Positions 1 to 50,252 of a DNA stretch of 50,252 nt are shown piece after piece. Both the position numbers and the translations under genes were made by a program. Positions within the stretch are counted from its first letter, which is position 1, and every line of letters begins with the position of its first letter. Source of the DNA: Gonapodya prolifera JEL478. Taxonomy: Eukaryota; Monoblepharomycota; Monoblepharidomycetes; Monoblepharidales; Gonapodyaceae. A model generated the notes under the pieces. The model saw nothing but the letters and a program-made list of their open reading frames with translations. It searched no databases and was not told the origin of the DNA. The stretch lies in contig KQ965863.1 in NCBI GenBank assembly GCA_001574975.1, forward strand, positions 68,111 to 118,362, written 5' to 3'.

Positions 1-1395
1 CGGTCCTGAGACTCAGACGACATGATGTGTAGACGCTAGTGCAGAGGTGAACGAGACTCTTAATCTGTTCGAAACGGGAGTGCACAAGCGTCAAAACGAT
101 TGGAGAGTCAAAGGCGAAATCAGATTAGAGTACAAATGAGCTTAAGTACATCTGAATAAACATCATTTATCTCCAATTATCTTCGCCACTAATTCAGTGT
201 TCCATGAACGGTAGAACTCCAAATCGGCAGAACATTCAACACCAGCTACCGCGATTTGAGCTACGTGTAATTTTCCCCCTTTGAAGTCGCTGGAAAGAGA
301 GCAATTGTCTGGAGAGTGTGGGAAAGAAATACCAGAGCATTTGACCCATTAGCATTCCAACAAAAAAGAGCTGTGACTCGCACACAATATCAAAGTTTGA
401 AGATTGAACGTTCGTCTCACGTCTTGTTTTACAGCTTAGTACTATGATGCCACGCTTACTACTCGAGCGAGAATGGCAGATGCGACACCTCCAAAAAGAA
501 TAGAAATCCACATATTGCCTCGTCCGTCCATCGTCAAGTTTAAGTCATCCATTCGACTCATGTTCGTCCATAAATAAAGGAGTAAAGTTACGTTCAATAA
601 ATGAGTTCCATCAAAGAGCAGCCCAAACCGTCTCCGGCGCGGATCTGGTCCGCGACAAAGTCGGTCTGCACTGGCATTCGAATGGGCGAATTTGGGATAT
701 GAACCCTCAATCGTCCGTAAATCTTCCAAGATGGCCACGAGGCATTGAAAGAAAGGTGAATCTAAGGTCTAAATAGAATAAATATAGAGTTGTTCGGCGT
801 TTCAAGTAAAAATACGTTCCAAGATTCCTCCCCGTCCTGCCACCAAAATCACGGCCTACAGATTGGAATACAATGGTCCATTGAATACTCTCCCAAAAGT
901 CTCTCTATTTTTCTTTCCTCACCTGAACGCATGGTGGGGCACATCGAACACATGTGCAAGTCGGACTCCAATTATCTCATTCATAATCACAATTTTAAAC
1001 ACGTCCACATTAGGGGTGGAGAATCGACACGATTCACGCCAGTGAATTTATGTAACTTCCACTCCCAATCCAACATCCTGCAGCGCCGCGCCGCAACCCA
1101 CGAAACCCACTCGCTCGGGTGCAAGTAGCATACGGGCGCCAAAAAAAATGATTAAGGGAAGAGAAGAGAAGGAAAGGAAGGACGCCGATTCAAGAGGCAA
1201 ATCGTGGTTCCTCTGTGCCAATCCTCTAAGTAACGCACGTTTAATCCACGATCAGCAAGCACCGAACCCAGATTCCAAGGTGAAAACGTCTACGGGAGCA
1301 CCGACCCCAATTCGAAGGAGAGGATACAGATAATTCAGGTTCACCCCCAGCGTGCACTTCGCACGCCACTCGCGACCTGCAAAAATACTTCCGTC
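1..1395. other. No confident gene; intergenic
   Basis: I see no intact gene here. Reading frames on the minus strand at about 236-738 contain hydrophobic stretches that could be exons of a small membrane protein. They carry no recognisable domain and no consistent splice pattern, so I do not call them. Confidence 0.4.
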
Positions 1396-1690
1396 AACCA
1401 AACTCAACCTCACAATCACGGTTTTTAACTCCTTGATGACTTTGGCTTTGGCGTCGTCCTTGTACTTCTCGAGCTTCACGTTGAATTGCGTCTTTTGGGT
1501 GTATTTTTCTTCACACTTTTGTGTCCGACATCAAGAACAAACGAAGAGTGGGAGAGAAAGAGTCAGTCATACACACGAGCGCAAGAAAGGGGAGCGAAAC
1601 CGGCTCACGTCAACGTCAGGTGCAGCTGCTGCCGTGGCGGCTCCTGCAGCAGGGGGCGTGGTGGCGGAGAGATGTGGAATGGCGTGATCG
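1396..1690 (-). pseudogene. Fragment of mitochondrial ribosomal protein bL12m (copy 1)
   Basis: On the minus strand an Ala/Pro-rich hinge (about 1690-1608) ends at a GTGAGC donor. After an intron of about 120 nt (to about 1490) the frame resumes with the start of the L7/L12 C-terminal domain (TQFNVKLEKYKDDAKAKVIK). In bL12 proteins this domain stimulates translation factors on the ribosome stalk. The similarity stops after about 32 residues at LSLV, where a full gene would continue with the rest of the domain. The N-terminal dimerisation helices are also absent. A second fragment with the same end point lies at 21850-22500. This is a truncated, probably dead copy; the functional gene is presumably elsewhere. 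Confidence 0.65.
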
Positions 1691-1699
1691 GGATGACAA

Positions 1700-2039
1700 A
1701 GCTGTGACAATACGTAATCAAATCCTCAATGTGCACTGCTACGTCCACACTATTGGGAGTTGGGCGGGAACGGAGGCCATGCCAAACGTGGCGAGAAAAC
1801 GTCATGCATGCGTGAGAAGCTTCCTAATAACAGCTCCTTTGACGTGGCTTCATTGGGGCACAAGATACCCCAGGCAATGTTGCGAAGGAACAAGCCGTGT
1901 GGGGTGGGACCGAATACCAATGATAATGTGATATGGTAGGATTCCGCCTTGGTCGTGACGCAGTGCAAATAAAAAAGGTAGCGCAAGTAGTTGCAACTGA
2001 CTTCAAGGTAATTGCCGCTCCACCACTCTTTTACTGTGG
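1700..2039. other. Intergenic
   Basis: Nothing recognisable. Around 2078-2098 a ten-base unit (TCATCTCTCG) is repeated twice in tandem. Confidence 0.4.
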
Positions 2040-2281
2040 CATCACATATGTTGCATTTGTAACATGGTTCTGGCGTCATCTCTCGTCATCTCTCGTAGTG
2101 CAAACGCGAATGCCACCTTGGCCTTGAAGCGTTGCAGCGAGCGCAGTGAGATTCCGGGCACATCAGCCCCGAAATTCTGCCTGAGAAGTTAAAGAATCTC
2201 TTCCTCAGAATAGTCATCCCGAATCAGTTCACGGAGCTTTTCCTCAGAGATGTACGCCGAGATCCACGCTGCATTCGCCAT
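2040..2281 (-). pseudogene. Decayed N-terminus of an integrase-type transposon protein
   Basis: From an ATG at 2281 the minus strand encodes a helix-rich, helix-turn-helix-like stretch (SEEKLRELIRDDYSEEEIL, then a TAA, then GADVPGISLRSLQRF). It continues in frame for about 25 more residues before a second stop. The pattern resembles the N-terminal DNA-binding region of integrase-core-domain proteins that are multicopy in many fungi; this assignment is from memory of the family. The in-frame stop and the missing catalytic core make it a remnant. It could instead be an unrelated HTH fragment. Confidence 0.4.
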
Positions 2282-2460
2282 GGTGAGAAACAACGGAGGC
2301 GTTGGAGAACAGATCTCGGAGGACCGCCGGAGTTGTGAACTCCGCTGCAAAGCCAGGCGGTGTTGATCACTGATCAGGAGGCAATGGTGAGGCTACACAG
2401 TACCACCAAACTTTTATTCCAGCAACGGAGGAACGATTTTTTTCGAACTTTGAACCCCTT

Positions 2461-2500
2461 TTTATTCGAAATTTGATACCTGTAATAAATTTCGAATAAA
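2461..2500. repeat. 14-bp perfect inverted repeat (hairpin)
   Basis: TTTATTCGAAATTT at 2461-2474 is followed after a 12-nt spacer by its exact reverse complement at 2487-2500. It lies in a strongly AT-rich patch (about 2440-2550) unlike its surroundings. It could form a stable hairpin in DNA or RNA. I see no coding context. Confidence 0.8.
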
Positions 2501-2866
2501 TTTTGAATTAAAATTGGAATAAAAACATGAATAAATTTGCTGTTTTCAGGTGGCGGAAAAGCAACGGTATAACGAACTAAGAATTCCGTTAACTGCGAAG
2601 AGACGTGGGACCTGGGGGCCACAACTTATGGGTTGTGGAAAAATATGCGTCGCTTGAGGAGGAGGTGTGAGTATTTAAAAGTATGAAAGAGTTTCGATTG
2701 GGTTTGGGAAAAGGAGATGAAGACACCAGAAAATGGAAGCAGCAAATGGTGAAGGCAACGGGGCGGAGCGATGAAAAGAGTGGCACGCCAAGTGCGAGGA
2801 CAGACACAGCAGGAGAGAAAAGAGCGTGACAGAGCGACACAGTGATGAAAAGGAAGAACGTTGCAC

Positions 2867-4045
2867 ATGTCCGTAGCAGAGTTCTTCCGGAGAATTGAAC
2901 CGGAGACAGTTAAGCCTGCATTTAGAGGAGAGACGCTGCGCACAATCGGACATCGAGCGAGAACTGCGCTGTCTGGAGACTGGCGGTGGATGGAGACAGC
3001 GAAGCGCATGTCCGCAACGGGAGTCAACGGAGCAGTGACAGACAAGGCCATCGATTCGCCCACAGCCGCGCTCACTCGCAAACGACACAGCGTCGATCTC
3101 AACTCCTCCGATGATGGTGTCGTCGTGGACGGAAATCGAAAGCTCCGCCGCGGGAGGAGTGATACAAGCCCACAGACACCGTCGCTCCTTCCCATCCCGA
3201 AACCACCACAATCCAACAAGCGGGGGCCGCAAAAGCCGCCCGTTCCTTCCCACCTTGCAAAATTTGTCCCACCTCGGTCATCGCCGCTTCGTAAAGCCGT
3301 GCAGCTGGATCCGTCGAGGTTACCTGTCAGACATGTCGACATCGCTGCAGGGACGGCAGACGACCACCCGGTATCTCCACTCTCACAAACCCCGCAGAAG
3401 AAAGCAAAGGAAGACGATGAAGAGAGTAGTTTCACCCTCCCGCCTTCCATTCCGGCGCACATGCGCCCCATAGTCGACGAGGACATACAACTTATCGAGC
3501 AGCGGGCTTCCGAGCGTCAATCCGCCACCCTCTCTGCATCCGCGCAAATCTCACAGGGTGGTCCGAGCGAAACTTCGGAGGATGCTGCGTCTTCTGAGAC
3601 CGAGGAAGCAGGGAAGTGGAGTACACTAATGTCTCGAGCGCGGGACACCCTCGCAACGCAGATTGGCTTGACTCTGGAGGCGATTCGCGACATGATGCCC
3701 ACTAAAACGTCTAAATCTAGGAAGAGGATGGAGCCTCCAGTCGAACCTCCTCTTCCGTCGTCTTCGTCGCATGCACTTGTCACGTATGTCAGCACATTTA
3801 CACCACCAATACCCACCACGCTGCCACCCTCCCCACCACACACTCACACACCCACCACTTCCCCTTCCACTTCCACACCCACGTTCGACCCCCTCTCTTT
3901 CCTCTCCCCCTCCCTCACCACCTCTACGCAACCCCTAACCTCCGCCCAACTCAGAGAAGAAGCCGACGAGCTTCGACGCAGACTGCACGTACTGCCGGGG
4001 TACGAAGCAGTGGTGAAGAACTCTAAGCGGAGGAGGGTTGGGTAG
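2867..4045 (+). CDS. Hypothetical disordered, probably nuclear protein
   Basis: A single-exon frame of 392 residues starts at ATG 2867; an in-frame stop (TGA 2846) lies upstream. I do not recognise a domain. The protein opens with a short structured-looking stretch (MSVAEFFRRIEPETVKPAFR). Most of it is Ser/Pro/Thr-rich and disordered, with basic patches. A proline/threonine-rich run near residues 310-355 is followed by a predicted helix (LREEADELRRRLHVLPGYE) and a basic C-terminus ending KNSKRRRVG, which looks like a nuclear localisation signal. The long overlapping minus-strand frame at 2626-3486 has shadow-like composition. A nuclear scaffold or regulator is possible, but no function can be assigned. 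Confidence 0.6.
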   Translation: MSVAEFFRRIEPETVKPAFRGETLRTIGHRARTALSGDWRWMETAKRMSATGVNGAVTDKAIDSPTAALTRKRHSVDLNSSDDGVVVDGNRKLRRGRSDTSPQTPSLLPIPKPPQSNKRGPQKPPVPSHLAKFVPPRSSPLRKAVQLDPSRLPVRHVDIAAGTADDHPVSPLSQTPQKKAKEDDEESSFTLPPSIPAHMRPIVDEDIQLIEQRASERQSATLSASAQISQGGPSETSEDAASSETEEAGKWSTLMSRARDTLATQIGLTLEAIRDMMPTKTSKSRKRMEPPVEPPLPSSSSHALVTYVSTFTPPIPTTLPPSPPHTHTPTTSPSTSTPTFDPLSFLSPSLTTSTQPLTSAQLREEADELRRRLHVLPGYEAVVKNSKRRRVG

Positions 4046-4509
4046 GGGTTGTGGTTGGGAACTTCGGTGATAATTTTGGGTGGCGTTTAGTTTCGGACTC
4101 CAGGCTGGTTGTTTTGCACGTAAATCTTGCAATTGTATTCCATAGATGAATTGATCTTATTTCGCATAATGACAAATTCAAGCGAACAGGACATCCGCAC
4201 ATTTCCAGAGACACCCTGACATGTGTGGTTGCCCCAAAAGGACTGAAATGCACGTATGGATCGACAAAATAAGTGAAAAAATACCAAGTTTATGAAACAG
4301 TAAACACCATAGAAATCACTTCCTATCTACGTCAGGTTGAGGCAACCTAGTGCTTGAATACCCAACTGAGTTCGCCTGGTGCGCCAAGTACGTGGTCAGA
4401 TCGAAGTACTAAGTTCAAATAGAGGTTAATTGGAGTGCCTTTTGGAGTGCCTTTAGCATCCCAGCGCCATTTGGTTTTGTTTATTTTCTACGTTTTCAAC
4501 GTTGAAATA
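4046..4509. other. Intergenic between convergent genes
   Basis: This is the 3' space shared by the plus-strand gene ending at 4045 and the minus-strand F-box gene ending at 4510. It holds a short tandem duplication (TTGGAGTGCCTTT twice, about 4430-4453). No gene is visible. Confidence 0.5.
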
Positions 4510-5936
4510 TCAAACCATCTGCTTTGATCTTGCCACTTCTGTTCTTTGGTCCTCTGTGTCATTCCATACGTGGTACCCTCCAGCTAAGGCGCATTTCAAG
4601 GTGATTAATGGGTCTGGGGCAAAATGAGTAACACTCAAGCGTTCTGACCGAGTTTTTTTGAGATAGAGAAGTCGGAACACATCTGTTGACCAGAAGTTCT
4701 CACCGAGAATAGTGATGGCAACAGATGTACACATTTCCAGGAGCCTAAACAGTGCAAATACTGTGGGAGCGCTTTGATCAACATCCATAGCATGCTGGTC
4801 CAAATCTTTCTCTGAACAACTGGTCAGATCTGAGAAGCGCACTGCATATTCCCCAGAATACCAGATTTCGATGAGTCGCAACTGAGGGAAAGCACCATCG
4901 CAGATAGCTTTAGTAAGGGCTTCAACGGAGTCTATGGAAATCCCATGAGCATATCCAAAACCGAGTGCCTCAATGTTTTGATGTCCGCATTGTGTGGCTT
5001 GTGCACAAAACTCCGCCAAGTCCGCTCCATCATTTGATCCTTCATATTCACGTACATTCGGAAACAAGTGAAGCACTTCCATGGGTGCGTCGTGGAGACT
5101 GACGAATGGGGCCCGAAGAAGCTTTAAAACATGTGACTGATCATTTTTGGATTTAGCGATGACAGCAGACATGGATCTCCATTTCGTGAAAGATTACCCG
5201 ACATTTACCTTCTTCAATAAGTATTCTTTAAAAGGCTTCCGGATTTGATTCATATCAATGTCATCAAACACGAATTCAACCATATCCAAAATGTTCGCCA
5301 ATTCGATGGTCCAAGACATCGGAAGTTGGCCCGCAACAAATGTAAGACGGTGGAACTTCACATCACAAAATGGTAGCGCATAATGTAGGGCCGCTCGGAT
5401 CGATGTCACGACTTCTTCTGGGGATGTGTCGTCCAGACCCTCTCTGTTGAGTTCAAGTTGACTTCTGAGGCAAAACGAACTCCAAGACGCCTCGGCCGGG
5501 GTTTCCAGAGAAACCCTTAAGATTTTCTTTCGTAATTCGGATGCTTTGGCGATTTGATTGTCCCGATTCAGGTCGCTTTCCTCCCCAAAAAGTCTCAATG
5601 CACCAATCGTTTCGAGAAGAGGGTTCCAATGAATCGAGATAGAAACACAAACAGTAGAGGCTTCAGATTTGTGTGAGTATGCGAATCGGGAAGAGCGGTG
5701 TATCATATCATCGAACCTTTAACGATGGTGGACTGCAATGCCCGAAATCGTCGGCAGACCAGCGGAATGTGGGTATAGAAAGCCTTTCGGTTCGCGAGGA
5801 GAACGAGGACGCGGAGTGCGATTTCGTCTGGGAGCTCATCCATTGGGTTTCGACTCTTCGGCAGTCCCAGTGTCCCCTCGAAGATGTTGAAACAGAATTT
5901 CAGCCGTGACCTAATCCTGAGAAGCATCAATGGCAA
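4510..5936 (-). CDS. F-box protein
   Basis: Three exons (5936-5717, 5660-5209, 5136-4510) join in frame to 432 residues. The introns are 56 nt (donor GTTCGA, acceptor CTGAAG) and 72 nt (GTAAAT to GATCAG). Residues about 30-70 form an F-box (NPMDELPDEIALRVLVLLA followed by VCRRFRAL), the Skp1-binding module of SCF ubiquitin ligases. The remainder has leucine-rich, repeat-like spacing (for example VLHLFPNVREYE and FPQLRLIEIWYSGEY) and would be the substrate-recognition part. The start could instead be the internal Met just before DELPDEI. The substrate is unknown. Expected site of action is cytosol or nucleus with Skp1 and cullin. Confidence 0.8.
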
Positions 5937-6202
5937 CCAAATAATTTCGCACTGGTAGTCCTAGATGGGACCATAAACATTAATGTCCAATTGATTTCAT
6001 TACAGCAGGTGCCAGTTGGTTGCGCCCCCACGGAATGCACGTCTGATATACACAAAAAATATCCACGCGATAAATCACTTTGTCTTTACGTAGGTCGTAG
6101 ATCGAGAGTATACACAAGACACATCTACAGCGTACGTCCCATCGTTCAATCACAATGCCCTCCTGGTGCCTTCCCTCCACCCACCCGTCCGCTCTGCTCA
6201 CA

Positions 6203-9200
6203 TCACGACTGATTCGCATACTGATTCTGCATCGACCGGTACGCCATATCCCGCATCATCTGCTCCCGAATGTCCATCTCCGTCACCGGCCGCTCCATGC
6301 CGTATGCCCGCTCGGGGCTGTGCACCTCCCGCATCTCCATCTGGGGCGACGTTGACGTCGCCGCGTACCCGCCCTCTGCCTGCGCGTGCCAGACCCCAGA
6401 CTGCCGCCTCGAACGGTGAGAGGGATTTCGCGAGGGCGTGCGTGTGCTTGCCTGGGGATGACTGTACGCGTACTCCTGCCCACCGGGGGGCGACGTGTTC
6501 CTGTTCCTGGTCGCCGCCGCCTCGGCCTGAGCGGCATCCTCCTGCTCTTGTCGCTGCTGAACGACGGACCGGCGCGACTGGCTCTGGCGCGATCGTGAAC
6601 GTTTCTGCTCCCGCCGGAGCCACATGTCGAGCTGGGCCTCTTCGGGCGACATCGGCCCCGCTGCTGCTGCTGCGGCGGCGGCGGCTTGCTGATACTGCCA
6701 CTCGGCGGTGCGTTGCTCGGGAGATGCGGGCGAGAAGACCCCCCGACCCTGTGACGCCATTTCCGGGGATGTGACGCCCCGACCGCGCACGGCCGACTCG
6801 CTCTCCCGTCTTCGTGGCGCTTCGAACCTGTTCGACCGCACGAGAGAGGCTTGGTCCGACGTCTCGCTCGCGATCGCGTGGAGCGACTGCGGTACCGATT
6901 GGGTTGAGCGTGGGATGGAGCCTCCCGTGTTTGTGCTCTGCTGACGGATGAGACGTTCGGATAGCACCCGGGTAGTTGTGTTGGGAGTGGCGGATTCGAT
7001 CCGGGGGAGTGGGTTGGACGGTGGCAAGTCGTGAGTTTCGGAGACGAGGTTGGGGAAGCGGATGCAGTCGCTGTAGTGCACGAGCACAGTGGGTGGCGGG
7101 GAACGATCATGAGTGAGAGTTTGCGGGGACGGCACGTGCTTGGAGAATCTAGTACGAGCACGAGCACTCACAGAGGCGCGATCCCGACCTGGTCTGTCTC
7201 CATGCAGTGCACGAGACACCAACCGTCTCGGAACATTGTTCGGAGTTCGACGAGCTGGTGAGGTGGGGGTTGTTTGTTAGATCGTGATCCACACATGGCG
7301 AGACAAAAGTGTAAGTACCTGACCAGGGAACAGCTCGATCTCGTCAATCGCAGACGGGTTATGCTAGAGACCCGACGGGCAGCGTGGGGTAACATGAGTG
7401 TGAAACTGAACTCCAAGCTCCAAAACCCAACAAGAACTCGACAGCGTACCTTTTGCGAAACAATCAAAGGCGTGGACCCTCCCGTATGGAACTCAAGGAA
7501 GGCGTCGTCTTTGTCGCCGGCCTTTATGGAGTATATTTGGAAGATTGGATGCGGCTGGGAGGTGGTGGAGGCGGTTTTACATTCAGTCAAGGAGTTATAT
7601 AACAGGGCTAGACCAATCGGAAGACGAACCTTTCCAGTGCGTTCACGGCTGGAGACTACGTGATGCGAATGCAATCGAGCCAATCAGCGATCGTCTTCCC
7701 CGCCAACCAGTTAAGCGCCCCAACTCAAACTCACTCTGCCTCCTCCTCTCTATCCACAACTTCAACTTGGGCGTCCACCCGACACCTCCAATCAGCAGAC
7801 CCAAACACAGCAACAACACGGCAACCGCCGCGATCAAGTACATCCCCACTTTAGGCGCCTGGTCGCTCGGTGTGGATTTGATCTTGGCAATAGACGCGTT
7901 GACGGACGCCGGAAAGGTCAGTTGATCGACCATGTGCGCGACACCGTTGGAAAGGAGGATGGTGCGGACGATGGGGACGGTGCCGAAGAAGAGTGCGGAG
8001 GGAGAACGGGTTGTGGAGAAGGTTTCGTTGGCCAGGAGGGTGGGCAGGCGGGAGGATATGTCGTCGGTGGTGTAGCGGAGGCCCAGTATGACTGATGGGT
8101 GGGTGCCGTGATTTGTGAAGACACGTTCGCAGAAGGGACGGGGATATTGAAATACGACGTACCGTTGTACTGAATCACCTTGAGAAGCACGTTATTCCGT
8201 TCCGTGTCGTCCCCGAACGCGTCGTTGATGATGGCGCGGGCGGCGTCCATGGCGGTGTTGGTGGGCATGAGGCTGGCAAAATAAAGCGGGTTTGAGAAAG
8301 AGCGACATTGAATATTGGTCCACCAAAGGGAGCAAAGCAAGGGAGCAATAGCGCAAGGATAGGAAGGTAGAACTGGAACTCACACGGTGACGGGAACCTG
8401 CGCCTCGATGACGTCCGTAAAGTTGATCGCGCCGACGAATTTCGTGAAGTCAGACAGGGTGTTGGGAGTGATGTTCTTGGCTTGGGGGATCTACAGGGCA
8501 TATTACATGAGGATTTCTAAAGGTTATCTCTCGCAATCGCTCATGCAAAAAGGAATTGGCCTCGCTACGCTCGGAGGGGTCGGTCTTGCGTGCTTCGCAC
8601 TCCAGAGTCCAGACATCACTCAAATACGTACCAGCGGCAATTGCAAACTCGTCAAATTGGTAAGTCCCAGAGTCTGCGACAGTGAGATCGGCGCGAGCAA
8701 GCCCTCGCTCACGAGATGCAGAATTCCATCGTCGCAAGGAAAGGTCCCTACGATTTTGGACTCCCACCAGGTGGCCAATCCGAAGACGAGCGAGTTGTCC
8801 TGTTTTGTCACACGGATCACCTGTGGTGTGATTTGGCTGGCGTTTGTGGGACCGTTTGCGGTGAGACGAGTGGGCAGGTAGAACACGTCCGGTTTGGACG
8901 CGAGGTAGTTGGCGTCGAGGATGATGTCGGAAGTATGGTATCGGCCAAACTCTTCCAACAGGGGCGAAAACGCCGCGATTGAGATGACGCCAAAGATCTT
9001 GTTGAACGCGTCGTCTGTTGGTGCGAAGAATGTCTTTTTTGTCGCGTTTGAATTGACGTATTTCACGATATCGAGACCGCCAAAGATTCCATTCGGGTCG
9101 AGTGCCTGCAGCGCGACGCTGAGCGGGTACGTGCCCTTGAGCGAGGAGATTGTCTGAACGATTCCAGCGGAGTGCGCGGGCGGAGTGTGGCAAAGTGCGA

Positions 9201-9237
9201 CGAGCGCCGCGATGATTGCGATGGCGAGAGCACGCAT
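6203..9237 (-). CDS. Fasciclin (FAS1 x2) - transmembrane - SH3 protein
   Basis: I join eight exons: 9237-8632, 8490-8384, 8272-8163, 8091-7660, 7607-7450, 7363-7319, 7254-7172 and 7070-6203. All splice phases agree and give 802 residues. The start at 9237 opens a signal peptide (MRALAIAIIAALVALCHT). Two FAS1 domains follow, with motifs such as TFFAPTDDAF and HLVSEGLL in the first, and VLMPTNTAMDA, VILGLRY and NGVAHMVDQ in the second. A single span (YLIAAVAVLLLCLGLLIGG) and a basic stop-transfer segment come next. An SH3 domain is split over exons 5-8 (HNPSAIDEIELFPGQ, then LVELRTMFRDGWCLV, ending GIAPLDCI). The last about 280 residues are disordered and charged with a poly-Ala run. FAS1 domains mediate cell adhesion; SH3 binds proline-rich partners. 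I infer a plasma-membrane adhesion sensor. The weakest join is the 52-nt intron 7659-7608. Confidence 0.8.
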
Positions 9238-10119
9238 TCCGGCAGCGCGCGCGTGCGTGTGGATCGCGTGGAGTGGGAGAGTGCAGAGGTACTCGCTGGG
9301 AGAGAATCTACCGCCACATGGCGGCTCCCTCACTGCACATTCTCCGACACTCCGGACGTACTTGTTTTCCCATGCATACACTCAAATTATTATCAAGCAG
9401 AATACTTAAGAGATGCGTCGATCATCCCACAAGCGACACTTGAGTGGGTCAGTCCAATTAGACCCACGTTGGTGAGCGGAGCCTCTTTGAGGGCGGCACG
9501 CAGACTGAACCCGCGGACTTTCAATGAATGAAAAGAACTTCAGAAGTACGCTCGCAAAGACAAATAATTGTCTGTTCGTGATGGTAATCGGCTGATTGGT
9601 TGCCCACATCCTCACACGTCAAACAGCGCTGCTCGGCAAACTGACGCCGCCTGATCAGATGACGCGCCGCCTTGATCCTTGCCACGTTCAACGCTCTCCT
9701 CTACCTCACTCCAAATCCGACTGATACAAAGAGATGCAATCCGCAGCATGCGCGACACAGACGCATTTGGAGCGGGGGCTCCTTGCAATCTTCAAAATGC
9801 TATAACAACTTATCTTTTTCAACAAACGAGGTCGCCATCATGCATAAACAAGGTGTCCGGACTTGCAACGCATTCGTGCCAATGTGAAGGTACAATCAAG
9901 TGCAGTCACGCCAGAATACGGTGCCGGTCTCTTCAATTGGATCCAACCCCCATAGTCCAACTCAACATAACATCACAGGCATTGTGGAAGGGGGCGTAGG
10001 CAGCAGAATGGTATTAACATGAATACATAACAATCAACCTACGGATCTTCTTGGCAACCCAATTGCTAACCCATTCACTAAGATATCACGTCGTACCTCC
10101 TCTACTCGCCTCGCCAATT
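9238..10119. other. Intergenic
   Basis: This is the upstream region of the fasciclin-SH3 gene and the downstream side of the F-box locus. No coding or RNA feature is visible. Confidence 0.5.
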
Positions 10120-10929
10120 CTAGATCGTGCCTTGTTGAACACGGTGCTCATCGCGTCCTGTCGAAAACCCTTCATGGCGACCGCACATGAGTGCTCCGCA
10201 GTCAACACATGTCGTGCATCCGTTTCTTTCATCCACACAAGAAGCACAAAAAAAAAAAAAAAAAAAATCAGTGCACTCTGGCTCCCAACATAAGCGATTC
10301 TTTTCCCTGCGCTTTCCCTTGATCACAGGCAACGACCTCATCACCACATTGCTCACAAATGGTGGGGGTTATATTCTGCAATCGCGGGAACATTGTCTGG
10401 AGTGATCGCAGAGCCGACACCGACTCAGACTGAATCCAGCTTCCAAGCGTCCCTGTGAGATCAAGACAGCGCAAGGGAGAGTCTATATTCCAGCTGTCTC
10501 TTTCCGCCGCTTCCAAAACCAGGTCCGCGTACCCTGTCAAATCCACCTTGTACAACCCCGGAACGAGTGCCTCTCCGCCAAAGGCAGCTGCAGCGCAGCC
10601 ACCAACGTCCAAGTCGAAACAGCCGTCCCGCCAAATCTCACCTCCACGACCCCCGTTGCGGTGTGGCCCCTTGCTTTTGCGACCGAACGTCCGAGTGTGG
10701 GTGCAATCCACCTGGCAATCTGCGCCAGGGACGCTGCGTACTGCGCGTCGCGGAAATTCGGGGCCAGGTCGGAATAGTCCAGACGCTCCCAGACGGATGG
10801 GATGTGGACTATTCGGCGATTGGTGGTGGAGGTGGAGGAGAGGTGGACGATGGCGCCCACGGGGAGGAACAAGCAGATGACTTTGAGAGCCTCGAGGGGA
10901 ACCGCGGAGAGCGAGGCGGTGGGATTCAT
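10120..10929 (-). pseudogene. F-box protein with Cys-rich C-terminus, frame broken
   Basis: From ATG 10929 an F-box-like N-terminus is readable (VPLEALKVICLFLPVGAIVH, then PSVWERLDYSD). Leucine-rich text continues in a different frame (LYKVDLTGYADLVLEAAERD, RCLDLTGTLGSW). A Cys/His cluster with zinc-binding spacing spans two frames (CEQCGDEVVAC, then LCWEPEC, CASCVDERNGCTTCVDCG, MCGRH). An intron at the donor GTGGAG|GTGAGA with acceptor CTGCAG looks good but does not restore the frame. The 20-base A/T run at 10248-10267 lies inside the Cys cluster. Either indels or slippage errors broke the gene, or I have missed introns. If intact it would be an SCF substrate adaptor. Confidence 0.5.
10248..10267. 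repeat. A20 homopolymer
   Basis: Twenty consecutive A on the plus strand (T on the coding minus strand) lie between the two halves of the Cys-rich region of the F-box locus. It is prone to slippage in replication and sequencing, so the frame across it is uncertain. Confidence 0.9.
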
Positions 10930-11463
10930 CGTGGGTTTCGTGAGGGAGGACTGTCAATGTCCACATGGAGCCGAACGCTGTGGTCTGGAAGAACAACATG
11001 TCACTTGATAGAATGACTTCGCCGTTTCCGCTCCAAGCGCTACCTCGCGAGACAATCCTTCGCCTCGCGGAAGATATGACGCATCATCGCCTCGGCCTTC
11101 CGCCGTCGGCTCTCTTTTCTTCCATCTCCTCACCGACCCAAATTTCATGGCAGCGAGGAGCACAAAGAAGTTTTGGCAGCCCGAATAAGTCGCTCTTGGA
11201 AGAGACGAGACGATTTCCAACGGAAACCACCTTGGACGTGGTGCAAGTTCTTCTCAAAAACGAAACACCACTCCTCTGTGCGAAGCTTGTCGCCACGGAA
11301 ACCTTGCCCTGGTGACGGTCTTGCTGGACAGAGGCAGGGATCCCAACCTGGACCTCCACATTCAATCCGACTTGGACAGTGTCACATCGGAAGGGCCAGT
11401 ATTTTTGGCTGTAATCAAGTCATCAGGTCCGCTTGGTACTCCGATTGTCGCTAAGCACCTTTA

Positions 11464-11939
11464 AAATCCATGAGAACGGGGAATAAGAAGCAATCCACGG
11501 TGGAAGCAACTCACCAAGGCGCGACACGTCTCCGGCAGTTTACATGAACTCCACCTTCCCCTGTCTGGCGAAAAGTCCTCCCACACTCCATCAGCGTACT
11601 CATTCTTGTGAAAGTCCCGTTGACCACGGAGTTTGGCGGCGATTCCCGCTGAGGGCGGCCGAGAGGTACGCGGAGGTGTTCATTCTGACTTTTTGAGGGC
11701 TCGCGACAAAGCAGACGGGTACGAGAGGGATATGTAACAACAAGGCGGAGTTGTGGGCTGCCACGCAAGCCACTGACCACAACTGTACCGTCTGCCGATC
11801 CTATATAGAGAGATACATAAATACAATCGACGGTACAGTACATTGGTATGGCATTGGGAGAAGTATTTACATATTATTTGGGGAGAAGTCTCAGTGTACC
11901 GTACTATACTTTGAATGTACTGTACTACATGGCCCAAGA
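11464..11939. other. Non-coding block interrupting the ankyrin locus
   Basis: About 480 nt separate the two ankyrin parts and contain no ankyrin or other recognisable coding text. The block ends in a GTAC-rich segment with an inverted repeat (separate entry). It could be an insertion or an enlarged intron of a once longer gene. Confidence 0.45.
11833..11925. repeat. 12-bp inverted repeat, GTAC-rich
   Basis: GTACAGTACATT at 11833-11844 recurs as its exact reverse complement AATGTACTGTAC at 11914-11925. Further GTAC-containing sequence (GTGTACCGTACTATAC) lies between. It sits at the edge of the block that interrupts the ankyrin repeats. Confidence 0.75.
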
Positions 11940-13138
11940 GCCGGTATTCAATGGATACGCTGATATTATTTCCCTTCTGTTAGACCGGGGAACTGAGGAT
12001 CACTACTGGGCATACGACGCCATCCAGCACAATCAAGCAGCTGTTCTGAAACTTCTTGTCGAGCACGCCATGAGGTCAGAGGACCCAAAATTCAATAGCG
12101 TAAAGTCCTGCCTGTTTGATACATCCCGAAACCGCTGTGACGACGCTCCTTCCACACTTTTGGATATCAACGTCGATGACGTGAACATTAGGGATAGCGT
12201 GAACGAGTGTGAGAGGACACTTTTGATGAAGGCATTGTATGGGCGGTATCATTCTCCCCAGGTGTCTCGTCGCGACGCACTCCCTACAGCAAAATGCCTT
12301 TTGTCGCGGGGTGCGGACGGGTATTTGATGGATAGCGAGGGCCAAACGACATTGATGTACGCTCTTTGTAATGCGGAGATGGATTGTGTTGCTTAAGAGA
12401 CCTGTGGACTGGAAGATCTTGCCGAAAGTGACAAAGTGCCCTTCAAGTTCCTTCTTACGTGTCGCAAAGGCGAATTAGAGGAAGTGAAGGACTTCGTCGA
12501 AACTTGGGGGACAAAGCTGGTCAACATCAACGAAGGTATTCGACAGCCCCACTCCTCTTATGGTTGTACTTGAAGGAGACCATATGGACATCGCCGACTA
12601 CTTGATTCGCTTGGGTGCGGATTTGGATGTCAAACGCAACACCACTGGAGTCCACAGGAAGGACAATGTGATGCTTCGAAGTATTGATCAGAGAAAGTTC
12701 CATCACGTCGAGTACCTCCTGGACAACGGAGCAGCCCCGGACGGTTGGAGTCTGTGCGAGGCGGTCAGGCTCAACGCAGAGGACCTCGCGTGCCTTCTGC
12801 TTGATCGAGGTGCCAGTCCGCACGCAACGGCGGCGGGTAGCTCGCAATCAGCGCTGAAGAGTGCTGTCCAGGAGGATCATGTTCGGCTCGTTGAACAACT
12901 CTTGGAAAACGTACCTGGCGACGCATTGCACGATGCATGCGCCAACTATATCAAGATATCGCGCAGCAAGCGCTTTCCTATCATTCGGATGCTTATCGAT
13001 GCAGGCGCAGATGTGAATTATAGCAGCAGTCGAGGATGGACGCCATTTGCCTTGGCTCGTAGTTTGGGGATGCCAGAAGTAGTCGAATACGTGATTGCCA
13101 GGGGACCGATATCCGAAGAGATCTTTGAGGATGATTGA

Positions 13139-13514
13139 CGTGTGTGATGACACAGGTGAGTGGATTTCTTTTCGAAACATGTGATGCAAAGTGTTCTCAA
13201 TTACTCTTTCCAACCCATTCCAGGGATTAATTCCAGTGCATAGGCTCCATGGATCTTTCAAGTGATCTGAATAACAAACCTTGTCGAAAATTGGAGGTGC
13301 GATGTCAGTTTACATATAAAACTAGTTCAGAAAGGCGTTTGTAATGAAATCAATCAGTTGATCGATGACTTCGCGTGACATTTTGCGACAAAATGGGTTT
13401 TGCGAAGGTGCGGTCTTGTGAGGTGACGAGGTTCCACATAAGCTGCTTTTTCACTAGCAGTGATCGACCATTCTTCCTTCTAGTTTTCTTCCCGTTGTCC
13501 ATCACATAGACACA
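13139..13514. other. Intergenic between convergent loci
   Basis: This is the 3' space shared by the ankyrin locus and the minus-strand Rieske gene. Nothing else is visible. Confidence 0.5.
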
Positions 13515-14453
13515 TTAAGTAAAATCGCCCGCCCACATATCATCCCCACCATACTTCAACACCTTACCCCCGAAATCCCGCCTCGGCCCCTCGATATCAT
13601 CGTTCACTGGTAGCAGAGAGCACCACACGGTCTGTTTGCCCCCGTTCTCGGGATCTGGCGCGACGACGACTCCGTAGATGTCGAGAATGGATCGGGAGGA
13701 GTAGCATGTGCCTTGGAGAATGGCGAGTGGTACAGTGGTTGTAAAGAGGAGTTCTACTGAACCTCACGCTCGCTGTCGACGTTTCACGCACCTGTCAAAG
13801 AGTTGAACGTCCTACAAGAGCGACGTTGCAACACCGTAAGCTTCCCCTCCATTGCATTTCCTATTGACAAACTCACCACCCGTGCATCGGGCACACCACA
13901 TTCGCCACCTAATCTCGGTAGGCGGTGCGGTCCGTCTCAATCAGTTTCATCAGACCACCCCAATACCAGCCGGCGGCCGCCGCCCACACCCACCTTCCCC
14001 ATCATCGGATCCTCAATATCCATCACAAGGCCCTGATCAAGTCCATACCCCGCATGCGGGCACACCGTATTACACGCGAAGAACTTGCCGTCCTTCTTCT
14101 GGAACACGGAGACCTTGGTGCACCGCTTGTCCGTCTCTGATGGAACAGTGGTCGACGCGGCGCCTGAGGTGGTAACGTGGACGTAGTGGGGGAGGGGGAT
14201 CGTGGCGACGGTGAGGTCGAGCGAGGGGTTGGTGAATTTTCCTGGACGTGATCGGATGGGGGGGGAGATGGGTGGGTGGGAAGGATGGGAACAGGGTGAT
14301 GCGCATAGTACCGGACGAGAAATCGTCGAGTGAGGCGACGCGGACGTATCCCTCCATCGATCCGAGCGGAGCAGAGGAAATGAAGCGATCGACTTTGCGG
14401 ACCACAGCCTCTCGTTTTGAAATTCTGCCGGACATCCAATCATACTTGACCAC
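13515..14453 (-). CDS. Rieske [2Fe-2S] domain protein (intact copy)
   Basis: Five exons (14453-14312, 14241-13994, 13908-13877, 13811-13792, 13711-13515) join with matching phases to 212 residues. One exon is only 20 nt. The Rieske cluster motif is clear: CPH in NTVCPHAGYGL and CPMH in VVCPMHGWTFNSLTG, about 20 residues apart, giving the Cys-x-His ... Cys-x2-His ligands. The CPMH half and the TFNSLTG loop come together only through the 66-nt and 80-nt introns, which supports the model. The rest has no oxygenase domain, so it resembles a small Rieske ferredoxin-like electron carrier; the partner is unknown. The start could instead be the Met at 14357 (MEGYVRVASLDDF). A broken inverted copy lies at 16529-17333 beyond the phosphatase gene. 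Confidence 0.8.
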
Positions 14454-15061
14454 GTAGAAAGAGCTAAGTTTGATAAGCTAGTAGTTTATCCTTTTCTTTT
14501 GTCTTCGTTCTTGGACAGAAGTATATTGACGGGTGTGGACCGACTACAATTCAAACACCTCGCAAAAAATGAGCCCCCGCTGTGTCGACACAAGAAGACT
14601 GAGTACTTTATTACTGTAAGTAGTGGGCTCGACATAAGCGCCGTGGCAGTGCCGGACCGGTGTTTGGTCCTTGATATCAGTCTGTTATCTCTCCACGAGG
14701 TGCCGATACTCGTGAATTATATATGTCAAGTGGGTACGACACATGTGCGCGTCAGTGACCAGTACCACCAGTGCAAAACCACCGTTTTCGTCAAGAGAAT
14801 ACAAAACAATGTGAGTTGGTGTCCACTTTCTCCACGTCAGAAGTGTTGGTGCGAGCGACAGTCGCACCGACGCCTGCAAGGCCCAACTCATGCCGTAGCA
14901 ATTTACGGCACATCTGCCACGCAATTTGCACTCTCGCCGCCAACTCAGCGCGGGGTCCCCAGCGTCCGGCTCCCGGCTCCCGGTGAGTGGCCATAGCACC
15001 GACAGGCACACCGACAGGCCATAAGGTACCACCTGCCGACTCCTCCACTCACTCGCCGCCA
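14454..15061. promoter_or_regulatory. Intergenic region between divergent genes
   Basis: About 600 nt separate the starts of the minus-strand Rieske gene and the plus-strand phosphatase gene, so promoters of both should lie here. I see no specific motif. Confidence 0.4.
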
Positions 15062-16404
15062 ATGGCAACCACCACCGCGCCCGTCCGATTCTTCCAGTTC
15101 GGTGATCCGCAGGTGCGTCTTTCTGTGCTTCCCTTGTCGTCCTGCTCCTGCTGATGTTCTGACGGCTTCTTCCTCGATCCGACTATTCCGACTCGATGAA
15201 GATTGGCATGGGCCTCGACGGCGCTGAGGGCGACACGCGCCGCCTCGCAATCGCTGTCGAGCACGCCAATACGCTCGCTCTTGGACCAGAAACTGTGCTT
15301 CTCCTGTGAGTGTCAATCGTTATGCCCCCTCGAAGCTCAGCTCTCAATCACACCCCTCCCCGCCCTTGCCCCGCTCCAGCTGCGGCGATCTCGTGCACTG
15401 GGCGTCTGCCGGCTCGCGGCCCTGTCCTCCCGCCGAGCTCGAAGGTGTCGTGACCGGAATCTCTCAATTCAAGGGCACGGTTCTCCGTCTCCCCGGGAAC
15501 CACGACATCTTCTCCCCCGCATCTCGGGCACTGTACCTCTCCACGCACAACCTCGCCGAGTCGTACTACGCTCATACTGTGCCCGGGGTGACGTTTGTGG
15601 TCTTGGACGCCACGACGCTCATCAAGGAGCCCGAGACGTACGAGGACGAGGAGAGACAGCACGGGGAGAAGCAGTGGGGGTGGATGGAACAAGTGTTGGA
15701 GGAGGCGAGGAAGAGAGGGGATGAGGTTGTGGTTGCGGGGCATTACCCAGGTGTGTTGGCCTGCAAGGAACGTTTGTGAGATCAGCGGGAGGACACCCTC
15801 ATACGCATCGAAATACAGTGTACATATTCGACGAGGACGAAGAAGACTGTTACTGGACGTTCGCGTCCGGCCCGCGGCGGCGGTTCATGAGCTTGGTACG
15901 ATCCCCACTTCAAGTCAATATCGCACATCCCTCATCCTCATGCACCCTCCCCTTCCCCTCTTCCAGATGCGCGCACACTCCGTCCAGCACTACTTCTGTG
16001 GACACATGCACCGCACCTTCGCCGCCACGACGCGCAAGGGCGATTTCACTGTGTGGGTTGTTGGTGGCACGAGCACGGTGAGGACTCTCTCACGCGCGGC
16101 GGAGTGACGACGAGACATTGTTTTTCCTGTTACTCACGGAGAAATGACTGTGTAGGTCACGGACGAGACCACGAATTCGTACGGGTACCGCGTTTTCGAC
16201 CTCATTCGTGGCGACGCCGCTTTCCCTCCACTCTCTGGTGCGACCACGCATCCCATGTCGGAGCACACGCTGCTGCGAACGTCTTACGTCCGACTAGACC
16301 TCCCGCTCGACGCGGTCCCGCCGAGCTGCGAGGAGTGGTCGCATTTGTGGCCAAAGTTGCCCGCAAAGCCTGAGGGTGTGGTGTCGGAGCTTGTGGGAGT
16401 TTAA
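15062..16404 (+). CDS. CPPED1-like calcineurin-type metallophosphoesterase
   Basis: Six exons (15062-15112, 15202-15305, 15380-15750, 15819-15895, 15967-16077, 16156-16404) give 320 residues, close to the 314 of human CPPED1. Metal-site motifs appear in order: GDPQIGMG (residues about 14-21), LCGDLVHW, LPGNHD, AGHYP and CGHMH. These are the five conserved blocks of the calcineurin-like phosphoesterase fold, expected to hold two metal ions. CPPED1 proteins are reported to dephosphorylate proteins such as Akt in animals; the substrate here is unknown and the enzyme is probably cytosolic. The gene sits between two outward-facing Rieske copies. The intron before VYIFDEDEED (15751-15818) has alternative acceptors at 15785 and 15791 that also keep frame. 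Confidence 0.88.
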
Positions 16405-16528
16405 ATACTTTACGTTGCTACTTTTTTTTCGTATGAGTATAATATGTACTTTCTTGGATAGCGGGAAGGAATTGACCCGGGCGGCTGTGGTCCTAACGTG
16501 ACCCGAGTCCCGCTCCTCGCTCGGATCG

Positions 16529-17333
16529 ATGGAAGGATACGTCCGCGTCGCACCGCTAGACGATTTCTCCTCTGGTACGACGCGCATCACCCCTTCCTGG
16601 CCTGCTCCTGCTCCTGCCAATAGGCCTACCGCTCACCCACCACCTGCAGGAAAATTCACTAACCCCTCCCTCGACCTCACCGTCGCCACGATCCCCCTCC
16701 CCCACTACGTCCACGTTACCACCTCAGGCGCCGCGTCGACCACTGTTCCATCAGAGACGGACAAGCGGTGCACAAAGGTCTCCGTGTTCCAGAAGAAGGA
16801 CGGCAAGTTCTTTGCGTGCAATACGGTGTGCCCGCATGCGGGGTATGGACTTGATCAGGGGAATGTGATGGTTATTGAGGATCCGATGGTGGGGAAGGTG
16901 GGTGTGGGCGGCGGCTGATGAAGTGGGTGCTTTTGTTAGATGATTGACCGTACCGGGATTAGGTGGCGAATGTGGTGTGCCCGGTTCACGGTGATGAGTT
17001 TCTGAATAGCATATGCGATGGCGAGGATTGAAGTTTACGGTGTTGTGACGTCGCTCGCAGGGTGTTAAACTCATAAACACGTGAGTCAACGCTGAAAGTG
17101 AAAGTCAGGGGGTCCAGGACTCCCTTTTCCTACCGACATGACATTCTCTAAGCACATACTACAACGCCCGATCCATTCTCGACATATACGGAGTCGTCGT
17201 TGCGCCAGATCCCGAAAACGGGGGTAAACAGACAGTTTGGTGCTCTCAGCTCCTTGTGAACGATGATATCGAGGGGCCGAGACGGGATTTCGGGGGCAAG
17301 GTGTTGAAGTATGGTAGGGATGATTATCTGTGA
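16529..17333 (+). pseudogene. Rieske domain protein, broken copy
   Basis: This is an inverted copy of the gene at 13515-14453 with the same exon order: MEGYVRVAPLDDF from 16529, KFTNPSLDLTVATIPLPHY from 16650 to 16897, VANVVCPVHG from 16963, the tiny exon, and RSILDIYGVVVAPD to 17333. Several lesions are visible against the intact copy. The donor after CPVHG has GTGAGT changed to ATGAGT. One base is lost just before it. The 20-nt exon carries a TAA where the intact copy has TTG. The last acceptor is one base out of phase. Upstream, the sequence matching the intact copy's first 32 codons contains a stop. Many remaining differences in the last exon are synonymous, which suggests the copy was under selection before it decayed. 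Confidence 0.75.
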
Positions 17334-17581
17334 GCGGGCGACTCAGATTGCAACTGACGGTTCGAAGCGTCCGGACTCCGCTTTGATGACTATTGGTACT
17401 TTGTCTGCATCAAAACCTTTCATCATATTTACAGCTGCTCATGATTTAAGATCGACATAGTTTATATATCGCACAATGTGGAGGCATCGACAGCCTCTAA
17501 CGGCTGACGTGATGATCATTTATCGCTCTCATTGACTTCAAAGCGGCCTCCGTCCCCTCGCTTTCGGTCCTTCCTCTTCCC

Positions 17582-18163
17582 TCACTCGCCTCCCTTCCCC
17601 CGTCCCTGACGGCCACGATGAACCCTGTGCGCGACGCGAACGGCCCAACCCGCAGACCACGCCCGTCGCGCAAGGACTTCCACGAAACAGACGCTCCGGT
17701 GCTTACCGCGCTCGCAGAAGGCACCTACGTGGATTGTGGGGACGTTGGTTGGTTCGTCCTCGTCGTTGGGACTCGTTGAATCAAGCGACTCTTCGATTCC
17801 ATTTTCTCCTCTTCCCTCAAGCTCGTCTGAAGACTCTACTTCTTGTGTGAACGAGCTTGAACGGGGTGGTTTATCATCATCCAGTCCAGTCAACTCCATT
17901 CAGTAGTTGCCATTGCCTTCAACTGACCACGATTGGTCATCAGCTCTTCCATCCTCGCCCGAATCTCTTCCTCGGCCGTATCCACCATCTCCACGAACCG
18001 GCTCCCTCATCACATGGTCCCTCAGCCTCTTATCCAGCCCAGTATACGCGTCTCGCACTGCTTTCGGGGGATTTGGGACGCGACGAAGATCATATCGAAA
18101 TTCTGGAGCTGGATTCAATGGCGGCGAGTGCGAATGGGATGTGAGAGGGAGAATCCCGAGCAT
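17582..18163 (-). CDS. RapZ C-terminal-domain-like protein, one frame break
   Basis: The minus strand reads HSHSPPLNPAPEFRYDLRRV, PNPPKAVRDAYTGLDKRLRD, then shifts frame at about 18003 to RFVEMVDTAEEEIRARMEEL. After an intron of about 90 nt (donor GTCAGT near 17926, acceptor AAGAAG) it continues with an acidic Ser-rich linker into VGAFCERGKHRSVCFVEVLA. The PNP...TG block and the GxHRSV loop are the hallmarks of the C-terminal domain of bacterial RapZ (YvcJ); fungi have stand-alone versions of unknown role. The RapZ Walker A domain is absent. At GAGCCGGTTCGTGG two bases seem to be missing, or one is extra. That makes it either a recent pseudogene or a sequence error. The true start may lie upstream of 18163. 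Confidence 0.65.
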
Positions 18164-18961
18164 TTTGAATTCGACGGTGTTGGTGGTCGGTGGCTGTGGT
18201 CAGCTGAGAACGCAACACAACCTTGACTTTCAAGCCAGCAAACTTTCAGCTTCGCGCCTCCGTTCGCAACGCTTTGCTTTCTCGAGTTGAGAGGGCAAGT
18301 GGAAAGTGTAGTAGAGTCTCTTGCTGACCATAAATTTCCACCCATTCCAAACATCGTCAGAGAAAATGTCTCGAGAAGTCAAAAAAATTACACACAGGTC
18401 TTCCTCGCTGTCGGTGTGTGGTGCAATTAAAAGTCTCCAGGCATCGGTATGGTTACATACCAGGCAACAGGGGCATCTGATAAAACATTCACTTCTGCAT
18501 TTGGTCCACAGGATGCCCCTTTGCAGAGGCTTGTCCTCCTGTGAAAACCGTCACCAACAGTTCATGAAAGGACAGAGGCGATAGGACCTCTGTTCACGTT
18601 TGATTGCGCAGAAGCATGTGATAACGGTTGTGGCCTTGTCCTTTTCACAAATCTTGAGAAAGATCAAAAGCGAGTCGATTCTCACGCTTCCGTGACATTG
18701 GAAGGCGGAAGTCTCGCGCTCATTTTCACAGAAGCCAAAATATTTTCGACTCGATATCCCGCACATTTCGTCTGCTCAAACGTTTCTACGTGATGAATTT
18801 TTTTGGGGTGGGACAAGTGCTTGCGTGTCGTTCCATGTTTGCCGTGGTCCGGCCGAAAGTAATCGAAGCTTCCCCGCAACGAAACACACGAACACACGAC
18901 TCTCCCTCTCATCAACCACACCTTAACGCACTCCCTCCCAACCCATCACCCCTCTCGCCCG
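18164..18961. other. Intergenic
   Basis: About 800 nt upstream of ubiquilin and of the RapZ-like gene (divergent). No further gene is visible. Confidence 0.5.
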
Positions 18962-20531
18962 ATGCCCGTGACTCTGCACTTGAAGGCGTCGAACGAGGCG
19001 AAAGTCGCCGTGACCGTCAACGACACAAACCCCACGACGGTCGCAGACCTCAAGACCGCTGCGGCCACTGCACTCTCTGCGCTGCATCCGGAGCAACCGG
19101 CAGTCCACGCTGACTCGCTGCGACTCATCTTCGCGGGACGAGTGCTCAAGGACGCAGACACGCTCGAGTCGTACAAGATACAGGACGGACACACTATCCA
19201 TCTCGTCAAGGCGCAGCAGAAACCAGCTGCCGTTTCTCCCTCGGCTGCATCTGCTGCCTCTCCCTCCGTCCCAGCTACTCCCGCAAACACTCCCGCGTCT
19301 GCCACAACTCCGGGCTCGCCATCTGCCACCAACACCCCACCGACTCTCCCTAACATCTTTGGCGCCGGTGCGGGCGCGGACCCTGCCAACGCAGCGGGTT
19401 TGCCTCCTCTTGGACCTCTTGGATGGCCTGGGTTCCCTGGAATGGGAGCTGGATTCGGAGGTGCCGGAGGTGCGGGCGCGGGTGGTTTCGGCGGTATGGG
19501 CGGTATGGGTGGCATGCCAGACCCGGCGATGCTGAACCAGGTGCGTTGAGCTCCTTCCGCCCTCACAGCATGTCAACGTTTTTGCTGAAGTGTGACCCTG
19601 CCGCAACTGCAGATGCTACAAAACCCCATGGTCCTCGAATCCATGTCTCAGATGATGCAGAACCCTCAGGTACGTCTCTCTTCTCCCTCCCCCTTCCTCC
19701 TTCTCCCTCCTTACCACGAAAATCCTCTCCACCCCTCCCAGCTCATGGACATGATGCTCTCCCAATCGCCCTACGCCTCCATGATGACGCCCCAGATGCG
19801 CCAGCACATGCAAGCAATGGCGTCCGACCCCGCGACTCTACGCACCATGATCCAGACCGCCGCCGCAATGGGCCCGCTCATGAACCCGGGCGCCGGAGGA
19901 CTCGGCATGCCCGCCCTGCCGGGGACGGGTCTGACCGCCCCGCCCAACCCGTGGGCGTCCGCCACCCCAAGCGCTGGTGCTGGTGCTGGCACGACCCCGG
20001 CAGCAGCTGGAGCGACACCCACGTCGGCGACCCCAGGCGCGACGGGAACATCGCCCACGGCCACCAACCCCCTTCTCGGACCCGGCGGCGGTGCGGGCGT
20101 GGGGATGCCTAACCCCGCTCTGTGGGGCGCGTTGATGCAGGGTATGAATGCAGGAGGTGCCGGCGGGCTCGGTGGGTTGGGAGGAGTTGGAGCCGGACTG
20201 GGCGCGACGGATTCGAGGCCGCCGGAGGAGAGGTGAGGGTCGCCTGATGTCGGTTCGGGGTGGCGAGGTTTGGACAAGGGGCTGATCCGTCTACGTGCCA
20301 CCCCTCGACGACCACGACACACAGATTCGCCTCTCAACTCCAACAACTCCGCGACATGGGCTTCTACGACGCCACCGAAAACGTGCGTGCGCTAACGCTG
20401 GCAGGGGGAAGTGTTGAGGCGGCTGTTGAGGTGGTGAGTTGAACCTCGCTAAGACCTTCTCTATGAATGGGGGTAAACTTACACTATACTCGCTCGTGTG
20501 GCAGTTGTTGAGGGCGCCGAGGTTTGGGTAG
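18962..20531 (+). CDS. DSK2: Ubiquilin / Dsk2-type proteasome shuttle factor
   Basis: Five exons (18962-19540, 19613-19669, 19742-20232, 20325-20433, 20505-20531) give 420 residues. Residues 1-77 are a ubiquitin-like domain (LRLIFAGRVLKDADTLESYK, DGHTIHLVK). A Pro/Ala/Thr-rich and then Gly/Met-rich linker leads to an STI1-like Met-rich segment (MLNQMLQNPMVLESMSQMM, TPQMRQHMQAMA). A second Gly/Ala/Pro-rich linker precedes the C-terminal UBA domain (FASQLQQLRDMGFYDATENV to LLRAPRFG). UBL binds the proteasome and UBA binds ubiquitin chains, so the protein delivers ubiquitinated clients for degradation, including in ER-associated degradation. The two last exons carry the UBA domain; its final helix is completed only by the 27-nt exon. 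Confidence 0.93.
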
Positions 20532-21849
20532 AGTGGGGTAGTGGTGTTCTGTGGTTGACCGGGCGTGGTCAGATGATTTGCGAGAGAGTTTGTAGTACCT
20601 TACTGAAGAGAGTCGGGCCGGGTTTTGTGCGGTGTACTTGTCGCATTAGATGAGTCGAATGTAGACGTGTTCGAAAATCATTGAAATTGTGATTGAGATT
20701 TGACTTTGAGGTCTGGTCCGACTCAGCTATTTTAAAAGTGTTTTAACGGGCCCTGTCAAAGGTAAAGAGGCTCGTGTATGAGAGGAAATGCAAAGATAGA
20801 GGCTTTGAAATAGTCTCCAATGGAAAATTGGAGTGTCGTGAACTGTCACGGTGTTTGGGGGGGGGGGGGAAGGGAAAGGGGACATTTTCACAAGAAAATT
20901 TTAACTTGTATTGCCTTTTGGTTTTATAAACCTTTATATTTGACGGATTCACGCTATCAATCAAAAATGGTTGCCTCGTGGCCATCTCGGAAGATTCACG
21001 GACGATTGAGGGTCCAAACCCCAAAGTCGCCCGTTCGAACCCAGGTGCAGACCGACTTTTTGTCGCGGACCAGGTCCGCGATGGAGATGGTCTGGGTCGC
21101 TCTTTTGATTAAAATTTGATGATTAAACTTCTTTTTTTTAATTTGTGGATGGACATGAGTCGAGTGGATTACTTGAACTTGAAGACGGATATGTATGAAT
21201 GCACTTGGATTGCTTTTCTTCCTTGTAGCACCGCCGCACCTGACACTTCCCGGCTCAAGTGAAAGGCTACAATCATTACCTGTAAATCAACTATTCGATA
21301 TTGTGTGGGGAGACTCCGTGCCTTTGAATTCATACTGCTGAGCCGTGCAGTTGTACACTTCTACCCCCCGCACCTTCTCCACCACCCGAGAAAGCTGCTA
21401 TGTCTCCTTTGACTTGGAGCGGCAACTCCGCGGTCTCTTCAGCAAGGTCCCAGTTCTCTTCCCGGCAGCTGTGCTAGTTCACTAAGCTCTTTCACTTCCC
21501 TTGTCACTCTCCATCGCCACTCCCCCTTCCGCACACAATCGAATCGCCTCGTCGTATCGCACTTCTATCGCTTCTGTCCTCTCCATTGCCTCATCTTTCC
21601 CCCCTTACTATTAAACTCTACGTCTGCCCCCCCCCTTTGTCATGAGTCGTCACCTCTCTCGGTAAGGTAAGCCGTCCCACTTCTGCCGTTCTCTTCATTC
21701 TCCTCCATCGACACACCCATACGTCTCCTATCACCAGTCGCGTTCACCGAGCAGCCTGCTGCCGTCTCTGCGCACTGCCATCCTCCTTTAATCCCCCCCC
21801 CCCCCGCTTCACTCTCTTCCCATCACGCCGACACAACGCAACATCGATA
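20532..21849. other. Intergenic with homopolymer and pyrimidine-rich tracts
   Basis: About 1.3 kb without a gene. It holds G13 at 20857-20869, C9 near 21627 and C13 at 21793-21805, and a long pyrimidine-biased stretch from about 21360 to 21800. A GTTCGAAC box near 21034 does not fold as a tRNA arm. Confidence 0.6.
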
Positions 21850-22500
21850 TCTGCTGACGTCTCGCGGAAGGTGGCCGGGATAGCCTCCCTCAATCTCCTG
21901 GAGACGGCCGCATTGGTCGCGGCCGCGTTGAAGGTGAAGCGACCGTCGGTCGAGTACAGAGTCCCCACCTTGGCAGCAGCGAAGAAGCTACAAGGCATTG
22001 GCGTACTTTCATCAACTCTACACCCGGCGTCCGTACTAATCCACCGCACGATGATTCCTCGCCCTAATGTCAGCGGTCCTCGCACTGGCCATCTACGTCA
22101 GGCGATGCTGGCCACTTTTACCCTCGTTAACTGACAGGCGAATATAAATTTGTTTGCACCTTGAACGAACTTCATCTCCAGACGCGATTCAACATCACGG
22201 AAGTGGCCACCAGTTCACGCCATTCCAACCCTTCCCCACCACCGCCTCTCCTGCCGCCGGAGCCGCTCCAGCAGCCGCTGCACCTGAAGTCGACCTTTGT
22301 TCCAACCTTTTCTGGTCTGCCCGTTTCTGACCCTTTCCTCACGCAAACCACTCGATGAACCTCCTCGATTCTGAACAAAAGCCCAAAGAAAAAGCCCCCG
22401 AAAAGACGCAATTCATCGTGAAGCTCGAGACGTACGAGGACGACGCCAAAGCCAAAGCCATCAAGGAGATCAGGACCCTCATTCCGGGGTTGAGTTTGGA
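21850..22500 (+). pseudogene. Fragment of mitochondrial ribosomal protein bL12m (copy 2)
   Basis: Three pieces of an L7/L12 protein are readable in order. The N-terminal dimerisation helix (VAGIASLNLLETAALVAA, about 21870-21942) comes first. A continuation (TRFNITEVA) begins after an acceptor at about 22181. The Ala/Pro hinge (ASPAAGAAPAAAPEVD) lies in a different frame. The beginning of the C-terminal domain follows (EKTQFIVKLETYEDDAKAKA, ending at LIPGLSL near 22500). The frame change between TRFNITEVA and the hinge, and the loss of the last about 40 residues, mark it as broken. It ends at the same residue as copy 1 near position 1396. Downstream it runs directly into a kinase-like fragment. 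Confidence 0.65.
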
Positions 22501-22539
22501 GTGCCCCTGTTTCCTTCTCGCGGAAGACTACACCACCAG

Positions 22540-22975
22540 AAAAGGCTGTGGGACCGATTCCGCGAGATCTCTTGTCAAAGTTGCCCACCGACTCAAAACT
22601 TCGATCACGCTTGCTTCACGCCCCGGACGGTCGATTCAGGATTCCAAAGCAACCGGGAAGTCGTGTTTTTCGATCAATCGCAGATGTGTTCATCGAGCAG
22701 TGGAGGGAAGGCTTCAAGGCGGGGGATTTGCTGCTGAAGGCAAGGAGCTGAGGAACTGTCGGATGCAATTTTGGAACAGGCATGGTGCTTACATGCGCAA
22801 AGAAGTGGACCCACGGACAGAATCTATTTTGGACCTCGGGAATGCCGCCAGGGCCCTGGTTACGGAATATCTCGACCTTTTCGATCTCATCTTGTTGATG
22901 TTGGCGTATGAGGCGCGAGAGCGGTGTTCTCCTTCACAGGCTCTCGAACACCCACTCTTCAAGCGGCGTGTGTAA
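22540..22975 (+). pseudogene. C-terminal fragment of a CMGC-type protein kinase
   Basis: The frame at 22548-22740 reads GPIPRDLLSKLPTDSKLRSR, which resembles the segment after subdomain IX of DYRK/CLK/SRPK-type kinases. A second frame reads LFDLILLMLAYEARERCSPS followed by QALEHPLFKRRV and a stop at 22975. This is the usual end of such kinases (subdomain XI, with the conserved Arg). All catalytic motifs are missing. The two frames could be linked by a small intron, but without the N-terminal lobe it cannot be an active kinase. It forms a mosaic with the bL12m fragment immediately upstream, with one open frame running through both (22355-22975). Confidence 0.6.
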
Positions 22976-23285
22976 TAATTGTTGCCCTATCATATCCAAG
23001 ATCGTATGCGTGCCATATTTTACATAAAAATTATGCTCTGGAACGAAGTTTACTTCTTAATTCTTCAAGTTTCGATGGTTGAATAAGTCCCCAAGCAGAA
23101 AACAGTTCATCAATGTGTGATTTCTCGGGCAGATCACTATAATACATCAAATGCACGTCCCAAGTAGAGTGCCCTATCACCGGTGTGTGAGTATACTATG
23201 CCTCAAAGGATAATGTCCAATAAATCTCGATGACCGTCCCCGAAAGCGCACCCCAGAAAATTTCCATTGCACGACGTGAAATTCA
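22976..23285. other. Intergenic between convergent loci
   Basis: Nothing recognisable in about 310 nt. Confidence 0.5.
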
Positions 23286-25200
23286 TCACCGCACCTCGGT
23301 AACCCATCGCAAAAGATCGCTCAAGGTTACAATCCCGCGCAACCTCCTCCCACTTCCCTCGGGCACGACCTCCCCTGGAGCGTACCCGCGTCGACTCTCG
23401 GGCCCCACTTGCGGGTCCTGCACGGACGACGTCGAGGATGTGGGAGGGTACATCACGGGAGGGTCAACGACGACGAAGCGGTGGACTTTGTGCGCGGCGA
23501 CGGTTTCGAGAAGGGAGAGGAGCGTGTCGGTGGGTGTGCAGAGGTGGACGCGGAGTTGGTCCTGTGTCCAGATGCGCGGGAGGAGGAGGGTGGGGTGGGG
23601 TGGTTCAAAGAAACAGGTTGAAGAACTGTGAGTCGGCATCCTGGTATCCAGATCGACTCTCTTCGATTCCAGGGACGTACCATGGAACTCCGGTACCGTA
23701 CCGCCTCCCCAACAGGCATAGCGTCCCAGTCCGTGACGAGCCCCGTGGATCGTATAAGCGAGAGCATGTCGTACTTTTCGAAGACGTCCAGTACTTCGCC
23801 TGTGTGGGTTGGATAAGTGAAGTGGAGCCGCGACAGAAAAAGGCAGCCGCCAACTGCATTGATGTCATAACGAGACCTCCACGATGGTCGAACGCAGGGC
23901 ACGGCAACGGCTCTCGTTTCGTGACACCACCAGTGTATAGTGCCACATATCACCAACGCCATTCATCGAAGTATATGTGACATTTGCACTATCTCCCCCA
24001 GGTTGTGCTCCCTCACACCCACCACCCACCATTACCATCCAAAATTGGCACCGCGCTAATACTCATCCCCGCAAACAGTTCGAGCACGGTCGACATAGGA
24101 GTCTCGAACGTGACGTGCGCGACCGAGGGCACGTAGGTGCCGATGCGCATGTCGGAGAGGGTTATTGAGAGGAGTTCGGGGTTGAGGAACTGCGATGGGG
24201 CGGGGGTGCGCGGATGAGAGGTAAGCCGACCTGGTTGATCGACAGATGCCAAGGATTCGTCCATGGCAACTTCGAAACACGGGATATCCACATTCCTCAA
24301 CCTCTCCCAGCCACTTCCGCCTCCTTTTTCCTCTCTCTATCCACTCACATTCGCCGCCACGAACTTCAACACCCTATACTGCGTCACCAAGCCCACGATA
24401 TTCTCGAACCCTTCCTCCCTGTCGACAAGGGGCATGCGGTTCACGGCGACCTGGAGCATCGCTTGAGACGCATCGAGTAGGTTGTTGAGAGGGTGCGCAG
24501 AGTGGAGAAGGTCGGGGATCACGCGGAGGTTACGGAGGATGTCTGGAGTGGGGTGGGTGGGTCCCCGTTGAGAGAAATGGGAATGAGTGATTGTGGAGAA
24601 AGCTATTCGTTTCTCTGACTTGGCTCTCCCGTTTCATCGTCCGGGAGACGAGCTCTTAGTGAAGAAGAAGTCGATTGGAGTTTCCTCTGACAACACCGTA
24701 CCAGTCCAGGACCAGTCACGCTCCACCTTCTCTCTGTCAGGTTCCAGTTTGAACAGCCCTCCTCCCTCGTCGTTCCCAACAGCTGCCTCCACATGAAACC
24801 TCGAATACACACCCTTCATTCTCCCCACATCCATCGCCGCAACTTCCTCGTTCGCGTCCTCGATAGGCATTCGTGTCCTCTTGTAGTACCTCGCCAGCTG
24901 CATGAAGTCCGTCACCGTGAGCATCCCGGCATAGTTTCCCTGAGCCGTGTTCCAGAGTGGGGCAGCGTGGAGGTTGTTGGCGACGAGCGTCGACAGGGCT
25001 TTGGAAACGGGAAGGGCCACGTCGAAGACGCATAGTTTGAAGGAGACCGGGAGGAGGTCGTAGCTGGTTTGAGTTTGGGAATGTGGTTGTACAGGTATCG
25101 CGACGAGGGGAACCGGCGAGCCCCAAGTGGACCCACCAGGATTGCTTTCTGAGATTGCTGGATAGAAAATGTCGCGCTGCGCGAACTCGGCTGGCGGATC
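23286..25200 (-). CDS. SNF4: AMP-activated protein kinase gamma subunit (Snf4-like)
   Basis: Four CBS motifs are readable on the minus strand in separate exons. CBS1: SYDLLPVSFKLCVFDVALPV to LWNTAQGNYAGMLTVTDFMQ. CBS2: NNLLDASQAMLQVAVNRMPL to LVTQYRVLKFVAAN. CBS3: MRIGTYVPSVAHVTFETPMS to FAGMSISAVPIL, then FEKYDMLSLI. CBS4: LRVHLCTPTDTLLSLLETVA, HKVHRFVVVDPP, then RGIVTLSDLLRWV. The pairs form Bateman modules that bind adenine nucleotides, so the subunit senses energy charge for the AMPK/Snf1 kinase. CBS4 carries an extra loop of about 40 residues before RGIVTLSDL. The end is TGA near 23286; the first exon is unclear, since no in-frame ATG lies just before RDPPAEFAQRDIFYPA (about 25190). At least five exons. 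Confidence 0.88.
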
Positions 25201-28031
25201 CCGCGTCCATCGTGGGGAATTGGTGATGCGGCTAATTGGGTAAACGGTTGGCCTTGAAACCTTTACAAAAGTACAAAGCTAAAGAAGACAGTCCCACACA
25301 CACATCTCCCATTATCGGAGGGCCCTTCGGAGGCGGATCGGTAAGTGTGGGAGAGACGGCTCGGGGTAGCGCACGATTGGCCGTGTGTTGCTCATGTGTG
25401 TGTCCTGCACACTTACTAAAAACTGAATATAAAACGGCTAAAGTACTAAACCAATGTGGGTTGCAAGTTCCAGTGGGCCAGCTCTAGGTCGCCAGAAACC
25501 CCTGTCAAAAGGTCGCTCGAAACCCCGGACTAAAGGTCGCCCGAAACACTCGACAAAGGAATGCTATGTGCAACCTTTTGGCATGTTCCTCCGATCCGGC
25601 ATGGTTTCGCGAGGCCCACCATGTTTGCTCCCCGGTGGAAGATGGTGTACGAATTTCTGGGTACGGTCAAGGCGTTATTGCACCTTCAAGAACCAAACCT
25701 CTTTCTTCAGTCGAACACCCACCTCAGGAATATCATGCCTAACAACTACTAATTGGCTGCATTGTCTGCCGAGTCGGTCGGAAAGAATGCGAGTTTGCAA
25801 ACATCACCGATAGGGGTCGGTAGCTGAGCGGAACGACGAGGTGGGGGACGCGAACCATGCCCGACAACGTGACCGCAATCACCTGTTATTGTCCATTTAT
25901 TGTTGCAAAAGGGTGAAAAAACCTGGATCCTGCTAATCTTGGTTTTTTGTGAGGGCGGTGATTGTGGTGAAGGAATCGCCATGGGCCCATTTCCACCCAT
26001 TTCTGGTTAGTTTTGCTCCGCAGGGGAGTTGATGTCGACTACTCTCCTAACCCCTTTCCTTGACAACTCAGGAAGGTAAAATGGGGGGTTGTTGTGTCCC
26101 AAGGCAAACGTAATGACTTGAGAGCAAGCCGGGAATGAGACCAAGTTGCCATGATTTGAATCGACACATATTATTGAAGTGGAAGAATTGAAGTGATCAG
26201 TAGTACTGTACATTTGCTCAAGGGCACGTTCCTTGAAGAAGAGCACTATCTTGACTTCCCACCAATTCCAAAAATCGCGTCATCCATTGACCGCTTCTCA
26301 AACCCGTCAACGTCCACTTCCCGCGCTTCCACTTCACTGCCACAGACCGCCGACATATTGTTGATATCCACGAGGATCCCAGTCCGACGTTATCGGGTCG
26401 CAGCATGTCCTGGACCCCACAGAACATGTGGATGATGATAGATATATATGTGCTGCCTCAAATGAATGTTCAACAGTGAAGGAATCAATTCAAGCCGTGC
26501 ACTCAGCGCCGTGGTGCCCTCACGTCGTTGCTACCGCTTGTGCTTTTCCCTTTGCCATGAAGTAAAGCAGCGAAAGTAGTGAATGATATGTGGGGGCTGC
26601 TTTGAAGCAGAAACAGTCTCTGATAAGGAGAACTTACAGTCGCTTTCGAACGCTCTGTGATGCCTGCACGCGTTCGGCCCAGTGGCGAAGCAACATTTTG
26701 TGAGCGGATGATTCTCACATCCCGCTCAATGCTCAATGACTCACTAATCATGGAACAACGTGTTCGCACAATCCCGGGATATAATGCCCGCAGGGCGCCG
26801 TGGCGCTCTCTACGCTTCGCCACGGGTGGTAGAACCAAAGCACGCTTGGGTGCGGCACCACAACCATAATGGGAATTTTAACAAGGAAAGCGTTCGAGAG
26901 GAGGGTTTCCAGCGGGTGTGCGTAGTTCCCGCTGGACGCGAAGGGGGTGTTGTTCTCGTGGTGGATCTTTGGGGCGGGTTATGTGACGACATCATTGCGG
27001 TCGATGTGAAGGTTGAGCATCAGAATGGGTTGAAGTACCTTGTGGACGTGCTTGTAAAGAAGTTTGGTGTGCATTAATCGATGCGCTGTGTAGAAAAAAA
27101 TCTATATTGGGGGTAAACAGTCAATTTTATAACGGCGAATCGTTTTCGTCGAGATTGGTTGATCGATGAGGAACTCAGCACGTTAATTCCTTACCTCGCT
27201 CAATATTTGGGAGGACACAAACTCTGTGATGCACTACCATGTGCTAGGTATGGTCTAACGACAGACTGTTAGTATGACGAGACAGAACCAAAACCGGGTG
27301 ATCCGGAGAAAGGGACCCATTCTGCGGCGTCTTGAAGCGCCCAGAATCCGGACCAAAAGTAGCTGAGGCTGCTCATCACGGGAGACATTACGCCGGAGGA
27401 ACGGCAGAGCCGACGTGGGCCGACGTTGTACTTTGCTGAGTGTGAAAAGGTATGGACGTGAACCTGCCACAACCGATTCTGGCGCAGGGATATCGCGAAG
27501 GGTCACCCAAAAAAAGAACAAGTGAACGAGTTTAAGGCAAAAAATCAACTTATGCGGTGAGGGTTGTGAGAGAAATGTGAGCTCATTTCAAGTTCAAAAG
27601 GTTTTCGGTCTTCTGAGTGAAGATTACTTCAGTGGGACAAAAAGCCGAAGTTCTATAAACAATAGGTCACTTATCTGCGCTCCTTCTTCGTTTTGCTCCG
27701 CAATTGAAACGTTCAAAAGTTCAACAACTGTGGCCCCGATTCCGGTGGCGAAGACACGCACGGACTGCACGAACACAAGGTCCATTTCACCACCGAGCGA
27801 CGCCACACAGCTGCCACATGCCCTGCGACGTCGAGGACGCGCCTGCCGTCACTCATCAGCACACAGCGTCGCGAACTGTCGCCGTTTCGGGGTGCAGCGA
27901 GGGTGGGGAACTTTTGGCGAACAGCGACGAAGCAAGGGAGCCGGAAGCAGAAACACAAGGTACGTCGCGGGAAGTCGGAAACTGGGCGATAGCGACGGAA
28001 ACTACTAGTTGAAGAGGCGGTGCGAGGAAAA
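25201..28031. other. Gene-poor region
   Basis: About 2.8 kb with only short frames and no recognisable domain. The most protein-like stretches are plus-strand 26850-27077 (ending LKYLVDVLVKKFGVH) and minus-strand 26007-26246 (ending VRRVVDINSPAEQN); I assign them nothing. A three-unit tandem repeat lies at 25489-25560. A tRNA A-box-like string (TAGCTGAGCGG) near 25820 lacks the rest of a tRNA. Confidence 0.5.
25489..25560 (+). repeat. 24-bp tandem repeat, three units
   Basis: Three imperfect units of 24 nt start GGTCGCCAGAAACC, GGTCGCTCGAAACC and GGTCGCCCGAAACA. Because 24 is a multiple of three, the plus-strand frame encodes three basic octapeptides (GRQKPLSK, GRSKPRTK, GRPKHSTK). No gene model could be built around it. 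Confidence 0.8.
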
Positions 28032-29063
28032 ATGCCGTTCTCAGGGGATGATTTCGGTCCTCCTGTCGCCAGGGGTTGGGAACAGCCATCAACACATTGC
28101 CAACTCACGGTCTTCCTTCCAGGCCATCGACACACACTCGAAATACCAGAAAACAATTCCATCATCTCCATTTCTCGTGCCGAGGAGAGTCCCGCGACGG
28201 GAACGAAACGCACACGTGACCAATTGGCCACAGATTCGATGCGCGGTCAGCTGCATCATAAGAAGCCGCGCTACGAGCAGCAGCTGCAGCTGCCAATGGT
28301 TCCTCCACTGCCCAGCGACGGGCCTGTGAACGGCGGGATGCGGCTTGAGAAGCCATCGAGGCTGCGGTACCCTGTCTTCGAGGAGTGGACTTCCGACGAA
28401 GACGACCCAGATGCCGTCCCAGGTGCTGCTGGGAGCACTTCGCCAATAGAGCTCTCATCCGATGTGGTTGCTTTCTCTACCCCCTCGGAGGCTCGTCGTC
28501 CTCAGCCATCCCGTCCACCCACGCGCCGACGTCCCAGCTCAGCGGCCGACCTTACCGGCACCAGCCCACCGCGACCCATTCCGTTACGGCTGCGCGCAGA
28601 TGCAGTATCGGAGAAAGAGTTGGCGTTGCAGCGAAGCAAGGAACGGCAGTCGAACTGCACCGTTGTGGCTGAACGGTCCCACCAATGGTCGACAGACGGT
28701 TCTCCCTTTCCAACACCACAAGCGAACTCCGCCGCTCGACTCGAGTATCATCGGTCACAGCTCGTGGAGCGAATGGAAAGGACTCTCAGCGCGTGCAGGA
28801 GAATCAGAAAGAAGTTGCACCGAACGGTGAAGCAACCGACAGCTTCTGGCTCGCTCGCCGAACCCTTGGATCGAGGCACGAAGAGAAAACGAGAAGAGCC
28901 ACTCAATGCATGTGTTGGTGGGCTTAGCGCCCAGGGAGGAGACGGCCAGCTCAGCACCTTCAGCAGTGGTGGAAGTGGCACGAGCACCTTCTCCATGATC
29001 TTCATCGTGGAAGAAGAGAGCCGCAACTTGGAACGGATGCTGAAGAGGATCAAGAAGAGCTAG
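28032..29063 (+). CDS. Hypothetical disordered, probably nuclear protein
   Basis: An open frame of 343 residues runs from ATG 28032 (MPFSGDDFGPPVARGWEQ). It has no recognisable domain. It is Ser/Pro/Arg-rich with basic nuclear-signal-like patches (TKRTRDQ, TKRKREEP), an acidic patch (WTSDEDDPDA), a probable helix or coiled coil (LEYHRSQLVERMERTLSACR, then RIRKKLHRTV) and a helical basic C-terminus (EEESRNLERMLKRIKKS). A plus-strand open frame upstream (27704-28012) might be an additional exon. It resembles the gene at 2867-4045 only in general style: single exon, disordered, basic helix at the end. The function is unknown. Confidence 0.55.
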   Translation: MPFSGDDFGPPVARGWEQPSTHCQLTVFLPGHRHTLEIPENNSIISISRAEESPATGTKRTRDQLATDSMRGQLHHKKPRYEQQLQLPMVPPLPSDGPVNGGMRLEKPSRLRYPVFEEWTSDEDDPDAVPGAAGSTSPIELSSDVVAFSTPSEARRPQPSRPPTRRRPSSAADLTGTSPPRPIPLRLRADAVSEKELALQRSKERQSNCTVVAERSHQWSTDGSPFPTPQANSAARLEYHRSQLVERMERTLSACRRIRKKLHRTVKQPTASGSLAEPLDRGTKRKREEPLNACVGGLSAQGGDGQLSTFSSGGSGTSTFSMIFIVEEESRNLERMLKRIKKS

Positions 29064-29508
29064 ATATTTGGTCTCCCATTGTTGGGATCAGAGTCAGCTG
29101 CGTCTCACTTGGACAGGACTTTTTGGACGTTTGAGAAACCCCGGAACCCCATTTTTTCATTCCCCCACCCCCGGACTTCACTGCCATTCCCCTACACTTT
29201 TGTTGCATCCACCTCCACCACCCCTGCCTTTACTTGCATCGTGTTGTTTCATCCCCGTTTGCTCCTTGCTTTCTCTCATCCTGTAGTATTAGTTTGCCAT
29301 TGTTTTCCATACTTCCCCATAGTGTATTCAACCCCCAAGCCTTTTCTTGTACGTCGCATTCCGTCCAAAGTGCATTCAAAAATGTGAAAATGTGAAACAG
29401 TATTGCTCTATGGAAAAGGGAATCTGACGATGATCCGTGAAGGTTTCAGATATGGCATATTTACAAGCAGGAGTGGTAACTTCAACAGAAAAGTCACATC
29501 TCAAAAGC
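29064..29508. other. Intergenic, pyrimidine-rich
   Basis: A C/T-rich stretch downstream of the 28032-29063 gene, probably its 3' UTR. No gene is visible. Confidence 0.4.
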
Positions 29509-29564
29509 CTAAAACGCCCTGCAGTAACCCGAGCGAAGAGATTTCCCTCTCTCTTCCCACTTCC

Positions 29565-29985
29565 TCAAATGACGCGAAACATATTCCCCTTGACAGCCTT
29601 CTTGAGCCCCTCCACCTCCCCATCTTCTATCTCCACGCCTGCTATCCCGCCATCTCTCTCCTTCATCGCCTCGATGGACGCGCGGTCTCTGTCCAAAATA
29701 CCAATCGTGATGCACATGCGGGTCGGAGCTGCAGGCCAGTCGGTCAAGTCGACTGTCGAAGGATCCATAGATGCCAACGCCGAGGTGGGTGTGGGTAATG
29801 ACGTGTGGAGGATCGGTGGAGCGTGCGGGAGGTCGGTGGAGCTGACTGTGCGTTGACGTGGCCGTGGGATTTCGTGGATCACGAGGGAGTGTGTCGCTGA
29901 GGATGATGAGGGGAATTGTCGTAGAACGAACGGAAAATGGAGCGCTTTTGGACGCGGGAGCCGAACATGGTGGGAGATTCTTGGT
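29565..29985 (-). CDS. Small hypothetical protein
   Basis: The minus strand has an open stretch ending at 29565. Its C-terminal part looks folded (STVDLTDWPAAPTRMCITIG, then ILDRDRASIEAMKERDGGIA, then EGLKKAVKGNMFRVI). The best ATG is at about 29974 (MFGSRVQKRSIFRSFYDN), which could suit a mitochondrial presequence but is in another frame, so an intron or a start elsewhere is needed. I do not recognise the family. It is convergent with the 28032-29063 gene. Confidence 0.4.
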
Positions 29986-30130
29986 GGTATTTTGGCCGGT
30001 CAAATATTCAACATTGTTTTTCTGATCCGACGAACTAGGTTGGTTTCAGCGTACACATGAGTCAGTATCTTACAATTTTACATGATGCGCACCATATAAA
30101 TACAACCCGGTGCATTCAAACCGGCCTCTA

Positions 30131-33025
30131 TCAGCTCCGCAAATCAGCATCCGGGTCCGAAGCGTCTTCAAACAAGTGGTCATCGTCTTCATCGTCAGGT
30201 ATACCAACGCCACCCAAACTCAAATTCGTCTGCATTCCGCCTTCCCGACTTCTCTCCCACTGCATCTGCTCCACGCACTTCCTGCGGCCTTCGGCAATGG
30301 CTACCTCGATGGCCATCCGGTTCGCAATCATGTGGACTTTTGACCACGTTTGTCGCTCGCCTCCCTTCATGTAGTGCATCAGGCGACGAGGGTCGGGGTC
30401 GGTGAGGATATGGGTGTCTGAAAGACAAACAGTTTGGGTTAGTTGATGGCGACCGGAGTGGCTGGACAAAGAATAGAGGAGCTCACAATCATCGAAGGTG
30501 ACCTTCGGCACGATGGTTACAGATCCCTCAAAGTTTTGAAGAAAAATGAACGAGGGATCGTGTCCCACCACTGCGATCAGAGAATCACGATTAGTACTTG
30601 TAACTGATCGACCAATATCTGCAAGTCGTCCCAAAAGTCTCACCTCGCGGGAGGAGGGACATTTCTCGTACCACCTGCAAGTATTTGATGATGTCGAGTT
30701 TCAGCCATTGTTCCATTATGGAAAGGACGAAGCCACCACGCCTAAAAGACAACATTGTTCGATTAAGTCTGGCCCAGAGTGATGAGGGCAAAGAAAAGTA
30801 ACATCTCACCATCCCTTTCCTCGCCGATGGGACGTTGGTCTTCCGGGAGACCCTCGCCTGTTATAGAACCAAACCGCGACATGAGGATTGACCTGGGCGA
30901 AAAATTATCTCATCATCACGTCGGTCGTTCAAGCAGCTTTCCCACTCGACTAACCTGACTGACGATCGTGAAGTTCACGTTATAAAGCCTGTAGAGGGAT
31001 TGCTCCGGGATGTCCACCCTCAGCGACCCATCTCGCCACCGTCTTCCACTGCCCCGGAACGGAACCATGTTGCCGTGCTCGTCCTTTCGCATAAGCTCCA
31101 CTGGGTGGAGAACAAAAGGTACAGCGGACGATGCAAGAACCGCGCTCCAAATCACCACGTCTGGAGCGGTCAGCTGCGGTGAGAGCCATACGTCGGTGAC
31201 TTGCTTTAGTAATTGGGATACAAACTGCAGCAAAGCAGCTCTCACATAGTTCAGTACTTTCGGCGGGGCATTTGGTTCCTCGGGAATGACCGAGATATTG
31301 AGTACTCTGCCAGTTTTGCGATAGGCCTCCAAAAAGGTCATATCACCAAATGTCACTTCTTTGGTTCTGTGTTCGAGAACGCCCGAGTGAGTGTATGTGG
31401 GTCGCTACCTTCAACCAACGTTTCATTGCTCACCCTTCAATCCATTTCTTTGTATCAAACATCGCGCCATCTGATGCAAGACGCTGAAGCCGAGTCTATA
31501 CAGGCAATGGGGAAGGAACCTGTTGATGCACCTTAGCTGCAAAGATCGTACATCGGGACGTACCATCCAAGACTCCTGACACGCGACGAGTTTCTTCGAC
31601 AAGTCCGGCACCAGTATCTCTCTCCTCAGTTCGTCGTCTGTCCGGACACAAACCATGGCGGCGATGAGAGATCCAGCCGAAGTACCAGTGAACACCGACG
31701 GAAGAAGTGACGACGTCTTTCTGTCCTTAGATGTTGGAAAGTGTAACGACGCTTGAGGATAGCTATGGTGGGTTTCAGCGTCGGAGGCGCTTTCCACGTC
31801 TGTGCTTCGTTCGCGACTGTGAATTCCACTGCTCGGGACATGAGTCAGTGGAATGGTGTTGTCAGAAAACGCCTCGTCCATGTCGACGTCAAGGAGCGCC
31901 CTGAGAACGCCGAGATGATAGTATCCGAAAGATGCACCGCCCGATAAACACAAAGCGGACCGTCCATATTCGCGAGCCGCATTTTTGAAGAATGCTCGTT
32001 TGTCGTCCAGTTGAATATCATGGCTCTCTGAAATGTGCTGGAGGGAAAGGACGACTGGAGAGCAAGATGGCTTTGTTCAGTTCAATCATAGTCCGCCAAG
32101 TGACATCAACGCTCACCTTCCCGCACGTACTCCTCCACCAAATTGTTTGTTCCCCAGTAGGCTTTGCTGTAAAGAATTGGGCTTTCTATTCCGCCAACGT
32201 TCGGCTTCACGCCTGTGTGAAGAAGTACGTCCATCAGACGATTGGCCGATTCGCAATCGGAATGCTTTGTGTGATGGATTCTGAGCTGTCGTAAGCGTGT
32301 CAATGTTCGGTTCAAAAGATCATTGTCACTGTCGGTGAAGACAGTTAAAGTTTTGGTCACGGTGTCGTTGGCTAAAGCAGTATCGTGCACTCACAAGTCA
32401 CCAACCCCAGACGCCACGTTCGATTTCTTCCATTTGCTGTTTCCGAGATACTGATCCAAGATTTTCGCGTTTCTTTTCCAGTCGTGGTACGTTTTGCTCA
32501 ACCCAAGCCTCTTCCTCAAAATGGCGGCTTTTCCGCTCCAGACGTAAATGTACTCGTAGAGAACAACAACTTGGCGAACCAAGACATAGAGGAGAATGTC
32601 TATGGACATCGCTATAGTGATGAAAACCTTCATCCGATGGTCTGTTGTCAACAGTACTTCACAAAGTGACCTTTTGCTGTTGTAGAGCTCACAAGAATGG
32701 GTCCTCTCAAAAACCACGAGCTAACACTCTCCCGAGAGTTCCGATCGAAACTGAGGAATGCCCAGGACTTCAAAAAGTCGTCTTCCTCGTCCGCAAATGA
32801 GGAGCTGAGTCGAACTCCAGCAGGGAATGGAGCTGCAGAAGCGATGATGGGTTGTCCTTCGCGTCCATCACTCCTTGATGAGGCTGTTTCGGTAGAAAGG
32901 GGCTTGAGAGGGGCCACTCGAAGTCGTGTTCGCTTTCGTTTGATTGATACGAATTCGTCGGCAGTTGTATCCCCCGGATCCAGATCCGGATTCACGGTTA
33001 TCGCTCCAAACTTTGTCGAAGCCAT
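30131..33025 (-). CDS. Patatin-like triacylglycerol lipase (Tgl3/4/5, SDP1 type)
   Basis: A multi-exon gene from ATG 33025 (MASTKFGAITVNPDLD) to a stop at 30131. After a disordered N-terminus comes a hydrophobic and basic region (DILLYVLVRQVVVLYEYIYV, WSGKAAILRKRLG) typical of this family. The patatin domain holds the oxyanion glycine motif (LSGGASFGYYHLGV), the nucleophile elbow GTSAG and the catalytic Asp in WRDGS, so the Ser-Asp dyad is intact. Further conserved text: MTFLEAYRKTGRVLNISVIP and LFLQNFEGSVTIVPKV in the C-terminal part. A Ser-rich insert of about 70 residues sits between the oxyanion motif and GTSAG. Relatives hydrolyse triacylglycerol on lipid droplets. The acidic tail ends DDHLFEDASDPDADL. 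Exon junctions were placed by eye; about eight exons. Confidence 0.85.
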
Positions 33026-33281
33026 GGTCGCCAGAGTTCCAATGCAATTTGAAGGCTTGTAAGAAAAGTTCAAAGTTCACAGCCCGACTGTCCGACCGAA
33101 GTGACACACGAATCTCTGGCCAGCTCAAAGCCCCAAAATCCCCAAAATCATGTGACCCAAATAGGAGGAAACACCGTGATAATAGTTTTGGCTACAGTAG
33201 CATTCTTCGAGAATCACCGAACCAGCTCCGGCACATCGATTTTAAACAGAATACTCCTTCGCTCATATTTTGTACCTATCG

Positions 33282-36200
33282 TCATACCCCAGCGACCATT
33301 CCTGCATCCAAACCCAGAGCTCGAAGGAACAGATTGACGTCCGATAGCATCCTCTCTCTGATGGCAGCATCACCCCCTGATTCGATGTCTGCTTTGCGAA
33401 TCGCTTCGAGTACACGCTCTCTGTCGAGAAAGAATCGATCAGTTATAAAAGATTAGAATGAAATTTCGACTGTTCACTTACCGAACCTCCATGACAAGAA
33501 CTCTTTGGTAGTCCACGCTTGATGCACTCACAGCTAAAGCGGCCAAGAACTGCCACACATAGCTGTCCTCGGATGCAACCCCAGCTACAGAGCTGTCAGG
33601 GAACAACACTGATAAGTCGTTGTGTATCGACATAAATAAGGCGTTGTAGAGCTCCGACCTGTCACCGGGAAAAGGATTAACAGGACGGTAACAGGACTTG
33701 GGTTAGGACTTGGTGGATGATTATACTCACCACAATTGCAGCTCAGACTCTTGAATATCTCCCACAGCTTTTACCACTTCGGCCCTGCTCAAAAGTACTG
33801 TGAGGACAGCCAATCCAACTTTGCTTTTAGCAATAGCTGAGAGTCCCTCATCGCCGCCACCTTTCTCAAGTAGGATACGCATCAGAGCGATGACAAGGTG
33901 AAAGGGTAGGTCCGAAACAAATGTCACGAATCCTGGAACAAAAGATGCGAGAAACAGGTCGACCGTTCGGGCGTACGATTCACTTGCAGAATCACCGGGA
34001 GAAGGGCGGACAACATCAAGTTGAGAAAGTTTCGACATTATATACGCAACCAAAAACAGAGCAAAATCAACGTTGAGATGTCGGAAGAGTCGTGGAAGCA
34101 GCCGTTTACCCTTGTCCATCCCAAGGGCATCCAAAAACGTAACGTTACCACTGCCGTGTGCACCTGCTATTTCATCTTGAATTCGCAATCGCTCCCATAG
34201 GTTGTCGGCAAGACGGTCGGTCTGGATGGACCACTCTGCCTCATCAGCCGGATCTTCCTCTGTCCCAACCTGCCTCTTTCTGACATCGAGTTCAATCAGC
34301 AAGTCGTAGGCATCTTCAATGTATCTGAGAACTGTCGCACGTAGTGGCTTCTGGATACCGTCATGAGGTTCTGGCATAGTCGACTGAAATTGGATTGTTG
34401 AAACAGTTTTCGTTTCAAACGTTTCAAGGAAACCAAAGTACACCCACCCTCAAATCTCCTTGCTTTATTTTGGCGTCTACAGTGAGAAGGTGTCTCGGGT
34501 TCTTGAAGGTACTGGATGAAATTTTGCCAAGGGCGCCCTCCATTGAGACTTCAGCAACTGTGAGCCAATCGACATTTCGTGAACGAGAAAGTGGACTTAC
34601 AGTCTGTTCCCTTCTCTTTCCGCAGACCTTCTTTTTCCTTCCTCTTCCTTTCTGCCAACCATCTACTCGCTTGCTCTTGCATTTTACTCAGGTCTAGGTG
34701 AAACTTCGGCTTCTCAGTCCGCCCTTTTCCCCGGCCGCCTGATCGTGCAATGAGCATCGCCTGCTGCCAAGTCATTTCTGTTCCCTTTGTCGTTTCACTG
34801 GGTGTTTCTGTCTGGGTTACTTGTGACGAGGGACCTCCAAACATCGCGTAGTAGAAGTCATCATCGTAAGGACGGTCCGTCATAAGCTGAGATACCTGAA
34901 CTCTAGCCAAATGAGCCTTTTCGTGGTTCGTCATAAGCCCATTGTACGCTTCCTATAAGAAAATGTTGGTAAAGCCCAGTTTAAAATGAATGAACCGAAC
35001 AAATCAAGATTCACATACCCTTCGGGCATTCCGAAAGTATGCGTCACGCTCAGCGGCATTGGCAAATTTTGGCTCTCTTGGAGGAGCTGGACGTCCGAAG
35101 GAATGTTCGTGTTGATGAAAGTCCCGAGCATATCCACCATAAGATCCACGGCCTGGGCCACCTCGACCATAGCCTGGTCCAGTATTGCTATGATAGCCAT
35201 GAGGGGACTGCTCTCGGGGATGTCCCTGGTTCCCCTCAAATCTACCACCACGACCTCCCCCTCCAAACCCGTAAATGAACTTTTGGGGAGGACCTGTATC
35301 ATTGCTGTAATTTGCTCCATTATGACGGATCCCATGGCTCGTTGGTGCACTTGAACTGACTTTCTCGCGCGGTTGTACCGCAGTTGCCGAGGCGAGGGAT
35401 GGAAATGACTGGTCGTTTCGATCGACCGGGAGCTGCTGAGGTGACAAGTCTCGGCCACCTGGCCTTTGAGCGCGAGGGACACTGTGACTTTCGGGAACGC
35501 TCTGGTTCTCACGAGGATCTTGGTACTCTGGATGTGACACCACTGATGGTTCTGCTTGTGGCAGAACGTTCATCGCGGCCTCCTTCATATGCTGAGCTCT
35601 CATTTGGGCTTCAACTTCCTCCACGCTCAGCATCTTTCGCAGCTGGTTGGGCGGTGACGCTGGCCAGCCTGGTTCTCGAATAGGAGTAATTCCTTCAGTA
35701 ACATGAGGTCCTGCAGTCGCAGTGTATGCCGCCATTGCTCTCTGCAGTTCAATGGAGAAGATTTGATGTTGCACGTGCGGGGGCATACCGGTGACCTGCC
35801 GAGCTACCGTGGCGAGGTGTTCTCGTACAATCGGAGGAAGAAGGTGCGGAGGTGGGAGAGGAGGGAGAGGAACCGATTGAGGTGTGTTCTGGAGTGGCAA
35901 ACCTTGCGGCATCAGGGATGGTTGAACTACGCTGTTCGCAAGGAGCTGAGCCTCCACTTCCGCTACTGACATGGGTTGTGATCGACTTGGCAGGGGAACA
36001 GAATAAAGAGGCACGTTCTGACGGTCCGGTCGCAGCTCATTTCCTCTGGGGTTACTGGGAAATGGACTGTAGGTTGTGCGCTGTTCCTCGTCCATTCGAC
36101 GGGAGAAGTGGGCATTAGCAGCATGGAAGTCGAAGTCTTTCCCTGAAAGTTGACAGAAGGTCAAATACTTATGCCGACATATGTTTGCTGGAGGCCCTCG

Positions 36201-36684
36201 CGAACTGATGGACTTTCATTCTTCCTTATGGAAACTCACCAATTTGTTCCTTGCCCACATCAAACGTCTCCTGGTTGAGGCCTTGGTTGTCTGGGTCGAT
36301 CAAATTGCCCAATCGAGGTTGTCTCCCCGATTGTGGAAGATGTGGTGCCGACGTCCACTGCTCGTCAATGCCTTGCTGGTTTCCTCTGAAACGTTCGTTT
36401 CCTTCAAACACCGCAGCATCCGCATCGAGCAGCTCTATCTCATCCTGAAGGGCCGTAAGGTCTTCTTCAAGGTCTCCACCGAGCTCTCCATAAAGAGCAT
36501 CTTCCTCGTCCGCATTCCACAACCCCGAGTTGAACTTTTCGAAATCTACTTCCACATCCCCACCGCGGGCCTTTCCCTTCTCCATCGAAAAAGTTTTTGG
36601 TGGTTGAGATTGGTCAAACCCGAAAAAGCCCGGCGATCCCGGTGTTCGGGACAGGGCGAGAGGAACTAACTTGCGATTCGCCAC
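33282..36684 (-). CDS. PAT1: Pat1-type decapping activator and P-body protein
   Basis: The N-terminus has the Pat1 signature FFGFD (residues about 20-24), then an acidic Leu-rich segment. A long Pro/Gln/Gly-rich part follows with short motifs MSVAEVEAQLLAN and LSVEEVEAQMRAQ and an RGG-like Gly/Arg stretch. The mid domain follows (MTNHEKAHLARVQVSQLMTD, DDDFYYAMFGG). The helical C-terminal domain runs from LGKISSSTFKNPRHLLTVDA through GKRLLPRLFRHLNVDFALFL to LFLRALGLDAGMVAGV and the stop at 33282. Pat1 bridges the Lsm1-7 ring and the Dcp1/Dcp2/Dhh1 decapping factors and represses translation in P-bodies. At least five introns split it. The start is given as 36684, but an internal start nearer FFGFD is possible. 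The lipase gene follows 256 nt downstream on the same strand. Confidence 0.9.
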
Positions 36685-36795
36685 TTCAACGAGTTGTCAG
36701 CCAGTAACACGCAACACAAAGAAGGCCGTTCTATTGGGTATTGAACAAATTTTGCAATGCTACAACAAATTACCATCAGTGAATTTGGGTTAGTT

Positions 36796-38038
36796 TCAAG
36801 CACACAGGGCACCATCGAGCTTATCCAAAAAGCTTGAGAGTTCAACGTCCTTTCTGGATAACAAAATCCGAGGTAAAAGAGGCATTTTGGATACACATAA
36901 GGGCAATGGTGAGATTACCGATTCAATTTGAGCTGAGGAAGCACACGCACTCTTCCCCGAGGTCTGCCAAAACTTTTGCAGTTTTATCCGGACCAATTCC
37001 ATCATCCCGCTCAGCGAGGAAGGTGAAAATTTCCTTGAATGGTGCTGTTGGAAGACGTGACATGGAGGGCTTGGAATCATCCGAGACGCCAGGCTCTGGC
37101 TTGGGGATAGAAGTTCCGGACAAGATAGAAGCGACTTTGTGTAGAGTGGGAATCAAAGACTGTGTGTGTGGGAAGCGGGCCGACTCAGTGTATGCCGTAT
37201 GATCCATGAACTCCTTTAAGAAAATAATATTGCCCGCCGCGACAACCCACAGTATATCCTGCGGCGACAGATAATGCCCAGAACTTCAACCACGGGATGC
37301 GGTCACCCCATGCTCCAAGGCTGCGAACATCGTCCGTAACGAGACATGGGTTGTGAGGACGTGACGCATGTAATCAACTGGAGGGTGACCCACGTGATTA
37401 TGTCTGCCACGACTTGAGACCCTATCCCGATCTCTTCACATGCTTGTTGAATTTCCTTCCGATTAATGAGCGTTGGTGGGCTTCCTCCACTCGGTTGCGG
37501 TGACCCAAATCGATTGTAGATTGATTCAAGCTGAAGCTCAGAAAGCTTGGTTGAGGCAGAAGAGGATTTACGAGGCAAAGAATTTAAGGCAGCTTGTTTT
37601 GTGAAGTATCTACGGAGACCCAGGAATGGAAGTGAGATGTCGGTAAAGCGTTTCTGTAGGAGGACTTTGTGGTGATCGTTTTCGCTGCATTGGGACAGGA
37701 ATTTCCATCCACGCAAACGACGCGCATTGTGCCAGAAGTTTCATCCTCATAAACAGGAATTAAATTCGTTTCGATGGTTGTCATCGGCCTGAATCGTTTA
37801 CTGGCGGCGCTTTCCACCACCAATCGAATCACCAACTGACGGGAATCTTTCAATAGCATGCGACTGCTCTGAAGTACGCTTGCTTTGGCGTTGAAACTCA
37901 CTCGGCGCTCTCCTTCAGAATATCCGCTGGTTGGGTTCGAATGATATGTTTCGCAAAATCTTTCAGGATTTCGGGAAGCTGCGGTGGAATCTTGATTTGT
38001 TCTGCAGAGTAGATGGGCTCGCGGGCGCTAGATGCCAT
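36796..38038 (-). CDS. Ropporin-1-like (RIIa/R2D2) flagellar protein
   Basis: Five exons (38038-37902, 37609-37394, 37320-37251, 37213-36951, 36853-36796) join in phase to 247 residues; animal ROPN1L has about 230. The N-terminus is a textbook R2D2 domain: YSAEQIKIPPQLPEILKDF, then AKHIIRTQPADILKESAEYF. The AEYF element spans the first intron, which supports that splice. Later parts also follow ropporin (INRKEIQQACEEIGI, then DRIPWLKFWALS). Ropporins dimerise and dock on AKAP-like proteins in the radial spokes and fibrous sheath of cilia and flagella, so this gene implies a motile flagellated stage. Intron 1 is long (292 nt). The third donor has an alternative (after ALS). A flagellum-less fungus would not be expected to keep it. 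Confidence 0.82.
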
Positions 38039-38168
38039 GATGTGTGTTGAGAACGGCGCGGACGCGCTTGGCGGCGAAGACGAGTCAAAGTTGATGGGTG
38101 ACTATCATCGGCTCATCAACCGTTTACAAAATTACAATTAATAATATCCAATGCAATAGGAAATCATA

Positions 38169-41100
38169 TTATCGTAAGAGAGATGGCGGCCTCAAGTTTT
38201 CACTCCGCGTTGAATGTTCATCGAGAGAATCTCCCAGAGCCTCGTCGGACTTTCCCGGCACGAGCTTCTTTTTCGAGCCCAGTTTCGGAAGCACCGCTTT
38301 CAGCTTTCCCAGTCTGGAACGGGATCCTGTTGCTGTAATGGGGCTGTCCAATCCTGATAGTACTGCTGGGAGGGCATTCGGAACATAGCCTCGCGTTGTA
38401 CTGCTCGTGCCTGTTGTTGAAGCTACGTTGTGCGATTTCGAAAGATTATCAGTCGACTCCACGATAGAGGAGCTAGATCCCATGCCTTCCAGATCCGAAG
38501 AAATCATTTTAAATATTTTCAACATCGACGGATTCATGTGCACTTACCGTTGGAAAGAGCATCAAAACTGGTACTCACGGGACTTTTCAGAGAGAGTTTA
38601 AAATCGTCTTGAAAGGCATTGCTAACCAGTGTCATTGGGCTTGGAAGACTCGGAGGTCGCTCCCCAGCTGGTCTTTTCCGGGAGCTCACCACTCGTTTCA
38701 GACCGGGCACGACAAACTCTTCAGCGAAACTTGGTTTTCGACTTGTTTGACCTTCGCTGACTGTGTGAATGGAGCTTTGGGATCCCTTAAATGTTGCACC
38801 TTCTGTTCCAAGCGTTGTCGGTTGCGAAGTTGGGTCACTGTCCGTCCCTCGTGGCCAAGGGCTGTGTGGTGTTGACGAATGATTACCACTTCTAGACGAG
38901 AACCGCCTGAATAAGTTCGCATTCAATGAAGGACGCTTGTCGTGGCCCCCGGTATTCTTGCGGGATGGAGTGCCGGGATTGGAATCTGCTTCATTGAAAC
39001 CCTCGTCATCCGACTTTTTAACGTCAGGGTCCTTCTTTGCCTTTCCTTTGCCAGAAGTCGAAGATCCGGAACCTGTGCTGACATTGTTCTTTTTCATTCG
39101 CGGTGCAGTCCACGAGTGACCAAGATCGTCCGCGCACGCTAACAATTCTGTCGAAATCGAGTCGAAGAGCTGCTTTCTAGTACGTTCGTGGATGCGAGTG
39201 AATTTCTCTGATTTGTAAGCTGCATGCTCGCCGTTGATCGCTTTGCAAAGTAAAAATTCCCGCATCTGTCCCAAATCAGAGAATGTCAACTGCTCGGATG
39301 CAAATCCGCCAGGACTGAGAAGGTTCCCGGAAGATTGTGGCGCCCTTGCGGGAGGAGTCTTCGGGCCAAACTGCTTAACTGCTTTGTTGTAGAAGGTAGT
39401 TACTCGATAGCCATTAACTGCAACGTTATGATCTTCCGAGCCCGAGTCAGTTCCAGAAACGCACGGAACTGGTTGCACAACTATGAATATGTGAAGGAAG
39501 TTACTCTTAACGGACACGGGGCTGAAATCGATTGTGGGGCTTTCTTGGTACACGAAGCTCACGATGTCTTCAGAAATTGGTAAATGAGCGAGAAAGCTTC
39601 AGTAGAATTCGAACTGAAGTACTAACCGTTCCCGATATGTCTTTTACGCTGGATCTGCTGTGGATCCTCGGGTCGAAAAGGTAGAAAAGTGGACACATGG
39701 AATGTAGCTTCGAATTCACGCCACTGCAAAGATCAAAAGCGGAATGAGCAAGCTGTCCATACAAAGTGAGCGACTATGTTGGGGCAGACCTTCGTATTTA
39801 GGCAAAACTCTCCAGTTTGTCCATGGGTAACATCCAACCCCGCCCGAAACCCACTAAATCCTTGAAGCGGGTACTTTGTTCCCAAAACAGACAAGAAGTT
39901 CTCGAAACCTCTGCTGCCCTCCACTAATATCACAAAGAGGTTATATAAACATCTTTGTTGGAGCGCATTAATCCCCAAGTAGAACGTACCATTGGCATAG
40001 AGTTCCTCCTCGGTTCTTTGCCCTCTTTATTTATCGTATGAGAGTTCAGTTTCTCTGGCTGTAAGCTAGTATTGCACGTACTGTTTTGCGTAAAGTACTC
40101 CAAACTTGTATCGTGTGATGAAATTGATCTCGTCAAGGCTTTGGATTGAACGCTCAATGTCCGCCCCGGGGTTGCTAATTTTCGTAAGCTTGCACCCATT
40201 TAGATCAGGAGAAAACATTCGAATCGCTATGTCGCGAAGAGCGGGGCGACGTGGCTGGCGCTTGAACATCGTGCCACTGGTGGATGAGGCAGGGAGTTCA
40301 ATTGTGTGACCAGGAAGTGCTACACGACGATCTGGTCGCTTGAAAACAAAATTTCAAGCAACCGGACGTAATTGACGTGAGCAAAATTCCTACATCTTTG
40401 CATCGGAGGATACCTCTGAAGACTCGGCCTCCTAGATCACTTTGGGCGGGGTTGTTACCGGCAGATATTTCCATGCCGATAGCTGTAGCAAGATCTATGG
40501 AGTCTGTCGATCCGATTCCACTTGGATAAATACCCGAATCCCGGCTTAGACCTTGTGAGTGTCCTTCTTTGTCGGCTGTGAGGGGACCCTCTTCTACTAT
40601 GGAGATGATCACGCTCCCCAGTGACGATGATGTTGCCACAAAGAGCTTATGATCTGTCATTGGTGACTTATGAAGTGTATTTTGCTAACAAAGCAGGCAG
40701 GCAAAACATACCTCGACCAACGAAGAACGAATTGAACCATCCAGCGCCGTAATCAAAATTATCAAGAACGAAACTGCGATAATCTTCTTTTAGCCTTGGA
40801 CTCGTGGTGAAAACAGGCGAAGGAGGGCAGATGGAAGGGTCAGCTAAGCTGGGTTCAATAACCCATTCTACAGGTGCTTTACGTTCTTGTGAAGCCTTTG
40901 GTTAAGACGAATGTTTCAAGATCTGGAACAATTGCGATTATTGTCAATTTCTCATCACAAACCTCTGGAGACATAAACTCCGAAATGGCATTTTTGAGCA
41001 CCTCCTGCGCTCTGACAAACTATGCCGTATACACAAAAGACCCGGTGAATTTCTGTTCTCACGTTTGAACCCAGAGAGTACTCACAACTTCATTCATCCC

Positions 41101-43561
41101 TTCCGTCGCAGCCAAGCTATGTCCCACAGTACCGAGCTCAGTTTGCACGATCTCAGACAAACTCTCAACGTCTCGCGCGACATTCTTCACGTTCGTCGCG
41201 CCCTCAGAGTACGCCTTGACTTTTCCTTTGCAAAGATCTTCAGCAGCCTTTTCGAGACATTCCAAAGTTTCTTGGAACGCCAATTTCAGAGACGATGCTA
41301 CAGCCATGCGGTCGGACGGTGAGTAGCCTCCTGGTACTTTTGATTCCCGCGCTAACAAGGTGTATAACCTGAGAATTTCAGAAGTATGCATGCTCAATTT
41401 TTGAGGTGCACCCAACAGCGGGTGCAGCAAAGGGTCGGGCGCTGGTAGACCCAACGGAATAGCATAGACAACCCCGCCAGAGTCAAGTGTATTCGATGAA
41501 GCGGCCTCGCGAGATTCTGCAGGCGTCGGTCGAGTCGAAGTGAGCTGAGAAGACGTTGGCGTTGCTATCGACGGAGATAGAGAAGGATCATTGCTCGCGG
41601 GGATAATTGGGAGATCGCTTATCTGAGTAGTGGGAAGTAGCGATTTACAAAAAGAGTGGCTTCATCTGCGTGAAATGGAACACTCACCGTGTTTGAGATT
41701 CGGCCTGTCCACAATCCCGTGCTCGCCGCTCGCGTGTGGCCCAACTGCACAGGTTTCACCCTCGAACCGTCATGATGTGTTGTATTAACGACATCACGGA
41801 GGTGGGAAGCGTTGCTTGAATCTGGGTCTTGGAGTAAATTGGGAGGTTTCGGTTCATCGGGGGAGCTAACGCGACCGTCGCGATCAAGAACCCCCAGATT
41901 AAGAACGGCAAGAGGTCTTAGATCGTACGCAATAGAGAAAGGTCGCGTCGACGACTGGGGCTTTTTGCGACCATTTGACCCATGAGTCTCTTCGGAGGCC
42001 ACAGTGCTGCTTGCTACATCGTGTGGTTGATACGTTTCGAAATGCGCAGTTGGATTAGCAACATTCTTGGTTGTTTGTGTGACAAAATCGGGAGTGCCCG
42101 GTGAAAGTGATACAGTATCAACCGGGGATTGTGATTCAACATCCATAAATTCACGGAAGCGATTGTCGCCGTGATCGTTCCGGCGCATTTCCGGTAGCCT
42201 TGAATCAGTTCCCCTGTGATCAAGTGCGGTTGAAGCGTTGACACCAGAAGGTACTAGTGCAACGGTTGGCATGGAAATGGACAGTCCAGATAACGGCTGT
42301 ATGGAAAGAGGTGCGATATTGCTCGGATGCCTTCTGTGACTAGCGAAAGATGGTTCACGACTCCTTCCTGCTGGTCGCCCGCCCACAGATGCAGCTGGTC
42401 CCATCGCCGGCCCACCACCCACTCCCCTGCTATCTTCCGAAAGCTCCATTCCAATCGACCCTGTCACGCTATCAAGCCTGCGAACAAGATCCGCAACGGA
42501 ACCTCCAGCGGGCGCTGTGCGAGAACGAACATGGTGTGCCGGAACCTGCGGCAGCGTAATCGAGGTGCGGCCAGACGCAGAGCGAGGGAACCGCTGCTCG
42601 TTCGAGCCAGCAAACGAGCGTCGCATGCTTGCGGTTCTATTCAATAGCGAGGACGGTGACACGGCGGACTCTGATGTTGCTCTGCGTGGCGATTCCGGAG
42701 CGGAGTTGAGGTACTGCGGGATCCCGTGAGAGCTACTCGACGACCGGAAGTGCGTGTGGAGCGGGGACGCTCTCGCAAAGGGCCGAGTCGCACTATGTGG
42801 GGAAGCTGTGTAGAAGCTTGACGGAGACGGAACATCAGTGTTTGACCGGGCGGATGCGGAGCTGGGAGGAGTTTGGAGGACTAGAAAACGAACGGTCAGG
42901 CTCAAGCCGATAGTACACTGTACGTCCACGTAGGTACCTTCTTTCTCAGTGGGTTTGTGCTGGGCACAGAAAATGCGGCCCCGCAAACTGTAGTGGTTTG
43001 AAGGTGTGAGAAGTCGTTGACACTTCTCACAGCTGCAGATTCCAAGTCGCACGATGCATAACAATGTGTGGAAAACGTAAGAGACAGCTTCAAAAGACCA
43101 TCGGGAAAGTTTTGACATACCGAAAACAAACTGCGTCAATCGGCACGCAGTAGGCCAGGCAGACCAAATCCAGCATTGTTTAGCGATCTTTTGACAAGGA
43201 CTTATAAGCGCAAAGACCACAACTGACCTCTGTGGAACACCCTCCCGTCGCACCTCACAGCCTCCATCGGGAACACTCCTCTCGCACATTTCACGCAAAC
43301 GCTCACGCTCGTGGCTGCATCCCCCTGTCCCGTACCCGCAATGTGATCGACGGAAATGGAGACGCTGACGTTGTTGGGGGGGCATGCGGGTCTCCCAAGG
43401 CTGGACTGTTTCGAAGTCGGTGTCGAAGGGAGGACGGAAGTGGGAGGAGTATCCTCCATGGAGGGAGGATCGGCCCGACAGAGCAAGATCAGACGATTGG
43501 ACGAGCGGCAAGTTCCACGATTCAGCGAAATTGTGACAGGATGCGGTGATCGGAGTGTCAA
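38169..43561 (-). CDS. LIM-domain and Rap-GAP domain protein
   Basis: This is a large minus-strand gene of about 10 exons. Near the N-terminus is a LIM zinc module. The first finger ends one exon (CVKC, 17 residues, then FH). The second is in the next (CEKC, 17 residues, then CAQH). About 500 Ser/Pro-rich residues follow, then a helical block ([20 protein letters not shown]). The Rap-GAP domain comes next: [79 protein letters not shown] and [11 protein letters not shown] disordered basic tail ends at 38169. Rap-GAPs switch off Rap/Rsr1-type GTPases with a catalytic Asn; the LIM would target it to a partner, probably at the cell cortex. I could not settle the LIM intron acceptor or the start (43561 or Met 43459). 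Confidence 0.82.
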
Positions 43562-43771
43562 CTTCGCCCATGTGCCTTGACCTTGATTTTGGCATACTTG
43601 ATCTCATTACAACCGAATTAACTTCAACCTGCGTTAAGAAAGGGCAAATTCGGCTATCTAATGGTGGTGCTGGGTGACGCGGTATAATTGGAGGTTGTAC
43701 GTAGTGACAGAGCTATCATACAAAATTGCGCCGACTCGGATAACGAACAGCGTCCATTCGCTTCCTCAGCA

Positions 43772-44480
43772 TCAATCCGCCCGCCGCCTCGACCTCGCCT
43801 CTTTCCCCGTACGCTCCATTCTTCCCCAAGATTGCATGCCACCTGTCACGACGCTCACGTCTCCAAAGAGACCCTCCCACCCCAACACAACAGCAGCCTT
43901 CACCGCCCTAGTCCCAGATGCACACATAATGTATACATGAACGTCTTCAAGGGGAGGCTGAGGCGTTTTCTGGTGACGATTCGCCGTCGACTGATGAGTC
44001 CAAGCGCGTTGTGTCTAAAGCTGGACATGGGGACAGCTATTGTTGCGGGCGTGTCAATTGCTGGGAGAAGGGATAGTTCTGAAGGCTCGCGAACGTCGAG
44101 GACGATGAGATTTCTCTTTGGATTGCTCCCGCTTGCGCTTGGGTTCGTCAAGGTGATGAGTCAATGAGATGGCGGAGATCGTGCACGGATGCAGTGGAGT
44201 AGAATCCCGGTTCACCTAATGGGAGGAGTGGTGAAAGAATGGCCGCGGGTACCTTGAGGGGCGGAACATGGGGATTAGGAAAGATCCCGCTGACACCAAT
44301 ACTTTCATGTAAGACTCACCATTAAGACCGCAGGAACGGGGTCTGCGATGGCCAAGTTAGGAAGAAGGAAGACCGCCAGAAAAGCACCCAGCAAGACAAG
44401 AGATGACCCGTAATTCTCCCAAAACGTTGGCGGTTCATTCGGGTCGGGCCACTTTAAGCAAGTACAGCGCTTGGATATTG
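43772..44480 (-). CDS. Rhodanese-domain protein, 5' exons uncertain
   Basis: The rhodanese domain is clear: NLIVLDVREPSELSLLPAID, then SSFRHNALGLI. A 47-nt intron (donor GTCGAC, acceptor TTGAAG) leads to VHVYIMCASGTRAVKAAVVL with the active-site loop CASGTR (Cys-x4-Arg) and VVTGGMQSWG. The stop is at 43772. Rhodaneses carry a persulfide on this Cys and move sulfur, or act in phosphatase-like folds. Upstream exons probably include a hydrophobic segment (SSLVLLGAFLAVFLLPNLAI, about 44400) and STASVHDLRHLI, which is typical just before the DVRE motif. I could not find a splice that joins it cleanly, so either an unseen intron or a frame break lies at about 44150-44200. Further exons up to 44840 are possible. 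Confidence 0.55.
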
Positions 44481-44841
44481 GTATTGATGCAGCAACTACC
44501 AGTTTCGGGGGTTGATAATGGCGGTGGCGAGGCAGGCAACAGTGGAATCGACATTGTTCAAGAACATTCTGTCAGCAAAGAACGCAGCCATCAACTCACT
44601 GCTTCGAACATGACTCCAACAGCCACCCCAGCTTCTCTTGCGACATTTTGTGCACTTCTGATGGGTCGATGGGTGGAGGTGAATGGAGTTCGGATTGAGC
44701 AGAGACCCGGAGGCCAACTCACTCTTTCATAGCACATTCTGCTAACACGAGACCGTACCAATAATGGCAGGATTTGGTGATGGACAGAAGGCGCTGACCA
44801 GTCCGAGAAAATTGGCTCGGACCCTTTCGGTCTGCCCACCA

Positions 44842-45176
44842 ATTGTCAGCAGATATCCTTTGTCACCAATGTCCTCCACAAGTTGTAACGCTGCTTTCTC
44901 TCCCCTGCGGCCTCGTGGAGCTCGCTGCGGATTGGATCACTTGAATCCACGATTTATTTTTTTATTTAATTCTGGGCCCTTGTGTTTCTCTTGTTTAGTT
45001 GGTGGACAAGACAACCACCAGCGTACAAAAGCCAGCGCCGCGATCGAAGAGGTATTCTCCTCTTGGTGAGGGATTCCTCAGCTAAATACAATGTAAGCTG
45101 GACCCCGCGTTTTTCATGCCAGAGATGCTGTACCGAAAAAGGGGGCAGCAGATTCTAGAAGGAGCCTAAAACCGAA
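44842..45176. other. Intergenic
   Basis: Nothing recognisable in about 330 nt between the rhodanese locus and the transporter remnant. Confidence 0.4.
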
Positions 45177-46200
45177 GTGAACCCAACAGCTGATCACCAA
45201 GCTGGAGAACTGGAGGCGTCCGCACTTGTCAAAGGTAATGTAAACAACTCTGAGCCCGAATGCTCAGGAGATTCCGCCGCAGGGGGAATCCTCGCCATTA
45301 TCCAGACTTTGCAATGCATGAAGTACCCCTTCTTCCTTCTCATAATATGCCAAGGAATGAACTTGATCCTGGCCGTTCAAGCCTGGGGAAGCCAGGTGTT
45401 CCGGAACCAAGCCCGGATCTACGGTAAGTGCTGCAATTTTTTGCTGTGTACCACCGTTCGACATCATTTAACGCGCTAATTGTGATCCTGCAGGCTTAAA
45501 CCCAAAATGCTAGGACTCTTCAATCTCGTGTACGCAACATTCAACGTCGTTGGCTCGATAAGCTCGGGAATAATCGCGGACGGCGGACCGCGGTATTGTG
45601 GCGTCTCAGCGACGGCACGGGTCCCCGAGGGCGGAGGATCGGTTGTGGCAGACTCTGTGGGCGATGGCGATGTCTATTGCCGGGCTTTGATCATGGGTGC
45701 GCTTTAGTTACCTGGTAGGATCTCTCAAAGGGAAAGCCACAACACCCCCCGGCCCCTTCCGTGTCACACCACCAATATCAAACAGTGTTTTTCCTCGTGA
45801 AGCGACTCCTGTAGCCTCCGTCTCCAGTATGCTCCGCAACGCCATTGGAGCGATCGCTCTGGTTGTGGCGCCAGCGTTGTAAGCGGCGGGTTGGGGCCGG
45901 AATGCAATATACGTGTCATTGCGTCACTTGGCATTTTCAATAATCTCTAACCTCAAAATTTCATTTTGCGATCGTGTAAGGACATGGGCACTCTTTATTT
46001 TGTTGCGATGATTGGAACGCTGTGGGTCATCACCTTTGGATATCGGTCTCGAATGAAATTACCGGAATGGGCACACGAAGGCTTATCAGTGGAGTACAAG
46101 GAAGAGGAAACGGTGGAGTTGGGGACGAACGGAATCGATGGTACGACTCTACCCGGCCAAAATAGCGACCTGCCATCCTCTGCAGATCGTGACAGTGGCA
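45177..46200 (+). pseudogene. Partial multi-pass transporter (MFS-like), decayed
   Basis: Membrane segments are readable in the order expected for the second half of a major-facilitator transporter: a polar loop, MKYPFFLLIICQGMNLILAV, then LGLFNLVYATFNVVGSISSG, then LWQTLWAMAMSIAGL in another frame, then FPREATPVASVSSMLRNAIG to IALVVAPAL, then MGTLYFVAMIGTLWVITFGY and a cytosolic tail (YKEEETVELG). Splice phases at the GTAAGT donor (45424) and CTGCAG acceptor (45494) do not match, and at least one further frame change is needed. No N-terminal six-helix half is visible upstream. The family is inferred from the helix pattern only. It is most likely a truncated pseudogene. Confidence 0.5.
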
Positions 46201-46457
46201 AGGCTGCGTTGATTGTCTTTCACAGAGGTGTTCACGGCATTGTTTATTGTCCATTAGCTTCTCCTCAATTTTCGTTTATTCGTATCACGCTAATTTGCGC
46301 AAATAAAGACACTCGCAATATAGAAAAAAGATGATCCCATGGGCCCTCTCTCGAATCATCCAATGATGCCCACGAATCAACATACACGTTCTCGAATCAA
46401 TGAATAATGCTCATTGACATTCGTCCAACGACATTTTCGTGCACGTACAAAAAGAAA
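46201..46457. other. Intergenic between convergent loci
   Basis: No gene is visible; the 3' ends of the transporter remnant and CWC27 meet here. Confidence 0.4.
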
Positions 46458-48462
46458 TCATCGTCCAGACGTTTGGCTCCGGCCCCATTCGTCACGAGCA
46501 CCAGGGCGGCCATTCATCCCCGAATGATCAGGAGCCCTATACCGACTCTGGCCCCCAACCCCACCACGTCCACGTGAAGAGCGATCGGATTGTCCCTCTC
46601 CTTGTCGTCGCCCGCCTGGCCTGATGGTATCGAGACTAGCGACAACTCCGACCCCAACAGCGACTCCTTTCGAACCAGTTGCGGAAAGCCGCGTTGCCAG
46701 AGACTCGCGCGGATCGATGACATCGTAGTCCTCAGGTCTAAAATCAAACGCATCATTTCAACATCAATATTGTGCTGTCGAAAATATTCAGCTGGCTTAC
46801 CTGAAAAGATCCTTCGTACCCGCTTCCTTGGGAAACACAAGCTCCGTCTCCCACCATTTGCCTCCTTCTGTTGCTTCGTCACCGCCTCCGAGAAGTCCAG
46901 CAGCATCGTCAACGATGAGATCGAAAGTGTCGATGCAAGACAGACATCCTGCGACATTATGCAAAGCGCAGCGCGGTTTGTCCTCATCGCGCTCAGCAAC
47001 TGGCTCGGGTTCTGACTTCTTCGGCTTTCCGTGTGATTCCTGCTCCTGGAGAACGGTCGCAAACTCATTCATGCGAGATATCAGCTCCGCCTCTCGTCGG
47101 GCCTTCTCCTCCTTTGAAACTTTGCCAGATCGCCGAACATACGTGCTTTTATGCAGGAGATTGGCGTAAGGAGAGTCGCTGTCTAAATCGCGAGTTTTCA
47201 GAGATTTGTGGTTGCGAGACGATGTTGGGGATGGAGACCTCCGGGTGAGCTTCTTCGCTATTTGAGCTATTTCGGCATTCATCGCGGCCCTGCAATGGGA
47301 AAAGCATCTTAGACGAAAAACACGACACCAAATACGCGCACGTTCGGCTCACCGATCAGCGGTCTTTCCAAGCAAGTCAGCAACGCGATTTCGCCCAACA
47401 GCCGAGTGTGAATTATCGTCTGAATCATCGTCATCATCCGAGGATTCGTTCCGCTTTCTTTTCGGTGGTTCGCGCACAACAGCTTGCACGGTGGGTTGAT
47501 TGTCTGACTGCTCCTTTCCACGCACAGGAGCCGATAAGTTGAGTTCTTCTGCAGCAGAGCGCTTTGATAGCCTGGAATCTGTGTCGCCAAGGAGTTCGTG
47601 CGCTGCTGTGATTTTCACTTTCTTAGTTCCATTGGCCTCCTCGGCAGCGCCCTCCTCGTCATCACCAGCGAAAGAGAGGAGTGCTTTGTTTCTGGAGAAA
47701 TAAGAGGATCGGACTTCTAGCATACATTGGCATTTCGGAAACCAGAAGAGGTGCCCTCACTTCTTCCCTTTCACAACTGGCTTAGCTGCCACGATTTCCT
47801 TCTTTTCGGACTCATCAACGCGGCGTGGCAGAACTCGAGGGATAATGTCGTCGAATGGGTTGTTGAGAACGTCAACTGAAAGGACTTTTGGGGGATATAA
47901 CGGACGGTCTGTATGTGGGTCGACCTCCAGCTCGCCCATTTTCATCAAATTGAAGAGCGTATCACCGACTACCTAAGGAAAAGACCGGTTTCGCATCAAT
48001 AGTTCGGTGAGGCGACCTTGGCACGTCGCTGGGCGGTTCTTGTGGAGCACTCACCTTCCCAAACAGTGTATATCGCTTTTGCAACTCATCAGCCCTGTCG
48101 AGAGTAAAGAAAAACTGACTCTTGTTCTCTCCCGGCTCGGCGCTCGCCATCGCCAGCAGCCCTCTCCGGTTGAACCGAAGGCGCTGGTGGAATTCGTCGG
48201 AGAATGCATGATCCCCTCGCGTATCGTAAATGGACTCGCCACCATCGCCCGTGCCAGTCGGGTCACCTCCCTGAATAATGAAGCTGGCTACCAGTCGGTG
48301 GAATATGGTCCCATCGTAATATCCTTCCATCGAAAGCTGTATGAAGTTGCGGGTGGTTTTGGGACACTCCTTGCCCCAGAGCTCGATTTCAAGGTCTCCC
48401 ATCGTCGTATGCATCATGATTTTTGCATTTGTGGCCGGTTCTGTGACATAGGCGTATGACAT
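46458..48462 (-). CDS. CWC27: Spliceosomal cyclophilin CWC27
   Basis: Five exons begin at 48462 (exon 1 to 48055, exon 2 47972-47761, exon 3 from 47691) and end with TGA at 46458. The N-terminal cyclophilin domain has FHRLVASFIIQGGDPTG and SQFFFTLDRADELQKRYTLF. The position of the catalytic Trp of cyclophilin A is Glu here (in ADELQ), as known for CWC27, so isomerase activity is expected to be weak or absent. The domain exit VLNNPFDDIIPRVLPRRV is typical of CWC27. A charged low-complexity part follows, then a C-terminal block (CALHNVAGCLSCIDTFDLIV, WWETELVFPKEAGTKDLFR, PEDYDVIDPRE) and an RGG-like tail. CWC27 works in activated spliceosomes (B-act), recruiting CWC22/eIF4A3 in animals. It is divergent from TrpRS with about 400 nt between starts. 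Confidence 0.92.
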
Positions 48463-48861
48463 CGTCGGTAGAGGAAGGAAACGAATTAGGGTGAATTATA
48501 TTATGGGAAGGGAGGAACAAGTAATGTCTACAATACTGCACCCCACACAAAAAGTCATTTATCTGCAGACCGATGCCATTCCATCTTAGGTGAGCATCAC
48601 AGGGCAGAAAACTCGTGCGCTACAGAGTAGTTTCGATGCACGAGTCAAAACGTAATTTACAATAATAAACGCCTGACCGAATTTGTAGCATGCTTTAGTA
48701 ACAAAATTGAGACATTTTATTCGCCATAATGCTGAGTGGCACGGGTTCTTATAATTCCAGTCGGGTCAGGCCGTCCATGCCACGGCTGAAATAACAGTTC
48801 AGATAAAAGTACATCGCCATTCCCCGCCATCTCCTGAAGAGTCCATCGTCTTTCTGCCATC
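48463..48861. promoter_or_regulatory. Shared upstream region of CWC27 and TrpRS
   Basis: About 400 nt lie between two divergent start codons (48462 minus, 48862 plus), so the promoters of both genes must be here. I see no convincing specific motif. Confidence 0.5.
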
Positions 48862-50252
48862 ATGTCCGATAAGCCAGCTACCGAGGCAACCGCGTCCAAT
48901 GCCGCCCCTGCGGTTGCAGAACAACTTGTCACACCCTGGGACGTAAAGGGAGCTGTGAACGAGGACGGTACACAGGCAGGAATCGACTACGATAAACTGA
49001 TTCAACAGTTTGGGACCCGCAAAATCGAGCCTGCACTCATTGCGCGGTTCGAAAAGGCCATTGGTCGACCTGTCCACCCCCTCCTTCGCCGCGGACTCTT
49101 CTTCTCGCATCGAGAATTGGATGATATCTTGACGAGATTCGAGCAAGGAAAGCCGTTCTTCCTGTACACGGGGCGAGGTCCGTCCGCGAGTTCGATGCAC
49201 CTTGGTCACCTCGTTCCATTCCTGTTCTGCAAGTGAGTGACGGCGACATCATCAGACCACGCAGAGAAATCTCGGAGCTGGATGTTTTGCTTGCGGATCA
49301 CCGATGGCTTTGTTTGATGGCGATCCCGCTGCAAACCGTTTTCTTTTGTCGAATGATTCCTCTTCGCTCGACAGATGGCTCCAGGACGTCTTCCGGTGCC
49401 CGATCGTCATCCAACTCACGGACGACGAGAAGTTCCTCTTCAAGCAGAACTTGAAACTTGAACAGGCAAACCAATACGCGTTTGAAAATGCCAAGGACAT
49501 TATCGCAGCTGGCTTTGACCCTGAGCTGACCTTCATATTCTCCAATTTGAATTATGTCGGGTGAGCACATCGTTAATGGCTGTCCCATATTACCCATTCA
49601 TGTTAAATATTGGTTGATCCAGAGGGGCATTTTACCACAACGTCGTTCGCATCTCAAAGTGTATCACAGCCTCCTCTTCCAAGGCCACGTTCGGATTCAC
49701 GGAAAGTGACAACGTCGGAATGTGGCACTTTGTGTCGGTGCAGGCGGCACCTTCCTTCAGTAACTCTTTCCCCCACATTTTCGGAACCAAGAGCGATATC
49801 CCGTGCCTGATTCCCTGCGCTATCGATCAGGTGACTACAGTCTCACCACTTGAAGTAACTCCCAAGTGAAATCCTTGCGAAAACTCGTATTCCCGTATTT
49901 CAGGACCCCTACTTCCGCCTCACGCGCGACGTCGCCCGGCGACTGAAATACCCCAAACCTTCCCTCCTCCACGCACGTTTCCTCCCCTCCCTTCTGGGCT
50001 CATACACCAAAATGTCTTCGTCCAACGAACAATCCACCCTCCTCCTCACCGACACTCCCGCCCAGATCCGCAACAAGATCAATCGGTTCGCGTTCAGTGG
50101 GGGTAAGGACGATGTCGAGACCCACCGCCGTCTCGGCGGGGACACGGACGTTGACGTGTCGTTCCAGTACCTGAAGTTCTTCTTGGAGGACGACGAAGAG
50201 CTCGAACGGATTCGCGTTGCGTATCGTTCTGGCGCCATGCTGACTGGGGAGT
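48862..50252 (+). CDS. WRS1: Cytosolic tryptophanyl-tRNA synthetase (partial, runs off window)
   Basis: Exons 48862-49232, 49375-49560, 49623-49830 and 49904 to the window end join in frame. It charges tRNA-Trp with tryptophan in the cytosol. The HIGH-type ATP motif is MHLGH in [17 protein letters not shown]. The KMSKS-type motif is KMSSS in [14 protein letters not shown]. Other conserved text: [62 protein letters not shown] and [11 protein letters not shown]. This is the eukaryotic/archaeal form, not the bacterial or mitochondrial one. The N-terminus is a short acidic extension without a WHEP domain. The last about 80 residues lie beyond the window. Confidence 0.95.

Follow-up and report, generated by a model that had tools for sequence, protein, structure and literature searches.

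A predicted Gonapodya prolifera gene joining two fasciclin domains, a single membrane span and an SH3-like domain

The analyzed window was a stretch of 50,252 nucleotides from Gonapodya prolifera JEL478 (contig KQ965863.1, positions 68,111 to 118,362), and all positions given here are those of the window. On its minus strand, a splice-joined gene model was obtained that runs from an ATG at 9237, the earliest ATG of its open frame, to a stop at 6203 and encodes 768 residues in nine exons (Table 1). A sequence-only reading of the same DNA had proposed this gene with a signal peptide, two fasciclin (FAS1) domains, a membrane span, an SH3 domain and a disordered tail; its coordinates, strand and domain order were retained, whereas its eight exons became nine. 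The eight introns of the model measured 64 to 141 nt, each with GT...AG ends, and the weakest donor was GTTCGT at 7629. This donor opens intron 5 (7629-7555, 75 nt), which is free of stops in frame if retained, and its retention would restore the count of eight exons, adding 25 residues and leaving the downstream frame the same.

Table 1. Exons of the predicted gene, with the protein segments assigned to them
Feature	Position (strand)	Content	Basis or remark
Exon 1	8632..9237 (-)	Hydrophobic N-terminus (signal-peptide-like) and first FAS1 stretch, residues about 57-178	Pfam, 19.1 bits against a cut-off of 22
Exon 2	8384..8490 (-)	Second FAS1 begins	Pfam and model
Exon 3	8163..8272 (-)	Second FAS1, motif MPTNTAM	Pfam and model
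Exon 4	7735..8091 (-)	Second FAS1 ends (SNGVAHMVDQL); membrane span predicted near residues 356-378, then the basic inner flank KLKLWIERRRQ	
Exon 5	7630..7655 (-)	Micro-exon, 26 nt	Retention of intron 7629-7555 would fuse it to exon 6
Exon 6	7450..7554 (-)	Juxtamembrane stretch and start of the SH3-like domain	Pfam and structure-sequence matches
Exon 7	7319..7363 (-)	SH3-like domain, DEIELFPGQ	Pfam and structure-sequence matches
Exon 8	7172..7254 (-)	SH3-like domain, FRDGW .. GIAPL	Pfam and structure-sequence matches
Exon 9	6203..7070 (-)	Final SH3 residues, then a tail of about 280 residues	Stop at 6203

Since the splice sites were picked by eye, with GT, AG and frame as the criteria, the open frame of 768 codons provides no independent test of the model. 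The reference for codon usage comprised 2322 codons taken from further open frames of the window; some of these frames lack a Pfam match, and the comparison is supportive only. The assigned frame scored better than both others in seven of the nine exons, by a narrow margin in exons 4 and 8, and another frame scored better in exon 5, which offers few codons, and marginally in exon 9.

Other parts of the window also carry recognizable features. On the minus strand, an F-box-like segment at 5706-5960 reached 21.2 bits, below its cut-off of 24.3, and is perhaps the start of the next downstream gene; the frame at 4513-5193 beyond it had no Pfam match. Upstream of the gene, a run of 20 T lies on the minus strand at 10248-10267. 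Ankyrin repeats were found in two open frames of the plus strand at 11821-13135 (Ank_2, 32.4 and 71.7 bits), while the minus strand carries a patatin-like phospholipase at 30919-32076, probably one spliced gene seen in two pieces (42.7 bits, and 26.1 bits against a cut-off of 27.7), PAT1 at 33730-36215, likewise in two pieces (123.2 bits, and 22.6 bits against a cut-off of 25), and a Rap/Ran-GAP domain at 38537-39598 (52.6 bits). Among 20 other open frames chosen from the window, 14 matched a Pfam family with an E value of 0.01 or lower, and all these families are of kinds that occur in eukaryotes. Scanning the window for tRNAs and Rfam families returned nothing.

With the whole protein as query, Pfam Fasciclin matched at an E value of 5.1e-14 (53 bits), and two separate stretches were reported when E values up to 1 were admitted. 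Taken alone, the second stretch reached 41.3 bits against a cut-off of 22 and qualifies as a FAS1 domain, and the first remained below the same cut-off (Table 1). The first retains KKTFFAPTDDAF and DDGILHLVSEGLLAP, and the second VTVLMPTNTAM and SNGVAHMVDQLTFP, pairs that we take to be the two FAS1 motifs. A query of 500 residues against solved structures found periostin at 8.9e-7. Exon 1 alone gave one weak match there (LRC6 by chain name, E 0.049), and its structure model, with a mean pLDDT of 36.6, was uninformative. A recent duplication of one FAS1 stretch into the other was considered and is unsupported, as BLASTP between the two gave an E value of 0.17.

Hydropathy windows of 19 residues reached at least 1.6 only at residues 1-22 and 352-384, the latter peaking at 2.89 and being followed by the basic flank of exon 4. 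Seven of the ten N-glycosylation sequons lie in the part that would be outside, and the hydropathy, the basic flank and the sequons fit a type I topology. In the splice model, this one strong hydrophobic span precedes the SH3-like domain, an order that may correspond to the Fus1p layout of one span followed by a cytosolic SH3 domain. The predicted tail of 279 residues classifies as disordered in a charge-hydropathy comparison (mean 0.372, boundary 0.421) and is rich in Ser, Arg, Ala and Gln, and it contains three of the four PxxP motifs of the protein. A run of nine alanines in it corresponds to a GCC/GCA run at 6659-6685 (-), which is possibly variable in length.

The reading that we favor, at a probability of about one half, is that of one gene encoding a single-pass membrane protein of type I, whose FAS1 pair would lie outside the cell and whose SH3-like domain and tail would form a cytosolic scaffold, by analogy with Fus1p. 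To our knowledge, neither Fus1p nor Sho1 has FAS1 domains, and the stabilins lack an SH3 domain; Fus1p has a single span and, unlike the protein here, a short O-glycosylated outer part. As far as the source texts available to us go, Fus1p is described as a transmembrane SH3 protein that can bind formins via its SH3 domain, and Sho1 as a membrane protein with a cytoplasmic SH3 domain that binds Pbs2, differing from the present protein in its four membrane spans. Stabilin-1 and stabilin-2 are described there as type I FAS1 membrane proteins with cytosolic tails, but with seven FAS1 domains. From the Harpellales, the fasciclin protein FISCoG.g2, compared by its description only, resembles the present protein in having two FAS1 domains in its first 300 residues, followed by about 262 residues of no known function (562 in total), but it is listed as predicted extracellular, and a span or an SH3 domain is not part of the description available; its annotation terms also include vacuole membrane and integral membrane component.

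The main rival to a surface scaffold is a vacuolar-membrane protein of the Fsc1/Ylr001c kind, in which the FAS1 domains would be lumenal and the SH3-bearing tail would recruit cytosolic fusion or autophagy factors. In the available accounts, the fission yeast protein Fsc1, with five FAS1 domains, lies in the vacuole membrane, has a predicted type I topology and is required for autophagosome-vacuole fusion. Proteins organized in the same way occur in many fungal species, and the budding yeast homologue of Fsc1, Ylr001c, is likewise placed on the vacuole membrane. These locations count against the surface placement, which we infer. A vacuolar location is also described for the tandem-FAS1 protein MoFlp1, which has a GPI anchor, however. 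The likeness to Fsc1 lies in fungal FAS1 repeats and a predicted type I membrane protein, but only two FAS1 stretches were found here, which places the protein outside the Fsc1/Ylr001c family if five FAS1 domains together with a membrane span define it, and the present protein has a long predicted cytosolic part with an SH3-like domain, a domain of which the available Fsc1 description makes no mention. We consider a vacuolar role somewhat unlikely. The earlier statement that FAS1 proteins are usually secreted or lipid-anchored was partly right, given that these partial accounts place Fsc1 (by prediction) and the stabilins among type I proteins and Ylr001c on the vacuole membrane.

Some of the splices have independent support from domain matches. 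The second FAS1 match (residues 214-332) spans introns 2 and 3. Exon 4, which holds about half of that domain, had no Pfam match by itself at E up to 1. Since the open frame of exon 2 (8490-8380) follows directly after a stop and has no methionine, a separate start there is unlikely. The SH3 match (residues 436-480 of the whole protein) spans intron 7 well, whereas it takes in introns 6 and 8 only at its edges, with some solved-structure alignments of the SH3 piece starting earlier, within exon 6, and it persists at 21.6 bits if intron 5 is retained. Introns 1, 4 and 5 are spanned by no domain match.

Intron 4, between the membrane exon and the SH3-like part, is where a rival explanation of two genes or isoforms would apply, with a FAS1-membrane form that retains intron 4 and ends at 7643, and an SH3 form that is separate or spliced. 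Its case is that no domain match spans the join, that readthrough from exon 4 adds about 30 residues before it meets a stop at 7645-7643, and that the SH3 frame upstream of exon 6 contains four near-cognate TTG/CTG codons. Against it, this frame is open but has no ATG between the upstream stop at 7686-7684 and exon 6, and the only ATG in 7643-7450, at 7582, lies in a different frame. The sequence-only reading had named an end after the membrane exon with a separate SH3 start as the result that would overturn it; of these two elements the stop exists on readthrough, and the SH3 frame lacks an ATG as far back as its upstream stop. For the join itself, the GTGAGT donor at 7734 was the sole fit to GT[AG][AT]G among 14 GTs, and it joins in frame to either of two acceptors. 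Because 19 of 102 GT-AG pairs in this region also keep the frame, the frame agreement is weak by itself. None of the four kinds of polyadenylation-like hexamers tried was seen in 7734-7450, an absence that is weak evidence because a like search 3' of the gene's stop found only AATGAA and AATCAA. The predicted join of exon 4 to the SH3-like part rests on one consensus donor, the frame and the lack of an in-frame ATG for a separate SH3 gene. An SH3 start in an upstream spliced exon, or isoforms, are possible, but two genes or isoforms seem to us improbable, and one gene very probably carries all the parts. The proposed architecture was supported at the level of a gene model.

The SH3-like domain was scored against SH3 families within the whole protein and as a piece of 98 residues. 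SH3_9, whose cut-off is 30, fell short of it in both cases, at 0.0043 (17.3 bits) for the whole protein and 8.5e-5 (22.8 bits) for the piece, and SH3_1 gave the piece 13.3 bits against a cut-off of 22.9. The Pfam search of the joined protein that the earlier reading had proposed confirmed Fasciclin, while the SH3 match stayed below its cut-off. In a search against solved structures at E up to 10, 16 of the 18 matches of the piece were SH3 by name, from seven distinct proteins, the SH3 identity of some of the 16 being our assumption. The two others were an ovomucoid and a mechanoreceptor channel, and none of the 18 was significant singly, the best having an E value of 0.016. As controls, nine shuffles and one reversal were used (n = 10); none of them matched an SH3 family, and one matched an unrelated family at 0.007. 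Matches near 0.01 are consequently unsafe, and the SH3_9 match at 8.5e-5 is better than this small control set. A chance resemblance within the cytosolic tail, with no true SH3 fold, would suit the sub-cut-off Pfam score, the best structure match, the missing tyrosines described below and the chance control match, but it is highly improbable given the SH3 names among the structure matches, the absence of SH3 from the controls and a match that runs over joined exons, whereas neither the exon-6 frame nor exon 9 gives one by itself in Pfam at E up to 1.

The canonical SH3 groove is formed by the two tyrosines of the ALYDY motif, a Trp, a Pro and the tyrosine of the last motif. Compared with the first motif of vinexin, the two tyrosines are replaced by Gln and His, and compared with the last motif of sorbin (sorbin 1), its tyrosine is replaced by Cys; the Trp and Pro are retained, so that the domain departs from the canonical set. 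Because three of the usual groove tyrosines are replaced, classical PxxP signaling through this SH3-like domain appears doubtful. The inward signaling via SH3 that the first reading had suggested is likewise doubtful, and the role in zoospore encystment that it suggested found no evidence in the window. According to the part of a review available to us, the expression of adhesion genes of Batrachochytrium such as fasciclin is higher in sporangia than in zoospores. This runs counter to the suggested role, although the statement concerns other genes than this one.

The combination was sought in the literature and in sequence collections. Among the matches listed in the open-licence literature, no title or abstract start had FAS1 and SH3 in one protein, and 'sh3' occurred zero times in a fasciclin review. 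One paper containing both search concepts was set aside, as its available text has the FAS1 and SH3 terms in unrelated passages. The order of domains, which the sequence-only reading had not known from a described family, was likewise not found by us in that literature, and its parts are all familiar. Since FAS1 domains (Fsc1) and SH3 domains (Fus1p, Sho1) each occur in known membrane proteins, the FAS1-span-SH3 order seems, within the open-licence literature, to combine known parts in a new way. Relatives were not found in viral and prokaryote contig collections, which are not fungal collections and say little about fungi; pattern scans of these collections matched 0, 24 and 11 stretches, none of which was confirmed.

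Under the favored reading of a surface scaffold, the FAS1 pair would face the cell wall, the matrix or a neighboring cell, and the cytosolic SH3-like domain and tail would hold polarity, actin or MAPK proteins there as a scaffold, as in yeast Fus1p. Because the groove is degraded, the SH3-like domain would be expected to act through a non-PxxP binding surface or as a structural docking module. The wider proposal of a fungal adhesion receptor class, in which tandem FAS1 domains are wired through one span to a non-canonical SH3 domain and a disordered scaffold tail, as an outside-in link that resembles integrins but is built from other parts, is speculative and in our judgment unlikely.

If one transcript has all the parts, the protein would tie a FAS1 adhesion module physically and directly to a cytosolic adaptor, a link unreported in the available descriptions of the fungal FAS1 proteins compared here. 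A vacuolar location would instead point to a site for cytosolic partners in the still unexplained function of Fsc1. With all the parts in one transcript, the gene would also offer a testable handle on how contact with the wall or matrix is relayed in this organism.
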